A DNA stretch of 64,000 bases from Armatimonadetes bacterium 55-13 (GTDB taxonomy: Bacteria > Armatimonadota > Fimbriimonadia > Fimbriimonadales > Fimbriimonadaceae). Below, piece by piece: positions 1 through 64,000 of this stretch (the first letter of the stretch is position 1; each line of letters starts with the position of its first letter). The stretch is taken from assembly GCA_001898035.1 (NCBI GenBank), contig MKRX01000001.1, forward strand, positions 55,618-119,617. The letters are read 5' to 3'. The notes under the pieces were generated by a model. It saw nothing but the letters and a program-made list of their open reading frames with translations, made no database searches and was not told the origin of the DNA. A program made the position numbers and the translations under genes.

Positions 1-1
1 C

Positions 2-556
2 GACATTATCGGCGATTCCTCCGGGATTGGATTTGGCACGGTGAGCGAATATATCGTTACCGACAACGGCAATAAGGATCTGACGGCCGGGGATTCCACG
101 TTCGATAACCTGGCAACATTACCCGGAGAGCTTTATGAGACGGAAAAGCGTTACACGGGCATTGGTTACGGTTCTTCGCCTCGAACGATCCTGCTCTTGC
201 AGGACAACAAAGATCAAGCCTCAAGCGGAACCGTCAGTCTTCGTTTGGCGAACGTGGCCCAATCTAAAGGAGCCTTGGATGTCTATGTGACGGATTCTAC
301 AGCCGGAGATACGCTACCGGGTTCACCGGCCTTTCCAAATGTCGGAGTGGGTGTCGTGAGCGACTTTTCTTCGGTTCCTGCGGCGAGTGGTCCTTTGAGC
401 GCGAGAATTCGGGTTTTTGCGCAAGGGCAAGTCGTTAATCCGCTGGTGGACAAGACGGTCGTCTTGGACAGTAGAGAGCGGGCAGCGATTTTAGTCTATG
501 AAGATTCAGGCGAGACAAGCGGGGTGAACGCATTGGTCGTAAAAGAAAACCTGTAG
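2..556 (+). CDS. DUF4397-like protein, C-terminal part (5' end outside window)
   Basis: The frame is open from base 2 with no stop. The first in-window start codon (GTG at 41) lies inside it, so the gene most likely begins upstream. The visible part contains the beta-rich pattern of DUF4397: a strand like VSLRLANVAQ, then LDVYVTD, a phase with VGVGVVSDFSSVPA, and a final strand like AAILVYED. DUF4397 domains usually occur in tandem in secreted or surface proteins and have no known enzymatic role. The signal peptide would be upstream and cannot be checked. A strong terminator follows, so this gene is separate from the next operon. The family call rests on pattern resemblance only. Confidence 0.6.
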   Translation, partial: DIIGDSSGIGFGTVSEYIVTDNGNKDLTAGDSTFDNLATLPGELYETEKRYTGIGYGSSPRTILLLQDNKDQASSGTVSLRLANVAQSKGALDVYVTDSTAGDTLPGSPAFPNVGVGVVSDFSSVPAASGPLSARIRVFAQGQVVNPLVDKTVVLDSRERAAILVYEDSGETSGVNALVVKENL

Positions 557-577
557 AAAATTCGGGCCCTTGGTCAG

Positions 578-617
578 ACAAATCCGCGCGAGACTAAATT
601 CGCGCGGATTTGTTTTT
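578..617 (+). terminator. Rho-independent terminator
   Basis: A perfect 14-bp stem (578-591 with 600-613) closes an 8-nt loop and runs into five T residues. It lies 22 bases after the stop of the DUF4397-like gene. Confidence 0.85.
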
Positions 618-702
618 GAGAACGCAACGCTGGCACCTTCGCGTCGTTGTAGTTGTTGGGAATCGGTACGGATGCACTAAGATGGGACTGAAGAATTAAG
701 AG

Positions 703-1389
703 ATGGCCAAGGAATACGCAGTCGACTTTCCAGAGTTGGAGCCTCTAGGCGACGACATGTTCTTAAACGCCGAGCGGCGTTGTCCGGTCATCTTGCTTCT
801 CGACACCTCTGCCAGCATGGCGGACAATATCGATGCGGTCAATGACGGTCTTCAATTATTGAGGAACGATTTGATGCAGGATTCCTTGGCGTCTCAGCGT
901 GTTGAAATCGCCTTAATGACCTTTGGGCCGGTTCGGCTGATTCAAGATTTCGTCACGGTGGATCGTTGGTTGCCGCCTCGTCTCTATGCTTCAGGGGGCA
1001 CGCCGATGGGCGCGGCACTTGAGACCGCTTTGCAGCAGATTCAGATTCGGAAGCGCGCCTATCGAGAGGCGGGAATCTCATACTATCGGCCCTGGATTTG
1101 GTTGGTGACGGACGGAGCACCTACCGACAAATGGCATCCGGCAGCGGAACGGGTTCAAACGGAGGTTCTGCGGGGCGGGATCGAGATGTTCACCATTGGC
1201 ACGGACAACGCCGACACCTCGATTCTGAGCGCGATTAGTCGCCCTCGTCCGCCGGTGCGGCTCCGTGAAGCGAAGTATCGTGAGATGTTCGTTTGGCTTT
1301 CTCAGTCTTTGAAGCCCGTGTCGCGGGCGGAGTTTGGGGCTTCCTTGGATTTACCGGAGCCTGTTGGTTGGGGTGACATTCAAGCGTGA
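703..1389 (+). CDS. vWA-domain protein, TerY/YegL-like (first gene of a kinase-phosphatase triad)
   Basis: This is a 228-residue, essentially single-domain von Willebrand factor A protein. The MIDAS metal site is readable: DTSASM near residue 34 (DxSxS), GGTPMG near 105 (the Thr ligand) and TDGAPTD near 137 (the Asp ligand). No signal peptide or membrane segment is seen, so it should be cytoplasmic. Length and motifs fit the TerY/YegL type. The following PP2C gene starts with a GTG inside this gene's stop codon region (4-base overlap), and the kinase overlaps that gene in turn. This is the TerY-P triad described for Ter-associated systems and known in E. coli as yegL-yegK-yegI. Its usual proposed role is metal-dependent scaffolding or target recognition for the kinase/phosphatase pair. 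No terC, terD or terZ gene is nearby. Confidence 0.85.
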   Translation: MAKEYAVDFPELEPLGDDMFLNAERRCPVILLLDTSASMADNIDAVNDGLQLLRNDLMQDSLASQRVEIALMTFGPVRLIQDFVTVDRWLPPRLYASGGTPMGAALETALQQIQIRKRAYREAGISYYRPWIWLVTDGAPTDKWHPAAERVQTEVLRGGIEMFTIGTDNADTSILSAISRPRPPVRLREAKYREMFVWLSQSLKPVSRAEFGASLDLPEPVGWGDIQA

Positions 1390-2138
1390 GCTCGGGACTC
1401 GATTGGACGTTTGCCTGGGCGGTTGAGGCGGGGAAGGGCAAGACGGAGGCTCAAGACGCTTGTCTTGCGACGACATTGCCCAACGGAGCGGTGGCGGTGG
1501 CGGCGGCCGATGGGGCGGGCTCGACGGTTCACGGAGGGGTGGGGGCACGGATCGCCTGTGAGGTATTCGGGCGATCCGCCGGAGAGCTTTTAGAGCTTGC
1601 GACGGACGATGAGATTCGGAGCCGCTCGCGGGCCTTTTTGGCCGATACCCTGGCCGAAATCTCAGCGGTCGCAGCGGAGGCCGACCGTCCTATTTCCGAC
1701 TTTGCTACGACTTTTGTTGGCGTCGTCGCCGACGAATCCAGAGTGGTTACGGTTCAAATTGGCGATGGGGCGGCAGTGGCCGGATTGTCCGACGGCTTAG
1801 CGCTCATCGCCAAGCCGATGGCGACTGAATTCGTTAACGTCACTCGCTTTCTGACGGACAAGGACGCAGAAGATCGACTGGTGGTGGAAGTGTTTCTCCA
1901 AGCGGCGAACCGCATCTGCGCGTTTACCGACGGATTACAGCCCTTGATCGTGGACGAACGGACGCAGGAACCTCATGCCCCGTTTTTTGAGCGTGTGTTT
2001 TCCGTTCTGGTGGGGGCAAGCGAGGAGCCTTTTGACGAGAGGGCCTCGGCTTGGCTCTCAAAGATGCTGAGCGGAGACCCGGTGCAGAAGCGAACGGACG
2101 ACGACACTTCGATCGTGGTGGCGCGGAGGTTGCCATGA
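1386..2138 (+). CDS. PP2C-family Ser/Thr protein phosphatase (YegK/PphC-like)
   Basis: The 250-residue protein carries the PP2C metal-binding pattern in short form: an early acidic position (QDACL), the AADGAGST motif near residue 39, QIGDGAAVAG in the middle, FTDGLQ and a terminal TDDDTSIVV. It should remove phosphate from Ser/Thr residues, plausibly from the partner kinase or its targets. It starts at GTG 1386, overlapping the stop of the vWA gene (GTGA), and its own stop overlaps the kinase start (ATGA), so the three are almost certainly translated together. Size and context match the E. coli YegK/PphC type rather than the Stp/PrpC type found with PASTA kinases. Confidence 0.85.
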   Translation: MSSGLDWTFAWAVEAGKGKTEAQDACLATTLPNGAVAVAAADGAGSTVHGGVGARIACEVFGRSAGELLELATDDEIRSRSRAFLADTLAEISAVAAEADRPISDFATTFVGVVADESRVVTVQIGDGAAVAGLSDGLALIAKPMATEFVNVTRFLTDKDAEDRLVVEVFLQAANRICAFTDGLQPLIVDERTQEPHAPFFERVFSVLVGASEEPFDERASAWLSKMLSGDPVQKRTDDDTSIVVARRLP

Positions 2139-4084
2139 TCCCCTCGCTCTTTGGCTCAGGGGTTCTTCTGGCAGGTGATCGGACCGAGTATCGGTTGGGA
2201 AAGAAGATCGCCGAGGGTGGAGAGGGCATCGTTTATCGGGTAGAAGGTCGGGACGACATCGTTGCGAAGATCTACCGGGAGTTCGATTTCACTCGCGAAG
2301 CGAAACTTCGGGGCATGGTGGCACGGGCGACGAAACGATTGCATCGAGTTTCCGCTTGGCCATTGAGCCCACTTCAGGGGCCAGATTCCAAGACGGTGGG
2401 ATTCATCATGCAGCGGCTGGAGAGCTGGCAGCCGTTACACAGCGTTTATCAAGTCAAGCACCGCCTGGACAACTATCCCAATCGCACCTGGGCTTTCTTG
2501 GTGAGAGCATCGAGGAATTTGGCGGTTTGCGTCCACGATCTGCACGAAGCCGATCTTGTTTTGGGCGATGTGAACGAGTCGAACGTTTTGGTCGATGACC
2601 GCGCGATGGTGAAGATCATCGATGCGGACAGTTTCCAAATCGAAATCGATAGTCGGTTGTATCCCTGTAAGGTTGGAAAATCGGAACTGCTGCCTCCCGA
2701 GCTCTTGGGCGCTTCTTTCAAGGACACACGAAGAACCCAGGAGCACGATCGATTTTCGCTGGCGATATTGATCTTTCAGACGTTAGTGTTTGGACGGCAT
2801 CCGTTTGCGGGGCGGCCCAAGAAGGATGAAGAACTTCCCCTGGAGGCGTGCATCCAGAAGGGTTACTACGCCTATACGCAACAGCGAGACGTGCCCTTAG
2901 GACCACCGCCGAATATCGATATTAAGTTCTTGCCTGAGGACATTCGCGACCTTTTTGAGCGGGCATTTGGAAGCGATTCTGCTCGGAGGCCATCTGCCAA
3001 CGAGTGGTTTTCCGCGCTGAAGGGGCTGGAGGACCAACTGAAGAGTTGTCCTGAGAATTCTAGTCACAAGCACTGGATGGGCACGGGCAAGTGCCCGTGG
3101 TGTGAGATGGAAGAGAGGGGGAGCTTCCCCGTTTTTCGGTCGAGCGTCGATATCGCAGAATTGCCAGAGCAATCCGATCAGCTTTGGAAGGAAGTCCAGG
3201 ATGCGCGGCAGAATTTGCCGTTGCCGGATCAGTTCGAGCGTCCGAAGTACCAAGATTTTCAGCCGGCCGAACTGTCTGGGCCAGAGAAGTTCTTTGGAAA
3301 GACGGCGACTCGGTCGCCCATCTGGTTTTGGGCGATCTTTCTCCCGATGCAGGCGGTGCTTCGGGGGCAGAGTCCCTTGGCGGCGTCGATTTTGGTTCTG
3401 GTGGTGCTGGCACTGATTCCTTACGCTTTCTTTCAAGCGCGCAATCAACTTCGACGTCGAAAGCTCTTGAAAGCCGATGCCGCGTTACAAAAAATGTGGC
3501 TCCAATACGGGGCGGATCAGTCGGTGCAGACATTGAACCGCCGCTACGAGGAGTTGAGGGACATGCACGAAGTTCTGAACGGCTTTGACGAATATGTGCA
3601 GCAGGCCCGTAAGAAGGCGCTCGAAACGAAGTATCGACCGCAATTGGAGAGTTTCCTTAGGAAGTATTCGCTCTTGGCGGCGGATATCGGGCCCTACGGT
3701 CGCGAAAAGCTCTCGGCACTGTACGACTCCGGATACAAGACAGCGGCGGACATTGGAGACGACAAGCTCAAATTCGCAGGAGGACAATCCAGTGAGATTC
3801 GGCAGGCACTCATGAACTGGCGAACGACCCTGGAATCGCAATTTTGGGCGACTTCGGCTTACTCGTTGACAGCCTCCGAAGAGCGGCAGCTTTTGAACAA
3901 GATGCGGAAGCAGGCGTTGACTTTCCGCAAAGCGTTGCAGGAAGGACCGGAGGAGTTGCGGCGCCTGTCCGAAGAGGCGGAAGAGCGGCGGCAACGGCTC
4001 TTGGCTTCTTCCAAAGCTTACGAGGATGAGCTACAGCAATGGGGACCATCGGTTCTGGCGTACGAGCGAATGGGCCGGCGGTAG
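2135..4084 (+). CDS. Protein kinase with zinc ribbon, membrane segments and helix-hairpin-helix (YegI-like)
   Basis: I choose ATG 2135, which overlaps the PP2C stop as ATGA; upstream in-frame starts lie inside the phosphatase gene. The 649-residue product begins with a kinase domain: glycine-rich loop AEGGEGIVYRV near 26-36, a VAKIY lysine near 46, a catalytic segment LGDVNESN in place of HRDxxxxN, and DADSF in place of DFG. A small Cys cluster (CPENS...HKH...CPWC, near 310-335) looks like a zinc ribbon. Two hydrophobic stretches near 415-445 predict a membrane hairpin, followed by a coiled-coil region and a helix-hairpin-helix-like segment near 520-560 (LAADIGPYGREKLSALYDSG). Kinase + zinc ribbon + HhH is the architecture described for kinases of TerY-P triads, and the length is close to E. 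coli YegI. The substrate is unknown. Confidence 0.85.
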   Translation: MIPSLFGSGVLLAGDRTEYRLGKKIAEGGEGIVYRVEGRDDIVAKIYREFDFTREAKLRGMVARATKRLHRVSAWPLSPLQGPDSKTVGFIMQRLESWQPLHSVYQVKHRLDNYPNRTWAFLVRASRNLAVCVHDLHEADLVLGDVNESNVLVDDRAMVKIIDADSFQIEIDSRLYPCKVGKSELLPPELLGASFKDTRRTQEHDRFSLAILIFQTLVFGRHPFAGRPKKDEELPLEACIQKGYYAYTQQRDVPLGPPPNIDIKFLPEDIRDLFERAFGSDSARRPSANEWFSALKGLEDQLKSCPENSSHKHWMGTGKCPWCEMEERGSFPVFRSSVDIAELPEQSDQLWKEVQDARQNLPLPDQFERPKYQDFQPAELSGPEKFFGKTATRSPIWFWAIFLPMQAVLRGQSPLAASILVLVVLALIPYAFFQARNQLRRRKLLKADAALQKMWLQYGADQSVQTLNRRYEELRDMHEVLNGFDEYVQQARKKALETKYRPQLESFLRKYSLLAADIGPYGREKLSALYDSGYKTAADIGDDKLKFAGGQSSEIRQALMNWRTTLESQFWATSAYSLTASEERQLLNKMRKQALTFRKALQEGPEELRRLSEEAEERRQRLLASSKAYEDELQQWGPSVLAYERMGRR

Positions 4085-4126
4085 GGCCGCCGAAAGTCCC
4101 CTTTGTGCAACGGCGGCGTCGGGTGG

Positions 4127-4390
4127 ATGGTCAAACGTAGTGTGAACCGTTCCGTGAATCCTTCTCGAGCAGCGACGCCGTGGAATGCGATCTTCTCGGT
4201 CTTTATGGCGCTACTTTACGGCGTTTCGCCCATCGACCTCATTCCCGATCTTATTCCCGTTTTGGGTTGGCTCGACGATGCGGCGATCGTGCCGATGTTT
4301 CTCATCCTGGCGTACTTTCAGTACCGGAAGGCCCAGCGGCAACATGAGGCGAAGGCGCGCGTTGTTGTGATGCCCCCGCCTCGCAATTAG
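4127..4390 (+). CDS. DUF1232 (YkvA-type) small membrane protein
   Basis: This 87-residue protein has the DUF1232 signature YGVSPIDLIPDLIPVLGWLDD followed by a hydrophobic helix. The motif is shared by YkvA-like proteins of unknown function that contain one or two membrane helices. An in-frame TTG at 4103 could add eight residues, but ATG 4127 gives the more natural basic N-terminus (MVKRSVNRS). It begins 42 bases after the kinase stop and may be the last gene of that operon. Its stop overlaps the stop of the convergent lipoprotein gene by three bases. Confidence 0.8.
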   Translation: MVKRSVNRSVNPSRAATPWNAIFSVFMALLYGVSPIDLIPDLIPVLGWLDDAAIVPMFLILAYFQYRKAQRQHEAKARVVVMPPPRN

Positions 4391-4614
4391 CGTGCGCGTT
4401 CTTTCTTTTTCTGCTCGATCAGGCGACTGAGTTCGCCGGGTTTCAGGGTGTGTGGCTGCGCCACGCTTTGCCCTGATCGGTCGGTGAGATCCAGTTTTGG
4501 CCGCTCCATGCCTTTGGCGATTTCGGCGTCACCCAATGTGGGCGCAGGATCGCCTGAGCAACCGATGAGGCTGCCCGCGACGATAGCGAGAAAGGCGATT
4601 CTTTGCTGAGTCAT
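4387..4614 (-). CDS. Small lipoprotein paired with upstream prepilin (couplet 1)
   Basis: The ATG at 4614 gives a 75-residue protein starting with MTQQRIAFLAIVAGSLIGC, a typical lipoprotein signal peptide with lipobox LIGC. The mature part is short, charged and ends in a lysine/arginine-rich helix (SRLIEQKKKERAR). The frame stays open far upstream of this ATG, but that region lies inside the prepilin gene. The start is 4 bases downstream of the prepilin stop. Three other prepilins in this window carry a similar small lipoprotein gene in the same place, so the two products probably work together. The function is unknown. Confidence 0.75.
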   Translation of the reverse strand: MTQQRIAFLAIVAGSLIGCSGDPAPTLGDAEIAKGMERPKLDLTDRSGQSVAQPHTLKPGELSRLIEQKKKERAR

Positions 4615-4618
4615 GAGA

Positions 4619-5554
4619 TTAATAGCCAATATCGATGGGGGTGGGAGTGCCGAAGTCCTGGAAGTCAAAGTCGGGTGAGTAGAGCAACATGTGGCAGCCG
4701 GTTTGGTCGTGCCAGAGCCCTCCGGGTTGGCCCTGGGAGCTATATCCCCAGAATGGATCGGTTCGATAGTCGGTGAGTCCCTCGATGTTTCCGCCGACGC
4801 GATGAAACTTGGCAGAAGTGTCCGTGCTGACCCAATTTTGTCCGTTGTTGTAGACCCATAGGCTGGAGCTATCCGATCCGAGGGTGCGTCCGAAGGTGAT
4901 GGTGTAGCTGGAGGCGCCGTTGGTGTTGTAACAATCGGGACGACTTCCCGCGCGCGTGAATCGACATGGGGCGGAGCCATCCCAGCAGTTGAGGCTTGGC
5001 GAGGAGATGCTGGCGCCGACAATATTCGTTTTGCCCAGGATTTGAGTGTACATCGGCAATTGACTGGGAGAGGCGACTTCAGTGGCGGAATACGAATTGA
5101 GGAGGCCGTTGTACCAGAAGCCGACGGTAGTGGGCTTCTTTTGAAAGTCTGACATTCGGTAGACGCGAGCCTCGTCTGAAACGCCCGTCGCGCTCAGTAG
5201 TTCAGGGCTCTTTCGATAAGGGGTAGTGGAATTTGCCCAGGGTTGACTGAAGAAGTCCATATCTTCCGGCGAATAAAGACCGATTACGTCAGCAGGGGTG
5301 GGGATCCACAGGTCGGTCATGTAGAAGACGTCTTTGATGCCCGGAAAGGCAAGGGGGAACGTGTCGTCGTAGTCACCCGAGTAGATCACCGTCGCGGTGG
5401 CCTGTTGCTTCATATTGGACAAGCAGGAGGTCTTTTGGGCGGCCACTTTGGCGCGGGCAAAAACCGGGAAGAGAATCGCGGCGAGGATCGCGATGATGGC
5501 GATGACGACCAGTAATTCGATGAGCGTAAATGCGGATTTGACTTTGTGTGCCAT
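4619..5554 (-). CDS. Type IV-prepilin-like protein (N-terminal cleavage/methylation domain), couplet 1
   Basis: The 311-residue protein starts with a short basic leader (MAHKVKSA) followed directly by [18 protein letters not shown], the class III prepilin signal cleaved before Phe and the hydrophobic alpha-1 helix. It continues [22 protein letters not shown], as in DUF1559-like pseudopilins common in Planctomycetota and Armatimonadota. The globular part contains [10 protein letters not shown] and a late [12 protein letters not shown] segment related to the DG-H-KF motif of its paralogues. A GGGAG ribosome site sits 5 bases before ATG 5554. It is expected to be inserted in the inner membrane and processed by a prepilin peptidase, which is not in this window. 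A small lipoprotein gene follows directly. Confidence 0.9.
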
Positions 5555-5732
5555 TTAGACTCCCGTTCGATGAGTTCAGTGAAAAGAAGTTACAGGAAAT
5601 TGTTTGTTTTTCGTTACTCAGTCCCATGGCTTTCGGGCTATTTATGCGACGTATATTGGAATCGATGTCGCTTTAATTGGGTTTTTGATGGAATCCAGGC
5701 CAGTTGATCTGACTTCGGCCGTCTAGGGAACT

Positions 5733-6206
5733 ATGCGGATTCAGGATTATTTTGTCGACAAGACTCGTAGAGCGGCCGATGAGGCATTTCGGTATGCGGC
5801 AGCGACTCCTGCCGAGAAGCTGGATTGGTCTCCGATGGACATGGGGCGGTCGGTTTTAGATATCTGTCGGGAATTGGCGATGACACCGAAGTGGGCTTTC
5901 GACACGATCGAAGGTGTTGAGAGCGACTATTCGGAAAACGCGATGGCGGAACTGCGGAAGATGCAGGCGGCTTGGACGACGGTGGAGGCGTGCAAAGCGA
6001 AGTGGGAGGAGCACGCCATGGACTTCTATGAACTGGTGAAGAACTTGCCGGACTCTCGGTTGACGGAGACTCGGTGGCTGCCTTATGAGGGTGGTCGCGA
6101 CTTCACAATGATCGAAATGCTGGAATACGCGAGTTGGAATTGCAACTACCACGCGGGGCAGATTGCGTACATTCAAATCTTACTTGGAGACAAGGAGATG
6201 CATTAG
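5733..6206 (+). CDS. DinB-family protein
   Basis: A 157-residue four-helix-bundle type protein with the DinB-like ending NYHAGQIAYIQILLGD. The HAGQI histidine is the usual third metal ligand, and the first may lie in the N-terminal helices. DinB/YfiT-like proteins are metal-binding and often act as thiol transferases or remain uncharacterised. It is divergent from the prepilin at 4619-5554, with about 180 bases between them. A long perfect hairpin at 6396-6432 ends this gene and the convergent cydB. Confidence 0.75.
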   Translation: MRIQDYFVDKTRRAADEAFRYAAATPAEKLDWSPMDMGRSVLDICRELAMTPKWAFDTIEGVESDYSENAMAELRKMQAAWTTVEACKAKWEEHAMDFYELVKNLPDSRLTETRWLPYEGGRDFTMIEMLEYASWNCNYHAGQIAYIQILLGDKEMH

Positions 6207-6310
6207 GAGCCCAAAGCCGCCGCGGTTCGGGGGGTGAAGGCGGCGGCTGAATTTGGGCTGTGAGGCTCGGTTGCGGGGATGGACGAAGCCGAGCTTTGAA
6301 TGTTCAGTTG

Positions 6311-6345
6311 ACCGCTTCGCGGTTGGGACTTCGCCGCTACGCGGC
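6311..6345. repeat. Two short GC-rich triloop hairpins
   Basis: In the gap after the DinB-like gene are two small perfect hairpins with 3-nt loops: 6311-6323 (ACCGC-TTC-GCGGT) and 6333-6345 (GCCGC-TAC-GCGGC). A similar but longer triloop hairpin sits at 63361-63383. They may be remnants of a small intergenic repeat family, which cannot be tested with one window. Confidence 0.35.
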
Positions 6346-6395
6346 AGGGACAAGAGACAGGGGACCAGGTGTTAGGTGTTGGGCGGCGCAAAGGG

Positions 6396-6432
6396 AAAGG
6401 GTGGTGAATGGGGTTTCCATTCACCACCCTTT
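6396..6432. terminator. Bidirectional terminator hairpin between convergent genes
   Basis: A perfect 16-bp stem (6396-6411 with 6417-6432) with a 5-nt loop is flanked by A and T runs on both sides. It lies 10 bases beyond the cydB stop and also downstream of the DinB-like gene on the other strand. Confidence 0.8.
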
Positions 6433-6442
6433 TGCGTTCTTC

Positions 6443-7471
6443 TTAGTAGTGGAGGTGAGAGGTTTTGACCTTTCCTCGGAAGACGGTATAGATGGCCACC
6501 GTATATGCCAGGACGAGGGGCATGCCGAGGAGGGCGATGCTGAGCATGGTGGTCAGCGTGGCTTCCGAGGCAGATGCGTTGAATGCGGTGAGGGAGTAAT
6601 CCGGATTGATGTCTGATGGCACCAAGTTGGGATACATGCCCAGACCGAAGAGGGACATAAGAAGCACGATGCTCAGGCAGCTAAAGAGAAAGGCAAGATG
6701 CTCTTTTCCCCGGCTCATCTCTCGAGGCACATTGGCGATGGAGAGAAGCGAGGCGAGGGGGAGGAGGAACAGCCAAGGCTGCTGCCGGATCTTTTCCGCC
6801 ATATGCGGGGCGAAGATGAAGGTGGCGATGGTAACGGCACCATAGCAGACGCCAAAGAAGATCATGGATGACTTCACCCACTTCTTGGCTTCGGCTTGGA
6901 GCTCGCCTTCGGTCTTCATCACGAGGTAGATCGCCCCGTGCATCGCGAAGAGAGACACCGTGGTGACGCCTACGATGAGGGCGTAGGGGTTGAGGAGATT
7001 GAAGAATCCGCCCGCGTATTCCTTGTCGGCGCCGACCGGGATGCCGATGACGATGTTGCCGAGAGCGACGCCCATGAGGAGGGCGATCACGATACTGGCG
7101 ATGGCAAAGCTCCGATCCCAGAAGGAGCGCCATTTGGTCGAGGGCTCCTTGCTTCGGAATTCGATGGCGACGGCCCGGAAGATGAGGCCCGCCAGCAAGA
7201 GCATGAGGGGCAGGTAGAAGCCCGAGAAGACGGTGGCGTAGACATCGGGGAAGGCGGCGAACAGGGCGCCACCACCGACGACGAGCCAGACTTCGTTTCC
7301 GTCCCACACGGGACCAATGGAGTTCAAGAGGATGCGTCGGTTCTGGTCTCCCTTGGAAAAGAGCAGCAAGCTGCCGACGCCAAGGTCGAATCCGTCCAAG
7401 ATGGCGTATCCGGCGAGGAGGACGCCTACGAGAAGGAACCAGACGATGTGGAGATCGAAGGGATAGTTCAT
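6443..7471 (-). CDS. cydB: Cytochrome bd ubiquinol oxidase subunit II
   Basis: The 342-residue, very hydrophobic protein begins with the conserved CydB start YPFDLHIVWFLLVGVLLAGYAILDGFDLG and has the typical WDGNEVWL motif near residue 57 and about eight or nine membrane helices. Subunit II supports haem insertion and folding of the quinol oxidase. Its ATG overlaps the cydA stop (ATGA at 7468-7471). The bd oxidase reduces oxygen with high affinity and without proton pumping. With mqnA elsewhere in the window, menaquinol is a likely electron donor. No cydX or cydCD gene is seen nearby. Confidence 0.95.
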   Translation of the reverse strand: MNYPFDLHIVWFLLVGVLLAGYAILDGFDLGVGSLLLFSKGDQNRRILLNSIGPVWDGNEVWLVVGGGALFAAFPDVYATVFSGFYLPLMLLLAGLIFRAVAIEFRSKEPSTKWRSFWDRSFAIASIVIALLMGVALGNIVIGIPVGADKEYAGGFFNLLNPYALIVGVTTVSLFAMHGAIYLVMKTEGELQAEAKKWVKSSMIFFGVCYGAVTIATFIFAPHMAEKIRQQPWLFLLPLASLLSIANVPREMSRGKEHLAFLFSCLSIVLLMSLFGLGMYPNLVPSDINPDYSLTAFNASASEATLTTMLSIALLGMPLVLAYTVAIYTVFRGKVKTSHLHY

Positions 7472-8862
7472 GCGTTCACCTCTCGCATGGCCTTTTGAGC
7501 GCTCTTGTCGAGGATGAGATCGTCATCGGATGGCTCGTCGCTGGTCGTGTCATCCGGGCCGTGCTTGATTTTTCGGTCAAGCAAGAAGACGAAGAGCGCA
7601 AATAGGAGCGCATAGATGAGGATGAAGAGAATGAGCGAGGTGAGGACCTGGTGCGATTTGACGGCCTTTGAAAGCGCCTCGGACGTTCTCAGCATTCCGT
7701 AGACAATCCACGGTTGGCGGCCAACTTCGGCCGCGAACCATCCTGCTTGATTGGCAATCTGAGGCAAAAGGACACACCACACCATCAGCTTGAGGAACCA
7801 CTTCTTGTCCCATAAGGTGCCTCTCCACCAGTAGAAAGCGCCGAGGACCGAGACGCCGATGAGGAAGAACCCGATGGCGATCATGAGGTGGAAGAACTGG
7901 AACGTTGCCTGCACGGGAGGTCGGTCTTTCTCCGGAATTTGGTCGAGGCCCTTCATGGGCTTGGAAGCGTCTCCGTAAGTGAGCCAGCTTCCAAGTCCGG
8001 GGATCTTGGGGCCGACTGACTTCTGGCCGTTTGCGTCTACATAGCCGAACATCGTGATATCGAGCGGCTTGCTGGAGTCATAGTGGCCCTCCATAGCGGC
8101 AAGCTTGGCCGGTTGGTTGGCGGCAACGCCGACGACGCTCTTGTGCCCGGTTACCAATTGAAGCAGCGAGGCAACGAGGGCGAGGGAGAGGCCGATCTTC
8201 ATGGACATCTTGGCAATGTCGAGATGGCGACCCTTGAGGAGATAGTAGGCAGCGACACTGGTGACGAAGAAGGCGGCGGTCATCCAGGCGGCGGTGACGG
8301 TGTGGCTCAGTCGATCAATGGAGGATGGGTTGAAGACCATCGCCCAGAAATCGGTGATGTTTGCCTTGGCGTTCATGCCTTCGCCGACGATCTTATAGCC
8401 CGCCGGTGTCTGCATCCACGAGTTGGCAACGATGATCCAGACGGCGCTAAAGGTGGAGCCGAGCCAGACCATGATGGTTGAGAAGAAGTGAACCTTTGGG
8501 CTGACTCGGTGCCAGCCGAAGACGAGGATGGCAAGGAAGCCGGACTCTAAGAAGAACGCAAAGATGCCTTCCGCAGCAAGGGCGCTTCCGAAGATGTCCC
8601 CCACATAACGTGAGTAGGTCGCCCAGTTGGTGCCGAATTGGAATTCCAGCACGATGCCGCTCGCGACTCCAATCCCAAAGATGAGAGCAAAGATCTTGAC
8701 CCAGAAGTAGGTCATGGTCTTGTATGTCTCGTTTTTGGTCTTGAGGTACATGCCCTCCATGATCACTAGGATCAATCCGAGGCCGATACTCAGCGGCGGA
8801 AAGATGTAGTGGAAGGCGACAGTGAATGCGAACTGGATTCTAGCCAGTATTTCAACACTCAT
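7468..8862 (-). CDS. cydA: Cytochrome bd ubiquinol oxidase subunit I
   Basis: The 464-residue subunit carries quinol-binding and haem sites of the bd oxidase. Recognisable parts are the start RIQFAFTVAFHYIFPPLSIGLGL with the axial His, the GWHRVSPKVHF segment, the segment around residues 240-330 that forms a short Q-loop, and the C-terminal GWFAAEVGRQPWIVYG motif. The short loop puts it in the CydA group common outside enterobacteria. An AGGAGG ribosome site precedes ATG 8862 at a rather long spacing of 11 bases. It heads cydAB and lies 73 bases downstream of the universal stress protein gene on the same strand. Confidence 0.95.
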   Translation of the reverse strand: MSVEILARIQFAFTVAFHYIFPPLSIGLGLILVIMEGMYLKTKNETYKTMTYFWVKIFALIFGIGVASGIVLEFQFGTNWATYSRYVGDIFGSALAAEGIFAFFLESGFLAILVFGWHRVSPKVHFFSTIMVWLGSTFSAVWIIVANSWMQTPAGYKIVGEGMNAKANITDFWAMVFNPSSIDRLSHTVTAAWMTAAFFVTSVAAYYLLKGRHLDIAKMSMKIGLSLALVASLLQLVTGHKSVVGVAANQPAKLAAMEGHYDSSKPLDITMFGYVDANGQKSVGPKIPGLGSWLTYGDASKPMKGLDQIPEKDRPPVQATFQFFHLMIAIGFFLIGVSVLGAFYWWRGTLWDKKWFLKLMVWCVLLPQIANQAGWFAAEVGRQPWIVYGMLRTSEALSKAVKSHQVLTSLILFILIYALLFALFVFLLDRKIKHGPDDTTSDEPSDDDLILDKSAQKAMREVNA

Positions 8863-8935
8863 GGTCTAGGGTTCCTCCTGAACCGACGTCTGGGGTTCGT
8901 TTCCGAACCGGTTTGAGGCATGGGACGCGTGAATT

Positions 8936-9826
8936 TCATCCATCGGCCCGAACAATGAAAACGGAATAGGGCTCGGCGGCGAGTTGGTGGAACGAAACAC
9001 TGCCGACGAAGAGCCGGTCGATAAAGCCATGACCCTGAGCTCCGAGAACAAGTAGTTCGGCTTTGGTGCGAGTCATTTCGGCGGGAATTACCTCGTTCGG
9101 ATTTCCCTGTTTGAGGGTGTAGTTGGCGTTATATCCGTGTTGAGATAGCTTGCCGACGAGTTCTTCCGACTTCTCCCTGAGCTTCCCTTCGATAAATTGG
9201 TCGATATGGCCGTCCAGTGCGGGAAGGTTCAAATGAAGGAGTTCAGCTTCTTTGTCGCTGACCTCGTATGCGGTGACCACATTGATATTTGTAATGTTCT
9301 GCGGCGCTAGCTTTAGAAAGCGGTCAATGGCGCTGTTGGCATAGGGCGAGTGGTCCGTGGCGAGGACGATCTCGATCGGTCCCTGGGTTGCAACGCCTTC
9401 TTTTGCGACGAGCACCGAATGCTTTGAAGCAGACACGATGCTTCGGCTGGTGCTGCCGAGGAAAAGAGAGGCCAGAGCGCTTTTCCGGGTGGAGGCTAAC
9501 GCAATGAGATCGGCATTGATTCGGTCGGCAGCGTCCAGAATCGTCAGTACGGTGGGGCCGGAGAGGACTTCGCCAGTTGAGCTCAGCCCATATTCCTCGG
9601 CGGTCTTTTGAGCCGCATGGATTTCGTGATTTCCTGCTTGTCGAAGACCTTCCACGAATTGGTTGGTCGCTTCTATGCTGACGACAACACCAAAGGAAGT
9701 GTAGGGCAAGACGATATCTGCGACATTGAGGAGTGTCACTTCTGGGGTGGGGAATCCAAGGCGGCCGAACAAGCGAACCGCCGGTTCGTAGGCTCCGGCG
9801 GTATCAATTCCAATAAGTGCTTTCAA
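8936..9826 (-). CDS. Tandem-domain universal stress protein
   Basis: The 296-residue protein contains two Usp domains of about 145 residues. The second domain ends with GAQGHGFIDRLFVGSVSF, a full G-x2-G-x9-G-S nucleotide-binding motif. The matching segment of the first domain (ASTRKSALASLFLGSTS) has lost the first glycines, so only the second domain is expected to bind ATP. The start is TTG 9826, supported by GGAGAG five bases upstream. The gene sits between hsp20 and cydAB, all leftward, which suggests a role under heat or low-oxygen stress. Confidence 0.9.
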   Translation of the reverse strand: MKALIGIDTAGAYEPAVRLFGRLGFPTPEVTLLNVADIVLPYTSFGVVVSIEATNQFVEGLRQAGNHEIHAAQKTAEEYGLSSTGEVLSGPTVLTILDAADRINADLIALASTRKSALASLFLGSTSRSIVSASKHSVLVAKEGVATQGPIEIVLATDHSPYANSAIDRFLKLAPQNITNINVVTAYEVSDKEAELLHLNLPALDGHIDQFIEGKLREKSEELVGKLSQHGYNANYTLKQGNPNEVIPAEMTRTKAELLVLGAQGHGFIDRLFVGSVSFHQLAAEPYSVFIVRADG

Positions 9827-9855
9827 TTTTTCTCTCCGTAAAATCTGGTTGGTGG

Positions 9856-10275
9856 CTAGGGATATTGGATTGGGATCGGTTTAGAAGTCGATCTTTCCAG
9901 TGGAACTCGTACTTTCAGGACGCCTCTGAGGTACTTGGCAGTCGCGCGAGCAAAGTCAAAATCTTCAGCGAGGTGGATTTCGCAAGCAAAGGGGCCATAT
10001 GGGCGACCCATTCTCACGTATTCTTCTGGGTCTTCGGCATCGTGATCGAACTCGCGAACGCCGGAAATCTTGATCGTATTTGCTTCCGAGGAGATCTGAA
10101 TGTCGTCCTCATCCATGCCCGGGATATCCACGAATATTGCAATTTCGTTTGCGTTGACTCTAAGGTCAAAGGGTGGACGCCATCCCGAGGGTCGGTACGC
10201 CCCCTGTTGGAACGAGCCAACTGTGTTGGACTCTAAAAGCGTGCGAAGATTTGACTTGGGCTTTGATTTTCGCAT
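9856..10275 (-). CDS. Hsp20/alpha-crystallin small heat shock protein
   Basis: The alpha-crystallin domain runs from PPFDLRVNANEIAIFVDIPGM to LRGVLKVRVPLERS, with the conserved GVLKV in place of the A-x-x-x-GVL signature, and a short C-terminal tail PIPIQYP that resembles the IxI/V anchoring motif. I choose ATG 10275 because AAAGGA stands five bases upstream; longer versions from ATG 10296 or TTG 10344 are open but lack a ribosome site. The product is then 139 residues, usual for the family. It acts as an ATP-independent holdase in the cytoplasm. The usp gene follows after 29 bases. Confidence 0.9.
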   Translation of the reverse strand: MRKSKPKSNLRTLLESNTVGSFQQGAYRPSGWRPPFDLRVNANEIAIFVDIPGMDEDDIQISSEANTIKISGVREFDHDAEDPEEYVRMGRPYGPFACEIHLAEDFDFARATAKYLRGVLKVRVPLERSTSKPIPIQYP

Positions 10276-10414
10276 GCGGTTCCTTTTCGGGGCCATCGGC
10301 GGCGCCCACGTTTCGATAGTGGCCCAGAAGCGACGGGATGACAAGTCAGGAATTCGCCGTCAAAGGAACCATGTCATGGAATCTCACCACATGCGGGGGA
10401 TATGATAGGGGTCG

Positions 10415-11098
10415 ATGGGCGAGCATTTGCTAACCCGAGCGGAACCTGAGGATCCTTACGGTCTTTCCGCTCGCGAGCGACAGATCCTCCAACTGGCCAC
10501 GCAGGGGCAGACTGATCAGGCGATCGCCAATACCTTGGGCATCAGTCTGGCGACGGTGGGAACCTATTGGGGACGCGTTCGCATCAAGCTTGGTCCCTAC
10601 AACCGTACGGAGTTGGTGGCCAAGTATCTGCGAACTCAAGCGGAAGGCACCGTCGCGCTATTGCGGACGGAGAACGAGCGGCTTCTGAGAGAGCTTGAAG
10701 AGCACACTCGGACCGAGGAAATGCTTCGAACGAGTCTGGAGATGTTTCGGGGGTTGTTGGAAACGGCGCCCGACGCAATTTTGCTGGTAGACGATCTGGG
10801 TACGGTTCAGTTTTGTAACGAGCGTGCGACCGAGCTTTTTGGCTATTCCTCCGAGGAACTGATGGGAATTTCAGTGGAGCGATTGGTGCCGGAACGATAC
10901 CGAACCGGGCACGTGCGGAATCGGCAGGACTACAACGACAACCCGGTCAAGCGTAAGATGGGCGCACACCTCGCCACGATGGCGCTACGAAAGGATGGCC
11001 GCGAGTTTCCGATGGCGACGGCCCTCAGTGCGACTCAGACCTCCAAGGGGCTCTTGATTACCTGCATCGTAAGAGATTTGACGGCTCAATCGATCTAA
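10415..11098 (+). CDS. LuxR-type HTH regulator with C-terminal PAS domain
   Basis: A 227-residue protein with the DNA-binding domain first: LSARERQILQLATQGQTDQAIANTLGISLATVGTYWGRVRIKLG at about 17-60 is a LuxR/GerE helix-turn-helix. A short coiled coil follows (LLRTENERLLRELEEHTRTEEML, about 82-105), and then a PAS domain from about 112 (LLETAPDAILLVDDLGTVQFCNERATELFGYS) to the end. This is the reverse of the usual response-regulator order. It probably acts as a one-component sensor-regulator. It is divergent from hsp20, with about 140 bases between them, so it may control the hsp20-usp-cydAB block. A second protein with N-terminal LuxR-type HTH is encoded at 22627. Confidence 0.85.
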   Translation: MGEHLLTRAEPEDPYGLSARERQILQLATQGQTDQAIANTLGISLATVGTYWGRVRIKLGPYNRTELVAKYLRTQAEGTVALLRTENERLLRELEEHTRTEEMLRTSLEMFRGLLETAPDAILLVDDLGTVQFCNERATELFGYSSEELMGISVERLVPERYRTGHVRNRQDYNDNPVKRKMGAHLATMALRKDGREFPMATALSATQTSKGLLITCIVRDLTAQSI

Positions 11099-11267
11099 CT
11101 GCCCAGTTGCTTGATTCTTGAGTTTCCGGGTCGTCTTTTTAGAGGGAAATTGAGTCTAACTTCCTGGATTGCACTCGAATACCAGGAATTTTCATAAATC
11201 CTCCGATACGGGTGAGCCAGTTGCGCGTATCTTGTTCGACATACGGGCTAGAAGTAACAAAGATTCA

Positions 11268-12692
11268 ATGAACACCATCCTTCCCTTTATCGCTTTCGCT
11301 GCCGCCGCCGCTGCCTTAATTCTCTCGCCGCCGGTCGAGCCCAAACCGACAAAGGGTGGATTTATCCATGGCATTGTTCTGATTCTGATTGCTTTAGGGG
11401 CCGGATACTACTGGCGGAATGACTACGCCAATCTGCTGCCTGCGGCGATTGCTTTCTCGATCGGAATCGGGGTGGCGGGCCTTTGCGGTTTTGTCGAGCG
11501 AATCAAAGTTGGCTCGGGAGCGGCGGCAGCGGGACTTGGCGCGGGTCTCGCGGGATTAGCGAATTGGGTGGATAGTTCCTATCTCTCGATGGTGCAACTC
11601 GCGTTGATCGCGGGGTTGTCGCTCGGAGCATGGTGCTTTGCCACCAATGAGAAAGGAAAGCTAAGTTTGCCCTTGGCAACGGCGCTTTTCGGATCAGTGT
11701 TCCTGGCGGCGGACTTCATGGGTGGCAAAGCGCTGTCTAACGAGCCGGGCGCCCACTTTGGATCCACATTGGGGTTGGCGGTGGCGATCGCAGGACTGAT
11801 CGGATTGGCCGCGGGCCGAAGCGAGAAACGCCAAGACGGCGGTCTGCCCTTTCTTGCCGGTTGGTTGACGGTGATCCTTTTGGTAGCGTTGGGCTACGCG
11901 GTAGGAGCGCGTTATCTGGACAGCAAGGAATCTTGGATGATCTTTTGCGGTTCCGTGGTGATCGCCGCCATCTTGAACTGGGTCATTCGACCGACTGGGC
12001 AAGACGATGCGTTGGCGTTTTTGATGTCGGCAGTCATCTGGATAGGAGTCGCAACGCTGGCATTCTCCTATTCCCGAGGGTTCGGCATGACGATCGCTCT
12101 GGTGGGGGCGATTTCGACACTCCTCTTGATTGGTAATGTCCGAGCGCTTCTGAGCGCAGGGCCGCTCTTGGGACTGGTGTTCTATCGCGTTCTCCGAGAA
12201 GCCTTTCCGGCGGCGACGCGGGCTTTGGACATAGGTCAGCACTATGCGGTCATCGGATTGGCGTTCGGATTGACCTTAGCGCTTTTGCCGGTGGATTGGT
12301 TGAAACTGCGTTCTCGGCTCACAGGATTGGCGCCGTGGGGGCGTGCTTTGTGGGTGATCGCGCTTTGCTTACTCCCCGTTGGACTCTCCGTGGTTTTAGG
12401 AGCGAAAGGCATGGTGGGATTTGTTGCTGGGCTGGGGTTCGCGGCTTTGATTGAAGGGATTCGAAACGGTTCCAGCCTCATTCCTCTCGTTTTGGCATCT
12501 GCTCTGGCGGCAATGACGACGGTGAGTTATGGCTGGTTGACGAATCTGCTCGACCTAACGCGCGAGACGAAGCAGACGGCATTTTATTGGATTGGCGGTA
12601 CGGCGTTGGTCTTGGCGATTTTGATCGCCTCGGTATCAAAAGCCGACCCGACGACTTCGGAGTCCAGCGACTCCGCTATGGATGTGAGATGA
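11268..12692 (+). CDS. Polytopic membrane protein of unknown family (macroglobulin operon)
   Basis: I choose ATG 11268; the frame is open for 33 codons upstream, but those residues are hydrophilic and the hydrophobic part starts exactly at MNTILPFIAFAAAAAALIL. The 474-residue product has roughly 13 to 15 hydrophobic segments rich in Gly, Ala and Leu, with short loops (for example RPTGQDDALAF) and no recognised motif. Its stop overlaps the start of the alpha-2-macroglobulin gene (ATGA), so the two are probably made together. A 7-bp inverted repeat (11161-11167 with 11182-11188) lies in the leader. A transport or scaffold role is possible but is only inference. Confidence 0.75.
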   Translation: MNTILPFIAFAAAAAALILSPPVEPKPTKGGFIHGIVLILIALGAGYYWRNDYANLLPAAIAFSIGIGVAGLCGFVERIKVGSGAAAAGLGAGLAGLANWVDSSYLSMVQLALIAGLSLGAWCFATNEKGKLSLPLATALFGSVFLAADFMGGKALSNEPGAHFGSTLGLAVAIAGLIGLAAGRSEKRQDGGLPFLAGWLTVILLVALGYAVGARYLDSKESWMIFCGSVVIAAILNWVIRPTGQDDALAFLMSAVIWIGVATLAFSYSRGFGMTIALVGAISTLLLIGNVRALLSAGPLLGLVFYRVLREAFPAATRALDIGQHYAVIGLAFGLTLALLPVDWLKLRSRLTGLAPWGRALWVIALCLLPVGLSVVLGAKGMVGFVAGLGFAALIEGIRNGSSLIPLVLASALAAMTTVSYGWLTNLLDLTRETKQTAFYWIGGTALVLAILIASVSKADPTTSESSDSAMDVR

Positions 12693-15600
12693 AGGCTTCA
12701 ACCACACGGGCAGCAGTTTCCACGAAGCTGATTGGGCTTCTGGCGGCGGCGGGTATCGCCGGAGCATTGATGGCATTTGGCATCACCGAAGAAGTGCCGT
12801 TGGGTGGCTTGTCCGGCAAAGCGGTGATGAAAGAGAATGGCAAGCCGCTGGAGGGCGTGACCATTCAGATTGCCCCGCCGGAAGACATGTCCCATGAATA
12901 TGTGCGCCAACGGACCGTCGAGACAGATGAGGATGGCCGATTCAATATCAGAAATTTGCCCGCCGGAACTTATACGGTATGGGCTTACACGCGGGCGCAC
13001 CGATTGGAGAGTCAGTTGCTCACCATTGAAGAGGGCAAGCCGACGGCCGTCGAACTGACTCTGATGCCGGAGGACCCCTACCTTAACTTCAACACAAGCC
13101 AACGGGTATTTCTTCCCTCGGAGCAATCGACCTTCCAACTGGATGGCTTTTTGCCAGACGACGAAATGGGAATCGATGTTTATAAACTCGATCTTGATGG
13201 AATCGTTAAGAAGGGCAGCGTCTCCGAGTTGTTGCGTTCTTTCGCGCGATATGACGGCACGTTTGGCGACCCTAGCAAGTTTGGTTCAAAGGTCCGGCAT
13301 TTGGACTACCGGATCACCAAGCGAGACGCGGAGGGTGTGTTTGTAGAAGGTGTGGCGCTCGACCCGCTTCCAGAAGGATTTTACTGGGTGCAATGCAGGT
13401 CGGGAAAGGTCAACCGAGGCGGATTTATCAATGTCTCGAAGATTGGCTTGGTTACCAAGTCCGGGGCCAAGCGGGGACTCTGCTTTGTGACCGATTTGAG
13501 CACGGGCGCTCCCGTTGACGGCGCCGATCTATCCTTAGCGGTGAACGGAGGGATGAAGTCGCTTGGGAAGGCGAGTCCGGATGGAACTCTCTCCTTCGAT
13601 TTGCCGGATGCCGACCGCAATCTGGTGATGGCACGAAAAGGGAGTTCTGTCGCGGTCGTCGATTTCTACAGCAGTAGTAACGACGACGAAGGGGCGGGCT
13701 CGGGTCGGATCTTTATGTACTCCGATCGCCCGATCTATAAACCCGGCGATTTGGTTCAGTTCAAGGGCATCGCGCGAAAACTCGCGGGAGTTGATTTCCA
13801 AGTTCCGAATGGCGGAACGATGACGGGTGAACTGCGCGATCCAGACGACAACTTGGTCCAGACCTTCAACCTTCCGGTCTCGAGTCGAGGAACGTTTTCT
13901 GGCAAATTCACCACGAATAAGGAAGCCAAGCCGGGGTTCTACACCCTTTTGATGAGCGGTCCGGGTGGCAAGGGAAGCATGACGGTCAATCTGGCCGCGT
14001 ATCGGAAGCCGGAGTTTAAGATCACGGTTACGCCCGAGCAGAACTTCTATGTGTTTGGGAATCGGGTTCGGATGAAGGTGAAGTGCGAATACTACTTCGG
14101 CGGACCGGTCGTGGGGGCCGAACTGACCGCTTACGTCTCTCGCGCTCCTCATTGGTCATGGACCGATGAAGAGGGCGAGGAGTACTACGACGAAAGCGGA
14201 AGCGGCGAAGGCATCGACAATCTGGAGGCGGTGACCGACGACAATGGCGAGGCGGTGATTGAGTTCGATACCGAGCGACCGAAGGAAGATCAACAGTATT
14301 CGTATTACGGGGATTCGGACTTTGACTACACGATGATGGTGTCTGCCAAGGAGGCGGACAAGTACTTCGACGGCCAAGGGCGAGTGTTGGTCACTCGTGG
14401 AGACTTTGCCATTTCGGCAGATACCTCGGAGTACATCGGCCAGGTTGGATCGCCGGTGGATGTGGAAGTCACCGCGGTTTCGCACATCGACAAGAAGCCT
14501 CTATCTGGGAAGCAGATTCAGATCATTGCGGGCAAGGAAAGTTGGGAGAGCGATAAAGAGCGATTCTCGCCCACTGAAACCTTTAACGCGACGACGGGTC
14601 CAGATGGTGTAGCAAAGATTACATACACCCCGAAGGACTCGGGATCGGTGATGTTCAAGACGGTAGCGATAGACGACCACAAGAACAAGATCGAAACTCA
14701 GGCTTACCTATACGTGGAGGGCTCCGGAGCGCCAGCAAGGCCAGGTGGCAAGCTGACTGTGCAACTCGACAAGCGCGATTACCATCTTGGAGACACCGTA
14801 AAAGCGTTGATCCAGACCGACAAGCCGGGTGGGTTCGCCCTCCTTACGGTAGAGGCGGACGAAGTGCTCTATCGCAAGGTGGTGAATCTTACTAAGTCGG
14901 TGACAATCGAATCCATGATGGTCGAGCGTCCGTTCGCACCCAACGCTCGGGTGTCGGTGGCGTATATCCGGGACAAGCAGTTCTATGAAGCGACCGACGA
15001 TCTCAAGATCGACCTCGTTCAGCAGAAGCTTAAGATTCAGATCAAGCCGGATCGAGACGTTCTGCAACCGGGTCAGACAGTGAACTACGAAATAACGACC
15101 ACGGATTTGGAGGGGAAGCCGGTCGCAGCGGATCTTTCTCTCGGGGTGGTCGATGAATCGATCTACGCGATTCGGGAGGACGATACCGATCCCTACAAAG
15201 GCTTCTTCCCGCGGAGGTACATCAACGTCCAAACCAGTTACTCGTTCCCGGAAATCTATCTGGACGGCGGGGACAAGGCGGGCGGGAACATCCCGATTCG
15301 ATCCAAGTTTGCGGATACGGCGTACTGGAACCCGGAAATTCACACCGACGTCAACGGTCAGGCGCGAGTGGCGGTGGCGCTGCCCGACAACCTGACGGCC
15401 TGGAGGGCGACGGTGGTAGGTGCGACGGACGCCACGGCGGTGGGGATCTCGACGAATCTGATCACGGCTCAGAAGCCGCTCATGATTCGATTGGAGACGC
15501 CCGCCTTCATGGTTGCACAGGATGAGCAGACGATTTCGGCGATCGTTCAGAACAATACGGGACAGGATTCAGACGTGACCGTTCGGATCAATACCAGTGG

Positions 15601-17383
15601 TTTGTCTTTGGATGGATCGGAGAACCAGACGGTTCGAATTGGGAATGGCGAGCGCAAGACCATCGAATGGAAAGCAACCGCGCAGAAGACTGGTGTAGCG
15701 GACGTTACAGCTACGGCAGAGGTCACCAATGGGGCTAATGACGGCGTAAAGCACACGATTCCGATTAAGCCTCATGGCCGTGAATTCCAAGACCTGGAGT
15801 CGGGCATGGTGAAAGGAACCGCCAAGTTCGAGATGGTGGTTCGGGATGGCGCCGATGCGAATACGGGCAGGCTCGTATTGAGCTTAAGCCCGTCGATCGC
15901 GACGACTCTTGTACAGTCGCTGGACAGCTTGGTCGAGTATCCGTACGGATGCGTGGAGCAGACGATGAGTCGGTTCTTGCCGGCGATATTGGTCGACAAG
16001 GCGTTGGCGGAGACCGGGCTTTCCCGTCCCGATCTCCACGCTAAGGTTCCGGGGATTGCGGCCGACGGGTTGGCGAGATTGGCGAAGATGCAGCACGGCG
16101 ACGGCGGCTGGGGCTGGTGGGAGTACGACAACTCCGATCCGTTCATGACGGCCCTCGTTTTAGATGGCCTCCGGCGTGCGAAGCAAGCGGGATACCCCGT
16201 AAGCGAAGTAATGCTGAATCGAGGATTGGACTGGGCGGATCGGCGATTCGATTCGGAGAACAAGAAGACCGATCGCCAACGAGACTTGGTCTACCTTTGC
16301 TATGCAATGGCCACGAACGGCCGCATTGAGAACGCGACCAAGCGGTTTGCCTTCGATTTCAGCAATGCCGGAGCATCTGACCTCGCGTTGGGAGCGATGA
16401 CGGCCAATATGCTTGGACCTAATTACGTGGCGCAACGCGATCAGCTAATGGGCAAGTTGAAGGCCATGGCGGTAGTAGCGGGCAGCACGGCCCGATGGGA
16501 ACCCAATCGCTACTCGTGGGGAGCAGAAAATACGGCGTTGGCTTTGACTGCGCTGGTGAAGCTGCAACCGGCTAGTGAACTGATTCCCAAGACGGTTCGC
16601 TACTTGATGTCGAGCCGACGTGGCGAATATTGGTGGAGTACCCGCGATACCGCCTATGTTTTGATCGGCATGACCGATTACCTGAAGCAAACCAAGGAAT
16701 TGGCGAGACCTGGTGGAGCGTTTACGGTTCTGCTTAACGGGAAGGAACTCAAGAAGATCGAGTTCACGCAGGCCTCATTGCTGCAACCTGATTTGCAGAT
16801 CACCGTTCCGATGTCCGGCTTGACATCTGGCAAGAACTCCATCGAAATTCAGCAGGCGGGGAATGCGGTGTGTTACTACTCCGCCGACCTCCGTCAGGTG
16901 GTCCCGGACGAACAACTTGGAATGGTCGTTAACGGCAGCGGCTTGACGGTAGAGCGCAAGTATTACCGGATGGAAGCTCGGCGGATGGAGGACGGCACGA
17001 TGCAGTTTGTGCCCAGTGAAAAGCCGGTGACGGAGGTTCATGCAGGGGATGTGATCAAGTGCGTGCTCACCGTCCGCAGCAATAAGGATCGGGAGTTTGT
17101 TTTGGTTGAAGACCCGATCCCGAGCAACTGTCACGTTACCGAACGAGACGCGCCCTATGAGGACGAGTCTTGGGGCTGGTGGTGGGCCAGCACCGTCATC
17201 TTGGAAGATCGGGTTTCGTTCTTCGCCAGGAACTTAGAGACCGGCGAGAAGGAGTTTAGCTATATCATGCGGGCAGAAGCGGACGGTAAGTCCAACGCTT
17301 TGCCAACTCGCGTGGGAAATATGTACGATCCTGACGACGTTGCCTCGGCGGGCGAATTGGAACTGAAGGTGAATCCGCGATGA
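12689..17383 (+). CDS. Bacterial alpha-2-macroglobulin with intact thioester motif
   Basis: The 1564-residue protein starts at ATG 12689, overlapping the previous stop. An N-terminal signal or anchor (about 13-32) is followed by a carboxypeptidase-regulatory/CnaB-like beta domain (about 34-125). The macroglobulin domains include the MG2-type motif SDRPIYKPGDLVQFKG near 345, and the A2M segment AYWNPEIHTDVNGQARVAV lies near 875. A helical thioester domain with PYGCVEQT follows; Cys1088 and Gln1091 would form the internal thioester. A beta-rich C-terminal part follows from about 1390. Such proteins trap proteases in the periplasm, protecting the envelope. In enterobacteria the usual partner is PBP1C (pbpC). 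Here the partners are a polytopic membrane protein and a VanW protein, overlapping at both ends. Confidence 0.92.
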   Translation: MKASTTRAAVSTKLIGLLAAAGIAGALMAFGITEEVPLGGLSGKAVMKENGKPLEGVTIQIAPPEDMSHEYVRQRTVETDEDGRFNIRNLPAGTYTVWAYTRAHRLESQLLTIEEGKPTAVELTLMPEDPYLNFNTSQRVFLPSEQSTFQLDGFLPDDEMGIDVYKLDLDGIVKKGSVSELLRSFARYDGTFGDPSKFGSKVRHLDYRITKRDAEGVFVEGVALDPLPEGFYWVQCRSGKVNRGGFINVSKIGLVTKSGAKRGLCFVTDLSTGAPVDGADLSLAVNGGMKSLGKASPDGTLSFDLPDADRNLVMARKGSSVAVVDFYSSSNDDEGAGSGRIFMYSDRPIYKPGDLVQFKGIARKLAGVDFQVPNGGTMTGELRDPDDNLVQTFNLPVSSRGTFSGKFTTNKEAKPGFYTLLMSGPGGKGSMTVNLAAYRKPEFKITVTPEQNFYVFGNRVRMKVKCEYYFGGPVVGAELTAYVSRAPHWSWTDEEGEEYYDESGSGEGIDNLEAVTDDNGEAVIEFDTERPKEDQQYSYYGDSDFDYTMMVSAKEADKYFDGQGRVLVTRGDFAISADTSEYIGQVGSPVDVEVTAVSHIDKKPLSGKQIQIIAGKESWESDKERFSPTETFNATTGPDGVAKITYTPKDSGSVMFKTVAIDDHKNKIETQAYLYVEGSGAPARPGGKLTVQLDKRDYHLGDTVKALIQTDKPGGFALLTVEADEVLYRKVVNLTKSVTIESMMVERPFAPNARVSVAYIRDKQFYEATDDLKIDLVQQKLKIQIKPDRDVLQPGQTVNYEITTTDLEGKPVAADLSLGVVDESIYAIREDDTDPYKGFFPRRYINVQTSYSFPEIYLDGGDKAGGNIPIRSKFADTAYWNPEIHTDVNGQARVAVALPDNLTAWRATVVGATDATAVGISTNLITAQKPLMIRLETPAFMVAQDEQTISAIVQNNTGQDSDVTVRINTSGLSLDGSENQTVRIGNGERKTIEWKATAQKTGVADVTATAEVTNGANDGVKHTIPIKPHGREFQDLESGMVKGTAKFEMVVRDGADANTGRLVLSLSPSIATTLVQSLDSLVEYPYGCVEQTMSRFLPAILVDKALAETGLSRPDLHAKVPGIAADGLARLAKMQHGDGGWGWWEYDNSDPFMTALVLDGLRRAKQAGYPVSEVMLNRGLDWADRRFDSENKKTDRQRDLVYLCYAMATNGRIENATKRFAFDFSNAGASDLALGAMTANMLGPNYVAQRDQLMGKLKAMAVVAGSTARWEPNRYSWGAENTALALTALVKLQPASELIPKTVRYLMSSRRGEYWWSTRDTAYVLIGMTDYLKQTKELARPGGAFTVLLNGKELKKIEFTQASLLQPDLQITVPMSGLTSGKNSIEIQQAGNAVCYYSADLRQVVPDEQLGMVVNGSGLTVERKYYRMEARRMEDGTMQFVPSEKPVTEVHAGDVIKCVLTVRSNKDREFVLVEDPIPSNCHVTERDAPYEDESWGWWWASTVILEDRVSFFARNLETGEKEFSYIMRAEADGKSNALPTRVGNMYDPDDVASAGELELKVNPR

Positions 17384-18114
17384 TCAAGGCAATTGGTTGG
17401 ATCTCGACGCTTGGCCTGGCGACGGCGGGAACGGTGGCGCTGATGAACGCGCCGCGGGAGCATTGCCTGGGGAGTTTCTCCACCTCCTTGGCCAAGCGAT
17501 CCAAATCGCAACGGCACAACGCATTGCTGTCGGTTCGGGAAATCGATGGCGCGGTAATTGGACCGGGGGAGACGTTCTCCTTTAACAAGCATGTGGGGTC
17601 GTTCTCGAAAGATGGTGGGTACCGGAAGGCGCCGGTCAGCTACAACGGGCAACTTATCGATAGTTTCGGAGGAGGCGTGTGTCAGACGTCGACAACGACG
17701 TATAACGCGGCCCTTCTGTCAGGCATGGAGATCGTCGAGCGGAATCGGCATCGGTTCTCGCCCAGTTATGTTTTGCCGGGACGAGATGCGGCGGTGGCTT
17801 ATTGGTCGATCGATCTCAAATTCAGAAATCCCTATTCCTTCCCGGTCAAGGTGAAGGCGGCGATCGACGGAGATCAACTGAAGGTTGGAGTCTATGGCGC
17901 CGGCGAGGGAAAAGAATGTCGGATCGTAACCGACTTGCGGCAGGTTCGCCAACCTTCCACTTTCGAAATTGGCGACCGTCGAGCGGCGGGGCGGATGCGG
18001 AACACGGGGAAGCAGGGCTACTTCGTGCAGATCTACCGGATCGCGGATGGGCAGAAGGAGTTAATCAGCAGCGACAACTATCCGGTCATGGATAAGGTGG
18101 TGGATAGACGCTAA
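17380..18114 (+). CDS. VanW family protein
   Basis: The 244-residue protein has an N-terminal hydrophobic segment (about 4-22) and a VanW domain with its hallmark residues: IGPGETFSFNKHVG, then GGYRKAPVS, and SFGGGVCQTSTTTYNAALL near 92-110, followed by HRFSPSYVLPGRDAAVAYW. VanW occurs in some vancomycin-resistance clusters and in many envelope proteins; its biochemical role is not established. The ATG overlaps the macroglobulin stop (ATGA). The single Cys in GVCQT is invariant in the family. An export role at the cell wall is inferred from the signal segment and the neighbours. There are no vanHAX genes, so resistance should not be assumed. Confidence 0.9.
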   Translation: MIKAIGWISTLGLATAGTVALMNAPREHCLGSFSTSLAKRSKSQRHNALLSVREIDGAVIGPGETFSFNKHVGSFSKDGGYRKAPVSYNGQLIDSFGGGVCQTSTTTYNAALLSGMEIVERNRHRFSPSYVLPGRDAAVAYWSIDLKFRNPYSFPVKVKAAIDGDQLKVGVYGAGEGKECRIVTDLRQVRQPSTFEIGDRRAAGRMRNTGKQGYFVQIYRIADGQKELISSDNYPVMDKVVDRR

Positions 18115-18134
18115 GGGCGTGTATCCTAACGCGC

Positions 18135-18620
18135 ATGCGTCGCCTTGCGATCTATCCGGGTTCGTTCGATCCGCCGACCTTGGGGCATTTGGATGTAGCC
18201 GAGCGGGCGGCACAGTTGTTTGACGAAGTTATCGTTGCGGTGGGAGTGAACTCGGCGAAGAGTCCATTTCTCACCGACGAAGAGCGAGTCGACTGCTTGA
18301 AGGAGTGTGTGAAACACCTGCCGAACGTCTCGGTGGACTCTTTCTCTGGCTTATTGGTGGATTACGTCCGGTCTAAGAGTGCACGGTCGGTTGTGAGGGG
18401 GCTTCGGGCAACCGCCGACTTCGAGTATGAGTTCCAGATGGCGATGGTGAATCGTCGTCTGGCGAGCGAAGTGGAGACGGTGTTCTTCATGACGAAGTGG
18501 GAGTACAACTACTTGACGAGCAGCATCGTTCGAGAGGTGGCGACGTTGGGTGGCGACTTCGAGACTTTGGTGCCGGGACCCGTGGCGGAGGTTATCCACC
18601 GAACATTGCGGAAAAGATAG
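18135..18620 (+). CDS. coaD: Phosphopantetheine adenylyltransferase
   Basis: The 161-residue cytoplasmic enzyme transfers AMP from ATP to 4'-phosphopantetheine, giving dephospho-CoA in CoA synthesis. The nucleotidyltransferase motif GSFDPPTLGHLD (9-20, TxGH) is present, with VRGLRATADFEYEFQMA in the middle and YNYLTSSIVRE near the C-terminus, the ISSTxxR-type motif. Length is standard. It begins 20 bases after vanW and is followed closely by a coiled-coil protein gene that also accompanies coaD in several Gram-positive lineages. Confidence 0.97.
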   Translation: MRRLAIYPGSFDPPTLGHLDVAERAAQLFDEVIVAVGVNSAKSPFLTDEERVDCLKECVKHLPNVSVDSFSGLLVDYVRSKSARSVVRGLRATADFEYEFQMAMVNRRLASEVETVFFMTKWEYNYLTSSIVREVATLGGDFETLVPGPVAEVIHRTLRKR

Positions 18621-18700
18621 TGGATAAGTTTTAGGTTCAAAAGAGGCACTCTCATGCCACAATGGAGGCCGTAATCCCGTTTTTTGCGAATTCGACGAGC

Positions 18701-19252
18701 ATGGATATTTTACGACTACTCGACCAACTTCACGAACTGACCATTGAGCGTCCTCGTCCGATCATGGGCAAACTGACCTGGGGTCTGGATAAGGACGAGG
18801 TCGGGATGCAGATTGCGAAGGTCCGCGCTTCTCTTCCGAGCGAAGTGAAACAGGCGGCGGCTACCGTACGGGAATCTGACCGAATCGTCGAGAGCGCTCG
18901 GGAAGACGCTTCGATGACGATGGAAAGCGCAAAGAAGGAAGCGGATCGGATCATTGCGGAGGCCAAGGTAGAAGCAGAGCGACTTTTGGAGCATGCGCGG
19001 CTTCAGCAACAGCAGATGCTTTCCGAGAGCGAGATTTTGAAACTCTCCAAGGCGCAGAGCGAAGAGATTCGCAACGCGGCGGATCGAGACGCCGTGGGAA
19101 TGCGGCGGGGTGCTGAGAAGTATGCGTTGGACGTGCTGGGGCAGCTCGAGGGTGTGGTCGGCAAGGTCATGACCACGATCGAGCGAGGCAAGCAGGAGAT
19201 GGAGCGCAACGAAACGGCGGCCGTTACTCCACGCGAAAAGGCACGCGCTTAA
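18701..19252 (+). CDS. Coiled-coil protein, ATP-synthase-B-like, downstream of coaD
   Basis: The frame is open from ATG 18662, but the family-like start is MDILRLLDQLHELTIERPRP at 18701, so I use that (183 residues). The N-terminal module resembles a small domain found before SLP-E-K-A in proteins annotated as V-type ATPase subunit H-like or DivIVA-like. It is followed by a long Ala/Glu/Arg-rich coiled coil (about 50-160) with repeats such as ESAREDA, ESAKKEADRIIAEAK. No membrane helix is seen. Neither start has a convincing ribosome site. The role is unknown; proximity to coaD is recurrent in other phyla but not explained. Confidence 0.75.
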   Translation: MDILRLLDQLHELTIERPRPIMGKLTWGLDKDEVGMQIAKVRASLPSEVKQAAATVRESDRIVESAREDASMTMESAKKEADRIIAEAKVEAERLLEHARLQQQQMLSESEILKLSKAQSEEIRNAADRDAVGMRRGAEKYALDVLGQLEGVVGKVMTTIERGKQEMERNETAAVTPREKARA

Positions 19253-19293
19253 CCTTTACGGCGAGGGCAGGCAACGCCAATGTCCTCATAAAC

Positions 19294-19323
19294 TTGCTTG
19301 TCATGCTCGTAGTGCATTACATT
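19294..19323 (+). promoter_or_regulatory. Possible sigma-70-type promoter for lipoprotein gene
   Basis: TTGCTT (19294-19299) and TACATT (19318-19323) are separated by 18 bases and lie about 20 bases before a strong AGGAGG-type ribosome site and the start at 19344. The fit to consensus is moderate. Confidence 0.35.
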
Positions 19324-19343
19324 GTGGGGGATTAGGAGGATGT

Positions 19344-20051
19344 ATGCACAAAATTTTACCGATGGCGCTCATCGCCATCTTAGCTATTGGCTGTAAAGGT
19401 GGAGAGTCGACGATGTCGACTTCCGGAGGGGGCGCGGCAAGTCCGGACGCAACCTATACGCTCAAGTTCGCGCCCAAGGAAGGCGAGAAGCGTAGCTATG
19501 AGATGACCATGGTGGGCGGTCCCGTGGACATTAAGCTGGGCATGAACATGGAGTGCACCAAGGTCGATGGCGACAAAGCCACGATGGTCTCCACCTACGA
19601 CAACGTGGACATGAAGATTCAAGGCAAGCCTGCGCCCGCACAGGCAACGGAAATGCTCAAGTCCATGAAAGTCACGCAGACCATGGATTCCACCGGAAAG
19701 ACCATCGACACCAAAGTGGAAGGCGGGATGGGAGGCAACGAGGGCGCGCCCGAAATGAATGGGATGGCTCTTCCCGCTAAGCCGGTCAAAATTGGCGATA
19801 CCTGGGATGGAGAAACGAAGGTTTCCGGTCAAACGGTTAAGGCTCACTACAAGCTCACGGCGGTCGATGGCAACATCGCGACCTTGGAAGTCACCATGGA
19901 CGGATTGCCGGGCGGAGCAACTTTGGATGGTCCGATGATCTCGAAGATCGATCTGAACAATGGGATGACCGAGAGCATGGACATGAAGATGAAAGAGAAG
20001 AGTCCTGACGGTAAAGAGAACGTCATGGCTATCTCCATGAAGAAGAAGTAA
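19344..20051 (+). CDS. Lipoprotein of unknown function (DUF6263-like)
   Basis: The 235-residue product has a lipoprotein signal MHKILPMALIAILAIGC with the lipid-attachment Cys at 17. The mature part begins with a Gly/Ser linker and then shows a pattern of amphipathic beta strands (YTLKFAPKEGEKRSYEMTM and similar) rich in Met and Lys, ending in MKKK. The layout (EGxxxxYxM start, KIGDTWDG mid-motif) resembles DUF6263-type proteins seen in Planctomycetota and relatives, but the assignment is tentative. The ribosome site TTAGGAGGA is three bases before ATG. A terminator follows, so it is probably a single-gene unit. Confidence 0.8.
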   Translation: MHKILPMALIAILAIGCKGGESTMSTSGGGAASPDATYTLKFAPKEGEKRSYEMTMVGGPVDIKLGMNMECTKVDGDKATMVSTYDNVDMKIQGKPAPAQATEMLKSMKVTQTMDSTGKTIDTKVEGGMGGNEGAPEMNGMALPAKPVKIGDTWDGETKVSGQTVKAHYKLTAVDGNIATLEVTMDGLPGGATLDGPMISKIDLNNGMTESMDMKMKEKSPDGKENVMAISMKKK

Positions 20052-20069
20052 CTTCGGAAATAGGACTCT

Positions 20070-20102
20070 GAAGGGCCGGGTTCAGTTTGAGCCTGGCCTT
20101 TT
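20070..20102 (+). terminator. Rho-independent terminator
   Basis: A 14-bp stem (20070-20083 with 20089-20102) allowing G-U pairs, with a 5-nt loop, ends in a T run. It lies 18 bases after the lipoprotein stop. Confidence 0.75.
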
Positions 20103-20246
20103 GCATTTTGGCCGGACATCGCTTTCGCAATGCCGGCCCTGTGGTTGTTGGTTGTTGGGAGCAGTCAATGAAGTCGCAAGGCAAGAGACTTGGGGCGCTT
20201 TGGTTAAGTTGTGTGGGAGTAACCGCGCCCCTCATCCCTTGCTTTA

Positions 20247-22193
20247 TTAGGCGGCCAACCTGAGGTTGCTCTGCGCCTTGGTGTCGGATTCGACGGTGAA
20301 CCTCGAGATGAGCGATTGAAGCTCTTGGCTCATCTGGCTCATTTCGGTGGCGGCCGCTCCGACCTCCTCGATGCTGGAATTGAGCTGCTCGGCTCCCGCG
20401 GCGGACTCTTGGCTGATGGCGGCTACGTTCGTGATCGAGTGGACAACACGTTCGGTACCGGTTGCCATCTCTTGAGTCATGGCGAGGCTCTCGTTGGCGG
20501 TTTCCGCCATCGATTCCATGGATGCGGCGGCCTGTTGAGTCAAGGCGGCGACGGCTTCGGTACGGGCGGCGACCTGCCGGGCCGCGTCGAGGATTTGGCT
20601 GAGGGACTGACCCGCTTGCTCGCTTTGGCGGGTGCCAGCTTCCACTTCTTGGTTGGTTTCCTTGATGGCTAAGACGGTCTCATTAACGGTTGCGGTGACC
20701 GAACCGATCATCGTGGAGATTTGCTTGGTCGACGAAGCGGCTTGCTCGGCCAGTTTGCGAACTTCCTCCGCGACGACAGCGAAACCTCGGCCGTGCTCTC
20801 CCGCTCTTGCGGCTTCGATGGCCGCATTGAGGGCGAGGAGGTTCGTTTGCTCGGCGATCTGTTCGATGGACTGAACGATCTGGCCGATCATCTGACCATG
20901 TTCGTCAAGTTGCTTGACCATCTGGGCAGAGAACTCAACTTTCGTTTTGAGGCGTTCAATGGCGTTCACAGTTTCTTTCACGGCCGCATCGCCTTGGGTT
21001 GCCAGCGAGTCCATTTGTTGAGCGGATGCGGCTACCTCGGCGATACCGGATGCTGCCTGCTTCATGGATTGCCCGACTTCCTTCGCCATGTGGCTTTGGG
21101 ACTGACTGCTTTGGGCCACGTTTTGAACATGCGCCGAGAGTTGTTCCATGACGGCGGCCGCTTCGCTAGCACTTCCTGCTAACTTCTGGCTCCCGAGGGC
21201 GATTTCCGAGGCGGCAGCGCTACTTTCTTCGGCGGCAGAGGCGAGGCTCTGGCTGGTCGAGGCCACAGAGGTCGAGCCATCGGCAACGGTTCCAACCAGG
21301 CTGCTCAGCGATTCGCGGGCAGAGTTGTAAGAACCGATCGCTTCGCCGACCATGGCGAGCATTGAGTTAAAGTTCTGGCCCATGAGTCCAAGCTCGTCTT
21401 TCGAGTCGACGAGAACTGGTTCGGTAGAGAATTCGGCGGGGACGGTGAGGTTGCCTTCCGCGAGGGCGCCGAGTCCGGCAGTGAGTTGAGGCACGCATTT
21501 TGCGCTTAGCGACGTCATGCCGGTGGAAACGGAAGCGATGGCCTTTACGATCACTCGGGTCATGAAGAGAGCGAATACGATTCCGACGATCGCGGCGATG
21601 GACGAGGCGGAGAGAACCAGTTTTGAGGCCGTTCCGGCAGCATTATCGGCTTTGTCAACCATTTGGGCCGAATCTTTTTTGTTCCACTGGAGAATGGCAT
21701 CGATTGCAGGTCGGACTTTTCCCGTGAAAACGCCCGACATGTGTTTCTCCATGAGAGCGAATCCCGCAGCGCCCTCAGCCTTTAACATTTCGGCCTTGCG
21801 CGTTTGCCAGGTGGATTTGTATTCGTCCCACGCAGTCTGGAGCTTTTGGTAGTTTTGTCGGTCTTCGTCCGTTTCGATGAGCTTTTCGTAGTTCTTGAGC
21901 CCGGTATCGGCCGCGTCAAGGTTATCTTGGACGTCTTTAGCCAATTCGACGGCTTTTTCGCCGCCGGTGCTTGCCACACGGAACTGCACGATGCGCGCCT
22001 GCTTACTGGCATCGATGAACTCTGTGAGGGCGGTAAGGCCGCCAAGAGCGTCATCGGACAGGGCATGAATTTCGTTCTTTAGTTTTGACACGCTTGAAAG
22101 AGCAGAGAGTGCGATGACGCCCATCAACGCCAAGCACAGGCCGAACCCGATCCCGAGTTTGAGGCCTATTTTTAAGTTGTGAAACCATTTCAT
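20247..22193 (-). CDS. Methyl-accepting chemotaxis protein
   Basis: The 648-residue chemoreceptor has a first membrane helix (about 10-32), a periplasmic helical sensor of four-helix-bundle type (about 33-190), a second membrane helix (about 192-215), a linker (about 216-290) where a canonical HAMP domain is not obvious, and a long cytoplasmic signalling coiled coil. The highly conserved tip [23 protein letters not shown] is intact, which is the site of CheA/CheW contact. Gln/Glu pairs in the flanking helices are likely methylation sites. No che genes are in the window, so it is an orphan receptor. It is transcribed divergently from the HTH-kinase-like gene across a 433-base gap. Confidence 0.93.
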
Positions 22194-22626
22194 TTTCGAT
22201 CATCACCTAGTCAGCCGACTTACGCTGGGTACGGCTCTACACTGGCAATTCTCGGGGGATGGGCGTAGGCAAGTATCCTGTCTTCTATGTACATAGATTG
22301 ATGGATAAGCACACTCAAGAGCAGGGCGAAAATTGAACTTTAAGCCGAATCAATGGTCTGCGCTCGGTAGTGTTTGTTGTCCCCGGATTTGTGCAAGTTC
22401 GGCGGAGCTGGAGGTAGTTCGACCTGTTTGCACATAAATGATTAAGAGTCAGACCATCGATTCGCTTACTCACAGTTCCTAAAACTCACTGCGAGGCGGC
22501 AACCTATGATCTATGATTTAACTTTCGTTTCAAATTCATATACTAAACGGGAAAATTGGCAGAATAGCCGCAATTGTCGGTTAGATTTCTCAACCCAGTT
22601 ACTGAGGATGGGGGCTCGAAATTGCG
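22194..22626. promoter_or_regulatory. Divergent regulatory region between chemoreceptor and HTH-kinase gene
   Basis: This 433-base gap holds no convincing gene. It contains a perfect 14-bp palindrome TCTATGTACATAGA at 22284-22297 and a tandem 7-mer CTATGAT at 22504-22517. A TATACT box at 22539-22544 could be the -10 element of the rightward gene, although no good -35 is visible. The region becomes A/T-rich towards the rightward gene. The palindrome is a candidate operator, perhaps for the LuxR-type protein encoded next to it. Confidence 0.45.
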
Positions 22627-23868
22627 ATGTTTAATCTTTGCAACTCCGAAGGGAGCAAGGCGCTTTCGAAGTTAGCGACTCGTGAAACGCAACTTACTTT
22701 GCTCGCGTGTGGAGGGCACACGGACAAAGAGATTGCAAAGTCGCTAGGTATCCGGATAGGCACTGTCATAACGTTATGGGCGGCAATACGAGGAAAGCTT
22801 GGAATCAGCTCTCGTGCGGCGGCGGTGGCGGCGATGGGCTGGGCGGTGGCGAAGATGGAAGCTCGTTACGTGCCGGAGTTGGAACATGTCTTCGTGGCCG
22901 ACAAAGGCGAGTCGGCGGCGGTAGTGGTTCTCAATCGTCACCAAGTAGTTTTGATGTGCAATCCGATCGCGGCCTCTGTATTCGAAACTCAACCGGGTTT
23001 GTCGTTCGACCGGTCTCCGATTATTCAAGCGGCAGAGACTCCTTTGCCATGGATTCGAACGGGCCCCGATGTGTACCAGGAAGGGGTGATTCGGGTTTCA
23101 TTTCCTGGGGGTCGGGCGCGGGCATTTATGGTTAGGTGTCGCTTTGAAACGGATGGCGTATTTGGCGAAATCGCTATTGTGACCATCGTTCCGGCGGGCA
23201 TTGGAACCCCGACCGAGCTGTCTTGGTCCGGCAAAGAAGAAGGAGGTGGAGCGGATTTGCTCCAACAGATGACAATGCGAGCGGTTGTTTTTCACGCTCA
23301 AGAACTCCTTGATCGTCACAGTGGCGAACTGGGATCGGAGGGAAAGCGGGTGCTAGATCGTCTCCGTTCTCAGGCGATACGGCTGGCGGAAGGATTGGCG
23401 GGGCAGGCGGCGATCTTCGGGAGAACTCACCTCAGCGTGGCACTTGAGGAGGCGATGGCGATTTGCCACCTAAGTCTGACTCGAATTGAGATGGAAGATG
23501 CCGAATTTGAGGGCAATGTCGGGGAACTGCGAACATGTTTGGTGAGCCTGATAGGAAACGCGGAAGCGCTAAGCAATGGGCGAGAGATCAGGGTTCTAGG
23601 TGAAAAATTCGATCAACGGTACCGGCTAATATTCGCGTGTTCGGGAACTCGGATCGATCTGGGAGCGCTCTCGTCGCAGTTCAGGGAGTTCGATGCCTTT
23701 GGTCATCCGGGGCGGGGTGGGGGCCTGGGCTTGGCTTCCTTTGGGCGAGCCGCCGCACGTTTGGGCGCGTTCCTCATTCCCACAGCCAGTCCTTCGTCTG
23801 GATTTGAACTCATTTTCGATATACCTATTCGGCCGCCTTGCAGCGTTTGCGGTCAAGAACGAGAATAG
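22627..23868 (+). CDS. LuxR-type HTH fused to sensor and degenerate histidine-kinase-like module
   Basis: The 413-residue protein begins with a LuxR/GerE-like helix-turn-helix (about 14-66: LATRETQLTLLACGGHTDKEIAKSLGIRIGTV). A region at about 85-190 has a PAS-like beginning (AVVVLNRHQVVLMCNPIAASVFE). The C-terminal half looks like a histidine kinase: a helical region with FHAQELLDRH near 225, an N-box-like LVSLIGNAEALSNG near 305, and a G-rich GHPGRGGGLGLASFGRAAARLGA near 360-382. The D-box is not clear, so ATP binding may be lost or altered. DNA binding and kinase-like parts in one chain are unusual. No receiver-domain gene is adjacent. The call for the HTH is firm; that for the ATPase part is moderate. 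Confidence 0.7.
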   Translation: MFNLCNSEGSKALSKLATRETQLTLLACGGHTDKEIAKSLGIRIGTVITLWAAIRGKLGISSRAAAVAAMGWAVAKMEARYVPELEHVFVADKGESAAVVVLNRHQVVLMCNPIAASVFETQPGLSFDRSPIIQAAETPLPWIRTGPDVYQEGVIRVSFPGGRARAFMVRCRFETDGVFGEIAIVTIVPAGIGTPTELSWSGKEEGGGADLLQQMTMRAVVFHAQELLDRHSGELGSEGKRVLDRLRSQAIRLAEGLAGQAAIFGRTHLSVALEEAMAICHLSLTRIEMEDAEFEGNVGELRTCLVSLIGNAEALSNGREIRVLGEKFDQRYRLIFACSGTRIDLGALSSQFREFDAFGHPGRGGGLGLASFGRAAARLGAFLIPTASPSSGFELIFDIPIRPPCSVCGQERE

Positions 23869-23893
23869 GCCTCCAGGTTCGAATGAATTTTGA

Positions 23894-23922
23894 TTGACCC
23901 GTATATCAATCTGTCGTACAAT
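23894..23922 (+). promoter_or_regulatory. Sigma-70-type promoter for the sugar ABC operon with embedded inverted repeat
   Basis: TTGACC (23894-23899) and TACAAT (23917-23922) are separated by exactly 17 bases, the best promoter match in the window, 28 bases before ATG 23951. A short inverted repeat GATTGA / TCAATC (23892-23897 with 23906-23911) covers the -35 box and could bind a repressor. Confidence 0.7.
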
Positions 23923-23950
23923 GCGATTTGACGCTATGTCGCGTTAAATC

Positions 23951-26353
23951 ATGGAACGCCGAAGGACGATCTTCGCTCGCTGCCTACTCGCTTTGGGTAT
24001 GGCCATTTCAACGGGTTTGGCCAGTGCCAAAGACGTTACGCTCCGCTTTACGGTTTGGGATGGCGATGAATCGCTGAAGATCCTCCGTCAGCTCTGTCGC
24101 CGGTTCGAGGAGGAGAACCCAGGCATCAAGGTTAAGCTCGAGAACTTTGAGTTCACCTTGTATCACCAGAAAATGCTGGTGACCTATGCCGGGAATGCCG
24201 CGCCAGATGTGGCGATGATGGACATGGGGCACTTTCAGGCCCTGGCCAAGCGGCACGCCTTGCTTCCCCTGAATTCCTTCTTTGAGAAGGAGCCGGGGTT
24301 CAACATTAAGGACTACTACGAGCCAATCGTGGACGCACACTCGCTGGACGGCGAGGTGTACGTTTTGCCGCGCGACATCGCGCCGATGGGCTTGGTCTAT
24401 TACAACAAGAAGATGTTCGATGAGGCGGGGTTGCCTTATCCGGACGGATCCTGGACCTGGGATTTTCATGCTCGACCGGAGCTGAAGAATAAAGACTTTT
24501 TGTGGGTGTGCGAACAGCTCATGAAGAAGGATGCCAAGGGAAAGATTCAGCGTTGGGCGTTCGCGACGGCCTGGCCGGAACTCTTGGCTCGAGACTTCCT
24601 TTACTCCACCGGTGGGAAGCTGGCTGACGACCTTCAGCATCCGACGAAGGTGATGTGGGGGGACGAGAAGGCAATAAGAGCCTATCAGTTCGCCTCCGAC
24701 TTCATGAACAAGCTGAAGTTCATGCCAAACAGCACGGAGACGACGGGGGTCATGATGTCGACCACCCAGCAACTGTTCGCCTCTCAGAAGATCGCGATGT
24801 TTCAGAGCGGGATTTGGGAAGTTCCGAACATGCGCCGGATGCTGAAGCCGGGCTCGAAGGAGTTTTTCGACTGGGACATTACGCTGTTTCCTGCTTATAA
24901 AGACGGGACACGGGCGATGCCAACGGGAGGCTCGGGGTATTCGATTGTGAGTTCGACCCCGCATCCGGAAGAGGCCTGGCGGTTGGTCAAATTTATGGCG
25001 GGGCCGGTGGGGATGGAAGCGATGGCGAAGGCGGGAATTGCTCAGCCTGCGATTCGCTCCCTGGCGCTGACGAAGGACGTCTGGCTTCCGGGGCCGAATA
25101 CGCCGGTGGAGCAGCTCTATCCGCACAGCCGCATCGTGACGGACCGGGCCGTGCCGTTTGTGAAGTTTGATCCTACGGCGGACTATTGGCCGAGCGTTGC
25201 TGAGCGGCTTGGCACCGGGCTGGACTTGCTTTGGAACGGGCAGGACACGGCAAAGAACGTGTTGGGGAACAGTCAAGCGATTGGACAGGAGCGGCTTGAC
25301 ACGATTTTGAAGGAGGAGGATCTTCCTCAATTCAATTGGGTGGTGGGGGTTGGGCTGGGCGTGGCTCTGGTCACGGCGATCTTGCTTTGCATCTATCTAC
25401 CGGAGAAGCACAAGCCTTACACGAACCGGGAGAAGGGCGAAAGCAGGGCGGCTTATAAGTTTCTTTCGCCGTGGCTGATTGGTTTGATCGTGTTTACGGT
25501 TGGTCCGATCATTCTCTCGCTTCTGATGAGCTTCGCAGATTGGGACATGATTCAGCCCGCCAAGTTCCGGGGAATGGGGAACTACTCGGAGGCGCTTAGC
25601 GAGGCGCTGTTCTGGAAGTCGCTGATGGTGACGACCATCTACACGGTGTTTTCGGTGCCGATGGGAATCATCGGGTCGTTGCTCTTGGCGCTTCTGTTGA
25701 ATCAGAAGGTGCGAGGGGTGGCGTTATTCCGCACGATGTACTACATTCCTTCGCTCACCAGTCTGGTGGCGGCCTCGCTGATCTGGAGGAAGGTTTTTAA
25801 CCCGGAAAACGGGCTTTTGAACGCGCTGCTTTATGGCTCGGACGGGCACGGGTGGTTAGGCGCGACGTTGAGTCAGGTGGCAGGGACTCCCGGAAAGCAG
25901 GTGGACTGGTTAGGGACGCCTTCGATGGCTCTTCCGGCCCTGATTCTGATGTCGATTTGGGGGGTAGGCGGCGGAACGGTGATCTTGTTGGCCGGACTGC
26001 AGAACGTTCCCCAACCGGAGTTGGAAGCGGCGACGTTAGACGGGGCCGGGGTTTGGAAGCGGTTCTGGGCGGTGACTTTCCCACGAATCACGCCGACGCT
26101 GTTCTTCTGTTTGGTGACGGGGCTGATTGGGAGCTTCCAGGTGTTCACCCAGTCGTTGGTGATGACGAACGGAGGGCCGAACGATATGACCCGGTTCTTC
26201 ATGTTGCGCATCTACCAGGTGGCGTTTGAGTCGCTTCGGATGGGTTATGCCTCGGCGCTCTCTTGGGTGCTGTTCTTTATCATTTTGTTGGTGACCTTGG
26301 TGCAGTTTCGGGCACAGAGGAAATGGGTTTATTACGAATCGGAGGCTAAATAG
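23951..26353 (+). CDS. ABC sugar importer: solute-binding protein fused to permease (MalE-MalF-like)
   Basis: The 800-residue chain joins two parts. Residues 1-26 are a signal peptide ending at ASA-KD. About 27-450 form a family 1 extracellular binding domain (VTLRFTVWDGDESLKILRQ, PDVAMMDMGHFQALAK, PTGGSGYSIV). A membrane helix at about 463-482 leads to an inner-membrane permease (about 500-800), whose cytoplasmic EAA loop ELEAATLDGAGVWKRFWAVTFP would dock the ATPase. The fusion tethers the binding protein to its own channel. The second permease starts on the next base. No ATP-binding subunit is encoded nearby, so a shared MalK-type ATPase elsewhere is expected. The substrate is a carbohydrate by family, but not further defined. 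Confidence 0.92.
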   Translation: MERRRTIFARCLLALGMAISTGLASAKDVTLRFTVWDGDESLKILRQLCRRFEEENPGIKVKLENFEFTLYHQKMLVTYAGNAAPDVAMMDMGHFQALAKRHALLPLNSFFEKEPGFNIKDYYEPIVDAHSLDGEVYVLPRDIAPMGLVYYNKKMFDEAGLPYPDGSWTWDFHARPELKNKDFLWVCEQLMKKDAKGKIQRWAFATAWPELLARDFLYSTGGKLADDLQHPTKVMWGDEKAIRAYQFASDFMNKLKFMPNSTETTGVMMSTTQQLFASQKIAMFQSGIWEVPNMRRMLKPGSKEFFDWDITLFPAYKDGTRAMPTGGSGYSIVSSTPHPEEAWRLVKFMAGPVGMEAMAKAGIAQPAIRSLALTKDVWLPGPNTPVEQLYPHSRIVTDRAVPFVKFDPTADYWPSVAERLGTGLDLLWNGQDTAKNVLGNSQAIGQERLDTILKEEDLPQFNWVVGVGLGVALVTAILLCIYLPEKHKPYTNREKGESRAAYKFLSPWLIGLIVFTVGPIILSLLMSFADWDMIQPAKFRGMGNYSEALSEALFWKSLMVTTIYTVFSVPMGIIGSLLLALLLNQKVRGVALFRTMYYIPSLTSLVAASLIWRKVFNPENGLLNALLYGSDGHGWLGATLSQVAGTPGKQVDWLGTPSMALPALILMSIWGVGGGTVILLAGLQNVPQPELEAATLDGAGVWKRFWAVTFPRITPTLFFCLVTGLIGSFQVFTQSLVMTNGGPNDMTRFFMLRIYQVAFESLRMGYASALSWVLFFIILLVTLVQFRAQRKWVYYESEAK

Positions 26354-27259
26354 ATGGCTTCAATCGTGTCTCGACAAGTGGCTCGGTCCGAAGCAGAGCA
26401 TTACGCTCGCGCGGCGAAACGGGGCGAGTTTGTTTCTCGGGTTCTGAAAGTTGGGGTGTGGATTGCGCTCTTGGTGGGAGCGGTGGCGTTTTTGATGCCG
26501 CTCTACATCATGGTGGTGATGTCGCTGAAGACGCCGGCGGAGATTGCGAAGTCGAGCGCTTGGGCTTGGCCGCAGGAATTGACTTGGGAGAACTTTAAAA
26601 CGGTTCTGACGAATCCCAATGCTCCGTTCTTCGCGTTCTTGCGGAACTCGGCGGTGATCGCTTCGTTTAGCACGGTCGGGGTTATCTTGTCTTCGAGCAT
26701 GGTGGCGTATCCGTTTGCGCGGCTGAAGTTTCGCGGACGGGATCGGTTGTTTGTGCTGTTGTTGAGCACGATGATGCTGCCAGGGATCGTGACGTTGATT
26801 CCTTCGTTCTTGCTTTTCAGGAACCTGCACTGGATCGATACGAATTTGCCTTTGATTGTGCCGGCGTTCTTTGGCGGGGGCGCCTATAACATCTTCTTGC
26901 TAAGGCAGTTCTTCATGGGGATTCCAAGGGAGTTGGATGAGGCGGCGATCTTGGATGGCGCGAATCATGCGACGATCTTTTGGCGCGTGATCATGCCTAA
27001 TTCGGGGGCGGCGTTGGCGACGGTCGGGGTCTTCTGCTTTATCTATCAGTGGAAAGACTTTATGGGGCCGTTGATCTTCTTGAACGATCCGGAGAAGCAG
27101 ACGTTGGAGCTGGGGCTGCGGACTTATCAGCAGTTGAACGCAGAGCGATGGGAGCTTTTGATGGCGGGCTCGGTGTTGGTCATCATTCCGTTGATCGTGA
27201 TCTTTATGGTTGGGCAGAAGTACTTCGTGCGGGGCATTGTGATGACGGGCGGGAAGTAG
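26354..27259 (+). CDS. ABC sugar transporter permease (MalG-like)
   Basis: The 301-residue protein has a basic N-terminal cytoplasmic stretch, a first membrane helix at about 33-55, and about six helices in all. The EAA motif ELDEAAILDGANHATIFWRVIMP near 200 is typical of the second permease of CUT1 sugar importers. It starts immediately after the stop of the fused binding-protein/permease gene and surely forms the heterodimeric channel with it. Confidence 0.93.
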   Translation: MASIVSRQVARSEAEHYARAAKRGEFVSRVLKVGVWIALLVGAVAFLMPLYIMVVMSLKTPAEIAKSSAWAWPQELTWENFKTVLTNPNAPFFAFLRNSAVIASFSTVGVILSSSMVAYPFARLKFRGRDRLFVLLLSTMMLPGIVTLIPSFLLFRNLHWIDTNLPLIVPAFFGGGAYNIFLLRQFFMGIPRELDEAAILDGANHATIFWRVIMPNSGAALATVGVFCFIYQWKDFMGPLIFLNDPEKQTLELGLRTYQQLNAERWELLMAGSVLVIIPLIVIFMVGQKYFVRGIVMTGGK

Positions 27260-27294
27260 CCCACTCGCAATGGGGATTGGCTCATAATTCCTCT

Positions 27295-27795
27295 GTGCGA
27301 ATCTTAACGGCGGGGTACGGGAACCGGGGTTTTGAGGGGTTTCTGGCGGTGCTTCGTCGGCACGGGGTGACGCACTTGGTGGATGTGCGGTCGGTGCCGC
27401 AGTCTAGCTATTGGGAAGATTTTCGGCGGGAGCGGTTGGCGCTTTTGATGCGCGATACGGAGATTCGCTATATCTACATGGGGGATACCCTGGGTGGGGT
27501 GGATGGGAGCCCGGTCTTGTGCAAGGTCCCAGATTCGGTGGATCTAGAGCCTTTGCGGGCGGAGCCGAAGTTGGAGTTGGGGCTTCGGAAGCTGATGGAA
27601 GCGGCGGGTGATCCTTCGCGAAAGATCCTTTTGATGTGCGGGTGTTTACGACCGCATCGGTGCCATCGGTCGCGGCTTTTGGGACCGGCGTTGGTAGCTC
27701 GCGGGGTGGAGCTGTTTCATCTGGACGAGCATGGGGAGCCGGTTTCGCAGGCTCAGGTGGAGGCGGAAGCAGAGCCGCAGGGGAGTTTGTTTTAG
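27295..27795 (+). CDS. DUF488 family protein
   Basis: The GTG at 27295 starts the family-typical VRILTAGYGNRGFEGFLAVL; longer versions would run back into the permease gene. The 166-residue product contains the DUF488 features: an early GYG, LVDVRSVPQS near 30, a middle YIYMGDTLGG, and the C-terminal LLMCGCLRPHRCHRSRL (C-x-CHR) motif. The biochemical role of the family is unknown. It lies 35 bases after the ABC permease and may be cotranscribed. The stretch after it (27796-27861) is a CTTG-rich simple sequence ahead of the convergent uvrC. Confidence 0.88.
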   Translation: MRILTAGYGNRGFEGFLAVLRRHGVTHLVDVRSVPQSSYWEDFRRERLALLMRDTEIRYIYMGDTLGGVDGSPVLCKVPDSVDLEPLRAEPKLELGLRKLMEAAGDPSRKILLMCGCLRPHRCHRSRLLGPALVARGVELFHLDEHGEPVSQAQVEAEAEPQGSLF

Positions 27796-27861
27796 GCGAT
27801 TGCCTTGCAGTGGCTTTGCTTTGCTTGGCTCTTGCCTTGCTTGGCGGGGCGCCCATGCCAC

Positions 27862-29802
27862 TTAGCCTTCTTGGAGGTATTCGCGGACTTGTTCGGCGAG
27901 GCGTTTGGTCATGGTGGGGACGGCGGCGAGGTCTTCTACGGTGGCGCGGCGGATGCCTTCTACCGAGCCGAACGTTCTGAGCAAGAGTCTTCGGCGGCGG
28001 GGGCCGATGCCGGGGATTTCTTCGATGGCGGAGCCGGTCATTCGTTTATCGCGGAGTTTGCGGTGGAAGGAAATGGCGAAGCGGTGGGCTTCGTCTCTTA
28101 GCTTTCGGAGCAAGAGCAAGCCGGGGGAATTGAGCGGGAGTTCGAAGTCTCGGTACTCGTAGGCGTCAGAGACGCCCTCAAACTTGTAGGGGAGATCGCG
28201 AGCGCGGCCGGGATCGGATTCCATTTCTTCCCGGGGAACGTTTGAGGCAGGCGGAACGTGGGTCGGTTGGTAGATGATCTCGTGGCGCTTGGCGAGGCCG
28301 ACCATGGGGACGGAGAGTCGGAGATCATCCCGTGCCTTGAGGGCGGCGGCGAGTTGTCCCTTGCCGCCGTCGATCATGATGAGATCGGGAAGCTTGGCGA
28401 ACTTTTCATCGCCGTCCAGGTAGGCGCGGAGGCGGCGGGTGATAACTTCGTGCATCATGGCGAAGTCATTCGGGCTCTCGGGGTGCCAGCGGATTTTAAA
28501 GCGACGGTATTCGGCCTTGGCAGCTTCTCCGTTTTCGACGACGACCATTGAGCCGACGGGAGCGGTGCCCTGGATATTTGAGATGTCATAGCCCTCGACT
28601 CGGAGGGGCAGGGTGGGGAGGCCCAGGGTTTCTTGGAGTTGGCTCATGGCCTCTTCGGCCCAGGCTTCCTTTTGGCTGAGTTCCTGACTAAATAGCGCCA
28701 AGGCTTGTTCGGCGTTGTTCGCGGCCATGTCCACCAGACGGAGCTTTTCTCCACCCTGAGGGACTTCGACCGTAACGGCGGCGCCTCTTCGTTGGCGGAG
28801 CCAAGACTGGACAATGTTTCGTTCTTCGATCTCGACGGGGAGCAGGATCTCGCGTGGGACCTCGGGGGCTTGTGCGTAGTACTGCTTGACGAATTCTTGG
28901 ACCGCCTCTTGGGTGGGAGCCTCGCTGGCGCCGTCAAGAATGAACTGCCGTTGACCGATGAGCTTGCCACCTCGGACATAAAGCATTTGGATGGCGGCTC
29001 CGCGGTCGTCTTTTACGACGGCGATCACGTCTTGGTCGGTTTGGTCGCTGGAGAGGACCTTTTGTTTTTGGAGGACGTTCTCGATGGCTTGGATTTGGTC
29101 GCGGATTTGGGCGGCGCGTTCGAAATCCAGGTTTTCGGCGGCTTCGTTCATCTCGCGTTTGAGGTCGTTGACCATAGACTCTTCGCGACCTTGAAGGAAG
29201 CGCTCTACTTTTCCGACGACTTCTTTGTATTCCTTGGAGTCGGCAAGACCAGCGCAAGGGCCGAGGCAGCGGTTGAGGTGATAGTAGAGGCAGGGGCGCT
29301 GTTCTTCCCGACCGCTCCAACTCTTTCCGCAGGGGATGAGGGGGAAGACTTTGTGGAGTAGGTCGAGGGTGTCTCGGACCGAGAACGCGGAGGTGTAGGG
29401 ACCGAAGTATTTGGCTCCGTCTTTCTTCACACGCCGGGTGAACATGACGCGGGGGAACTTCTCGTTGGTGATTGTGATGTAGGGGTAGCTCTTATCGTCC
29501 CTCAGGCGGACATTGAAGGGGGGACGGTGCTCCTTGATGAGATTGCATTCAAGGACGAGGGCTTCGACTTCGCTATCGACGACGATCCACTCCATGTCCC
29601 GGACTTTGGACACGAGGCGGGCGATTCGGAGGCCGTGGCGGGCGGAGTCTTGGAAGTAGCTACGGACCCGGTTTCGGAGGTTGATGGCCTTTCCCACGTA
29701 GAGGACGTTTTCCTTTTCGTCCTTGTAGATGTAGCAACCCGGGTTGGTAGGAAGAAGCTTGAGCTTTTCCGTGACCTGGTCGGGGAGCTTGGTCTTTTTC
29801 AT
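27862..29802 (-). CDS. uvrC: Excinuclease ABC subunit C
   Basis: The 646-residue protein shows all UvrC parts: the N-terminal GIY-YIG nuclease (NPGCYIYKDEKENVLYVGKA), a Cys-rich segment PCLYYHLNRCLGPC near 150-165, the UvrB-binding UVR motif near 205-240 (REMNEAAENLDFERAAQIRDQ), the RNase H-like nuclease beginning VEGYDISNIQGT near 405, and a C-terminal helix-hairpin-helix pair (EEIPGIGPRRRRLLLRTFGS). It makes the two incisions of nucleotide excision repair with UvrA and UvrB. It stands alone here, divergent from the next gene. Confidence 0.97.
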   Translation of the reverse strand: MKKTKLPDQVTEKLKLLPTNPGCYIYKDEKENVLYVGKAINLRNRVRSYFQDSARHGLRIARLVSKVRDMEWIVVDSEVEALVLECNLIKEHRPPFNVRLRDDKSYPYITITNEKFPRVMFTRRVKKDGAKYFGPYTSAFSVRDTLDLLHKVFPLIPCGKSWSGREEQRPCLYYHLNRCLGPCAGLADSKEYKEVVGKVERFLQGREESMVNDLKREMNEAAENLDFERAAQIRDQIQAIENVLQKQKVLSSDQTDQDVIAVVKDDRGAAIQMLYVRGGKLIGQRQFILDGASEAPTQEAVQEFVKQYYAQAPEVPREILLPVEIEERNIVQSWLRQRRGAAVTVEVPQGGEKLRLVDMAANNAEQALALFSQELSQKEAWAEEAMSQLQETLGLPTLPLRVEGYDISNIQGTAPVGSMVVVENGEAAKAEYRRFKIRWHPESPNDFAMMHEVITRRLRAYLDGDEKFAKLPDLIMIDGGKGQLAAALKARDDLRLSVPMVGLAKRHEIIYQPTHVPPASNVPREEMESDPGRARDLPYKFEGVSDAYEYRDFELPLNSPGLLLLRKLRDEAHRFAISFHRKLRDKRMTGSAIEEIPGIGPRRRRLLLRTFGSVEGIRRATVEDLAAVPTMTKRLAEQVREYLQEG

Positions 29803-29962
29803 GGGATCGTAAGCGTTCTACGTTGTAGTTTGTCTTCTATTTTGTCGTACAGGGCTTTCGTTCTCACGGAAGTTGTACATCGGGCAAAAGGCCGACAGAA
29901 GGGTCGGATGGAACCTACCTATGCTGAACATGGGTCATTGGCCTTTAGTGGAGGAATAAACA

Positions 29963-30544
29963 ATGCTTGGAAGTTTAGCTTTGGGATTTGCAGTATCGAC
30001 GATATTGGGCTCTCCTTCTGGATGCGCATCGGCGAAACAGAGCTTAACGCCGGGAGACTTGGCGCCCGAGTTTTTGATTAGCTCAATCGAAGGGAAACGG
30101 CTGTCTCTAAAGGATCTGCGAGGGGAAGGGGTGGTCTTTCTCTACTTCATCAAGGATGGGGATTCGGTGAACAACGATGCGATGCCCTACATCCATCGCC
30201 TGATCAGAGCCTACTATCCGAACGAGCATGCCAAGTTTTTTGGCGTCATTAATGTCGATCAGAGCCGTGCCAGGGCGTGGAATGCGGAAATCAATCCACC
30301 GTACAAGCTCCTGTTGGATCCGAGAGGAGACTTGATTTACAAGTACAAGATCGAGAGCTCACCGGCAATCGTGGAGATCGATACTGAGGGCAAGATCGTG
30401 AAGGAGTGGCAAGGGTTTTCGGGGTACTGGCTGAAGGACCTCAATGGATTCGTCTCCAAGGCCACTCGAAAGCCATTAAAACAGTTCGATTTCAGCAAGA
30501 CTCCGTCCGTCACTCAGTTTGGTAGGCCTTATCGCGGAGGGTAG
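29963..30544 (+). CDS. Thioredoxin-fold (AhpC/TlpA-like) exported protein lacking catalytic cysteines
   Basis: The 193-residue protein has an N-terminal hydrophobic segment (about 2-20) ending at GSPSGC, which could be a degenerate lipobox or a signal peptidase I site. Then follows a redoxin fold: LTPGDLAPEFLISSIEGKRLSLKDLRG, GVVFLYFIKDGDSVNN, and NPPYKLLLDPRGDLIYKYKI, with SSPAIVEID (cis-Pro loop). In active family members a Cys pair or peroxidatic Cys follows the FLYF strand; here it reads IKDGDSVNND and the only Cys in the protein is the one at the signal region. It is therefore unlikely to be a thiol oxidoreductase. GGAGG lies before ATG 29963. Confidence 0.75.
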   Translation: MLGSLALGFAVSTILGSPSGCASAKQSLTPGDLAPEFLISSIEGKRLSLKDLRGEGVVFLYFIKDGDSVNNDAMPYIHRLIRAYYPNEHAKFFGVINVDQSRARAWNAEINPPYKLLLDPRGDLIYKYKIESSPAIVEIDTEGKIVKEWQGFSGYWLKDLNGFVSKATRKPLKQFDFSKTPSVTQFGRPYRGG

Positions 30545-30585
30545 GGAACATTCGCCGAGGTGTGTGCATTACGTGATGTGAGAAT

Positions 30586-30616
30586 GGGAACGCCCATTGA
30601 TTTACCGAGCGTTCCC
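30586..30616. repeat. Inverted repeat in the leader of the ECF sigma gene
   Basis: A perfect 8-bp inverted repeat GGGAACGC / GCGTTCCC (30586-30593 with 30609-30616), spaced by 15 bases, ends 8 bases before the sigma-factor ATG. It could be an operator, a leader hairpin masking the start, or the terminator of the preceding gene, though it has no T run. Confidence 0.5.
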
Positions 30617-30624
30617 TCGCGCAC

Positions 30625-31200
30625 ATGCCTACCTTTTCCGGCTCGATGTATTATGGGGTTCAACGTGGCCACACGGGGGTCACGGGCGATGCCTTAATGC
30701 GGGACTTCGAATCTCAATTGCGACGAGAACTCCCCACGCTGTTTCGCGTGGCGAAGCGGCTTGCCCGCAATGCTGAAGAAGCGGAGGATCTGGTGGGGCA
30801 GACGCTTTACAGCGCTTGCAAAGCGCAGAAGTCTTTCGATGGGCAGTATTTGCGAAGTTGGCTCATCCGAATCATGCGAAACGAGTTCAATACTGTTTTG
30901 CGGCGTGAAGGATCGCGACCTACGTTGGTGCTAGAAGAGCACGAAAGCGTGGTGGATCCTTTTTGGGACGAAGTCTCTTGGCGGGTGGACGCGGAAACAA
31001 TATTAAGGGAACTGCAAAACTTGAGTTCTGAACACCGGTTGATTATTCAGCTGTGCGACGTTGAGGAGATGAGCTACGAGGAAGCGGCGGCGGCTCTGGA
31101 AATTCCGCTTGGAACCGTTCGTTCTCGACTCTTTCGCGCGCGGGCCAAACTGCGCGACCACTTAGCCGGCCGGATCACGGTGGAAGGGGGCGTCCGATGA
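30625..31200 (+). CDS. ECF-family RNA polymerase sigma factor
   Basis: The 191-residue protein has region 2 (LFRVAKRLARNAEEAEDLVGQTLYSACKA, then SWLIRIMRNEFNTVLRR) and region 4 (LSSEHRLIIQLCDVEEMSYEEAAAALEIPLGTVRSRLFRARAKLRDHL) with a clear helix-turn-helix. Internal ATGs at 30646 and 30697 are alternative starts; the latter would begin just before the conserved region. Its stop overlaps the start of the next gene (ATGA), whose product looks like its membrane anti-sigma factor. The signal that releases it is unknown. Confidence 0.93.
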   Translation: MPTFSGSMYYGVQRGHTGVTGDALMRDFESQLRRELPTLFRVAKRLARNAEEAEDLVGQTLYSACKAQKSFDGQYLRSWLIRIMRNEFNTVLRREGSRPTLVLEEHESVVDPFWDEVSWRVDAETILRELQNLSSEHRLIIQLCDVEEMSYEEAAAALEIPLGTVRSRLFRARAKLRDHLAGRITVEGGVR

Positions 31201-31865
31201 GCCAAGTTGACTGGCAGGCGTACTTGGATGGCTCTCTCAGTCCGGAAGACCGAGCGGCGGCGGACCGTCTCCTGGATACGAGTCCCGACGCTCAAGAGCA
31301 GCTGGCGGGGTTGAGAGTCTTTATTGCGAGCGTTAGGGAAGCCGGACGCTCCGAAGAGGTTCCTTTGGCTCGGTTGGAAGCATTGGTTCCCACCATTAGG
31401 CCGCCCTGGTGGCGGCGTGGCGCTTGGTTGACGGCTTCGGCGGTGGCGGCCATTTTGGTCTTGGCGATCTATCTGCGGCCAAGCGCACCGAATGCGACGT
31501 TGAGTGATCGATTGGTCACCAACGATCCGGTGGTGGCGGCACAATGGGTTCAGTCCTCCATGCCTTTCCGGGTTCCGACTATAGACCTAGGGCCATCTAT
31601 GCCGTTGAAATTGATTCACCACACCGACAAATCCTGCTGTTTTGACTATTTGGTCCATGGAAAGATCTATCACGTCAACGTCTATGAGAAGGGTGAACGA
31701 AGGGGATCGGGGCGTGAAATTAAGCTGAAATGCGGCACGACGGCGTATGTTGGCCATGGCGTCCACTGGGAACAGAATGATTTGGCATTCTATGTTATCG
31801 GTCCGGATGAGTCCACCAGCGTCGAAGTTGCGACGCTAGCGAGCAGCCAGTTGAATAGAGCCTGA
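31197..31865 (+). CDS. Putative membrane anti-sigma factor without zinc motif
   Basis: The 222-residue protein has a cytoplasmic N-terminal helical part resembling anti-sigma domains (VDWQAYLDGSLSPEDRAAADRLL), one membrane helix (about 76-95, RGAWLTASAVAAILVLAIYL), and an outside domain of about 125 residues. The HxxxCxxC zinc site of ZAS-type anti-sigma factors is absent. The outer domain has a vicinal pair (DKSCCFDYLVHG) and a further Cys in KCGTTAYVGHG, which could respond to redox state or metal. Translational coupling to the sigma gene supports the assignment. The next gene, nhaA, follows after 31 bases. Confidence 0.8.
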   Translation: MSQVDWQAYLDGSLSPEDRAAADRLLDTSPDAQEQLAGLRVFIASVREAGRSEEVPLARLEALVPTIRPPWWRRGAWLTASAVAAILVLAIYLRPSAPNATLSDRLVTNDPVVAAQWVQSSMPFRVPTIDLGPSMPLKLIHHTDKSCCFDYLVHGKIYHVNVYEKGERRGSGREIKLKCGTTAYVGHGVHWEQNDLAFYVIGPDESTSVEVATLASSQLNRA

Positions 31866-31896
31866 GCAAGCTGAATTCGAGTATTGTGAATTCGCG

Positions 31897-33255
31897 GTGC
31901 AAAGGAAATCTCGGTTCGTCGATCGTAAAAAACCCCTTCGCGAAAAACTGTTGCGGCCGTTTGCCGAATTCGCCAAGACGGAGGCCTCCAGCGGCATTGT
32001 CTTGATGATCGCGGCGGTGGTGGCGTTGGTCTGGGCCAACTCACCCTGGGCGGAAAGCTACTTCCACATCTGGGAAAGCCAAGTCATGGTGGTCTTCGGG
32101 CCGCTCAAGTTGGACAAGCATCTCATCCACTGGATCAACGACGGCTTGATGGCTGTGTTCTTTTTCCTCGTTGGGCTTGAGATCAAGCGTGAAATCCTGC
32201 TTGGTGAACTTGCTTCGATTCGGAAGGCCACCCTGCCGATTGTCGCGGCGATTGGAGGAATGGTGGTACCTGCGCTTATTTACGCAGCGATTAACCATGG
32301 GCATCCTACTGCCAAAGGCTGGGGAATACCGATGGCGACGGACATTGCGTTCGCGCTAGGCGTTTTGAATCTACTGGGCCCGCGGGTGCCGTTCGCTCTC
32401 AAAGTGTTCTTGGCGGCGGTGGCGATTGTGGACGATATTGGGGCCGTTGCAGTCATTGCAGTTTTTTATTCGGAAGAAATTCAGTGGGCCATGCTGGGCG
32501 CGGCAGGCGCGATTCTGGTGGTCATGGTCGCGATCAATCGACTGGGAATCCGGGGGCCGATTTACTATCTGATCCCGGGTGTTTTGGTTTGGTATTTCTT
32601 CCTCAAGTCAGGTATCCATGCGACCATTGCCGGAGTTCTTACGGCGATGCTGATTCCGACTCGCGTCCATTTGGTCCCGAACGAATTTGCCAGTGAAGCT
32701 CGCGAAGCTCTGGAGGAGTTCGATAAGCATTGCTCCTCCGCCGAGCGATCAATCATGAACCAGGATCAGCAAACGGCAGTACACGCCTTGGAGAAAGCTT
32801 GCGAGAGGGTGCAGATGCCGTTACAGCGAATCGAGCATATGCTTCACCCTTGGGTGAGCTTGCTGATCATGCCGATCTTCGCATTCGCCAACGCGGGCGT
32901 CGTTTTGAGCGGCGGAGTGGCAGGTTTGGTGACCGAACCAGCCAGTTTGGGCGTCGTTTTGGGACTCTTCATCGGAAAACCCGTCGGGGTCGTCTTGGCT
33001 TCCTATCTGGCGGTGAAAGCAAAAGTTGCCAGCCTGCCTGACCGGGTTGGTTGGCGTCAGATGATTGGGGTGGGGATCTTGGCGGGAATCGGATTTACGA
33101 TGTCATTGTTTATTGCCGATTTGGCATTCACCGACGCGACTCATTTGATGCATGCGAAGCTCGCGATTCTCAGTGGATCGATCTTGGCGGGCACTGCGGG
33201 GTTCTTGTTACTTTGGCGGCATGGGCGGTCACGACGGGCGGTTGGAACTACCTAG
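31897..33255 (+). CDS. nhaA: Na+/H+ antiporter NhaA
   Basis: The 452-residue protein has about twelve membrane helices with the NhaA hallmarks: NDGLMAVFFFLVGLEIKRE, GMVVPALIYAAIN, the essential Asp pair in AVAIVDDIGAVAVIAVFY, and the closing GIGFTMSLFIADLAF. It exchanges external protons for internal sodium at the inner membrane. The loop near residues 265-310 is longer and charged (EFDKHCSSAERSIMNQDQQ), explaining the greater length compared with E. coli NhaA. The start is GTG 31897. It could be cotranscribed with the sigma/anti-sigma pair. Its 3' end overlaps the convergent regulator gene by 27 bases. Confidence 0.95.
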   Translation: MQRKSRFVDRKKPLREKLLRPFAEFAKTEASSGIVLMIAAVVALVWANSPWAESYFHIWESQVMVVFGPLKLDKHLIHWINDGLMAVFFFLVGLEIKREILLGELASIRKATLPIVAAIGGMVVPALIYAAINHGHPTAKGWGIPMATDIAFALGVLNLLGPRVPFALKVFLAAVAIVDDIGAVAVIAVFYSEEIQWAMLGAAGAILVVMVAINRLGIRGPIYYLIPGVLVWYFFLKSGIHATIAGVLTAMLIPTRVHLVPNEFASEAREALEEFDKHCSSAERSIMNQDQQTAVHALEKACERVQMPLQRIEHMLHPWVSLLIMPIFAFANAGVVLSGGVAGLVTEPASLGVVLGLFIGKPVGVVLASYLAVKAKVASLPDRVGWRQMIGVGILAGIGFTMSLFIADLAFTDATHLMHAKLAILSGSILAGTAGFLLLWRHGRSRRAVGTT

Positions 33256-33777
33256 AAGATCTCGCATCTCGTCAAGCGACCGATCAGAGCCGAAGACTTG
33301 ACGATAGGCGACGTCGATGAGGTCGAAGATTTCGAGGAGCGCTTCCAAGCGGGTTCGCATGGTTTGGGCCGGGCCGGATGGATCGTCGGCAGGAACCCTA
33401 TCCAGGCATTCCCGGATGGCGTCTGCGGTGGGATCGATTTCTCGCCGTTTTCGCTCGCGAATGACCCTAATGAACATTTGATAAGGATCGATTTCGCTAA
33501 GATAGGTGTCTTTTCGGTCGCCCGGATGTCGAAAGCGGCGAACGATGCCCCAGTCCATGAGTTCGCGTAGATTCATGGAAGCGTTGCCTCGGCTGATCTG
33601 GAGGCGGTCCATGATTTCGTTGACTTCCATGGGGACGCCGGTAACGAAGAGAAGGGCGTGAATTTGGGCCATGGTGCGGTTAATGCCCCAGCTTGAACTC
33701 ATTCGGCCCCACTCCAAGATAAATTGATCTTGAGCCTGGGTCAGGCTGCTGTGGTCCGGGGCCGTGGGCTTTTCCAT
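33229..33777 (-). CDS. GbsR/MarR-type winged-helix transcriptional regulator
   Basis: I choose ATG 33777 (MEKPTAPDHSSL), giving 182 residues; the frame stays open for 59 codons upstream, but that segment overlaps the divergent PilZ gene. The domain begins FILEWGRMSSSWGINRTMAQIHALLFVTG and continues with MEVNEIMDRLQISRGNASMNLRELMDWGIV, a winged helix as in GbsR (glycine betaine) regulators. A helical C-terminal part probably dimerises. It lies next to nhaA, which hints at osmotic or salt control, but no target site is demonstrated. Confidence 0.88.
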   Translation of the reverse strand: MEKPTAPDHSSLTQAQDQFILEWGRMSSSWGINRTMAQIHALLFVTGVPMEVNEIMDRLQISRGNASMNLRELMDWGIVRRFRHPGDRKDTYLSEIDPYQMFIRVIRERKRREIDPTADAIRECLDRVPADDPSGPAQTMRTRLEALLEIFDLIDVAYRQVFGSDRSLDEMRDLLGSSNRPS

Positions 33778-33847
33778 GGTTAGATTGAGTGTATCCGAAC
33801 CCAAACAGCCATAAACGCAATCCAAGAATACTGGAAGGTGGAATCCC

Positions 33848-34444
33848 TTGGCCGTATTTGAGAAGAGCGCTTTGATCGGCGCTCGCATTCGACTCCAACG
33901 ACTTTCCGACTCTGCCGCCTTTGGCGGGTGGGTACGGGCATTCGATAAGTCCAATTTGTTATTGGTTACCGATGGCGCTCCCTCGTTAGGAGCGAACGAT
34001 CGATTTGTGATGACCGTTGTGGGAGATGAGCTGTCGGCTTCGTTTATCGCCGATTTTGTCGATACGTTGGCTCTGGGAGCGGAAACGGTCTTTCATTTCA
34101 ACTTGATCAGCAAGGTGGATTATAAGCCTGCTACGGAAGAAGCTCGTCATCGGGTGAGAGAGTGCGTTGTACAACTTTCGATGGGCGCAGAGCGATCCGT
34201 GAGTGGCGTTTTACACGATGTTTCCGATCACGGGGCGGGAGTGCTGGCTTCGGAGAGCCTGGCCGCAGGCGCGGTCACCGAGATACTGCTGACGATCGCC
34301 GGAAGAGAGGTGCGGCTCCGAGCCGAAGTGCGTCATTGCAGCGCATCTCCTTCTGCACCAGGGATGTACAGAATTGGGTTGCGATTGCTGGAAATGGGGA
34401 GAATGGAGGGTGCGCTGTGGCGAGGTCTTGCCGAAGACGCGTAG
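33848..34444 (+). CDS. PilZ-domain protein (c-di-GMP receptor candidate)
   Basis: The 198-residue protein carries an N-terminal beta-rich domain (about 1-95, YcgR-N-like) and a C-terminal PilZ domain with RHRVRECVVQL near 100 and DVSDHGAGVLA near 123. Together these supply the RxxxR and (D/N)xSxxG binding signature, so it should bind cyclic di-GMP. The start is TTG 33848, supported by GGAAGGTGG six bases upstream. A second PilZ protein and an HD-GYP protein are encoded 2 to 4 kb away. Confidence 0.85.
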   Translation: MAVFEKSALIGARIRLQRLSDSAAFGGWVRAFDKSNLLLVTDGAPSLGANDRFVMTVVGDELSASFIADFVDTLALGAETVFHFNLISKVDYKPATEEARHRVRECVVQLSMGAERSVSGVLHDVSDHGAGVLASESLAAGAVTEILLTIAGREVRLRAEVRHCSASPSAPGMYRIGLRLLEMGRMEGALWRGLAEDA

Positions 34445-34667
34445 GCTTTCATCGTCAACGAGCCAATTGGCGTTGTCGTTGGAAACGATGTTGAGGCAGA
34501 TTTTGATCGATTGTTAAGAGATCATTCAGAGCGATCTTTAAACACCGGTAACGGATATCACCGTTCGGTTTTCAGAGCAGAAGCCCGTTTGGGGCCGAGA
34601 TGATATCTCTTCCCGCCATTGGAGAGAGAGTAGGGAAGGGCGACGCTGCACTTCCGAGAGATTGAAG

Positions 34668-34913
34668 TTAGCCTGCTAACTCGGTGGCCTTTTCTCGATT
34701 GAGGTCGATAAAGCTCCGCCATTGAGCAGGCACATCGGTATCGACAAAGATTGCGGTAACGGGGCATTCGGGTTCGCAGAGACCACAGTCAATGCACTCG
34801 TCAGGGTTGATATAGACCTGATCCTCGCCTTCATAGATGCAATCGACCGGGCAAACGGTCATACAGGACTTGTCCTTGACTCCGATACAGGGTTCAGCGA
34901 CTACGTAGGGCAT
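34668..34913 (-). CDS. Seven-iron ferredoxin
   Basis: The 81-residue protein has the Cys pattern of [3Fe-4S][4Fe-4S] ferredoxins: C9, C17, C21, C25 and C40, C43, C46, C50 (EPCIG...[10 protein letters not shown]...[11 protein letters not shown]). By analogy to the Azotobacter FdI class, C9, C17 and C50 would hold the 3Fe cluster and C21, C40, C43 and C46 the 4Fe cluster. It is a cytoplasmic electron carrier of low potential. A TetR-type regulator gene lies 52 bases upstream on the same strand and may be cotranscribed. Confidence 0.95.
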
Positions 34914-34965
34914 CTTTTTTCTATCCTTAGATTGAGCAGTTTAACATACGACGCCCAAGAGATTC

Positions 34966-35517
34966 TTAAGCAGCGCCAAAGCCGTTTACGAATCTCTGGG
35001 CATACCACTTGGCGGTTGTTACTTCGTAGCCAGGCGCACCTTTTTTCCTCAGTTGATGCAAGCCGGCAAGGAAGACGTCAGCGACAGGACCGATGGGTTC
35101 CGGGGGCAGCTCATTTCGCTCCATCGCTTCAATAAGAATGGCGCAAAGGGGTTCGTATAGCGCCTGAAAATAGGCGTTGTAGACCGCCTCTTGGGACTCT
35201 GGCCGGACCAACCCGGGTATGTCTCTCAAGACTTGGTCAATGTCGAAAGGCACTTCTAGGAGGAAGATTGTGGAGAAAGCAGTGAGTCCCTCCGTGAGAG
35301 ACGTTCCAGCGCGAAGCCGGAATTTCTCTCCGATGCCAGAGAAGGCTTGGGCAGCCCACTCTACAAACAGTCCTTCCTTATCCTTGAAGTGGTAGTAGAG
35401 GGTGGGGGGTTGAACTTCGGCGATGGCCAAGAGCGGAGCGATAGCGACTTCTTGATATGGCCGAAGCCCCATGAGCTTCTCAGCCGCCGCCATGATCCTT
35501 TCCCTGCCACCCATCAT
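34966..35517 (-). CDS. TetR-family transcriptional regulator
   Basis: The ATG at 35517 (a TTG at 35523 is also open) gives about 183 residues. The N-terminal helix-turn-helix is shown by RERIMAAAEKLMGLRPYQEVAIAPLLAIAEVQPPTLYYHFKDKEGLF, the TetR signature ending in LYYHFKDKE. The C-terminal helical part would bind an unknown ligand. It lies upstream of the ferredoxin gene on the same strand and divergent from the Fe-S carrier gene; an imperfect inverted repeat in the gap is a candidate operator. A link to iron-sulfur or redox physiology is inferred from both neighbours. Confidence 0.9.
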   Translation of the reverse strand: MMGGRERIMAAAEKLMGLRPYQEVAIAPLLAIAEVQPPTLYYHFKDKEGLFVEWAAQAFSGIGEKFRLRAGTSLTEGLTAFSTIFLLEVPFDIDQVLRDIPGLVRPESQEAVYNAYFQALYEPLCAILIEAMERNELPPEPIGPVADVFLAGLHQLRKKGAPGYEVTTAKWYAQRFVNGFGAA

Positions 35518-35567
35518 GAGCAATATTATCGGTTTGTTGGCTAAAATCGCCGAGGCTTCCCGAATAG

Positions 35568-35603
35568 ACCTACTTTTGGGGGGATTTTGATTACAAAATA
35601 GGT
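35568..35603. promoter_or_regulatory. Candidate operator between tetR-type and iscA-type genes
   Basis: ACCTACTTTTG (35568-35578) faces CAAAATAGGT (35594-35603), an inverted repeat with one extra base in the left arm, in the 147-base divergent gap. The position fits autoregulation by the TetR-type protein. Confidence 0.4.
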
Positions 35604-35664
35604 TATTGGCGCGCCGATCTCGGCCCGCCGACGTAGAACCCTTTGGAGTTTTAGTTACAGACCA

Positions 35665-36039
35665 ATGATCACCCTAACCGAACGAGCCGCTACCGAATTG
35701 AAAGACCTGATCAAGAGTCAGGATAAACCTGGAATCGCGTTACGCGTGTGGGTCCAGGGTGGAGGCTGCTCCGGATTGTCTTACGGTATGGCCCTGGACG
35801 ACCAAGAGCCAGAGGGCGCCGATCAGGTTTTCACTCATGGCGACATCAAGATCTATGTCGATCCGTTGAGCCTGAATTACATGGACGGCAGCTCGGTTGA
35901 CTACGTGGATGAGATCATGGGCGGGGGCTTTAAGATCGACAACCCGAATGCAGTGAGCTCCTGCGGTTGTGGGTCCTCCTTTAAGACCGAAGGGTCTGAA
36001 GGTGGAGGAGGCGGCTGCGGAAGTTGCGGCTGCCGTTAG
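35665..36039 (+). CDS. A-type iron-sulfur carrier (IscA/ErpA-like) with Gly/Cys-rich tail
   Basis: The 124-residue protein has the HesB/IscA fold with the three conserved cysteines: C35 in QGGGCSGLSYGM and C100 and C102 in SSCGCGSSF. It carries Fe-S clusters to target proteins. Normal family members end soon after the CGCGSSF motif; here another 18 residues follow, a Gly-rich linker with three extra Cys (GGGGGCGSCGCR). This tail could bind metal or modify cluster delivery. A strong terminator follows at once. Confidence 0.93.
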   Translation: MITLTERAATELKDLIKSQDKPGIALRVWVQGGGCSGLSYGMALDDQEPEGADQVFTHGDIKIYVDPLSLNYMDGSSVDYVDEIMGGGFKIDNPNAVSSCGCGSSFKTEGSEGGGGGCGSCGCR

Positions 36040-36047
36040 GATAAATT

Positions 36048-36085
36048 AAAAAAACGCGGACTTCCTCAGAAGTCCGCGTTTTTTT
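36048..36085. terminator. Bidirectional rho-independent terminator
   Basis: A perfect 16-bp stem (36048-36063 with 36070-36085) with a 6-nt loop has seven A on one side and seven T on the other. It separates the convergent iscA-type and PilZ genes. Confidence 0.9.
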
Positions 36086-36086
36086 G

Positions 36087-36467
36087 TTACATCTCAGGAC
36101 GGACGAGAAGTCCATCGCATTGGCGCTGAAAGATATCGTGAACGTACTCGGCGATGGCCATTCGATCGGAGTGACCTTCCGGCATGAATTTGAGTCCGGT
36201 GGAGAAGAGATCGCTGTTTTCCATCAGGGTCGAGTGGCGTATTTCCCCTCGAAGAGCCAACGGAGGGAGATCCGCACAACCCACGCGGACAGAGCAAAGC
36301 TCACCGACAGGCAATTGATCTCGGGATCGAATTTGCAGACCACCCAGGCTAATGTCGACGATGACCGCGTTGATGGATGTCGCACTGTTGTCGAGGTCGA
36401 TGACGACGTAGTCAAGGATGTCGTATCGAAGGTATCGGCGTTTATCGGTTCCGTACGGCTGGCTCAA
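36087..36467 (-). CDS. Single-domain PilZ protein coupled to HD-GYP gene
   Basis: The PilZ motif RRYLRYDILDYVVIDL with IVDISLGGLQI is complete, so c-di-GMP binding is likely. The frame is open to ATG 36518, which would overlap the HD-GYP gene by 38 bases. TTG 36467 has TGAGGA seven bases upstream, directly after the HD-GYP stop, and gives a 126-residue protein; I prefer it, but the longer form is possible. The direct coupling to a c-di-GMP phosphodiesterase-type gene suggests that the PilZ protein reads out or regulates that enzyme. Confidence 0.87.
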   Translation of the reverse strand: MSQPYGTDKRRYLRYDILDYVVIDLDNSATSINAVIVDISLGGLQIRSRDQLPVGELCSVRVGCADLPPLALRGEIRHSTLMENSDLFSTGLKFMPEGHSDRMAIAEYVHDIFQRQCDGLLVRPEM

Positions 36468-36480
36468 AATTGATTCCTCA

Positions 36481-38754
36481 TCACGCGGCCCAGTCTTCGC
36501 TTCTGGACCAAAATTCACGATCGCTCATTACTATTTCGGTAAGAATCGTTACAAGTTCAGGGTTAAGTTGGCCTTGTTGAGCCATATCTTTCATCTGATC
36601 TAGCGCATTTTCCAGGGTTAAGGCGCCGCGATAGGCTCGATCTGAGGTCATGGCGTCCAGACAATCCGCTACGGCAACGATTTGAACGATGCGAGGGATT
36701 TGGTCGCCGGTGAGACCATCTGGGTAACCAGAGCCATCTGAGCGCTCGTGATGCCAACGCACGATGGGCACACAGTCGCGGAACAGCGGCATGTCTTCAA
36801 TGAGCTTTGCTCCGGTCGATGGGTGTGCACGAATGATTTCAAATTCCTCCTCAGAAAGCGGTCCAGCTTTGAGAAGAATATCGTCGGGGACGGCAATTTT
36901 TCCGACATCGTGGAGCAGGGCGCCCATACGAAGGGTTTTTCGTTCAGAGGCTTCTAATCCAATATGATCGGCAATTGCCATCGCGTAATTGGTAACGCGC
37001 TCGCTGTGGCCCGCAGTGTAGATGCATTTGGCTTCGATGGTCTTGACCAGGGTCTGAACCATGGCTTCCAGGTTGTCTTCGAGGTCCTTTACAACCCGGC
37101 GCAGCATACGATTCTTTTGCTGTACTTCTCGGTTCTTACCGGCCAATTGATCTTGGGCCGTGACCCGCTGGGTGAGATCTACGGTGAAACCGAGAAGGTA
37201 TTCGACTTCGGAGTCATCGTTGCATATTGCGTTGACATGGGCCTCAACGACTTGTAGTTCGCCAGTTGGTCCGATCAACTTGCATTGGAGTGTCAGCGTT
37301 TCTCCGGCGGCAAACGCTTGGTCCATTTCATAGAAGAATTCGTCGGCACTTGGTTCGACCAAGGCATGAGTCCAGCGATCCGTCCGATCATCGTCTTCTG
37401 CTCGACCGCATTGGTCATCCCAAGTCGCGTTAGAGAACGAGATTTTTTTATCCGCGTAGACGAAACAACCGATGGGGAGATTCTCCACGACTTGCCGGTA
37501 GGCAATGTCCATCCGGTGGCAATCCGTTTTGGCCGCGATTAGGTCTTGCTGCTGAATGGAGGCGGTGCGGACGATGGCAATGGTGCCGATGGCCATGAAC
37601 GCCGAAATGAAGAAGAGCACCACCAGGCTTGCGCGTTCGTCTCGAATCTGGGTTTTGGCTTTTGTTTGGAGGCCGTTTTCACGGTTGATCTCGGCAACCA
37701 ACTGACCTCGAACCGAACTTAGCCCGATGGCGCCTTTTGAGCGAGATGGCTCGCTTTGAATGTCTACGATTCGTTGGTAGAACCAGGCGATGTCGGCCTT
37801 GCGAGAGGAGGCACCCAGATTAGCGAGACCCTCGGTCCAGCCGGAGTCACTCTTCTGAGTCATATCGATCTGACTGAGGAGAGAGGAGTAAACGCTATTA
37901 CGTTCGAGCGACTTTTGATAGTCGGTCAGCGAGCGCTGCTGCGTCACAAGGCTCTGGATGGCGCCGAGGAACGTGATAATGGCAAGGCCACCGAGGGCGA
38001 CTTCCAAGATCGTTCCTCGGAAAATTCGGTTTGAACCGGTCAGGTAACGAATCCAGCCTTGGGAGTCTTCAGAGGCCGAAATTTTGCGGGTAAATGCCCA
38101 GCCGAATACAACTCCCATGATGACGACGAGAACAAGACCCACGCTCACCGCGTAAATGAGGGCTAGCTGGTGATCTTCGATGTCGTCCGCGAGGCGGTCA
38201 ATACCAAGGACGGCGACTACTTTGCCCTCTTTGTTTCGGATGGGAGCAAAGCCGCTGATGAAGGTTCCCCAGCGGTCATGGGTAGGTTCTGAATCTACCG
38301 TGACGACGTTGTTTTCGTAGGCGCTTTTGGCGTTGAGGGGAATCTCTGGGTAGGGGTCTCCCAGGTAAGACTTGTCGTCTACCCCGTCGCTATCGTGATC
38401 TCCGGGGGGTGTGGGATCGAGTACGAAGACGTAATCGTTTTCGGACTTGCGAAGCGTGTAAATGTAGCGGGCCCCTCTGATCTTTCGTTTCGCTTCGGCA
38501 AGCTTTTCGACCTCTGTGCGATAGAGTTCGGAATCCATCTGGCGCGGGGAAACCAGTTTTTCGTGGATATCAGGATCGACCAGCATGGAAGTGATGCTGG
38601 CTAAATTGGCCAGTTCACCTTGATAGTCGCGCTGATAGCGATCTAGCGACAGCTTCAGGATGGCAATACCGGCACTCACCCCGACGATAATGAACGCGGT
38701 GGTAAGGAGAGCCCAGAGCCTGAGTTGAGCACGTGACGGTCGCTGGTGTCGCAT
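36481..38754 (-). CDS. Membrane-bound HD-GYP phosphodiesterase with sensor and PAS regions
   Basis: The 757-residue protein begins with a membrane helix (about 10-33), an outside sensor region to about 205 containing a Cache-like second half (YVFVLDPTPPGDHDSDGVDD and GTFISGFAPIRNKEGKVVAVLGID), and further helices near 210-232, 250-275 and 372-395. A PAS-like region (about 420-535, VVENLPIGCFVYADKKISFSNATW) leads by coiled coil to a full HD-GYP domain: HSERVTNYAMAIADHIGL, LLHDVGKIAVPD and HHERSDGSGYPDGLTGDQIP. The metal and catalytic residues are present, so it should hydrolyse cyclic di-GMP in response to an external ligand. The PilZ gene follows. Confidence 0.93.
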   Translation of the reverse strand: MRHQRPSRAQLRLWALLTTAFIIVGVSAGIAILKLSLDRYQRDYQGELANLASITSMLVDPDIHEKLVSPRQMDSELYRTEVEKLAEAKRKIRGARYIYTLRKSENDYVFVLDPTPPGDHDSDGVDDKSYLGDPYPEIPLNAKSAYENNVVTVDSEPTHDRWGTFISGFAPIRNKEGKVVAVLGIDRLADDIEDHQLALIYAVSVGLVLVVIMGVVFGWAFTRKISASEDSQGWIRYLTGSNRIFRGTILEVALGGLAIITFLGAIQSLVTQQRSLTDYQKSLERNSVYSSLLSQIDMTQKSDSGWTEGLANLGASSRKADIAWFYQRIVDIQSEPSRSKGAIGLSSVRGQLVAEINRENGLQTKAKTQIRDERASLVVLFFISAFMAIGTIAIVRTASIQQQDLIAAKTDCHRMDIAYRQVVENLPIGCFVYADKKISFSNATWDDQCGRAEDDDRTDRWTHALVEPSADEFFYEMDQAFAAGETLTLQCKLIGPTGELQVVEAHVNAICNDDSEVEYLLGFTVDLTQRVTAQDQLAGKNREVQQKNRMLRRVVKDLEDNLEAMVQTLVKTIEAKCIYTAGHSERVTNYAMAIADHIGLEASERKTLRMGALLHDVGKIAVPDDILLKAGPLSEEEFEIIRAHPSTGAKLIEDMPLFRDCVPIVRWHHERSDGSGYPDGLTGDQIPRIVQIVAVADCLDAMTSDRAYRGALTLENALDQMKDMAQQGQLNPELVTILTEIVMSDREFWSRSEDWAA

Positions 38755-38815
38755 ATCCGAGCACCTCGAGCGTGCTCAGGTATTTTTCGGTGAATTTGAG
38801 ATAAATCTGCATAAA

Positions 38816-38850
38816 AAAAGCGGCTTGGCAATGAGGGCCAAACCGCTTTT
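38816..38850 (-). terminator. Rho-independent terminator of the copper-amine-oxidase-like gene
   Basis: In the leftward transcript a 14-bp stem with one G-U pair and a loop of about 7 nt ends in seven U residues (A run at 38813-38819). It lies 16 bases after the stop of the gene at 38866-40239. Confidence 0.85.
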
Positions 38851-38865
38851 CTATTTGAACCTGAC

Positions 38866-40239
38866 TTATTTCTTGACTGGAGTGATCAATACGTGGCCGG
38901 TTGCGGGATCGAACTCAATGTTTACGTTAAGCGTTTCTTGAATGAAGCTTAGCGGTACCACGGTTCGACCATTATCGATAAACGGAGCAGTCTCCATTTC
39001 GACGACCTTGCCGTTGACCTTGGCGTCCTTATTGCCGATGGCAATAAAGATTTCGCGACCTTGGGCTTTGGCCTCGACGATCTTCTCGAACGCTTTCCAA
39101 TTCACTTCTCCACCGGCCTTTTCGAGAAGGTGTCGAATGGGAGTGAGAGGGATACCGTTTTCTACGCGAGGCTGCACGTCGAAATCGACGAACTGCTTGT
39201 TGTAGAGAAGGACCAAGGAGTTCATGTTAGGAAGCTTCTGGCCCTTGGTGATAGCGATCTTGCCTGCAGAGTTTGTGACGTTCTTGACCGTGGACATGAC
39301 GCCGCTGGTCTTCTGCATGTTCTTGGCAACTCGGGTGCCGGTTGGGGTCAGGAACTTAGGTCCGAGCGCGGTGGCGCTGGTCTTAACAGTGGGTTTGGTT
39401 CCGCTCATGGCGCCGGTGGCCGTTGCCGACTGGTTCAGGACGAGAGTGGGAGCAGAACCAGGAGCGGCGGGAGTGACAGCGTGAGTGTTTTTCACAACAG
39501 CCGAAGCTCCGCTATTGGTCTTATTCGTCTTCATTCCAGCGGCATCAGAAGTTGCGGGATCGCTCTGTTTGGTGCTGGGAATGGTTTCGATGGGGCGCTC
39601 CGTGCGGCCGCCTGGATTATTCACGAAGATTTTGACCTTGCGGGTCTTCATCGTCTGACTCGTTTCATCGACGACCCAAGCTTCCACCTCGTGCCAACCG
39701 TTGGTTTCTCGGGAAGTGTCCCAGAGGTAGTTGAACGGAGGCACGTTCATCATCGACTTGAATTGGTTGTCGACGAAGAAGCTCACGTAGGCGCTTCGCA
39801 GTTCCCGACCGAATCCGACTTTGATTTCCACCGGACCTTGGACGGTCTGGCCAATCTTTGGCGACGTCAGGAAGATCGGGCTGTTGTTATCCGATTCCGC
39901 GTTGATCGTCGTCTTTTCAACACCCAGGAGTTTGCCATTCTTATCGTAGAGGCAGACCTCAACGGTGTTTTCTCCATCGTTCAGAGCGGCGAGATTGATG
40001 TTGAAGTTTGTTTCGCCGCTGGCCTTGGCCGCGCTGACGGGGCGAGTCCCCATGCTCTCGCCGTTCAGCTTAAGTTCGATCAGGGCAGCATTTGCGCCGG
40101 AATACCGGATCGTAAGCGTGGGGCTGTTCAGCGCTCGGTCAATGGCAATTCTGACATCGAACACGAAAGCGTTTGCGGCCACGCTGAGAACCGCCATTCC
40201 CGCAAGGATGCACATCTTGCGAAGGAGTTTTCTGGTCAT
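38866..40239 (-). CDS. Exported protein with Ig-like region and copper amine oxidase N-terminal-like domain
   Basis: ATG 40239 is preferred because GGTGG stands eight bases upstream; ATG 40245 and 40281 are in frame. A signal peptide (MTRKLLRKMCILAGMAVLSVAANA) is followed by beta-rich Ig-like repeats (about 30-210, e.g. KIGQTVQGPVEIKVGF), a long low-complexity Ser/Thr/Ala linker (about 215-330), and a C-terminal copper-amine-oxidase N-terminal-like domain: VQPRVENGIPLTPIRHLLEKAGGEVNW, VNGKVVEMETAPFIDNGRTVVPLSFI. The latter is a common non-catalytic surface or stalk domain in bacteria, often cell-wall associated. No enzyme activity is predicted. Confidence 0.85.
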   Translation of the reverse strand: MTRKLLRKMCILAGMAVLSVAANAFVFDVRIAIDRALNSPTLTIRYSGANAALIELKLNGESMGTRPVSAAKASGETNFNINLAALNDGENTVEVCLYDKNGKLLGVEKTTINAESDNNSPIFLTSPKIGQTVQGPVEIKVGFGRELRSAYVSFFVDNQFKSMMNVPPFNYLWDTSRETNGWHEVEAWVVDETSQTMKTRKVKIFVNNPGGRTERPIETIPSTKQSDPATSDAAGMKTNKTNSGASAVVKNTHAVTPAAPGSAPTLVLNQSATATGAMSGTKPTVKTSATALGPKFLTPTGTRVAKNMQKTSGVMSTVKNVTNSAGKIAITKGQKLPNMNSLVLLYNKQFVDFDVQPRVENGIPLTPIRHLLEKAGGEVNWKAFEKIVEAKAQGREIFIAIGNKDAKVNGKVVEMETAPFIDNGRTVVPLSFIQETLNVNIEFDPATGHVLITPVKK

Positions 40240-40377
40240 AGACATATCCACCGTACCCAAATGGCCCGCACTGGCAGGCAACTCGCGTTATTCTTACACG
40301 CTCATTCCGCTTTGTCAAGCCAACTACTAGGTTGACCGTGTTAAGAGGATGTTGCGTTCGCACGGAATGAGGGCAAA

Positions 40378-41646
40378 ATGGGGGACATGCTGTTCCTCAT
40401 TGCAGCCGTCTCTTTGGCAGCGCCCTCCGTCCCTGGTGAGTATTACCAGTTTTTGAAAAAGCCCGATTCCTCGGCAAAGTGGAAAGTGGTAGCAAGCGAA
40501 CGAGGACAAACGGAAATCGATCTGACGAGCCAGACGTGGCAAGGAATCGTTTGGAAGCACGGGATTTTGGTGCAGCAGCCCCCGAAGGTGGACTATAAAG
40601 GCACCGCGGTTCTCTATATCACAGGAGATGGCCCTCGGGACGGGGACCGGGCCCAGATTCGCTTGTTGAGCGGAGCGACCGGGATGCCGGTCGCTATGCT
40701 GTTCGACGTACCAAATCAGCCAATTTGGGACATGCGTGAAGATGACCTGATCGCGCATACCTTCGAGAAGTATTTGTCCACGAAGGATCCAAGTTGGCCC
40801 TTGCTATTCCCCATGGCGAAGAGTGCGATCCGTGCGATGGACGCGGTGGTGGACGCCACGAAAAACTCGGAGAATCCGATTAAGCGCTTTGTCGTTACGG
40901 GGGCAAGTAAGCGTGGGTGGACAACATGGTTTGTGGGGGCTTCGGGCGATAAGCGGGTGGCGGCGATTGCACCGATGGTCATCGACAACCTCAACGTTCC
41001 GGCGCAGATGAAGCACCAGATCGAGAGTTGGGGTGAGTACAGCCCTATGATCCAGGACTACACCCGGCGAGGACTGCAGCAGAAGATGGAAACGCCCGCT
41101 GGCCAGGTGTTGGCGAGGATGGTGGATCCCTATTCCTACCGTGAGCGAATCAAAGTCCCAACGATGATTGTGAACGGGGGTAACGATCAATATTGGACGG
41201 TTGATGCGCTCTCGCAGTATTGGAAGGATTTGAAGCAACCCAAGTGGGCTCGGATCGTGCCGAATGTGGGACACGACTTGGGCGGCGGGATCTCCGCCAT
41301 CGAGACGATCGGAATGTTCGCCCGGTCCGTGGCGGGCGCGTTTAAGATGCCAAACGTCGCTTGGAAGACGGCTCGGCGAGGCGATTCGGTAACCCTTCAA
41401 CTGACCGCGACGGGGGCTGAACTTGAGAAAGTGACGGTGTGGGTTGTGGAATCCGACAACTTGAAATTCGCCGATCAAAAGTGGTTGCCCAAAGTGGTTT
41501 TGGATGGCAGGCAATTCGGGGCGCAAAAAGGGCTGGTTAGATTAGATCTCGGCAAGGGCAAACGATCGGCAATGTTCGCTGAATTTCGATTTAAGGTGGG
41601 AACAAGAATGTTTAGCTTGTCCACTCCTGCGGCCGTCTTCAAATAA
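40378..41646 (+). CDS. PhoPQ-activated pathogenicity-related (PqaA-like) alpha/beta hydrolase
   Basis: The 422-residue protein starts with a short signal peptide (MLFLIAAVSLAAPS, from the second ATG at 40387; the first is at 40378 with GAGGG upstream). It belongs to the PhoPQ-related family: GASKRGWTTWFVGASGDKRVAAIAPMVID contains the nucleophile Ser in GASKRG, NGGNDQYWTVD supplies an Asp region, and VGHDLGGG the His. The family is named from Salmonella pqaA and is widespread in environmental bacteria without a virulence role. The substrate is unknown. Confidence 0.88.
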   Translation: MGDMLFLIAAVSLAAPSVPGEYYQFLKKPDSSAKWKVVASERGQTEIDLTSQTWQGIVWKHGILVQQPPKVDYKGTAVLYITGDGPRDGDRAQIRLLSGATGMPVAMLFDVPNQPIWDMREDDLIAHTFEKYLSTKDPSWPLLFPMAKSAIRAMDAVVDATKNSENPIKRFVVTGASKRGWTTWFVGASGDKRVAAIAPMVIDNLNVPAQMKHQIESWGEYSPMIQDYTRRGLQQKMETPAGQVLARMVDPYSYRERIKVPTMIVNGGNDQYWTVDALSQYWKDLKQPKWARIVPNVGHDLGGGISAIETIGMFARSVAGAFKMPNVAWKTARRGDSVTLQLTATGAELEKVTVWVVESDNLKFADQKWLPKVVLDGRQFGAQKGLVRLDLGKGKRSAMFAEFRFKVGTRMFSLSTPAAVFK

Positions 41647-41716
41647 TTGAAGGTATAGCGGATATTACAGGCCTGGTGATCGTTAGCATAAGTGTTACGC
41701 GGTGCGGTTCGAACTT

Positions 41717-42901
41717 ATGGGAAAGACACGGAAATTGTTGATGGTCGTCGCCTCTCTGGCGATGCTGGTTTCGGCAAACTCACAAGAGTACAAGGGCATC
41801 GTCTATAAGTTGCCCAAGGGCTGGAAGGAGTCGACCGAGGGCAACGCTCGCGTTTTTTCACCTGGGAATTTGGCGGCGGGAGATATTCTCGCGATTCTTC
41901 TAGCCCCTCCTCAAAAGGCAGTCGATGCCGACCCCACAAAACAATTTGAGGCGGTGGTTGGCGCCGTAAATGGCGATGCGAAGATAGCCAGTCAAGGGAC
42001 AGTCTCGTCGGCAAAGAAGGGCAAAGGAACGTTAGTTGTCCAGGCTTTTCAACTGGTCGACAAGAGTTATGGGGCGCATCAGAGGATGTACTCCATGTTC
42101 ATTGAGGGTGGGCAATACATTTTGGCGATGGTCATTTCTCGGTCGGAAGCGACGCTTGAGAAGTATCAGGCGGACTTGACGGACCTTCTTACGAGCATCG
42201 AGTTCAAGGGATCGGCTCCAGTGACAACTAAGATTACGGCGTTGCCGACAGGTAACACGCCGACGCTGATGGTGGGTATGCCCGGATGGCTCCCTTCAGG
42301 GAAGGGCCTATCCATTCCGGCGCCAGCGATCGTTGACGGCAAACCTCAGGGCATGTGGTACCGGGCGACTCCCGATCAAGCAGGTGTGCTGAGGGCCATC
42401 CCATACGTCTACTTTCCAAGCGGGGTAAGGGCGTCGCTACCGCGATTGGGAGGTGGAAACCTTTTTGACCTTGAAGGTCAGAAGGCACAGAAGGGGACGA
42501 CCGGTGTGGGTACGTTCACGATCGAGAAAGGGCAATACAAAGAAAGCGCCGATGGCTTCAAGGAGACGGGCGTGTATCGGTTTGGAACGGACGAGGAGGG
42601 AAGCTTCTTCTCCTTTGGAGCCGCAGAGTTTCACGTACTGAAGCCATTATCCAAGACATCTATCGTAGGATCTTGGCGATCTTTAAGCACGGTATACGTG
42701 TTCAGTGAGGACGGCACTTACCAGTCGGGACAACTTGCCGAAGGTGGAAACGAGGTTGTGGGGGCGATCACGTCAGGACGTTATTTTGTGGATGGCTACC
42801 TGTTGATGCTTTCTCCCAACGGTGGAAAGATGGTGATTGAACGATGCGGGATGGCAGGAAAGATGCTTATGAAGGGCACCATCCTTTGCACCAGGCAGTA
42901 G
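41717..42901 (+). CDS. Exported protein of unknown function
   Basis: ATG 41717 gives a 394-residue protein with a clear signal peptide (MGKTRKLLMVVASLAMLVSANS); GTG 41702 is an alternative. The N-terminal half (about 25-165) has the pattern YKLPKGWKESTEGNARVFSPGN, which resembles the PsbP/Mog1-like domain of other secreted proteins. The C-terminal half is beta-rich with an ending GSWRSLSTVYVFSEDGTYQSG like lipocalin-type DUFs. I do not recognise a named family. Its stop is directly adjacent to the stop of the convergent holB gene. Confidence 0.75.
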   Translation: MGKTRKLLMVVASLAMLVSANSQEYKGIVYKLPKGWKESTEGNARVFSPGNLAAGDILAILLAPPQKAVDADPTKQFEAVVGAVNGDAKIASQGTVSSAKKGKGTLVVQAFQLVDKSYGAHQRMYSMFIEGGQYILAMVISRSEATLEKYQADLTDLLTSIEFKGSAPVTTKITALPTGNTPTLMVGMPGWLPSGKGLSIPAPAIVDGKPQGMWYRATPDQAGVLRAIPYVYFPSGVRASLPRLGGGNLFDLEGQKAQKGTTGVGTFTIEKGQYKESADGFKETGVYRFGTDEEGSFFSFGAAEFHVLKPLSKTSIVGSWRSLSTVYVFSEDGTYQSGQLAEGGNEVVGAITSGRYFVDGYLLMLSPNGGKMVIERCGMAGKMLMKGTILCTRQ

Positions 42902-43840
42902 TCACTGACTGAGGAGCGAAGTAAAGAGTGCGTCAAAGGTCATTCCGGCGCTACCGTTCCCAATAATTCTGCGATGGGCTTGGGTTATTTTGGCAAGCGC
43001 TTGGTGCCAATCTGGGTGGTAAAGCGATATGGCGATCGCAAGCAGTTCCAGCGCTTCCGTGTTCGCGATTCGAGCGGCTTGATTCGGATCCAATTTGTCG
43101 GCGATTGACTTAAATTGATCGCCGGCGGCGAGAGCCTGTGAAAGGGGTCGAGAGCGAAGCTCTTTGGCGAAAGCAAGAAGGGACTTGAACGGGGCGGGGT
43201 TCTCTTGATAGCGGCGAGCCAGGGCGGGAGCACCTTTGGCGAGCGCCCAGAATTCTTCTTCAATATTTATTTGGCTGCGTTCGTCCGGTTTGGGGAGCTC
43301 GCAGGCGATGGCAACACAGCGCGAAAGTATGGTGGGAAGAATGCTGCCGACGCTGTTCGTCATGAGGATGAACTTCGCGTAAGCGTGGGGTTCTTCGAGC
43401 GTTTTTAGCAGAGCGTTTGCGGCCGCAGGATGGAGGCGTTCGGCTTCTTCCAATATAACGACCTTATGAGCCGACATGATGGGTGGAGTCCGAAGAAATT
43501 CGATGACCGAAATGCCGTCGTATCCACCTTCTGAGCCCCTCGAGGGTGAGATTTGACGCCCTAGGATCATGCGGCCAGCACCGAAAGGCTGGACGCGGAG
43601 GACGTCTGGATTGCGACCGTTCAAGAAGGTGGTTACCGGCTGTTCGTTGGGATCGTCGTTTTGGCTGAGCCAAGAAACGGCAAGGGCGTCGGCGAGTTGG
43701 CCCTTTCCTGCGCCCTTGGCGCCGTAGAGAAGAATGGCGTGGGATGCGCTTTCGGCTTCGGCGATGCGCAGAACGACGCGCTTGGCGCCGCTGAGGCCGA
43801 TGAGCCCGTCTAGCTTAGAAGCGCTCAAACTGGTCGACAT
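42902..43840 (-). CDS. holB: DNA polymerase III delta-prime subunit-like clamp-loader protein
   Basis: The 312-residue protein has an AAA+ core: LLYGAKGAGKGQLADALAV (Walker A, about 35-42), VVILEEAERLHPAAANALLKTLEEP (sensor and Walker B region) and ILMTNSVGSILPTILSRCV with the SRC motif of clamp-loader subunits. The zinc-binding Cys group of many delta-prime and gamma subunits is missing. It helps load the sliding clamp. The start overlaps the darA stop by 26 bases. The darA-holB adjacency is conserved in Firmicutes, which supports the assignment. Confidence 0.88.
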   Translation of the reverse strand: MSTSLSASKLDGLIGLSGAKRVVLRIAEAESASHAILLYGAKGAGKGQLADALAVSWLSQNDDPNEQPVTTFLNGRNPDVLRVQPFGAGRMILGRQISPSRGSEGGYDGISVIEFLRTPPIMSAHKVVILEEAERLHPAAANALLKTLEEPHAYAKFILMTNSVGSILPTILSRCVAIACELPKPDERSQINIEEEFWALAKGAPALARRYQENPAPFKSLLAFAKELRSRPLSQALAAGDQFKSIADKLDPNQAARIANTEALELLAIAISLYHPDWHQALAKITQAHRRIIGNGSAGMTFDALFTSLLSQ

Positions 43841-44144
43841 TCAGAACAAATACGACGGCTCCGCCGACGGGGACCTTGACGGGACTGGGGATGAAGGCTC
43901 CGGGGGGAGCGGCTTCGAAGGGCATGACGTTTACGAGCTGTTCGCGAGATTGGCAGTTCTGGCCGATCACCTTCTTCAGGGTGGGGAGATCGGGTTCATC
44001 GACGCCGATAAGGAACGTGGTGTTGCCTTCACGAAGAAAGCCACCGGTTGAGCCGATGATGGTGAACTTGAATCCGGCCTTGACGAGCTCGTCCGTGATT
44101 TTGTTCTTGTCTCGGTTATGCACGATGCAGACGACGAGCTTCAC
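43815..44144 (-). CDS. darA: PII-like cyclic di-AMP receptor
   Basis: The 109-residue protein matches DarA (YaaQ, DUF970): MKLVVCIVHNRDKNKITDELVKAGFKFTIIGSTGGFLREGNTTFLIGVD and the C-terminal VPVGGAVVFVLNVDQFERF. It is a trimeric PII-like protein that binds c-di-AMP between subunits, so the host probably makes c-di-AMP. It overlaps holB as in the Bacillus yaaQ-yaaR-holB order, but yaaR and tmk are missing here. Confidence 0.95.
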   Translation of the reverse strand: MKLVVCIVHNRDKNKITDELVKAGFKFTIIGSTGGFLREGNTTFLIGVDEPDLPTLKKVIGQNCQSREQLVNVMPFEAAPPGAFIPSPVKVPVGGAVVFVLNVDQFERF

Positions 44145-44168
44145 AACTTAGATTATAGCGGACATGAA

Positions 44169-44201
44169 AAAGCCCCCGAACAACAAAGGTTTGGGGGCTT
44201 T
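44169..44201 (-). terminator. Rho-independent terminator
   Basis: A 9-bp stem (44169-44177 with 44193-44201; AAAGCCCCC / GGGGGCTTT) runs into a five-base U run in the leftward transcript. It ends the gene at 44213-44926. Confidence 0.8.
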
Positions 44202-44212
44202 GCCCAAAGCGG

Positions 44213-44926
44213 CTATTGAAAACTTGGCGCTAATTGATGGTTTCCGATGTTGGTCAGTCGGCACTGCACGTAGGCATAAGACTCGGCCCCGCCATATTGC
44301 CAATCACCAGACAAAGTTATCGCGCTCGAAGCGCAAACAATGTCAAGGTTATGAGTAGTTTTGTAAGTTCCAGTCATGGGATCAAGAATAGGTACAAGCG
44401 GTCTTGAGTAGTTGACAACTACGGTTTTCTCATTTGGATCTCCACTTACCTCGGGAATAGAAGGATTTGGCCAATTTGCAACTAACTCAGCCATCTCAAC
44501 GAACTCAAAAAATCCACCCATTACCGAGAGTGCAGCCCTGGACGTTCCATATGAGCGATTAATCATGTCATCAGGGTCATCGGCACGGGCGACACACTTG
44601 TAGGTTATTTTCAGCTCGTAGTCCGCATTGAGGGGGGGATTGTCTCCAGGGAAACTGGGAGCCCATTCGATATCGCGAGAAATCTGGCCAATTATTCTTG
44701 AGTAGGTGTTTGCCCAGGGAAAGTAAAGCCCAACCCATGAATCAACGCCATAGAAGGCGTCTAGGCTAGATCCACTATTTGCCATATATAGGTATCCGCC
44801 ACCATCTTGGGCCGATATTGTGACAGAAGGACTGGATACCGTCAATGTTCCAGCGTGAGCAATTGATTGAATTGCAAAAAACGATGCAATGAAAAATGTG
44901 AAAGAGCGCTTAACTGTGTACTTCAT
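44213..44926 (-). CDS. Exported protein of unknown function, A/T-richer than neighbours
   Basis: ATG 44926 gives 237 residues beginning with a clear signal peptide MKYTVKRSFTFFIASFFAIQSIAHAG; an earlier ATG at 44962 would lie within a long inverted repeat and is less likely. The mature part is beta-rich (TLTVSSPSVTISAQDGG, ELKITYKCVARADD) with three Cys. No family is recognised. The codon choice (many AAT, TTT, ATA and TCA-type codons) is unlike the neighbouring GC-rich genes, which suggests recent acquisition. It follows a prepilin gene in the position where other prepilins have a small lipoprotein, but two hairpins separate them. Confidence 0.65.
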   Translation of the reverse strand: MKYTVKRSFTFFIASFFAIQSIAHAGTLTVSSPSVTISAQDGGGYLYMANSGSSLDAFYGVDSWVGLYFPWANTYSRIIGQISRDIEWAPSFPGDNPPLNADYELKITYKCVARADDPDDMINRSYGTSRAALSVMGGFFEFVEMAELVANWPNPSIPEVSGDPNEKTVVVNYSRPLVPILDPMTGTYKTTHNLDIVCASSAITLSGDWQYGGAESYAYVQCRLTNIGNHQLAPSFQ

Positions 44927-44928
44927 CG

Positions 44929-44986
44929 AAGTAATGATGACATTAATTTCTAATGTCATCATTACTTTAACAATAGCTTATTGTTA
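44929..44986. repeat. Two adjacent perfect inverted repeats between prepilin and exported protein
   Basis: A 17-bp perfect inverted repeat (44929-44945 with 44951-44967, 5-nt loop) is followed after no gap by an 8-bp one (44968-44975 with 44979-44986, 3-nt loop) that includes the prepilin stop codon. The larger repeat begins three bases from the start codon of the exported protein. Neither has a T run, so operator, attenuator or processing functions are all possible. Confidence 0.8.
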
Positions 44987-45820
44987 TTTACAGCCTGCCT
45001 TGAACGGATCCCACATCGATTCGGTGTAGGTGGTGGTGGGGGCATCGTTGACGACCTTCTTCCAGTCGAAGGATTTGGCGCTGGTATCGGCTCGGACAAC
45101 GTTCAACTGACCATTGTATCGAGCTTGGATGAGCTTCTCGGCTTCGGCATCCGAAGGAGGTCCAGACGATCGGAAGTAGGTGGAGTTGCCCAGGCTCTTC
45201 CAGTAGTACGGATAGGTGCTCGACGTCGGGTCAAAGGTTTGGCTCTTCAGAATGCACACGCCGCGCGGAAGCACGTTGTAGTAGCTTGCGTCGACGAGCA
45301 TAATGGTGTTGGAAACGTTCTCAACTGCGGTGGCCGACATGGAAGGATCCGAAGGCGTGAACATGTAGTTGTTTACGCCGTAGGAGTTCTGTCCGCCATA
45401 GCTTCGGTACGCCGCAGTATCGGTGGACGCACCGGTGGGATCGTAGCCGACCCAAGCGATCGGGTTGGTAGGCGCCTTCCACAGGTCATCGTTCTTGATG
45501 TACGGAGCAAGAAGCTGGTTGAAGAAGATTCGGGTTCGGGCACTGGAACCGAATACGGAGTCGGCAAAGGCGGCTCCTCTGCTGTTGGTGACCTTCACGT
45601 AGTCAGGGTTGGTACCGTTAACGCGATACGGGAAGTAAACATCGTCGTAGTCCTGCAGATAGATCTGGCTGGCGGTGCCGATTTGCTTAGCCTGAGCGAG
45701 TCCCTGAGACTTCTTGGCGGCGAGCTTGGCTTGCGCGAAGACCGGGAATAGGATGGCGGCGAGGATTGCGATGATTGCGATGACAACAAGCAGTTCGATA
45801 AGCGTGAATGCACGTTTCAA
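44984..45820 (-). CDS. Type IV-prepilin-like protein (unpaired copy)
   Basis: TTG 45820 is the likely start: AAGGAG lies seven bases upstream and the product then begins [22 protein letters not shown], exactly as in its paralogues; ATG 45859 would add 13 odd residues. The 278-residue protein continues [35 protein letters not shown] and a late [10 protein letters not shown], typical of DUF1559-like pseudopilins. It should be processed at the inner membrane. No lipoprotein gene follows directly, unlike the other four copies. Confidence 0.88.
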
Positions 45821-45860
45821 AGGTTTGACTCCTTGGAGAGGGGATGGTCGTTGACGCATG

Positions 45861-45891
45861 AAAAAAGCGGCCTACTTGGGCATAGGTCGCT
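45861..45891 (-). terminator. Terminator-like hairpin upstream of the unpaired prepilin
   Basis: In the leftward direction a 9-bp stem with one mismatch (45866-45874 with 45883-45891) ends in six U residues. It terminates the lipoprotein gene at 46025-46234 or acts as an attenuator in the prepilin leader, because only about 40 bases remain to the prepilin start. Confidence 0.7.
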
Positions 45892-46024
45892 ACGCTGTGA
45901 CTTGACTATTGTGCAATATTTTCTATCAAATCCTGCAACCGAATGTTAAGAGATTATTAAGAAATTGCTCTTGTTTGGATGTGATAATGGCCCCGTCAGC
46001 AGAATGCCGGTTGGGGCCTCATTA

Positions 46025-46234
46025 TCATTGTTGGCCTTGTTCGACGGCGGCATCTCTTTGTTTGCCCGCCATGTACTCGTCGTATTTGCCTGCGCGTTTG
46101 AGGTCTTCTTCCAGTTGCGCCTGAGATTGCTTTGGATAGGCCTTGTTGATTTCCGAGTTGCCAATGGGGCCGGTGGAGCCGCACCCCAAGAGGGTGAAGG
46201 TCCCAACGACGCCCAAGATCACTTTGATGGTCAT
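46025..46234 (-). CDS. Small lipoprotein paired with upstream prepilin (couplet 2)
   Basis: The ATG at 46234 shares one base with the stop of the prepilin gene (TAATG), a strong sign of coupled translation; an in-frame ATG at 46252 lies inside the prepilin gene. The 69-residue product begins [18 protein letters not shown], a lipoprotein signal with lipobox LLGC. The mature part is a charged helix (QSQAQLEEDLKRAGKYDEYMAGKQRDAA). No family is recognised, but position and type match three other lipoproteins here. Confidence 0.75.
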   Translation of the reverse strand: MTIKVILGVVGTFTLLGCGSTGPIGNSEINKAYPKQSQAQLEEDLKRAGKYDEYMAGKQRDAAVEQGQQ

Positions 46235-47229
46235 TAGCCGCCAAAACCCCACATGGGATAGTTCACATTTGTATTAGGGGTGCGGATGCCTAGGTTGCCT
46301 GCGGTTCCTCCACCATTAGGCATCCCGTGACAGTCGTTTTGGTAGGTCCAACCGGCGCTGGCTCCGCCTGAAACGCCGACCAACTCCAGTTTTGTCGGGC
46401 AGTTCGCGAGGAATTTCCCGGCCTGCATGAACTTAGCGCTGCCGTCCGAGAAGCCGAGAACGGCTCCTCCGGTGGTCGCCTTGTTATAGTCCACCTCGTT
46501 GCTCACCGTATCTGCAAAGCAGTCGGTAACGCCGCGCGGGGTCTTATAGAATTTGTTCTTCCAATATTCCCGAAAGGCTGGGGGGTAGGCCACGATGTCT
46601 TGGGTGGTGGTGCTCCATTGGTTGTCATCGGTTGCGGCGGGGATGACGCCGAGGTTATAGGTGACTTCCATGAGGATCATGGCCTCGGATGGACGAGGGA
46701 TGGCGGTTAGGGTTCCTCCCAGCCAACTGTTTCGCTTGCCCCGAGAACCTACGACGCCGGTGGCCAGATTGGGGATGTAGAGCGAACCCGTCAGTCCGTT
46801 ATTGAGAAGGAACTGGTTGAAGAGCTCGCCATCGTTATCCCAGGTTGCCTGATCTTTTTGGCGGAGGGGGTGGAAGAAGAGATCGACACTTTTGATGTAT
46901 GGCATTGCCCACTTCTGCCATGAGAAGTTATTGACTCGATTGTAGTAGGGGCCATAGCAACCGCTGGTCGCGGTGGAGTTATAGGATGCGGCTTTGAACT
47001 TGCTGTTCAGGGAGCTATAGAGTTCGCAGGCATCTTGACGAGGATAAGTGTCGTCATAGTCGCCCGCATACATGATCAGGCCGAGGCCCTGTTGCTTGAT
47101 GTTGGAAATGGTGGCAGCCTTCTTTGCTGCGGTTTTTGCCTGCGCGAACACGGGAAAGAGGATGGCCGCAAGAATCGCGATGATTGCGATGACGACCAAG
47201 AGTTCAATGAGAGTAAAGGCTCTCTTCAT
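46234..47229 (-). CDS. Type IV-prepilin-like protein, couplet 2
   Basis: ATG 47229 has AAGGAG six bases upstream; ATG 47250 would add seven residues. The 331-residue protein begins [20 protein letters not shown] and continues with [24 protein letters not shown] and [14 protein letters not shown]. Near the end it has [21 protein letters not shown], the DG-x-KF element of this family, and it closes with [13 protein letters not shown]. It is closely related to the protein at 47556-48536, which shares the ending NYPMWG, so the two probably arose by tandem duplication. Confidence 0.9.
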
Positions 47230-47332
47230 GATGGCTCCTTGGGCGACCATTCATTGTCACCCTAACTGCACAAGTGTTCGCGAGGAGCGTTAATAGGATT
47301 TTAAGGGGACGTTATGGGATTGTTATTGACAT

Positions 47333-47374
47333 AAAAATGCACAAATCCACTGCATTAGGGATTTGTGCATTTTT
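47333..47374 (-). terminator. Rho-independent terminator of lipoprotein gene (couplet 3)
   Basis: A perfect 16-bp stem (47333-47348 with 47359-47374), 10-nt loop, ends in five U residues in the leftward transcript, 14 bases after the stop at 47389. Confidence 0.85.
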
Positions 47375-47388
47375 ACGTGAAGTGTTCC

Positions 47389-47559
47389 TTACTCGCCTTG
47401 TCCGCGATCTTCTTGTTGACCGCCATTCAGCTTTTCGGATGCCTCTTTAATTTGCTGCTCTTTGGATTTCACGCCGTCATTGCTGACGTCGCTGGTGCCG
47501 CCGGAACATCCGACCAGCACGGCGGAGATCAGAGCGAAGCATAGAATCAGCCGAATCAT
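47389..47559 (-). CDS. Small lipoprotein paired with upstream prepilin (couplet 3)
   Basis: ATG 47559 overlaps the prepilin stop as ATGA. The 56-residue product begins [18 protein letters not shown] (lipobox LVGC) and then has a short, very polar mature part with a charged helix ([20 protein letters not shown]). A longer open frame upstream lies inside the prepilin. The strong overlap and the recurrence of this layout support it as a real gene despite its size. Confidence 0.75.
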
Positions 47560-48536
47560 TGAGCGGTTAAACCCCACATTGGGTAGTTGAGGTTGATGTT
47601 CGGAACGGCGGCGACACGCATGACTTCCGAGCCGGTTCCACAATTGCCGTAGCTATCCATGGCGCCGTACTCGGCAACGGTTGGGGTGTTCGCAAGGAAC
47701 TTTTGGGCTTGGTAGAACTTGGCGTGACCGTCGGCAAGACCCAAAACGATTCCGTTCGCGAAGACGGTGCGGGAATCGGGCTCATTGGAGATTTCCGCCA
47801 TGTTGGGCCCGGAGCAGGTGGTCCACTTCATGAAGATGCGGCCCCAGTACTCTCGGTATGCCTGCGGGTAGACGGTTTGTGTTGCAGGGGTTGGGAGGTT
47901 GTATTCCGCAGTGGTCATGACCATCGGCGAGAAGTTGAACTTGGAGCTTCCGAATTCGAAGAGGAGCATCGCGCCGGCGACGTCTGGGATAGAGCTCTGC
48001 GTGCCACCTAGCCAACTGTTTCGGACGCGAAGGACGGCTCCGGTGCCAACGTTGATGTTCGCCGAACCTGTGAGAGCCGGGTTGATCGCGAAGCCATTAA
48101 AGATTTCTCCGCCGTTGGCCCACATCGTGGCGTCTTTCTGGCGACCCGGATGCACGAAGAGGTCGACATTCTTGGTGTAGGGCATAAACCACTTTTGCCA
48201 GGAATAGGTGTTCACGCGGTTGTAGCCATTCGGCGTGCCGCCCGGAGTACTCGGAGGCGTTCCACATCCTTGGCCAGCGGCACCATTAAGAGCGGCGGCT
48301 CTTAGTGCTGGATTGAGGGAACTGAACTGGTCGCAACCGTCCGTTTGCGGATATTTGTCGTCCCAGTCGCCACAGTACATGATGGCGGCGAGGCTAATCT
48401 GCTTCTGGTTGCTGATGGCAGCAGTCTTCTTGGCAGCAGCTTTCGCCTGTGCGAAGACGGGGAAGAGGATGGCGGCGAGGATCGCGATGATTGCGATTAC
48501 CACCAAGAGTTCAATGAGGGTAAATGCACGTTTCAT
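47556..48536 (-). CDS. Type IV-prepilin-like protein, couplet 3
   Basis: The 326-residue protein begins [20 protein letters not shown] at ATG 48536 and continues [24 protein letters not shown] and [38 protein letters not shown] element near residue 280 and the ending [10 protein letters not shown] match the copy at 46234-47229. Conserved segments such as YNRVN-YSWQKW and VRNSWLGGT are shared as well, so these two are recent paralogues. The lipoprotein start overlaps its stop. Confidence 0.9.
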
Positions 48537-48658
48537 GGGATGAGTCCTAGGTTTGACCGGGCACCCCGCTCTTCGGCGGGCGGGTCTTTCAACTGTGTGG
48601 ATTTTGGCCCGATTGCGTTATGAGAATGTTAAGACCTATTGGGAAATAGGTCAAGTTA

Positions 48659-49900
48659 TTAGTAATAAATCTTGGCTTTAAGGTTGGCGGGGGAGAACTC
48701 TGTGCACTCATCCGAGAACCTCTCCTGGATTTTCTGAAGAGGAGTCATCTCTTCGATGGCATCGGCGAGCCAGTCATTTCCAGCGAGGATGTCGATGGGA
48801 CGTCGGTCGTGGACATATTCGTAAGGAGGCAGTTTCCAGGCGAAGCCGGGGAGGGTGGTTTCGGCGGAGGCGGCTTCGAATTGCGAGCCACGGGGGAGGC
48901 CCGCGGGATCGTGGAGACCGGACTGACGGATGGCCTCCTGGAGAATTCCGATGTAGGTGAGGACGGGCTGGAAGGTCTGGCGGTCGGTTACGTGGAGGAA
49001 GGCGCCACCGCAAATTTGTTTGGCGTGCTTGTTAAATGTGGGTTCGAAGGGGAGGGGGCGGAAGACGCAACCTGGTAGGTCCAGACGGTTCAGCCCTTCG
49101 GCGAACTTCCAGGCGTCGAGGAAGGGGGCTCCAAAGATTTCGAAGGGGCGGGTGGTTCCGCGACCTTCGCTGAGGTTGGTGGCCTCTAGCAGGCAGCCGC
49201 CTGGGTAGACGACGGCGGTTTCCGGGGCGGGCATGTTGGGCGAGGGCATGGCCCAGGGAAGGCCGGTGGCCTCGAAGTACATGTCACGGGACCAACCTTC
49301 CATCTCAACAATTTTGAGTTGTACGTGAGGGAAGAAGGCGTCCTTGAGGTAGCGGGCGATCTCGCCGATCGTCATGCCGTGGCGAGTGGGGACGGGATAT
49401 TGACCGACGAAAGAATCAAAACCCATGCGCAGAAGCGTGCCTTCGACCTGGGTCCCTCCGATGGGGTTGGGGCGATCCCACACCGTGACGGGGATGCCGA
49501 GGGGTTCGCAAGCCTTCATGCAGAGGGCCATGGTCCAAACGAAGGTGTAGTAGCGAGATCCGACGTCGGGGAGGTCGACGACCAACTCGTCGAGGCCTTC
49601 CAGCATAAAGGGTTGGGGCTCTCGCCATTTGCCGTAGAGCGAATGGACGACCAATCCGGTGCGCGGATCGGGCTCGCCCTCCCATTCGATCATGTTGTCT
49701 TGGGTGTGACCGAAGAGCCCGTGCTCGGGCCCGAAGATGCCGCCGATCTTGAAGTCGCCTTGTTGATGATGGGGGAGAAGGACATCGATGACGTGCCGGA
49801 CGTCTCTAGCGATGGACGCCTGGTTGCAGACGAGACCAATAGTCTTGCCTTTAAGATCGGCAAAATCGTTTCGGATAGCGACATCGAGACCGGTAAGCAT
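48659..49900 (-). CDS. DUF1343 (NamZ-like) exo-beta-N-acetylmuramidase
   Basis: The 413-residue protein matches the DUF1343 family: GKTIGLVCNQASI, FGPEHGLFG, LVVDLPDVGSRYYTFVWTM, VWDRPNPIGG, PVPTRHGMTIGEIA and PSPNMPAPETAVVYPGG. B. subtilis NamZ (YbbC) of this family (GH171) releases MurNAc from the non-reducing end of peptidoglycan fragments. The HG of EHGLFG and the RHGMT segment are in the conserved active-site region. No clear signal peptide is seen, so it may act on recycled fragments in the cytoplasm or the start may be misplaced. It is transcribed towards the prepilin array. Confidence 0.9.
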   Translation of the reverse strand: MLTGLDVAIRNDFADLKGKTIGLVCNQASIARDVRHVIDVLLPHHQQGDFKIGGIFGPEHGLFGHTQDNMIEWEGEPDPRTGLVVHSLYGKWREPQPFMLEGLDELVVDLPDVGSRYYTFVWTMALCMKACEPLGIPVTVWDRPNPIGGTQVEGTLLRMGFDSFVGQYPVPTRHGMTIGEIARYLKDAFFPHVQLKIVEMEGWSRDMYFEATGLPWAMPSPNMPAPETAVVYPGGCLLEATNLSEGRGTTRPFEIFGAPFLDAWKFAEGLNRLDLPGCVFRPLPFEPTFNKHAKQICGGAFLHVTDRQTFQPVLTYIGILQEAIRQSGLHDPAGLPRGSQFEAASAETTLPGFAWKLPPYEYVHDRRPIDILAGNDWLADAIEEMTPLQKIQERFSDECTEFSPANLKAKIYY

Positions 49901-49985
49901 CTCGCCTATTTTAAACGGTTCGCGAGGCTAGGTGTGGGTGGACCGGAAGACTTTCTCTAGGCCCTATCCTGAAGAATTTCTCTCC

Positions 49986-49994
49986 TGGTATCAT
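49986..49994 (+). promoter_or_regulatory. Possible extended -10 element for tRNA-Ala
   Basis: TGGTATCAT (49986-49994) fits an extended -10 (TGN-TATNNT) 18 bases before the tRNA. No clear -35 box is visible. Confidence 0.35.
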
Positions 49995-50011
49995 AATGAT
50001 CTTCTAGCCGT

Positions 50012-50087
50012 GGGGGCATAGCTCAGCTGGGAGAGCATCTGCTTTGCAAGCAGAGGGTCAGGGGTTCGAATCCCCTTGCCTCCACCA
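50012..50087 (+). tRNA. tRNA-Ala (anticodon UGC)
   Basis: The 76-base gene folds into a full cloverleaf. The acceptor GGGGGCA pairs with TGCCTCC (one G-U), the D arm is GCTC-AGCTGGGA-GAGC, the anticodon stem TCTGC/GCAGA carries the loop TTTGCAA with anticodon TGC, and the T arm is AGGGG-TTCGAAT-CCCCT. The CCA end is encoded (50085-50087). It stands alone between two protein genes. Confidence 0.97.
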
Positions 50088-50327
50088 CTTTCACTTTTAA
50101 ACCTCGGGCTGGCGGCTCAACACCATTCGTGGGGGCAGTTTCGTTTTTGCTCCGACCTCGCCTTTATCTTGCCCTACTCAGACTGGGGACGATTGCCTTG
50201 GGGTTCTTAACGTTCTCCGGTGAACGGATTCCTGGCTTGGGGATGTCGATTGACGCGCCTTCGACTGATGAGGCTGTGGAGCGGGCGAAGAAGCTTGTTC
50301 AGAGGGCAGGGGACAGGACGCCGCTTT

Positions 50328-50354
50328 ATAGGTCTGGAATGGCTCCAGACCTAT
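50328..50354. terminator. Perfect hairpin between tRNA region and convergent cytochrome c gene
   Basis: A perfect 11-bp stem (50328-50338 with 50344-50354), loop of 5 nt, followed by TTGTT on the plus strand, lies 11 bases from the cytochrome c stop. It overlaps the end of a 78-codon open frame (50129-50365), which argues against that frame being a gene. The rest of the gap 50088-50365 shows nothing convincing. Confidence 0.65.
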
Positions 50355-50365
50355 TTGTTCGTTGA

Positions 50366-50731
50366 CTACTTATTCTTGGCGCCAGCGGTGATCCAGTCGC
50401 TGATGATCTTGAGATCGGCGGATTTGAGGGGTTTGGCGCCCATAGGCATCGCGGGTTTTTTGGTTCCCTTTAGGTAGTCCATGAGGGGGCTCTTGGTGGG
50501 TTTGCCAGGGACGACCATTTTGCCTTTCTTACTTCCGACCATCACTTTGGCGTAGGTGGTGACATCGAACTTGCCGGCCGCGCCCGCGCCTTGGTGGCAG
50601 CCGACGCAGTTCGCCTTGAAAATGGCGTTTACGGCGGGATAGCCTTTGGTGGGCTTAGCGGGTCCTTGGGGGTAGACCAGGGCGGTTCCGAAAGGGACCA
50701 AAATCGTCGCGATTAAAAGGAGTCTGCGCAT
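50366..50731 (-). CDS. Exported c-type cytochrome, single haem
   Basis: The 121-residue protein has a signal peptide (MRRLLLIATILVPFGTALVYP) and one haem site CVGCHQ at about 42-47. A Met in MPMGAKPLK near residue 95 is a likely sixth ligand. The rest (FKANCVGCHQGAGAAGKFDV, DWITAGAKNK) resembles the Planctomycete-type cytochrome c domain. It is probably a small periplasmic electron carrier or sensor; the partner is unknown. The Imm-5-like gene lies 48 bases upstream on the same strand. Confidence 0.88.
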   Translation of the reverse strand: MRRLLLIATILVPFGTALVYPQGPAKPTKGYPAVNAIFKANCVGCHQGAGAAGKFDVTTYAKVMVGSKKGKMVVPGKPTKSPLMDYLKGTKKPAMPMGAKPLKSADLKIISDWITAGAKNK

Positions 50732-50779
50732 CGTCCGGTGATTTTACAAACATTTAACGGGGAGACCAAGGTTTGTTGC

Positions 50780-51313
50780 CTATGGACTTCGGAGGGAGGC
50801 TTCGATTTGGGCGCAGAGATAAGCGAGCGGACCTTTCCCTGGACGGCGAGCGGGTAGGTGTCGCACGAGTTGGCGTACCTCGCCAGGGACATGTTGGATT
50901 GCCCACTCGATCTCTGGGATCGCGGCGGATTGTGTTCCTGCCTGCAGCGCAATGGCGTGAGCGCTATAGGCGATGGGGCTGACAATGTGATTGACCTGAT
51001 GAGAGGAGGCGATAGGGTGAGTGTAAGCGGTGGCGGCGGCGAGGCCGGCGGCTCGAGCGGCGGCGGATGCTGCGGGATGGACGGTCTCTTTGGAAGCGGC
51101 CAGGGAGGCCCATGCGACTTGTCGAAGATGGGCGGTTCGAGGGCCGCCTTGGGCGAATATTCGAGTTGAGACGAGAGCCTCCTGGGGACGGAGATCGAGG
51201 GGGGATTCCGATTCGAAAATGGGGAGGGAACGTTCGGCGCAGGAGGCGGCCCAGTCAGCGAGGATTCTGAGCACGTCTAGCGTTAGCGGCGGTTTCCCTG
51301 GAGTCTGGGACAT
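50780..51313 (-). CDS. Imm-5-like helical protein (putative immunity protein family)
   Basis: ATG 51313 gives 177 residues; an earlier start at 51352 would lie in an inverted repeat. The pattern LRILADWAASCAERSLPIFESESPLDLRPQEALVSTRIFAQG followed by Ala-rich helices (AAARAAGLAAATAYTHP) matches proteins annotated as putative immunity proteins with an Imm-5-like domain. No polymorphic toxin gene is found nearby, so a true immunity role is not supported. It should be cytoplasmic. Confidence 0.7.
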   Translation of the reverse strand: MSQTPGKPPLTLDVLRILADWAASCAERSLPIFESESPLDLRPQEALVSTRIFAQGGPRTAHLRQVAWASLAASKETVHPAASAAARAAGLAAATAYTHPIASSHQVNHIVSPIAYSAHAIALQAGTQSAAIPEIEWAIQHVPGEVRQLVRHLPARRPGKGPLAYLCAQIEASLRSP

Positions 51314-51326
51314 GTTGGGATCGATT

Positions 51327-51355
51327 GAGTTGGCGTGGGAGGTCCACGCCAACTC
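51327..51355. repeat. Perfect inverted repeat between hydrolase and Imm-5-like genes
   Basis: A perfect 12-bp stem (51327-51338 with 51344-51355) with a 5-nt loop sits between the stop of the hydrolase gene (51389) and the start of the next gene. It has no T run; it may terminate or process the leftward transcript. Confidence 0.7.
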
Positions 51356-51388
51356 ATCCTTCTGACGGCAATCCTCTAGAGTTGTTCC

Positions 51389-53242
51389 CTAGCTTCCGGC
51401 GGTTGCGCGCTTGTAGGTGGTCAAACCTCCCACTACCGGGAGGGTGATCTTGGTGGCGGCAAGGTCGACGGTGAGTTTGGCGCCGGGCGCGGGATAGAGC
51501 GTGAAGTCGTGATCGCTGGACAGAATCATCAGAGCGATCTTCTTTCCCGCGGGGATAATTTGGTCGTCGGGCTGAAGGTCGAAGGTCAAGCTGACGAACT
51601 CACCAGGCCTGAGGGGGGCGCCACGCTCCAACGAATGATAATCGCCGCCCTTGAGTTCCCTGGCATTTTGGGGATCGGCCCAACCTCGGGTGATGAGATT
51701 CGCGGTGCCGATGGGACCATCCGTCCATGGAAGTTGGACGAGATAGACCGATAGGTTGGCGGCGGGAACGCTTGATGCGAGCCTGAGGGTGATGCGAGCG
51801 GTCCCCGAGAGGTGGAGCGGCGCGCTGAGTTCGGGCGTGACGTAGATCAGACGATTCGGCGATTCATCGGCCTTGGCCAGAGTGGGCGCATCAATGTTTA
51901 CGTCATCGGTGAGGGTTTCTTGGCCAGGATCGACGACCGGGGCGAGGTTAAGGGCTCCCGCCTTTTGGCCTCCTGGCGATAGGTAGAAGGCAATGGACTT
52001 GGCCTCTGGGTTCGGATAATCGGCGTAAGGGGTGGGGGCGATAGTGGTTCCGCGTGGGGTTCCCGGCTCGCGCTCTCGGACGATGTACGCTTTCGGTCCG
52101 CTTTCTACCCCGTTCTTCACCCTGTAGAGGAAGCGCGTGAACCATTTGTTCATGAGCTCGAATGGGGGCTCTCCACCGTGACCTCCCTGGTGGAAATACT
52201 GGACGAGGGGGACGCGACCTTTTACCGCTTCGCTGATGCGGACGCTATGTTCGGGGACCACGTTCCAATCGTTAAACGCGTGGGCCATGAGGACAGCGCA
52301 CTTGATGTTTTTGGCGAATCGGAGGAGGTCGCGGTCTGCCCAGAACGCGTTATAGTCGCCGGTTTGGCGATCTTGGTTCTTCGCGAACTCGCCATCGCGG
52401 TACAGCTTGTTGCTCCGCTCTCGATTGGCGGGATTGCCGCTGTTGATGAAGTCATAGAGCGAATCGATGTCTTCGCCCAGCCAGCCGCCCGGATGCCGAA
52501 CCAGGCCATTGGATCGGTAATAGTGATAGTAAGAGGTGTTGGGGGCGACCGGAATAATGCATTCAAGGCCCTTGACGCCGGTGGTGGCAGCGGCGACGGG
52601 GATCGTTCCGTTGTAGGAAGTGCCGGTCATTCCCACTTTGCCTGTACACCACTTGGCGTAGGTTTGAGTCGTTCCATCAGCGGTGGTGAATCCTTTGGCG
52701 CGACCATTCAGCCAATCGATGACGGCCTTGGGGGCTAGACGTTCCGGGGCGCCACCGACGGTGGGGCTACCGGTTGAGAGACCGGTACCAGGAGCTTCCG
52801 AATGGACGACGGCGAATCCTCGCGGGACCCATGCCATGACAAAGTCGTTCGAGATGAGGTTTCGGTTCGGATCGAATTCGATATTCGGATGGGTGGTGCG
52901 GGGCGGAGGCGTAGCGCCGAGTTCTTGATGGACATCCCAAAGGATCGAGCGGCCATCTCCGGTGCCAGCGAAGTAAGGGGAGGATTCGTAGATGACGGGG
53001 ACTTTGAGACCTTCCGTTTCGGTTTGTTTCTGGCGCGTGACGTCTACATGGACGCGATCTTTCTTTCCGTCCTTATCGGAATCGAATTCGGTCTCGACCC
53101 AAAGACTCTGGCGAATCCAGTCGGCAGGAGTGTTGAAAGCATCGACAATCTGGGACTGGCCATCTTTGAAGACGGGCTTTGCGGGAGCAGCGGGATGGGA
53201 GAGCGCCAAGACGAAGGCGGCAACCGAAGCGGAGAGCGGCAT
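51389..53242 (-). CDS. CocE/NonD-type X-Pro dipeptidyl-peptidase-like hydrolase, exported
   Basis: ATG 53242 gives a 617-residue protein with a signal peptide (MPLSASVAAFVLALSHPAAPA); the frame is open upstream but crosses the divergent GH127 gene. The N-terminal alpha/beta-hydrolase contains the nucleophile elbow GMTGTSYNG (S in GTSYNG), an Asp region AHAFNDWNVVPEHS and a His in FHQGGHGGEPP. The C-terminal jelly-roll (about 440-617, APLHLSGTARITLRLASS) is the PepX-C domain. Such enzymes cleave X-Pro dipeptides or esters in the periplasm. Confidence 0.9.
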   Translation of the reverse strand: MPLSASVAAFVLALSHPAAPAKPVFKDGQSQIVDAFNTPADWIRQSLWVETEFDSDKDGKKDRVHVDVTRQKQTETEGLKVPVIYESSPYFAGTGDGRSILWDVHQELGATPPPRTTHPNIEFDPNRNLISNDFVMAWVPRGFAVVHSEAPGTGLSTGSPTVGGAPERLAPKAVIDWLNGRAKGFTTADGTTQTYAKWCTGKVGMTGTSYNGTIPVAAATTGVKGLECIIPVAPNTSYYHYYRSNGLVRHPGGWLGEDIDSLYDFINSGNPANRERSNKLYRDGEFAKNQDRQTGDYNAFWADRDLLRFAKNIKCAVLMAHAFNDWNVVPEHSVRISEAVKGRVPLVQYFHQGGHGGEPPFELMNKWFTRFLYRVKNGVESGPKAYIVREREPGTPRGTTIAPTPYADYPNPEAKSIAFYLSPGGQKAGALNLAPVVDPGQETLTDDVNIDAPTLAKADESPNRLIYVTPELSAPLHLSGTARITLRLASSVPAANLSVYLVQLPWTDGPIGTANLITRGWADPQNARELKGGDYHSLERGAPLRPGEFVSLTFDLQPDDQIIPAGKKIALMILSSDHDFTLYPAPGAKLTVDLAATKITLPVVGGLTTYKRATAGS

Positions 53243-53306
53243 GACGGTCTCATTATAGGGGACGGCGATTCCTCTGGTCTCACGTTTCTTTGGGTAGGTT
53301 GAGGAT

Positions 53307-55274
53307 ATGGATCGGCGGGAGTTCTTAGGATTGGTTGCTTGGGGCGCGACTTCGCTTGCTCTGGGCAAGCTGGATTACTCTTCTTTAAGCTCGGTACGTT
53401 CGCGATCCTATGCGGCAATGGAAGAACTGCCTCCCGGGTCGATTCGACCAGAAGGATGGCTTCGCGGCGAGCTGGAGAAGCAGGCGAAGGAACTGGGGTC
53501 ACAGCTTCCGCACGTTTCCTGGCCCTTTAATGAACCCTATTGGAAGTCGAAAGAGCCGCCGACGGGTTTTTGGTGGCCGTGGGAACAGGTTGCCTACTGG
53601 GTTGACGGGGCAGTGCGGCTCGCGCTTGCCTTAGGCGACCAGGGCCTGATGCACCAGGTCAGGCAGGCGGTCGATCAAACGCTTTTGAGAATCGATTGGG
53701 ATGGATACATCGGGCCATCCGCCTTTAAGGAACCAAAGGATGACTTTCATCGCTGGCCGCACGCCATTTTCTTCCGGGCCCTGACGGCCCTAGCGGATGC
53801 GGGTGCGGGGAAGGCTATTCCGGAGGCGTTGACAGAGCACTATCTTCTCGATCCGGCGGATTATGGTAAGCCAACTCGGAACGTTACAAACATCGAGTCG
53901 ATATTGTGGTGTTTTGCGAAATCTGGCGACCCGCGGCTCTTGAGCAAAGCGGAAGAGGCTTGGAAAGAATACTTGACCGTCGCTAAAGACCCTGAACACG
54001 GAGACCTCTCAATGGAGAGAGTAGAAGGGATCACTCCGATTAATGCACACGGGGTGACTTATGTAGAAACGGCAAAGCAGCCTGCGATCCTCTACTCTTA
54101 TACAGGCAAAAAGGAGTATCTGAAGTTTGCCTTGGATGCTCAGGAGCGGATCTTTAAGCATCATATGTTGATCGATGGAATCCCGTCTACGTCTGAATGG
54201 TATCGAGGCGTGGGAGCTTTGGATTCGCATGAGACCTGCGATATTTCAGATCACACCTGGAGTTGGGGATACCTTCTGATGGCAACCGGAGATGGTGTCT
54301 GGGCGGACCGGATCGAACGCGGGATCTTTAATGCAGGAATGGGAGCGATCAAGAAGGACTGGAAGGCCGTTCAGTATTTTTCTTGCCCCAATCAAGTGAT
54401 TGCGACCCTTGATTCAGACCACAACGCGATGGCGCATGGCGGCAGGATGATGGCCTTTCAGCCGAATCCCGGGCAGCGGACAGCCTGCTGTGGCGGAAAC
54501 GTCCACAGGATGCTCCCCAACTATGCGCTGAGGATGTGGATGCGAACCGCCGAGGGTGGTTTGGCAGCGACCTTGCTCGGACCGAGCACGGTTCAAACAA
54601 AGGTCGGGGAAAAGGGAACCCCGGTGACGATTCGTCAGAAAACCGACTATCCGTTTGAGGAGACGATTCGATTTGAGATTTCCGTCACGAGTCCGGTAGC
54701 GTTCGAGTTCCTGATCCGGGTGCCGAAGTGGTGTAAGTCACCTGAAATTCTGTTTAACAACGAAGTCATTTTTCCGTTGGTGCGCAACGGATTCGCCGTC
54801 TTAAATCGAGAATTCAAGGAAGGAGATGTCGTCGCCCTTCGGCTGCCGATGGCGCTCAAGGTTAGCGAATGGCCAGATCGCGGCGTGGGGGTCGAACATG
54901 GGCCCTTGGTGTACTCATTGCCGATCGAGGCAAAATGGACTTCGATCTCTGAATCACCCTATTCGACGGCGTCCTACCCGAGTTGGAACGCAACACCGGC
55001 TGGGCCTTGGAACTATGCCTTGGTGGATGCCTCTCTGGCAACGATTGAGCGGAAGAGTATGTCGAACGATCCTTGGGCTTCCCCTCCCGTGAGTTTGCAT
55101 CTGCGGGGGAGGAGGATTGAAGGGTGGGAAATGGAGGTCAATTCGGCTCATCCCGAGCAGAGGTTTACGCCGAAGTTGCCGGCTGAAGGTGGAGAACTTG
55201 GGGCCGAGGAATCAATACGTCTTATCCCTTACGGGGCTACGCACTTAAGAGTGACGATTTTTCCGAGGGCCTAG
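53307..55274 (+). CDS. GH127-family beta-L-arabinofuranosidase-like protein (DUF1680)
   Basis: The 655-residue protein starts with MDRREFLGLVAWGATSLALG, an RR-containing (Tat-like) signal. The (alpha/alpha)6 core has VSWPFNEPYWKS, an active-site Glu region (FFRALTALAD, YVETAKQPA) and the Cys pair in RTACCGGNVHRMLPNYA (C394-C395). In GH127 enzymes, zinc-bound cysteines of this type include the nucleophile. The C-terminal beta domain closes the chain. It would remove L-arabinofuranose or a similar sugar from plant-type glycans outside the cytoplasm. It is divergent from the CocE-like gene. Confidence 0.92.
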   Translation: MDRREFLGLVAWGATSLALGKLDYSSLSSVRSRSYAAMEELPPGSIRPEGWLRGELEKQAKELGSQLPHVSWPFNEPYWKSKEPPTGFWWPWEQVAYWVDGAVRLALALGDQGLMHQVRQAVDQTLLRIDWDGYIGPSAFKEPKDDFHRWPHAIFFRALTALADAGAGKAIPEALTEHYLLDPADYGKPTRNVTNIESILWCFAKSGDPRLLSKAEEAWKEYLTVAKDPEHGDLSMERVEGITPINAHGVTYVETAKQPAILYSYTGKKEYLKFALDAQERIFKHHMLIDGIPSTSEWYRGVGALDSHETCDISDHTWSWGYLLMATGDGVWADRIERGIFNAGMGAIKKDWKAVQYFSCPNQVIATLDSDHNAMAHGGRMMAFQPNPGQRTACCGGNVHRMLPNYALRMWMRTAEGGLAATLLGPSTVQTKVGEKGTPVTIRQKTDYPFEETIRFEISVTSPVAFEFLIRVPKWCKSPEILFNNEVIFPLVRNGFAVLNREFKEGDVVALRLPMALKVSEWPDRGVGVEHGPLVYSLPIEAKWTSISESPYSTASYPSWNATPAGPWNYALVDASLATIERKSMSNDPWASPPVSLHLRGRRIEGWEMEVNSAHPEQRFTPKLPAEGGELGAEESIRLIPYGATHLRVTIFPRA

Positions 55275-55280
55275 GGAGGT

Positions 55281-55316
55281 ATTCGGCGACGTCTAGAATT
55301 CTAGACGCCACCGAAT
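55281..55316. terminator. Bidirectional terminator hairpin with 18-bp core palindrome
   Basis: CGTCTAGAA and TTCTAGACG (55290-55298 with 55299-55307) form a perfect palindrome without loop, extended after a 3-base internal loop by ATTCGG/CCGAAT. It lies between the convergent GH127 and lipoprotein genes. Confidence 0.7.
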
Positions 55317-55319
55317 GGC

Positions 55320-55532
55320 TTACTTGGCGTCGGCAGTGCTCTCGCCAATAGAGTCGGCCGGGCCCCCATTATTGGGTTGCCCGCCTTTCCCGGCTTCGCT
55401 TACATTGTCTGAAGCGCCGGAGAACTTCTGTCTCTCCTCGGGAGTGGTTTGAGGCGTCGATTCTGAACAACCCGCCATCGCGAGGGTGAGAACGGCTAGA
55501 AAGAGGATCGAGAGGAATCGCAACTTATTCAC
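55320..55532 (-). CDS. Small lipoprotein paired with upstream prepilin (couplet 4)
   Basis: The start is GTG 55532, which overlaps the prepilin stop by eight bases. The 70-residue product begins VNKLRFLSILFLAVLTLAMAGC (lipobox MAGC) and continues with a polar, Gly/Ser/Pro-rich mature part (TPEERQKFSGASDNVSEAG). A longer frame from 55643 is open but falls within the prepilin gene. The layout matches the three other couplets. Confidence 0.75.
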   Translation of the reverse strand: MNKLRFLSILFLAVLTLAMAGCSESTPQTTPEERQKFSGASDNVSEAGKGGQPNNGGPADSIGESTADAK

Positions 55533-56379
55533 CCGCAGCGTACATCCTTGGGTAGTAGTAGGTTCCATCCGAGGCCTGCTGATAGCCGTAGCGGAAGTTG
55601 GCTCGCCAATCGACCGACTTGGCGGAACTATCGGTGGCAACATAGATTGTCATCCCGTCGGGGGTTAAACAAGATGCGCCCGCTCCGTTTCTGCCATCTT
55701 TCGGTCGCTTGATTGGAGAGGGGCCACGAAAGTGCCAGACGTCGCCAAACACGTTGTTGGTTGCTCCCGACCACTTCGAGCATCCCGTCATGGGCGTAGC
55801 GGTGGAGGCGGTCCAACGGAAGTCCCAACCAGCCACGGTCTCGGCTAGCATCATCATGTTCGATGGGCTTCCAATCTGGCTTGTTGTATACGACGGGCTG
55901 TCTGCGATGGCGCCCGAGAATAGAGGTGCAGAAGCCGGTGAGCCGGCGCCAGCGATGCCATCAAAGCGAACATCATGACCATCTACCGAGTAGGTGAAGT
56001 ATCCGGTTGTGTTACCGCTCTTGGACGCGGCCCTTGGGATCAGTCCAAATTGCGAGTTCGCTTGATAGAACGTGGTAGGACGCGGCAATTTGATATGCCA
56101 CGTGATCTCGTAGTTCTTCTTGTACGGATCGATAATCCACTGCCAAGTGGTAAAGGCCGTGGCGCTGGTGCGGGTTGAGTGAAGCGGAAATGCGTCGTCG
56201 AAGTCCGTCGAATACATGACCGTCGCGGTTCCCATCTGTTTAAGTTGAGACAGGACGACCGTATTTTTAGCGGCGTCTTTCGCTTGGGCAAACACGGGGA
56301 AAAGGATTGCTGCGAGAATTGCAATGATTGCGATGACGACAAGTAACTCAATAAGAGTAAATGCCTTTGATAGTTTCAT
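55525..56379 (-). CDS. Type IV-prepilin-like protein, couplet 4
   Basis: The 284-residue protein starts [20 protein letters not shown] at ATG 56379, with GGAG six bases upstream. It continues [22 protein letters not shown] and DFDDAFPLHSTR; near the end ATDSSAKSVDW corresponds to the DTSAKSFDW of the unpaired copy. Six or more Ser/Thr/Gly-rich loops predict a beta-rich globular part. It should be cleaved before Phe by a prepilin peptidase encoded elsewhere. Confidence 0.9.
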   Translation of the reverse strand: MKLSKAFTLIELLVVIAIIAILAAILFPVFAQAKDAAKNTVVLSQLKQMGTATVMYSTDFDDAFPLHSTRTSATAFTTWQWIIDPYKKNYEITWHIKLPRPTTFYQANSQFGLIPRAASKSGNTTGYFTYSVDGHDVRFDGIAGAGSPASAPLFSGAIADSPSYTTSQIGSPSNMMMLAETVAGWDFRWTASTATPMTGCSKWSGATNNVFGDVWHFRGPSPIKRPKDGRNGAGASCLTPDGMTIYVATDSSAKSVDWRANFRYGYQQASDGTYYYPRMYAAGE

Positions 56380-56756
56380 AAGTGACTCCAGGGAGTTTTG
56401 AACTTTGGAGAGAAGTTGGGCAAAGAAGCTGAAGTGAGTCGACCGACAGACAAGCGGTCGTTGCCATACATACGAATCGAAGAATTTGTTTGTTACCAGA
56501 AAAACGAAAAATGTTTTTTATATAAATGTGTATCGTTTTTGGCAACAAATGGTACTTATATATTAAAATCATGTGGCCGTTGATAATTAACGCGGGTGGG
56601 GCCGATTAGTCTAGAGGCTGGATGTCGTTTGTCCCAAGGAACTGACGGTGAGGCGAGTTTCTTTGGGATTGCGATACTGTGATGTTGGCGGAAGTCAATT
56701 TCGAGCAGTTCCGGCGAGCATATGAAGGCGGGGAAATGGCGGATTGAATCGGCTGG
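56380..56756. promoter_or_regulatory. A/T-rich divergent control region with long imperfect inverted repeat
   Basis: The 377-base gap holds no gene. It contains a near-perfect inverted repeat of 16-18 bases (56489-56506 with 56534-56549, cores TTTGTT-CCA and TGGCAACAAA) around a very A/T-rich centre (ATGTTTTTTATATAAATG), and several TATA-like boxes near 56517-56526 and 56556-56564. It probably contains the prepilin promoter and an operator. No clear 17-base-spaced promoter was identified. Confidence 0.45.
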
Positions 56757-56783
56757 GTGCGCAGAATGTGCAAAAGTCATAGC

Positions 56784-57425
56784 ATGCGATTCTTAACGTT
56801 TGTTTCTCTCGCGTTCGCGGCGGGGTGCCAGTCCATTTGCGCGCAGACGGTAACGCTCGATGCGATTCAGGATGGCAAGAAGGTTGGTACCGTTTCCTTT
56901 ACCCGGACGATCTCGGGAGCCAAGCAGAGTTCGGTTACGAAGTTAACCACCCTTCAGAATGGCGTAACCACGACCTTGGACTTGCGCGCTTCCTTTGAGA
57001 GCAAAGGGGTGGCACTCAGCCGGTCTGCGTCCATCAAGCAGGGAAAGAACTCCGCGAATCTTTCCGCGACATTCTCGGGTCGGAACGCATCGGTGGTGAT
57101 CGATTCAAACGGCAAGAAGGTCACCCGTGTGATTCCTGCGCCAGAGGGGCAGCTTGGGGATCCGACGATGTGGTGGTTTGTGCGGGATAAGCCTAAGGTG
57201 GGGACCAAGGTGACGTATCTGACGTTTAACATCGTCAAACTGACCTGGACAAGCGTGAGTGCGACCTACGTTGGAAAGAAGTCGATCATGGTGGGAACCA
57301 AGAAGGTGTCGGCGAATCAGGTCAGCGAGTCGCGAGACGGGGGGACCTTTAACGCTTATCTGGATGACAAGGGCTTACCGTTGATCTTGGAGCAACCCAA
57401 GGTTCGGTTTGTGAGGAAGTGGTAA
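56784..57425 (+). CDS. Exported protein of unknown function
   Basis: ATG 56784 gives a 213-residue protein with signal segment MRFLTFVSLAFAAGCQSICAQ; an ATG at 56757 is in frame. The Cys in AAGC could make it a lipoprotein, although position -3 is not Leu; alternatively cleavage occurs after ICA. The mature part is regular beta structure (VTLDAIQDGKKVGTVSFTRT, GVTTTLDLRASFESKG) and resembles a small outer-membrane or periplasmic beta domain. No family is recognised. Its 3' end overlaps the convergent gene by 77 bases. Confidence 0.7.
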   Translation: MRFLTFVSLAFAAGCQSICAQTVTLDAIQDGKKVGTVSFTRTISGAKQSSVTKLTTLQNGVTTTLDLRASFESKGVALSRSASIKQGKNSANLSATFSGRNASVVIDSNGKKVTRVIPAPEGQLGDPTMWWFVRDKPKVGTKVTYLTFNIVKLTWTSVSATYVGKKSIMVGTKKVSANQVSESRDGGTFNAYLDDKGLPLILEQPKVRFVRKW

Positions 57426-59136
57426 GGGGCGATTTGGAGCGCGCCTTACCGAAGGGCATCGAGCCGTCGTCGTTGCGTGTAAAGGCGACTTTGGCAAAGG
57501 CCTCCAGATCGTCGTAGTTGCCGACCCAGGTGGTGTACATCACGCCGACCACGCCTTGCACTTTGGCGGCTTCGGCGAGCCAGGGTTTGAAGTTCTCTGT
57601 GGGGGAATCGTAATAGCCGGCAAGGATTTGCCGGTTCCCACGATGGGCAAAAAACGAAAGAGAGTCTTTTGCCTTGCCGGAGTTCCAGTTGACGACAATC
57701 GCATCTTTTGAGAGGCCCTCCCATGATTTGGCGAGAGTTCCGTTGGTGAGATAGTAGTTGTCCACGGCGTTATGAAAGGGATCGAACATGTCAGACCAGA
57801 CGTAGATTTCGGAACCTTTTTGAATTCGATTTTGGATTTGGGCGCCGAGGCGGGCGTTGGCGGCGAGGATTCCGCCTGGGGTTAAACCTGTCTTTAGGCA
57901 GGCGGCGCACCAGCCACCAACCCGAATTTCGTCGTGGCTCCAAAAGAAGCCTTTGGGATGGAAGAGGTCGGCGACTCTTTGGAGTTCATCTCGCATGACC
58001 TCGGCGGTTTTGGGCTCGCTTAGACAGATGGCAGCTTGATTGTTTGGACCGGTTTTGGCATGAAAGAAGCTAACCAGAAGGCGCTGGCCGTTCTTGATTC
58101 GCGAGTTGGGGAGGATGCGCAGGGAAGGGGATTGGTGCTCGGCTTCGTATTCTCCGGCCCAAGGGGTGGCGCCAAGTTTGGGGTCCTCGATCCGGGCATA
58201 GTCTTTGCCTTCGGTAAAGGTTTCTCCCTTGTCGGAGGCCACTTCCACGGGACAACCGGCGCGACGGAGGACATTGAGAAGTCCGCCATCTTGGAGTTTG
58301 ACATCGTCCCACCAGATGCGGCCTGCCTTTCCTCCCCAAACACCGATATAGAGTCTTACTTGGCGATTTTGGAGAGAATTGAACGACATTTGGATTTGGC
58401 TCCAGTCGCGGGTGCCGGTTAAGGGAAGATCGTTAATGGTTAGGCTTCTTCCGGTCTCGTCCAAGGCGGTGACTTGGACATAGCCTCGGAGGTCTTGGGT
58501 CTTCACCCAGGCAGAGATTCGGTATTGGCGATGGGGTCGTACGGGGACGGTCCAGACAAGGCGAGCGTTTCCGGCCTCATTGCCCTGATGGAAGTTTTCC
58601 ATCCTGATTGATTGGGCGCCTTCGTGCTTGACTTGAGGATCGGGGATGGAACTGACGCCGGGGCCGTCCTGCATTGAGAGGCCCGCGAGTTTGCCTTGGG
58701 CGGTTTGTTCCAGCCCACCATTGGCAAGTAAGTTAGATTCATCTTCGGGTCGCGCCTCGGAACCATGGACGACAAAGGGAGCTTTCTGAACCGGCATCCC
58801 TTCGATGAGGTTGACATCATGCCCGAGCATGGCGCTGGCATACCCCATCGGCCAGATGGCTGGGATCAGGTCGATCTGATTCTCTTTAGCTTTGGCGAGG
58901 ACTCGGCGAGCATTGGCGAAGTACCAGTCGGGGACGCTATCCAGCCGTTGAAGCTTGGTGTCGGCAAGCACGATGCCGTTGTAACCCGCGCGCTTGGCCC
59001 GGGGAATGAGCTCAATCAGCATATCGGCGTTTTTTGGTACCTGCAAGTTGGTTTGGACATAGACCCAGCGGTAGGGAAGGACAGAGGAGGCGATGCAAAA
59101 AGCGAGGATGGAGAGCATAGGGTTAGCCGTCGCCAT
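57349..59136 (-). CDS. Exported glycoside-hydrolase-like protein with carbohydrate-binding insert
   Basis: The 595-residue protein has a signal-like N-terminus (MLSILAFCIASSVLPYRW), then a TIM-barrel start (ADMLIELIPRAKRAGYNGIVLADTKL, DLIPAIWPMGYASAM), a jelly-roll insert of CBM4/9-like type (about 135-275: NLLANGGLEQTAQGKLAG, WTVPVRPHRQYRISAWVKTQ, GRIWWDDVKLQDGG), and a second barrel part (FWSHDEIRVGGWCAAC, EIYVWSDMFDPFHNAVDNYY). The HDE and SDMFDP motifs resemble GH20-like catalytic regions, but the family is uncertain. The last 30 or so residues (SPLTTSSQTEPWVAPRS) look unstructured and are antisense to the neighbouring gene. Confidence 0.75.
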   Translation of the reverse strand: MATANPMLSILAFCIASSVLPYRWVYVQTNLQVPKNADMLIELIPRAKRAGYNGIVLADTKLQRLDSVPDWYFANARRVLAKAKENQIDLIPAIWPMGYASAMLGHDVNLIEGMPVQKAPFVVHGSEARPEDESNLLANGGLEQTAQGKLAGLSMQDGPGVSSIPDPQVKHEGAQSIRMENFHQGNEAGNARLVWTVPVRPHRQYRISAWVKTQDLRGYVQVTALDETGRSLTINDLPLTGTRDWSQIQMSFNSLQNRQVRLYIGVWGGKAGRIWWDDVKLQDGGLLNVLRRAGCPVEVASDKGETFTEGKDYARIEDPKLGATPWAGEYEAEHQSPSLRILPNSRIKNGQRLLVSFFHAKTGPNNQAAICLSEPKTAEVMRDELQRVADLFHPKGFFWSHDEIRVGGWCAACLKTGLTPGGILAANARLGAQIQNRIQKGSEIYVWSDMFDPFHNAVDNYYLTNGTLAKSWEGLSKDAIVVNWNSGKAKDSLSFFAHRGNRQILAGYYDSPTENFKPWLAEAAKVQGVVGVMYTTWVGNYDDLEAFAKVAFTRNDDGSMPFGKARSKSPLTTSSQTEPWVAPRSTVSPCHPDKR

Positions 59137-59165
59137 GATAGGCTCAATTCTAATTTTTTGCGAGA

Positions 59166-60113
59166 ATGGACCTCCTAAGTACCTGGGGGCTCGGCGCTTT
59201 GCGCGTCAGAATTGTGAGGATGTCGCGGAGTGCGCTTGGGACGGTGATGGTCTTGGTGTCTTCGCTGGCGTTTGGGACGCTGGCGCTCTTTGCTCACCGC
59301 TCTTATGAGGCGGGGTTTGGGCAGATTACGCTGTTGATGGTTCGTTTCGGGGTGGCAACGGCGCTTTTGGCGGCGCTTGCCGTTTGGAAGCGGCCCAAGT
59401 GGCCGGATAAGAGGCAGTTTAAGGGCTTGCTCTTGATGGGTGGGTTCTACGTTGGCCAATCTTTCACGTTCTTCGCTGCGCTCAAGTACATTCCGGCGAG
59501 CATGGTTTCGCTGTTGCTCTATTTGTATCCGGCCATCGTGACGCTGGGATCAATCGTGTTCTTCCATGAACGGATGAGCATGCCGAAGTGGCTGGCGTTG
59601 GGGTTGGCGTTTGGTGGTTCGGTCCTGATTGTTGGGGTTTCGACCGCGGGGAATGCGATTGGAATTGCTTTTGGAGTGGGGACGGCCCTTTTTTACTCGA
59701 GCTATCTGCTGCTGGGTTATCGAGTACTCAACGGGATCGATGCGATGGCGTCTTCGTTAGTGGTCTTGGGAACGGCAGCGGTCGCTTATCTGGTGATGGC
59801 GTTGGCCCAAGGTCTTCAGTGGCCGACGGAACCGGTTGGATGGATTTGGGCCGTTTTATTGGCGGTGGTGCCCACGTTTATCGCAATTAGCACGTTGCTC
59901 GCCGGGCTTGAGCGGGTAGGGCCGGTGGTGACTTCGACCTTGGCGGCAGTGGAGCCTTTGGCGACGGCGACGCTCTCGGTGATGTTCCTTGGGGAACGGA
60001 TCGGGGTGGCGCAAGCGTTCGGGGGAATATGCATATTGTCGGCTGTGTTGATTCTGGCGAAAGCTTCGGCAAAGGCGAAGCTCACCCAGGCGGTATCATC
60101 TCCGACGACTTGA
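59166..60113 (+). CDS. EamA/DMT-family membrane transporter
   Basis: The protein (315 residues, or about 297 from ATG 59220) has ten predicted membrane helices in two EamA repeats: SSLAFGTLALFAHRSYEAGFGQITLLMVRF in the first and GVGTALFYSSYLLLGYRVLNGIDAM to GERIGVAQAFGGICILSAVLIL in the second. These transporters export or import metabolites; the substrate is unknown. No start has a clear ribosome site. The stop overlaps the start of the glycosyltransferase gene (TTGA), so the three following genes form an operon. Confidence 0.9.
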   Translation: MDLLSTWGLGALRVRIVRMSRSALGTVMVLVSSLAFGTLALFAHRSYEAGFGQITLLMVRFGVATALLAALAVWKRPKWPDKRQFKGLLLMGGFYVGQSFTFFAALKYIPASMVSLLLYLYPAIVTLGSIVFFHERMSMPKWLALGLAFGGSVLIVGVSTAGNAIGIAFGVGTALFYSSYLLLGYRVLNGIDAMASSLVVLGTAAVAYLVMALAQGLQWPTEPVGWIWAVLLAVVPTFIAISTLLAGLERVGPVVTSTLAAVEPLATATLSVMFLGERIGVAQAFGGICILSAVLILAKASAKAKLTQAVSSPTT

Positions 60114-60844
60114 GCCTGCCGCATCTTTCCGTGGTCGTGCCTGCCTACAACGAAGAGGCGCGGATCCGCCCCTCTTTGGAGCGGCTTGCCGAGTATTACG
60201 CTGCCCAACCGTATCCTTGGGACGTTGCGATTGTGAGCGATGGCAGCAAGGACTCCACGAATCGACTTGTGGAGGAGTTTGTGGCTTCACATCCTAACTT
60301 TAAGCTGGTGGCCTATTCGCCCAATCGGGGCAAGGGGTACGCGGTTCGCAAGGGAATGCTGGAAGCGACGGGCGATCTGGTGCTTTTCTGCGACGCAGAC
60401 CTCGCGACTCCCCAAGAAGAGACCGAAAAGCTCCTTAAGCACATGCAGGAAGGCGCGGACGTGGCGATTGGGAGTCGCCCCCTCAAGGACAGCAACCTGG
60501 AGATCCGCCAGCCTTGGTACCGCGAAATGCTGGGGCGAGCCTTTAACAAGGCGGTTCAAACCTTGGCGATTAAGGGAATCGACGACACGCAGTGCGGATT
60601 TAAGATGTTCACCCGGAAGGCGTCCCAAGACATTTTCAAGCGGTGCACGCTGGACGGGTTTTCGTTCGATTTTGAGGCATTGATGATTGCGCGCGATCTG
60701 GGATATCGAATTGACGAAGTACCGATTCGGTGGTCTCACCAGGAGGGGTCGAAGGTGGTTCTCCTTCGAGATGGGCCTCGGATGCTGCGCGATCTGGTGA
60801 AACTTCGCCTCCGGGGCAAGAAGGCACGACTGGGGAAGGAGTGA
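60110..60844 (+). CDS. Family 2 glycosyltransferase, dolichyl-phosphate sugar synthase-like
   Basis: TTG 60110 overlaps the preceding stop and places the start just before LPHLSVVVPAYNEEARIRPS; longer versions lie in the transporter gene. The 244-residue cytoplasmic enzyme has VSDGSKDST, NRGKGYAVRKGML and LVLFCDADLATP (DAD metal motif), plus DTQCGFKMFTR and the EVPIRWSHQEGSKV ending of DPM1/ALG5-like enzymes. It would transfer a sugar from a nucleotide donor to a polyprenyl phosphate. The methyltransferase gene starts inside its stop codon (GTGA). Confidence 0.93.
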   Translation: MSLPHLSVVVPAYNEEARIRPSLERLAEYYAAQPYPWDVAIVSDGSKDSTNRLVEEFVASHPNFKLVAYSPNRGKGYAVRKGMLEATGDLVLFCDADLATPQEETEKLLKHMQEGADVAIGSRPLKDSNLEIRQPWYREMLGRAFNKAVQTLAIKGIDDTQCGFKMFTRKASQDIFKRCTLDGFSFDFEALMIARDLGYRIDEVPIRWSHQEGSKVVLLRDGPRMLRDLVKLRLRGKKARLGKE

Positions 60845-61563
60845 ATCCAGAAGAGTATCGCCGCATGTATGACCTGGAGGACCACTATTGGTGGTTCGTT
60901 GGGCGGCGAAACTTGGCGATTGGATTGCTTCGGAAGTATGCGCCTTCGGCGCGGCGCGTTCTGGATTTGGGATGCGGAACTGGCGTGGTTCTGCGCGAGC
61001 TTTCAGGTTGGTCCGAACCGGTTGGCTTAGATATGAGTTCCTTGGCGCTGGGGTTTTGTTCCGAGCGAGGATTGAAGCGATTGATCCAAGGGGACGGGCA
61101 AGCGTTGCCTCTGGCTTCGAATTCGGTCGATGCCATTATCGGACTCGACATTTTTGAACACATCCCGGATGACAATCGCGCTTTTCAAGAGGCGCTTCGC
61201 GTTTTGAAACCTGGAGGCACCTTGGTATTGAGCGTGCCCGCGTTCATGTCTCTGTGGGGGCCACACGATGTGGCGTTGATGCATTTTCGCAGGTATCGAC
61301 TGGGACAGCTTCGCTCTCAACTGCTGGGTTTGGGATTCCAGGGCGTTCGGTTTAGTTACTCGGTGTTCTTCTTGTTCCCGTTGGTGGTGATCGTTCGGTT
61401 CTTTGAGAAACGGCGAAAAGGGGATGCGAAAGCGAATCTGGTTCCTGTGCCGAAGTGGATGAATTCGATTCTGATCGGGCTGCAAAATATGGAGGCAGGG
61501 TTGATTAAGCTTCTTGGTTTACCGTGGGGGAGCAGTGTGATCGCGGTGGTCAGAAAGAAATAG
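60841..61563 (+). CDS. Class I SAM-dependent methyltransferase
   Basis: GTG 60841 gives 240 residues. The SAM-binding motif VLDLGCGTGVVLREL is near 40-54, the acidic second motif PVGLDMSSLAL is near 62, and SVDAIIGLDIFEHIPDD (motif post II) near 95-112 and KPGGTLVLSVPA near 127 follow. The C-terminal part has a hydrophobic stretch VFFLFPLVVIVRFFEK, suggesting membrane association. Coupling to a glycosyltransferase suggests that it acts on a lipid-linked sugar or polyprenyl intermediate. Both statements on the substrate are inference. Confidence 0.9.
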   Translation: MNPEEYRRMYDLEDHYWWFVGRRNLAIGLLRKYAPSARRVLDLGCGTGVVLRELSGWSEPVGLDMSSLALGFCSERGLKRLIQGDGQALPLASNSVDAIIGLDIFEHIPDDNRAFQEALRVLKPGGTLVLSVPAFMSLWGPHDVALMHFRRYRLGQLRSQLLGLGFQGVRFSYSVFFLFPLVVIVRFFEKRRKGDAKANLVPVPKWMNSILIGLQNMEAGLIKLLGLPWGSSVIAVVRKK

Positions 61564-61610
61564 CCTTCCTGGCGTTTCGTTGTGGGCGCAATTCTTGTCA
61601 TACCGTTCGT

Positions 61611-61970
61611 ATGATCTTCATGCGGTTTCGACACGTGGAGTTGTTTTGTCGGGACACCGATGTTTCGAAGCGGTTCTTCTCAGAGGGGCTTGGATTTGAT
61701 ATTGAGGAAGAGCAGCAAGGAGGATTTGTGTGGCTCCGATCCGGCGGCGTGGAGTTTCTCCTGAGACCGGGGATTCACTCGGATTCATCGGCGGACAGCT
61801 ATCAAGACGCTTCTCAGGCGATAGTATTAGTTACGGACAATTTGGAGGAAACCTGTCGAAGGCTAGCCTCTCATGGCATTCCGATTCGAGGGCAGGATGG
61901 ATCGCCCGATTGTCTAACCTTTTCCGGGCCTGACGGTCATTGGTTTCAACTCATCCAAGAAGACGCGTGA
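61611..61970 (+). CDS. VOC (glyoxalase/bleomycin resistance-like) family protein
   Basis: ATG 61611 (MIFMRFRHVELFCRDTDVSKRFFSEGLGFDIEEE) begins a 119-residue single VOC module; earlier starts run into the methyltransferase gene. The pattern FRHVELFCRD at the start and TFSGPDGHWFQLIQE at the end is typical of VOC dioxygenases or glyoxalases; possible metal ligands are His8 region and Glu/Gln in the last strand. The substrate cannot be inferred. Confidence 0.85.
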   Translation: MIFMRFRHVELFCRDTDVSKRFFSEGLGFDIEEEQQGGFVWLRSGGVEFLLRPGIHSDSSADSYQDASQAIVLVTDNLEETCRRLASHGIPIRGQDGSPDCLTFSGPDGHWFQLIQEDA

Positions 61971-62017
61971 GTCTCCGGCTCTTGAACTCAGGCATGATGT
62001 CCGTGCGTCTTTAGCGC

Positions 62018-62461
62018 ATGGATCTACCGCCTGATCCCCAAATTCGGCGATTCTGGATGGCCGTGCTCGCCTGCGTTGGACTGGCCGTCTTGGGGCATGA
62101 ACTCGCCCGGGAGCTGGATCCGATTGGTGGTGAGTGGGAGCCTGATCTGCTGTCGGTTAACGGCAAATCGTGCGATCCCCTGCGTTCTCGCATTTATCTG
62201 AGAATGGGGGATGGGACGGCTACGGCGGCATCGACTTGGACGTGCGGGGTGCGGTACGAAACCTTCGCGGAGGGCGATGTACTGGCTGGCCCCGACCAAC
62301 TGGAAATTGTGAATGCGGCTCAAGGCACGAAGACGCCCTTGCAGCGTTTGCCGGGGCGGCGTCTGCGGTTGGTGACTTCCGGTGAGGAAGGGCCGATGGT
62401 GGTGGAGTTCCATCGAGTTGAGAATCTGCAATCTTTTTTCGACTTGTTTGGATGGAAGTAA
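62018..62461 (+). CDS. Hypothetical protein with one N-terminal membrane helix
   Basis: The 147-residue product has a hydrophobic helix at about 12-29 (FWMAVLACVGLAVLGHELA) and a mature part with two Cys (GKSCDPLRS, STWTCGVRYE) that may form a disulfide outside the cytoplasm. I do not recognise a family. It lies 59 bases upstream of mqnA and may be cotranscribed. Strand and codon use fit the neighbouring genes, so it is probably real. Confidence 0.6.
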   Translation: MDLPPDPQIRRFWMAVLACVGLAVLGHELARELDPIGGEWEPDLLSVNGKSCDPLRSRIYLRMGDGTATAASTWTCGVRYETFAEGDVLAGPDQLEIVNAAQGTKTPLQRLPGRRLRLVTSGEEGPMVVEFHRVENLQSFFDLFGWK

Positions 62462-62520
62462 TCGGAAGGGCTTTTGGCGTGCCAGAGTCGGGCGGGGCGT
62501 AGGTATCGTTAGAAGAGAAG

Positions 62521-63366
62521 ATGACTCGATATACCGTTGGCTGTGTCTCCTATGTAAATGCGATTCCCCTCGTGGAGATGTTCGAGGAGATGGGAGCGGC
62601 CAGTCCGGTGCGAGTCCTTTACGACGTTCCCTCTCGATTGCCCGCACTCTTGGAATCGGGTGAGGCGGATGCGATTTTGGTTTCGAGTGTAGATGCGCTT
62701 CGGGTCGCGGATCGCCGGATGGCGGAAGGGGTGTGCATTGGATCTCGGGGAGCGGTGAAGAGCGTACGGCTCTTCTCGAAGGTTCCTCCGGCGGAGATCC
62801 AGAAGCTCGCCTTAGACCAGAGTTCGATGACGAGCAATCGGCTCGCGCAGATCATTTTAGGGGAGCGTTATGGCGTTCGACCGGAGACGGTGGAGTTGGC
62901 TCCGAATCTGGAGACGATGCTGGAACAAGCCGATGCCTGCGTCCTCATTGGCGATATTGGGATGATGACCGACGGCTCGGGACTTACGGTGCTGGACTTG
63001 GGGGCGGAGTGGGTCGCCTTGACCGGAAAGCCTTTTGTGTGGGCGGCGTGGATCGGCAATGAGAAGGTGACACCCGAGCTTGCATGGTGGCTGAATCGGG
63101 CGGCGGCTTGCGTGGGATCGAGCGACGGCGCGGAGCCGGAATACATTTGGCGGAATCGGAAGACGATGGTCGCCCGGGCCATGAGTCAGGCCAACTGGCC
63201 GGAAGAAACGGCGCGCGACTACTTTGAGAGCGTGATGGCCTATAAGATGGACGACTCGATGCTGGAGGGCCTGCGAGAATACCAGCGGCGGCTCCTGGCG
63301 AACGGATTTGAGGATGCGACGCACTTTCCAGAGCTTATCGGTGCTGCCGAAGGGGCCGTTGCATAG
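62521..63366 (+). CDS. mqnA: Chorismate dehydratase of the futalosine menaquinone pathway
   Basis: The 281-residue protein matches MqnA: GCVSYVNAIPLVEMFEE at the start, PSRLPALLESGEADAILVSSVDALR, SVRLFSKVPPAEIQKLALDQSSMTSNRLAQIIL and FVWAAWIGNEKV. The enzyme removes water from chorismate to give 3-[(1-carboxyvinyl)oxy]benzoate, the first step of futalosine-type menaquinone synthesis. It has the two-lobed binding-protein fold. The rest of the pathway is not in the window. A perfect hairpin begins at the stop codon region. Confidence 0.93.
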   Translation: MTRYTVGCVSYVNAIPLVEMFEEMGAASPVRVLYDVPSRLPALLESGEADAILVSSVDALRVADRRMAEGVCIGSRGAVKSVRLFSKVPPAEIQKLALDQSSMTSNRLAQIILGERYGVRPETVELAPNLETMLEQADACVLIGDIGMMTDGSGLTVLDLGAEWVALTGKPFVWAAWIGNEKVTPELAWWLNRAAACVGSSDGAEPEYIWRNRKTMVARAMSQANWPEETARDYFESVMAYKMDDSMLEGLREYQRRLLANGFEDATHFPELIGAAEGAVA

Positions 63367-63383
63367 CGGCTTTGCCGCTATGC
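63361..63383. repeat. Perfect triloop hairpin at the mqnA stop
   Basis: GCATAGCGGC and GCCGCTATGC (63361-63370 with 63374-63383) enclose a TTT loop. The hairpin includes the mqnA stop codon at 63364-63366 and has no T run. It may be a weak terminator or 3' processing element. Confidence 0.6.
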
Positions 63384-63506
63384 AGGCGTTAGGGTCGCTG
63401 ACGCGGAGGCGTTAGGTTTTAGGGATTGTGACTTCGCTAAAGGCTTCACCGCGTTTCTTTCATTGGGATCGCTCAGGCGAAGTACGGAACTGTCGGGTTA
63501 GGTGCG

Positions 63507-64000
63507 TTAACCCTTCAATCGAATGACGTGGGTTTCGATTTGGATGATTCCTTCCTTGTAGAGCGCGCCGATGAGCTTTTTGAACGCGCCTTTGCTGAGG
63601 CCGAGGGCTCGGTGGATTTCTTCGGGAGTGGATCGGTCGGAGAGGGGGAGGAATCCGCCGTTTTTCTTGAGGGCGGCCAAGAGTTTTTCTCGTTCGCCGA
63701 GGACGGATTGGTAGCCGACGGGGCGAAGGGAGATGGCGACTTTTTGGTCTTGGGGGCGGATCGATTTGACGAACCCGTCTCGCACGTCGCCGACGCGTAA
63801 GTTCTCGTAAATCTCGTCGTTAAAGATGCTGGCCTTGATCTCGTTGTTGACGATGACGGTCGCCGCGTTCGGCGTGAATCCGGCGATCATGACTTTGACG
63901 GGTTGGCCGGGTTTCAGGTCCTCGCCGGTGGGGCGGAGGAACTTGTGAATCTTCGAGGTGCAGACGATGCGCTCCGAAGCTTGGTCAATGTAGATTCGAA
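63507..64000 (-). CDS. cvfB: CvfB-like S1 RNA-binding protein (5' part outside window)
   Basis: The frame is open to the window end, and residues before the internal Met at 63890 read IYIDQASERIVCTSKIHKFL, so the gene starts beyond 64000. The visible part contains the third S1-like domain of CvfB (LRVGDVRDGFVKSIRPQDQKVAISLRP) and a C-terminal winged helix (GGFLPLSDRSTPEEIHRALGLSKGAFKKLIGALYKEGII). CvfB-type proteins bind RNA and affect virulence gene expression in staphylococci and stress responses elsewhere. It is convergent with mqnA. Confidence 0.9.
   Translation of the reverse strand, partial: RIYIDQASERIVCTSKIHKFLRPTGEDLKPGQPVKVMIAGFTPNAATVIVNNEIKASIFNDEIYENLRVGDVRDGFVKSIRPQDQKVAISLRPVGYQSVLGEREKLLAALKKNGGFLPLSDRSTPEEIHRALGLSKGAFKKLIGALYKEGIIQIETHVIRLKG

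Follow-up and report, generated by a model that had tools for sequence, protein, structure and literature searches.

Prepilins and Membrane-Anchored Partners in Described Systems

The closest described relatives of the proteins considered here are the type IV prepilins and pseudopilins, including the PulG-like proteins (COG2165) of Fimbriimonas; the signal is the same, a long N-terminal helix is predicted, and the few structural matches found are pilins. The genome of F. ginsengisoli has been reported to contain 79 PulG-like genes, 65 of them with the N-methylation motif, and 150 lipoproteins, and the two groups are not connected with each other in the excerpts of the report (PMC4072686). The DUF1559 proteins (SBP_bac_10, PF07596) form large paralog sets as well and have a similar N-terminus; excerpts of a further paper mention 68 paralogs, two of them essential, and describe the function as unknown (PMC10632474). 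A literature search over the titles and abstract beginnings of open-licence PMC papers found no description of a pairing of prepilins with lipoproteins, and none is given in the excerpts of PMC4072686, PMC10632474, PMC2754498, PMC4807772 and PMC5352709. In contrast to the known prepilins, about half of the prepilin-like genes described below are followed by a small gene encoding a membrane-tethered partner. The search with PF07596 gave at best 15.8 bits (cut-off 23.3) for the four partnered prepilins of the window (the whole 64-kb stretch of DNA analysed, C1:55618-119617 of the genome), with copy 1 unlisted; none of the four was listed at E 1 by the TIGR04294 model (C-terminal H-X9-DG), which scored over its cut-off in loci L255 and L309.

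A membrane-anchored protein encoded behind its client is represented by the lipase-specific foldase (Lif, PF03280), a protein of about 300 aa with a membrane anchor, a Pro/Ala-rich linker and helical hairpins. The couplets have a similar layout, with an anchored product encoded behind the client, but the hairpin-containing partner is far smaller (about 80 aa) and the client is a pilin. The matches to Lif are weak: PF03280 was found on one of 20 members of the hairpin family (E 0.0021, 18.5 bits, cut-off 25.7) and was unlisted for the window lipoproteins, PDB sequence searches yielded 9g8u_B (E 0.051) and 2es4_D (E 0.89), and Foldseek yielded 9g8u_B (E 6.6). Membership in the Lif family was rejected, all scores being under the cut-off or at chance level, and Lif may be regarded as the closest working analogue. 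Pilotins (PilF/PilW, GspS) and LptM are small lipoproteins serving envelope machines; the partners described here differ from them in that no family match exceeded the cut-off (LptM, PF13627, gave 13.8 bits on lipoprotein copy 2, cut-off 27.3), in that they are encoded per pilin, not per secretin, and in that a transmembrane (TM) anchor is possible.

Couplets of the 64-kb Window

Five matches to PF07963 correspond to five prepilin genes of the window, four of which have a small lipoprotein frame directly downstream. A re-reading of the open reading frames bore out the coordinates and spacings that the initial annotation had given for these four couplets. The features are as follows:

4619..5554, minus strand: prepilin-like gene copy 1, 311 aa (PF07963 32.1 bits; TIGR02532 29.1 bits)
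4387..4614, minus strand: small lipoprotein gene copy 1, 75 aa, lipobox Cys19 (ORF and lipobox; ATG 4 bases past the prepilin stop)
46234..47229, minus strand: prepilin-like gene copy 2, 331 aa, frame open to 47250 (PF07963 29.5 bits, scanned from 47250)
46025..46234, minus strand: small lipoprotein gene copy 2, 69 aa (1-base overlap with the prepilin)
47556..48536, minus strand: prepilin-like gene copy 3, 326 aa (PF07963 30.4 bits)
47389..47559, minus strand: small lipoprotein gene copy 3, 56 aa (4-base overlap with the prepilin)
55525..56379, minus strand: prepilin-like gene copy 4, 284 aa (PF07963 31.7 bits)
55320..55532, minus strand: small lipoprotein gene copy 4, 70 aa from GTG (8-base overlap) or 67 aa from TTG at +1
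44984..45859, minus strand: fifth prepilin-like gene, partnerless (TIGR02532 31.8 bits)

The N-terminal cleavage/methylation motif of all four partnered prepilins scored over the cut-offs of PF07963 (21.2 bits) and TIGR02532 (16.3 bits). AlphaFold2 modelling of prepilin copy 1 predicted a helix at residues 11-61, with a mean pLDDT of 69 and a head partly under pLDDT 50; the best VIA-align match of the model was PilA4 of T. thermophilus (Z 4.4), all six matches with Z of at least 2 being pilins, and a Foldseek search gave no match at E <=0.001. A rule-based scan revealed a lipobox in all four lipoproteins, with the Cys at residue 18-22; the Pfam model LPAM_1 missed its cut-off, with 13.1 of 20 bits for copy 4 and the other three unlisted.

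The ORF and lipobox scan found no lipoprotein frame downstream of the fifth prepilin gene. A 249-aa frame with a signal-like start, which had no NCBIfam match at E 0.1, lies behind this gene at 44213-44962 of the window, and larger secreted-looking proteins were also seen by eye behind some other partnerless prepilins.

Pairing across the Genome

The prepilin N-terminal motif PF07963 has 103 matches in the 4.53 Mb genome to which the window belongs, and a couplet rule was applied to all of them. The rule accepts a same-strand ORF of 35-130 aa whose start lies between -30 and +100 nt relative to the prepilin stop and whose product has a hydrophobic stretch followed by a lipobox or, failing that, a strong TM segment; the constant presence of an anchor is thus partly built into the search. 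Among the 81 prepilins with the ELLVVI signal, 41 are followed by a lipoprotein, 8 by a TM-anchored ORF (7 plausible by eye, C14:96511 being a different kind of protein) and 32 by no partner, one of the latter having a lipoprotein 217 nt away. The 22 prepilins lacking ELLVVI have no lipoprotein partner and four TM ORFs (Fisher p 2.9e-6 for the lipoprotein partner). Control ORFs of at least 200 aa (n = 862) yielded two lipoproteins, both spurious in appearance, and 15 TM ORFs (Fisher p 1.6e-46 for 41/81 vs. 2/862); a recount with slightly different gene picking gave 2/852 controls within 100 nt and 6/852 within 300 nt.

A stricter scan of 1.46 Mb, in stretches chosen around prepilins, demanded an ATG start, a strong lipobox, a positive codon score and no overlap with long frames, and covers only part of the 41 couplets because ORFs overlapping longer frames were dropped. 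It returned 15 small lipoprotein ORFs, 14 of them behind a prepilin; the fifteenth (L066) is the couplet C26:186699 under another start. The pairing of lipoproteins with prepilins is not due to chance, and the observation is far larger than the window, extending to about half of roughly eighty ELLVVI prepilin genes.

The offsets of the 41 lipoprotein genes range from -16 to +74 nt, 37 starts lying within 21 nt of the prepilin; 20 of the genes overlap the prepilin gene, nine by 4 nt and six by 1 nt. These starts were picked by a script, several being uncertain or having alternatives (for copy 1, a TTG at -11 was taken instead of the ATG at +4). Sites resembling a Shine-Dalgarno sequence lie in front of 13 of the 41 lipoprotein starts and 56 of the 81 prepilin starts; for comparison, 63 of 820 positions chosen at random within prepilins have one. 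The overlaps and the scarcity of Shine-Dalgarno-like sites would be consistent with the translational coupling proposed initially, for many couplets, and are not a proof of it.

Coding Constraint and Shared Descent

The dN/dS ratios were estimated for eight pairs from genus g19 and L141, seven of which join sequences from different genomes, the eighth (L229/L243) being tandem paralogs within a single genome; as some sequences occur in more than one pair, the pairs are not all independent. For the lipoproteins, six pairs gave 0.09, 0.23, 0.35, 0.34, 0.27 and 0.18, where the value of 0.18 is near saturation (dS 3.2) and that of 0.09 rests on 9 synonymous and 3 nonsynonymous differences; in the two other pairs, dS was saturated, with pN of 0.22 and 0.19 vs. 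pS of 0.76 and 0.85, respectively. The prepilins of the same pairs have dN/dS of 0.06-0.13 in the five computable cases. The initial annotation had made its proposal dependent on a coding signal in the downstream frames, and this signal is present wherever a ratio could be computed: the lipoprotein frames encode proteins under constraint, although a looser one than that on the prepilins. A C-terminal stretch, GExEGKxPxFxxVPAQxDPN, is common to lipoprotein copies of four genomes.

Across 80 lipoprotein couplets, the similarity of prepilins correlates with that of their partners (Pearson 0.35; permutations mean 0, sd 0.033, 0/1000 as high), the correlation being carried almost wholly by close relatives. 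For prepilin pairs with a normalised score of 0.4-0.9 (50 ordered pairs), partner similarity has a mean rank of 0.12, compared with a null of 0.50 (sd 0.057), and none of 1000 permutations was as low. These similarities indicate that the lipoproteins follow their own prepilins in descent. The nearest prepilins to copy 1 score 0.36 at best; its lipoprotein ranks 3/79 in similarity with L141, 2/79 with L224, 41/79 with L082 and 11-24/79 with others, and a DPxPxxG segment after the Cys is common to the lipoproteins of copy 1, L141 and L224, the prepilins of which are related. Copies 2-4 have no clear ortholog among the couplets compared. The neighbouring paralogous copies 2 and 3 have related prepilins (0.36) and dissimilar lipoproteins (ranks 9 and 24 of 79), and the mature parts of the lipoproteins diverge to nothing except between close relatives.

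Mature Part and Hairpin Family

The mature part of the 41 lipoproteins of the genome, from the Cys onwards, comprises 25-75 aa (median 46), with P, A, G and S making up 46 percent; the residue after the Cys is G in 24, S in 15, A in one and V in one, and never Asp. The initial description of the mature part as helical applies to a minority of partners, which contain a helical hairpin of roughly T-x-E-x-x-I-x-x-I-x-x-x-P-x-x-x-K-x-x-A-I-x-x-L, and does not apply as a rule, the other mature parts being mostly Pro/Ala/Gly/Ser-rich and fast-evolving. A hairpin profile (helix-NNPx(M/I)PPxAK-helix, A5), built from members outside the family of the source genome, scored at least 6 bits in 8 of 92 partners (0.25 expected from shuffles) and at least 8 bits in four (0.05 expected), a test not fully independent because the profile members came from a search seeded partly with sequences of the same genome. 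All eight matching partners belong to this genome, and none of the four window lipoproteins is among them.

The same hairpin was found elsewhere in the phylum on a TM-anchored protein behind a prepilin (L127). In genus g44, 8 of 10 genomes have it, with 73-80 percent identity, and in every locus with a parsed prepilin the distance from that prepilin is 62-83 nt; the remaining two genomes gave weak matches, of which one, in a 362-aa frame, is doubtful. A profile (A4) seeded with hairpin members and three lipoproteins of the source genome was searched over 151 Armatimonadota genomes and matched in 36. Of the 30 loci returned, 29 were judgeable and 26 had a prepilin directly upstream (21/24 after exclusion of five seeds, 17/20 outside genus g44 and the source genome), with some weak matches counted as positive being doubtful members (L431, L436). 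The misses are L427 and L429, where the upstream frame is prepilin-like by eye and was left uncounted, and L430, where it is LacI-like.

Among 20 aligned members of the hairpin family, 15 have a lipobox and five a TM helix. AlphaFold2 modelling of the L418 hairpin predicted a helix at residues 41-49, a loop and a helix at residues 56-72 (pLDDT block means of 94-98 over residues 41-70). Pfam and NCBIfam searches gave sub-threshold matches in the members with scores shown (best E 0.0018 among 20), Foldseek found nothing at E <=0.001, and the comparison of A5 with PDB sequences revealed no convincing relative, the best match (E 0.0027) lying in the signal region.

The TM-anchored hairpin genes L263 1419-1731 and L266 1467-1734 (minus-strand frames, coordinates on that strand) have no prepilin and are flanked by an isomerase-like frame on one side and a LacI-type regulator on the other, both named by eye. 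The hairpin module is not strictly tied to prepilins.

Relatives and Other Phyla

The loci of relatives were fetched by prepilin similarity only, and distinct ELLV prepilins were counted. The initial annotation had named relatives that retain the prepilins and lack an open lipoprotein frame as evidence that would refute its proposal; the frame proved to be kept behind 24 of 29 distinct prepilins in genus g19 and 12 of 34 in the family/order set, where four more have a TM partner (two of these, in L083 and L108, resemble lipoproteins on inspection) and 18 have none. Records L141-L143 have a lipoprotein behind three of four prepilins. The couplet was rejected as a phylum-wide rule: the 30 best PF07596 loci of the phylum sample, in which four prepilins lie at edges and several loci have no parsed prepilin, contain one lipoprotein and one TM partner among 28 judgeable prepilins, and the couplet is thus rare elsewhere in the phylum.

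Records L144-L220, mostly from Verrucomicrobia and Lentisphaerae, contain five lipoproteins and five TM frames (mostly doubtful) among 83 prepilins. A Verrucomicrobiota family of lipoproteins of about 117-146 aa lies behind prepilins (L271-L274, L276, L277, L378-L406), and its member L271 has no match to a family model over the cut-off. The profile of this family (A3) matched in 26 of 39 genomes of the order of L170, with a prepilin directly upstream in 23 of 29 judgeable loci (21/27 without seeds) and L390 a likely further one by eye. Homology between the A5 and A3 families was rejected, since hhalign aligned the signal region only.

The genomes of the phylum of L179 (Phycisphaerae) were taken as planctomycetes. 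In the single-contig genomes G249 and G225, a lipoprotein lies within 250 nt of 14 of 39 sampled top-scoring DUF1559-type genes; this count was made by rule, without a gene-wide control, and includes some spurious-looking cases and one "TM" protein that looks like a lipoprotein. Of the best 30 of 68 matches to the carboxypeptidase-regulatory-like lipoproteins of G249, 28 are located behind a DUF1559-type prepilin (L348-L377; 23/25 without seeds), which lies 58-248 nt upstream, from the prepilin stop to the match. The profiles were seeded with prepilin neighbours, and the counts therefore describe those families, not all lipoproteins.

Proposed Role of the Partner

The couplet is established as a genetic unit that is coding, inherited together and provided with exchangeable anchors, and the partnership of the lipoprotein with its prepilin is well supported. 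The initial suggestion of a dedicated partner gains from the enrichment, the coding constraint, the inheritance with the prepilin and the recurrence in relatives and in two other phyla. Among the roles offered with it (anchor, chaperone or release factor), the interchange of lipid and TM anchors makes the first two, at the cytoplasmic membrane, more probable than a release factor at the outer membrane. Our main reading, to which we assign a probability of about 45%, is that the partner acts on its own prepilin at the cytoplasmic membrane as a tethered holdase or assembly factor. Of the two genes of a unit, the first would encode a prepilin-like protein and the second, which overlaps or follows it, a small dedicated protein held at the membrane through a lipid or, in other couplets, through a single TM helix. 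The partner would be located on the outer side of the cytoplasmic membrane, in which the N-terminal helix of the waiting prepilin may be embedded; the flexible tail or helical hairpin of the partner would touch the head of the cognate prepilin, holding it in place and assembly-competent, and many near-identical prepilins could thereby be handled one by one, in a layout resembling that of a membrane-anchored foldase encoded behind its client. This outer face would be the simplest shared site because a TM anchor keeps a protein in the cytoplasmic membrane and because lipid- and TM-anchored hairpin forms take the same position behind prepilins; given this site, the most economical role would be that of a holdase, anchor or assembly factor that is tethered and serves a single prepilin.

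Several observations count against this reading. It is weakened by the 32 of 81 prepilins left partnerless by the filter and by the restriction of the hairpin to a minority of the couplets of the genome, and the partnerless hairpin loci L263, L266 and L430 also argue against it. The near-total divergence of the mature parts appears odd for a specific binding surface. The dissimilar lipoproteins of copies 2 and 3 also count against the reading, as do the failure of the A5 and A3 families to align beyond the signal region and the small numbers of partners elsewhere in the phylum and in records L144-L220. In E. coli, lipoproteins without Asp after the Cys are sorted to the outer membrane, and by this rule the G or S found after the Cys in 39 of 41 lipoproteins would point there. 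A lipoprotein at the outer membrane, in the role of a pilotin, anchor or release factor that serves its pilin at the cell surface or the exit pore, would agree with the absence of Asp in all 41, with the four secretin matches in the genome and with the fact that known pilotins are small lipoproteins; we nevertheless consider this location unlikely, as homologous hairpin partners and the seven plausible TM-helix partners of the genome point to the cytoplasmic membrane, it would be unusual for four secretins to have dozens of different pilotins, and no pilotin family scored over its cut-off.

About equally improbable is a joint surface receptor composed of the pilin head and the lipoprotein, with a substrate of its own for each couplet. 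The large paralog sets with divergent heads and the resemblance of two of eight planctomycete partners to PF13620 (best E 1.3e-4, 22.6 bits, cut-off 32.3) fit such a receptor, and excerpts of one paper call PF07596 a family of solute binding proteins (PMC2754498), but the partners of the source genome, at 25-75 aa and rich in Pro, Ala, Gly and Ser, are too small for a usual ligand pocket. The overlapping starts, the few Shine-Dalgarno-like sites (13/41) and the fast divergence of the mature part could also be explained by a second frame serving mainly the translation or mRNA of the prepilin, its protein being nearly free to drift; this appears quite improbable in view of the lipoprotein dN/dS of 0.09-0.35, the hairpin kept across the phylum, and the planctomycete gaps, which are too long for start-stop coupling. 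If the pilin were bacteriocin-like, the lipoprotein could be its immunity-type or lysis/release protein; the layout alone, one small membrane lipoprotein per variable secreted protein, fits this idea. As toxin and immunity families gave weak matches only, all under the cut-off, the few structural matches with Z of at least 2 are pilins, and 8 of the 10 g44 genomes retain one of the hairpin couplets, we find it hardly credible.

With a holdase or assembly factor at the cytoplasmic membrane as the preferred role, a broader reading can be put forward tentatively: in those Armatimonadota, Verrucomicrobiota and Planctomycetota that have large sets of near-identical prepilins, single prepilins may repeatedly have been given membrane-tethered partners of their own. 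The families that supplied them, apparently unrelated, would include tiny lipoproteins, hairpins with a TM or lipid anchor, longer lipoproteins and Ig-like lipoproteins, and together the partners would possibly form a class of tethered assembly factors, general in scope and so far undescribed, each specific to a pilin. If so, tethered assembly factors would let few export machines handle dozens of pilins separately. The large sets of prepilin-like paralogs of these phyla are without a known role, and the small partner offers a handle on them: from the presence of a partner behind a single prepilin one can predict which members of a set function as separate units, and at what site. Lipoproteins of 50-80 aa are easily overlooked by annotation.

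In addition to the four secretin matches, the genome contains 13 T2SSE matches, five of them near full length. Clusters of non-ELLVVI prepilins without lipoprotein partners are located at C2:175526-176713 and C27:103702-105106, and these are perhaps the pilins of the machines themselves. One of the four secretin matches (C6:377204-377674) is followed downstream, after a few hundred bases, by the prepilin of locus L031 (C6:376848-376928), which has a TM-anchored partner.

Follow-up and report, generated by a model that had tools for sequence, protein, structure and literature searches.

Bacterial macroglobulins of type I are protease traps that reside in the periplasm, anchored to the inner membrane, and are often encoded together with the peptidoglycan synthase PBP1C. 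For this pair, a joint role in trapping proteases and repairing the wall has been proposed in the literature. In Pseudomonas, a type II macroglobulin is held at the inner membrane by the protein MagB. Among L,D-transpeptidases, VanW domains are the second family to be recognised (PMC12729407, PMC11986978); in published work, some VanW proteins are without this activity (3-3 crosslinking). For membrane pyrophosphatases (M-PPases), a 2024 review gives no known homologs among ion pumps. Our literature search found no report in which bacterial macroglobulins are paired with VanW, with Armatimonadota, or with AMMECR1.

The locus examined here is located in a stretch of 64,000 nucleotides (the window) from Armatimonadetes bacterium 55-13. 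Three plus-strand genes encode a membrane protein (positions 11268 to 12692), a thioester macroglobulin (12689 to 17383), and a VanW protein (17380 to 18114). The genes are joined by two 4-bp ATGA overlaps, with the TGA stop codon of the membrane protein gene (12690 to 12692) overlapping the macroglobulin ATG at 12689, and the TGA stop codon of the macroglobulin gene (17381 to 17383) overlapping the VanW ATG at 17380. The coordinates of the open reading frames and their start and stop positions agree with the preliminary description of this region, which had reported three genes joined in this manner. On the same strand, 20 bp 3ˊ of vanW, lies coaD (18135 to 18620), which encodes phosphopantetheine adenylyltransferase as judged by its CTP_transf_like domain (Pfam). 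This gene is outside the conserved unit because no coaD adjoins the trio in relatives, including those of the same genus. Beside the operon on the minus strand, between positions 6443 and 10344, we noted by eye two proteins of 342 and 464 amino acids that resemble cytochrome bd oxidase subunits, as well as universal-stress-like and Hsp20-like proteins. These stress-flavoured surroundings are not conserved with the trio.

As in the yfhM-pbpC operon of E. coli and with Sa-A2M of Salmonella, a macroglobulin carrying a thioester and a bait region, and predicted to be periplasmic, is encoded with a membrane-anchored enzyme of the kind that crosslinks peptidoglycan. Unlike those systems, the partner here is a VanW-type (L,D) enzyme rather than a GT51/PBP synthase, an N-terminal anchor replaces the lipobox, and an additional M-PPase-like membrane protein is present. 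No GT51 synthase is encoded near the locus, and the single PF00912 gene of the genome resides on another contig. The earlier statement that VanW and a membrane protein stand in place of PBP1C is therefore right for the locus. The operon thus appears to pair its macroglobulin with a peptidoglycan transpeptidase as enterobacterial PBP1C operons do, but one of other chemistry. The Mag operon of Pseudomonas (MagD with MagA, MagB, and MagF) likewise provides a macroglobulin with operon partners, of which MagB holds MagD at the inner membrane. However, MagD lacks the thioester that is present here, neither VanW nor the M-PPase-like protein is related to the Mag partners, and a Pfam search revealed no Mag-type partner domains among the operon neighbours. 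The pairing of a macroglobulin with a wall enzyme is known, and this locus appears to be a new form of it, with an unexpected M-PPase-derived component. We favour the view, at a probability of roughly 0.55, that the operon encodes an inner-membrane, periplasm-facing module for defence and repair, composed of a protease trap, a wall repair enzyme, and a membrane scaffold.

Conservation of the trio was assessed by searching 101 relatives and an even sample of 201 genomes across the phylum, and by joining the coordinates of the matches. This gene-neighbourhood survey, a check that the preliminary description had proposed, revealed the complete ordered trio in 51 of the 201 phylum genomes, representing 18 families. 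The macroglobulin gene is followed directly by vanW in 71 genomes of the same sample (25 families), and the membrane protein occurs in 77, directly upstream of the macroglobulin in 64 of them. The other 13 membrane protein matches do not lie ahead of a macroglobulin; several of these are on short contigs, and in genome G195 the cluster is retained with its genes in the order macroglobulin, VanW, membrane protein. Within the family to which the window belongs, 42 genomes carry both the macroglobulin and an operon-type VanW, 18 carry neither, and the one exception (G053) carries only a macroglobulin gene that is cut by a contig end. This pattern of co-presence or co-loss yields a Fisher value of 1.4e-14, uncorrected for kinship. 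Four genera (g10, g15, g16, and g24) each include members with and without the unit, and it must therefore have been lost or gained whole several times. In addition, gene maps of 60 regions show the trio, mostly with 4-bp overlaps, amid changing flanks that differ even inside the genus. Chance or hitchhiking synteny is rejected on the basis of the varying flanks and the co-loss, and co-occurrence together with synteny establishes the trio as a conserved operonic unit far beyond chance.

The association of macroglobulin and VanW extends to other phyla. Among 80 macroglobulin loci of many phyla, VanW adjoins the macroglobulin in 20, and outside Armatimonadota such adjacency is found in Obscuribacterales, Omnitrophota, Geobacteraceae, and Bacillota MAGs. 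Comparison with named loci places the window close to Fimbriimonadaceae of the Armatimonadota. We inspected nine VanW-linked loci from these groups and from one member of Armatimonadota (L101) that have no M-PPase-like gene directly upstream. Eight of the nine (L108, L119, L123, L136, L153, L101, L111, and L135) carry, just upstream of the macroglobulin, an AMMECR1-domain gene whose product has an apparent N-terminal export signal, and the same arrangement was recognised by motif at L078, also from Armatimonadota. Many macroglobulin genes in Acidobacteriota and Chloroflexota have no adjacent VanW and, as a rule, no GT51 synthase either. On a tree computed from the A2M/TED region, the VanW label requires 12 changes, at least nine of which are forced by well-supported branches, and the pairing has therefore repeatedly been acquired or lost. 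What recurs is a core of macroglobulin and VanW, with an exchangeable third partner. These observations bear on the proposal that inheritance alone keeps the three genes side by side and that they share no function, for which we found nothing beyond its general possibility. It is made exceedingly improbable by flanks that change within a genus while the trio stays, by co-loss in several genera, by the reordered cluster of G195, and by the adjacency of macroglobulin and VanW in other phyla.

The macroglobulin (1564 amino acids) is classed from its sequence as a type I protein on the basis of a CxEQ thioester in the TED and the presence of a bait region and MG domains. Pfam domains include MG2, A2M_BRD (the bait region, 7.6e-19), A2M, TED (TED_complement), and bMG10, with bMG3 falling below the cut-off, and a CarboxypepD_reg (carboxypeptidase-regulatory-like) domain is located at the N-terminus. 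The protein has a single N-terminal hydrophobic anchor and no lipobox cysteine, and sequence matches link it to the solved structures of YfhM (E. coli) and of the other bacterial A2M. The preliminary description had placed a CVEQ thioester at residues 1088 to 1091 (codons at 15950 to 15961, plus strand), and this assignment holds, with C1088, E1090, and Q1091 invariant in an alignment of 12 relatives (A1). The GCxEQ sequence is kept in nearly all operonic macroglobulins. Two macroglobulins that adjoin VanW, those of L076 and L078, lack CxEQ, and the unit may thus persist without covalent trapping. A second macroglobulin paralogue, found in the genome of the window (L090, G000:C26) and in another (L092, G055), has neither a CxEQ thioester nor a VanW or membrane protein partner.

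The few operonic macroglobulins without a thioester, along with the wide conservation of the module in environmental bacteria that have no known hosts, are also compatible with a function in ordinary wall maturation or in the mechanical linking of envelope layers, in which the macroglobulin would be structural or chaperone-like and trapping would be secondary. The trap-and-repair explanation is weakened by those same copies, by the absence of any link between the trio and a particular stress, by the published VanW proteins without L,D-transpeptidase activity, by the lack of a PG4 domain in the VanW protein, and by the many macroglobulin genes of Acidobacteriota and Chloroflexota that stand without such partners. 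However, nearly all operonic copies retain the thioester and the bait-region domain, and the disappearance of the entire trio from several genera speaks against a housekeeping role, so we regard this alternative as unlikely.

The VanW protein (244 amino acids) comprises an anchor helix (residues 2 to 22), a VanW catalytic domain (44 to 172), and a G5-like domain (178 to 244), as indicated by Pfam and an AF2 model with a pLDDT of 91.6 that displays the same three parts. Its match to PF04294 (1.4e-44) scores 151 bits relative to a curated cut-off of 27. The catalytic stretch from Cys101 to Asp136 (CQTSTT...ERNRH...GRD) is encoded at positions 17680 to 17787 of the plus strand. Cys101, Gln102, His124, and Asp136 are invariant in all 42 VanW proteins encoded directly after a macroglobulin, and Cys101, His124, and Asp136 are likewise invariant in 19 of 19 VanW proteins from several phyla, including Obscuribacterales. 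The top PDB matches for residues 178 to 244 are G5 domains of surface or wall proteins, with low Z scores that make them suggestive only, and no PDB fold match above Z 5.6 was present for residues 1 to 177 among the matches listed. LdtCd4 and LdtCd5 of Clostridioides difficile share with this protein the PF04294 domain, the catalytic Cys and His residues, and membrane anchoring. Unlike these enzymes, the VanW protein here has a G5-like C-terminus, a macroglobulin partner, and a probable diderm host, and Pfam detects in it no PG4 domain, which the characterised enzymes carry. We predict that the VanW protein is a catalytic L,D-transpeptidase and more than a wall binder. It had earlier been suggested to be the wall-binding partner of the macroglobulin; this agrees with a family that acts on peptidoglycan, as PBP1C does, but a role beyond binding is predicted, given that L,D-transpeptidase activity is assigned to VanW domains and that the catalytic residues are invariant here. 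For the same reason, it would be an enzymatic replacement for PBP1C.

Some L,D-transpeptidases are known from published work to attach proteins to peptidoglycan, and VanW could in principle covalently anchor the macroglobulin, or another protein, to the wall in the manner of Braun lipoprotein. However, our examination of the macroglobulin C-termini revealed no conserved terminal Lys residue. Lpp-like anchoring of the macroglobulin is therefore not supported, and we judge an anchoring function of this kind to be very unlikely. The same genome encodes a second, longer VanW protein and two YkuD proteins elsewhere. The second VanW gene (L091, G000:C17:7985-8368) lies in an open frame of 480 amino acids beside an opposite-strand ORF of 619 amino acids with 13 predicted spans.

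The first gene of the operon encodes a protein of 474 amino acids that has no Pfam family at E≤1 and no NCBIfam family. No PF03030 match is found by hmmscan, and its profile yields no match at E≤10 in a direct search of PDB sequences. We built an AF2 model (pLDDT 75.9, pTM 0.81) from 13 sequences, all of which come from the window or from named loci. It contains 15 helices, two of which (41 and 44 residues) are each long enough for two spans. When compared with M-PPases, the model gives a VIA Z score of about 31, with an rmsd of 3.6 to 3.9 over approximately 425 to 430 residues, and the next unrelated fold has a Z score of 8. The first 16 spans align with M-PPase.

Profile comparison by hhalign with 50 real M-PPases of the phylum also supports this relationship (Prob 95.5, P 1.5e-8, score 74.8 over 355 colinear columns), as 40 shuffles of reversed blocks score no higher than 28. 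Forward block shuffles reach 56, probably through true local matches that they retain. An earlier comparison with 20 M-PPases was weak (P 5e-4), scoring 35 against block-shuffle nulls of up to 32.8, and an end-to-end alignment (-glob) with a trimmed alignment scored 11.2 against controls of up to 14.1 and thus gave no separation. Homology to M-PPase emerges only when folds are compared or profile is aligned with profile. None of seven M-PPase motifs (DxGADxVGK, GDNVGD, GGxWDNAK, VGDPFKDT, and others) occurs in any of 48 homologues of the membrane protein, whereas the seven are present in 15 to 20 of 20 real M-PPases, and the gaps in the profile alignment coincide with the positions of the catalytic loops. 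TmPPase and VrPPase (PF03030) thus share with the membrane protein a 16-span fold and colinear profile similarity; unlike them, it has about 474 rather than at least 665 residues, no PF03030 match, none of the tested motifs, and one extra C-terminal span. We conclude that the membrane protein is a diverged M-PPase homologue without catalytic motifs. The preliminary description, which presented it as an uncharacterised protein of 13 to 15 helices, was correct that it is polytopic, but 16 to 17 spans are a better estimate, and fold and profile now relate it to M-PPases. It is not a known transporter unrelated to the envelope, an outcome that would have spoken against the module as first described.

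Application of the positive-inside rule predicts an N-out topology, with K+R values of 14.0 inside and 8.9 outside. The most conserved residues are in the C-terminal part of the protein (residues 265 to 436, approximately; positions 12060 to 12575, plus strand) and mostly on the predicted periplasmic side, and include F266/G273, R307, R318, D321-Q324-H325-Y326, K380, R432, and K435. Accordingly, conservation is among the highest in the loops that join spans 10-11, 12-13, 14-15, and 16-17 and are predicted to be periplasmic: relative entropy values for the predicted outside loops 10, 12, 14, and 16 are 2.04, 2.30, 1.39, and 1.98, compared to 0.95, 0.87, and 0.77 for the inside loops 11, 13, and 15. 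A high value is also seen for inside loop 1, where it stems from a proline and sparsely filled columns. Under the predicted topology, conservation is lacking in the counterparts of the catalytic cytosolic loops of M-PPases.

Retention of the M-PPase fold over all 16 spans, together with several conserved charged residues that are buried or capping (R307, K380, and D321), might mean that the M-PPase ion path is still in use for ion conduction or for sensing the proton-motive force, so that the state of the membrane protein, acting as a gate or sensor and not simply as a scaffold, controls VanW or the macroglobulin. We consider this quite unlikely given that all PPi motifs are gone and that conservation is centred on the predicted periplasmic caps rather than the cytosolic side. 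A further proposal, which we advance tentatively, is that the protein represents the first non-pyrophosphatase branch of the M-PPase superfamily and has been repurposed as a transducer that faces the periplasm and links the capture of proteases by the macroglobulin to wall repair by the L,D-transpeptidase.

The mechanism that we favour for the defence and repair module would operate in a diderm envelope, and two Omp85 genes in the genome point to an outer membrane in this organism. The macroglobulin would be held in the periplasm by its N-terminal anchor. Once through the outer membrane, a protease would cut the bait region, causing the TED to swing out and the Cys-Gln thioester to trap the protease. 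The membrane-anchored VanW protein, acting as an L,D-transpeptidase through Cys101 and His124 in place of PBP1C, would then re-crosslink the damaged wall without requiring new lipid II, and may bind the wall through its G5-like domain at the C-terminus. The membrane protein, as a descendant of M-PPases, would have lost the cytosolic loops that hydrolyse pyrophosphate and kept a conserved periplasmic surface, and could serve as a platform for docking or signalling between the macroglobulin and VanW, a role comparable to the one MagB has in the Mag complex. Family knowledge and intact residues point to the trap and repair roles, topology and conservation suggest the platform, and the three proteins presumably form a complex. 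The pairing of a macroglobulin with PBP1C has a counterpart that employs a predicted transpeptidase of a different class, which makes the trap-and-repair idea testable by comparison. VanW proteins also gain a defined genomic partner in diderms, and a relative of the membrane pyrophosphatases that lacks the catalytic motifs is revealed.

Nearly all of these genomes, that of the window among them, also encode real M-PPases at separate sites. Eight genomes (G106, G130, G139, G145, G172, G190, G198, and G223), some with incomplete assemblies, carry the M-PPase-like operon protein and have no PF03030 match. In the family of the window, an insertion of about 250 residues near profile position 298 breaks the PF03030 match of the real M-PPases into two pieces, and the copy in the genome of the window is located at G000:C10:86102-88912. 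In most other families of the phylum, the real M-PPase matches PF03030 in one piece.
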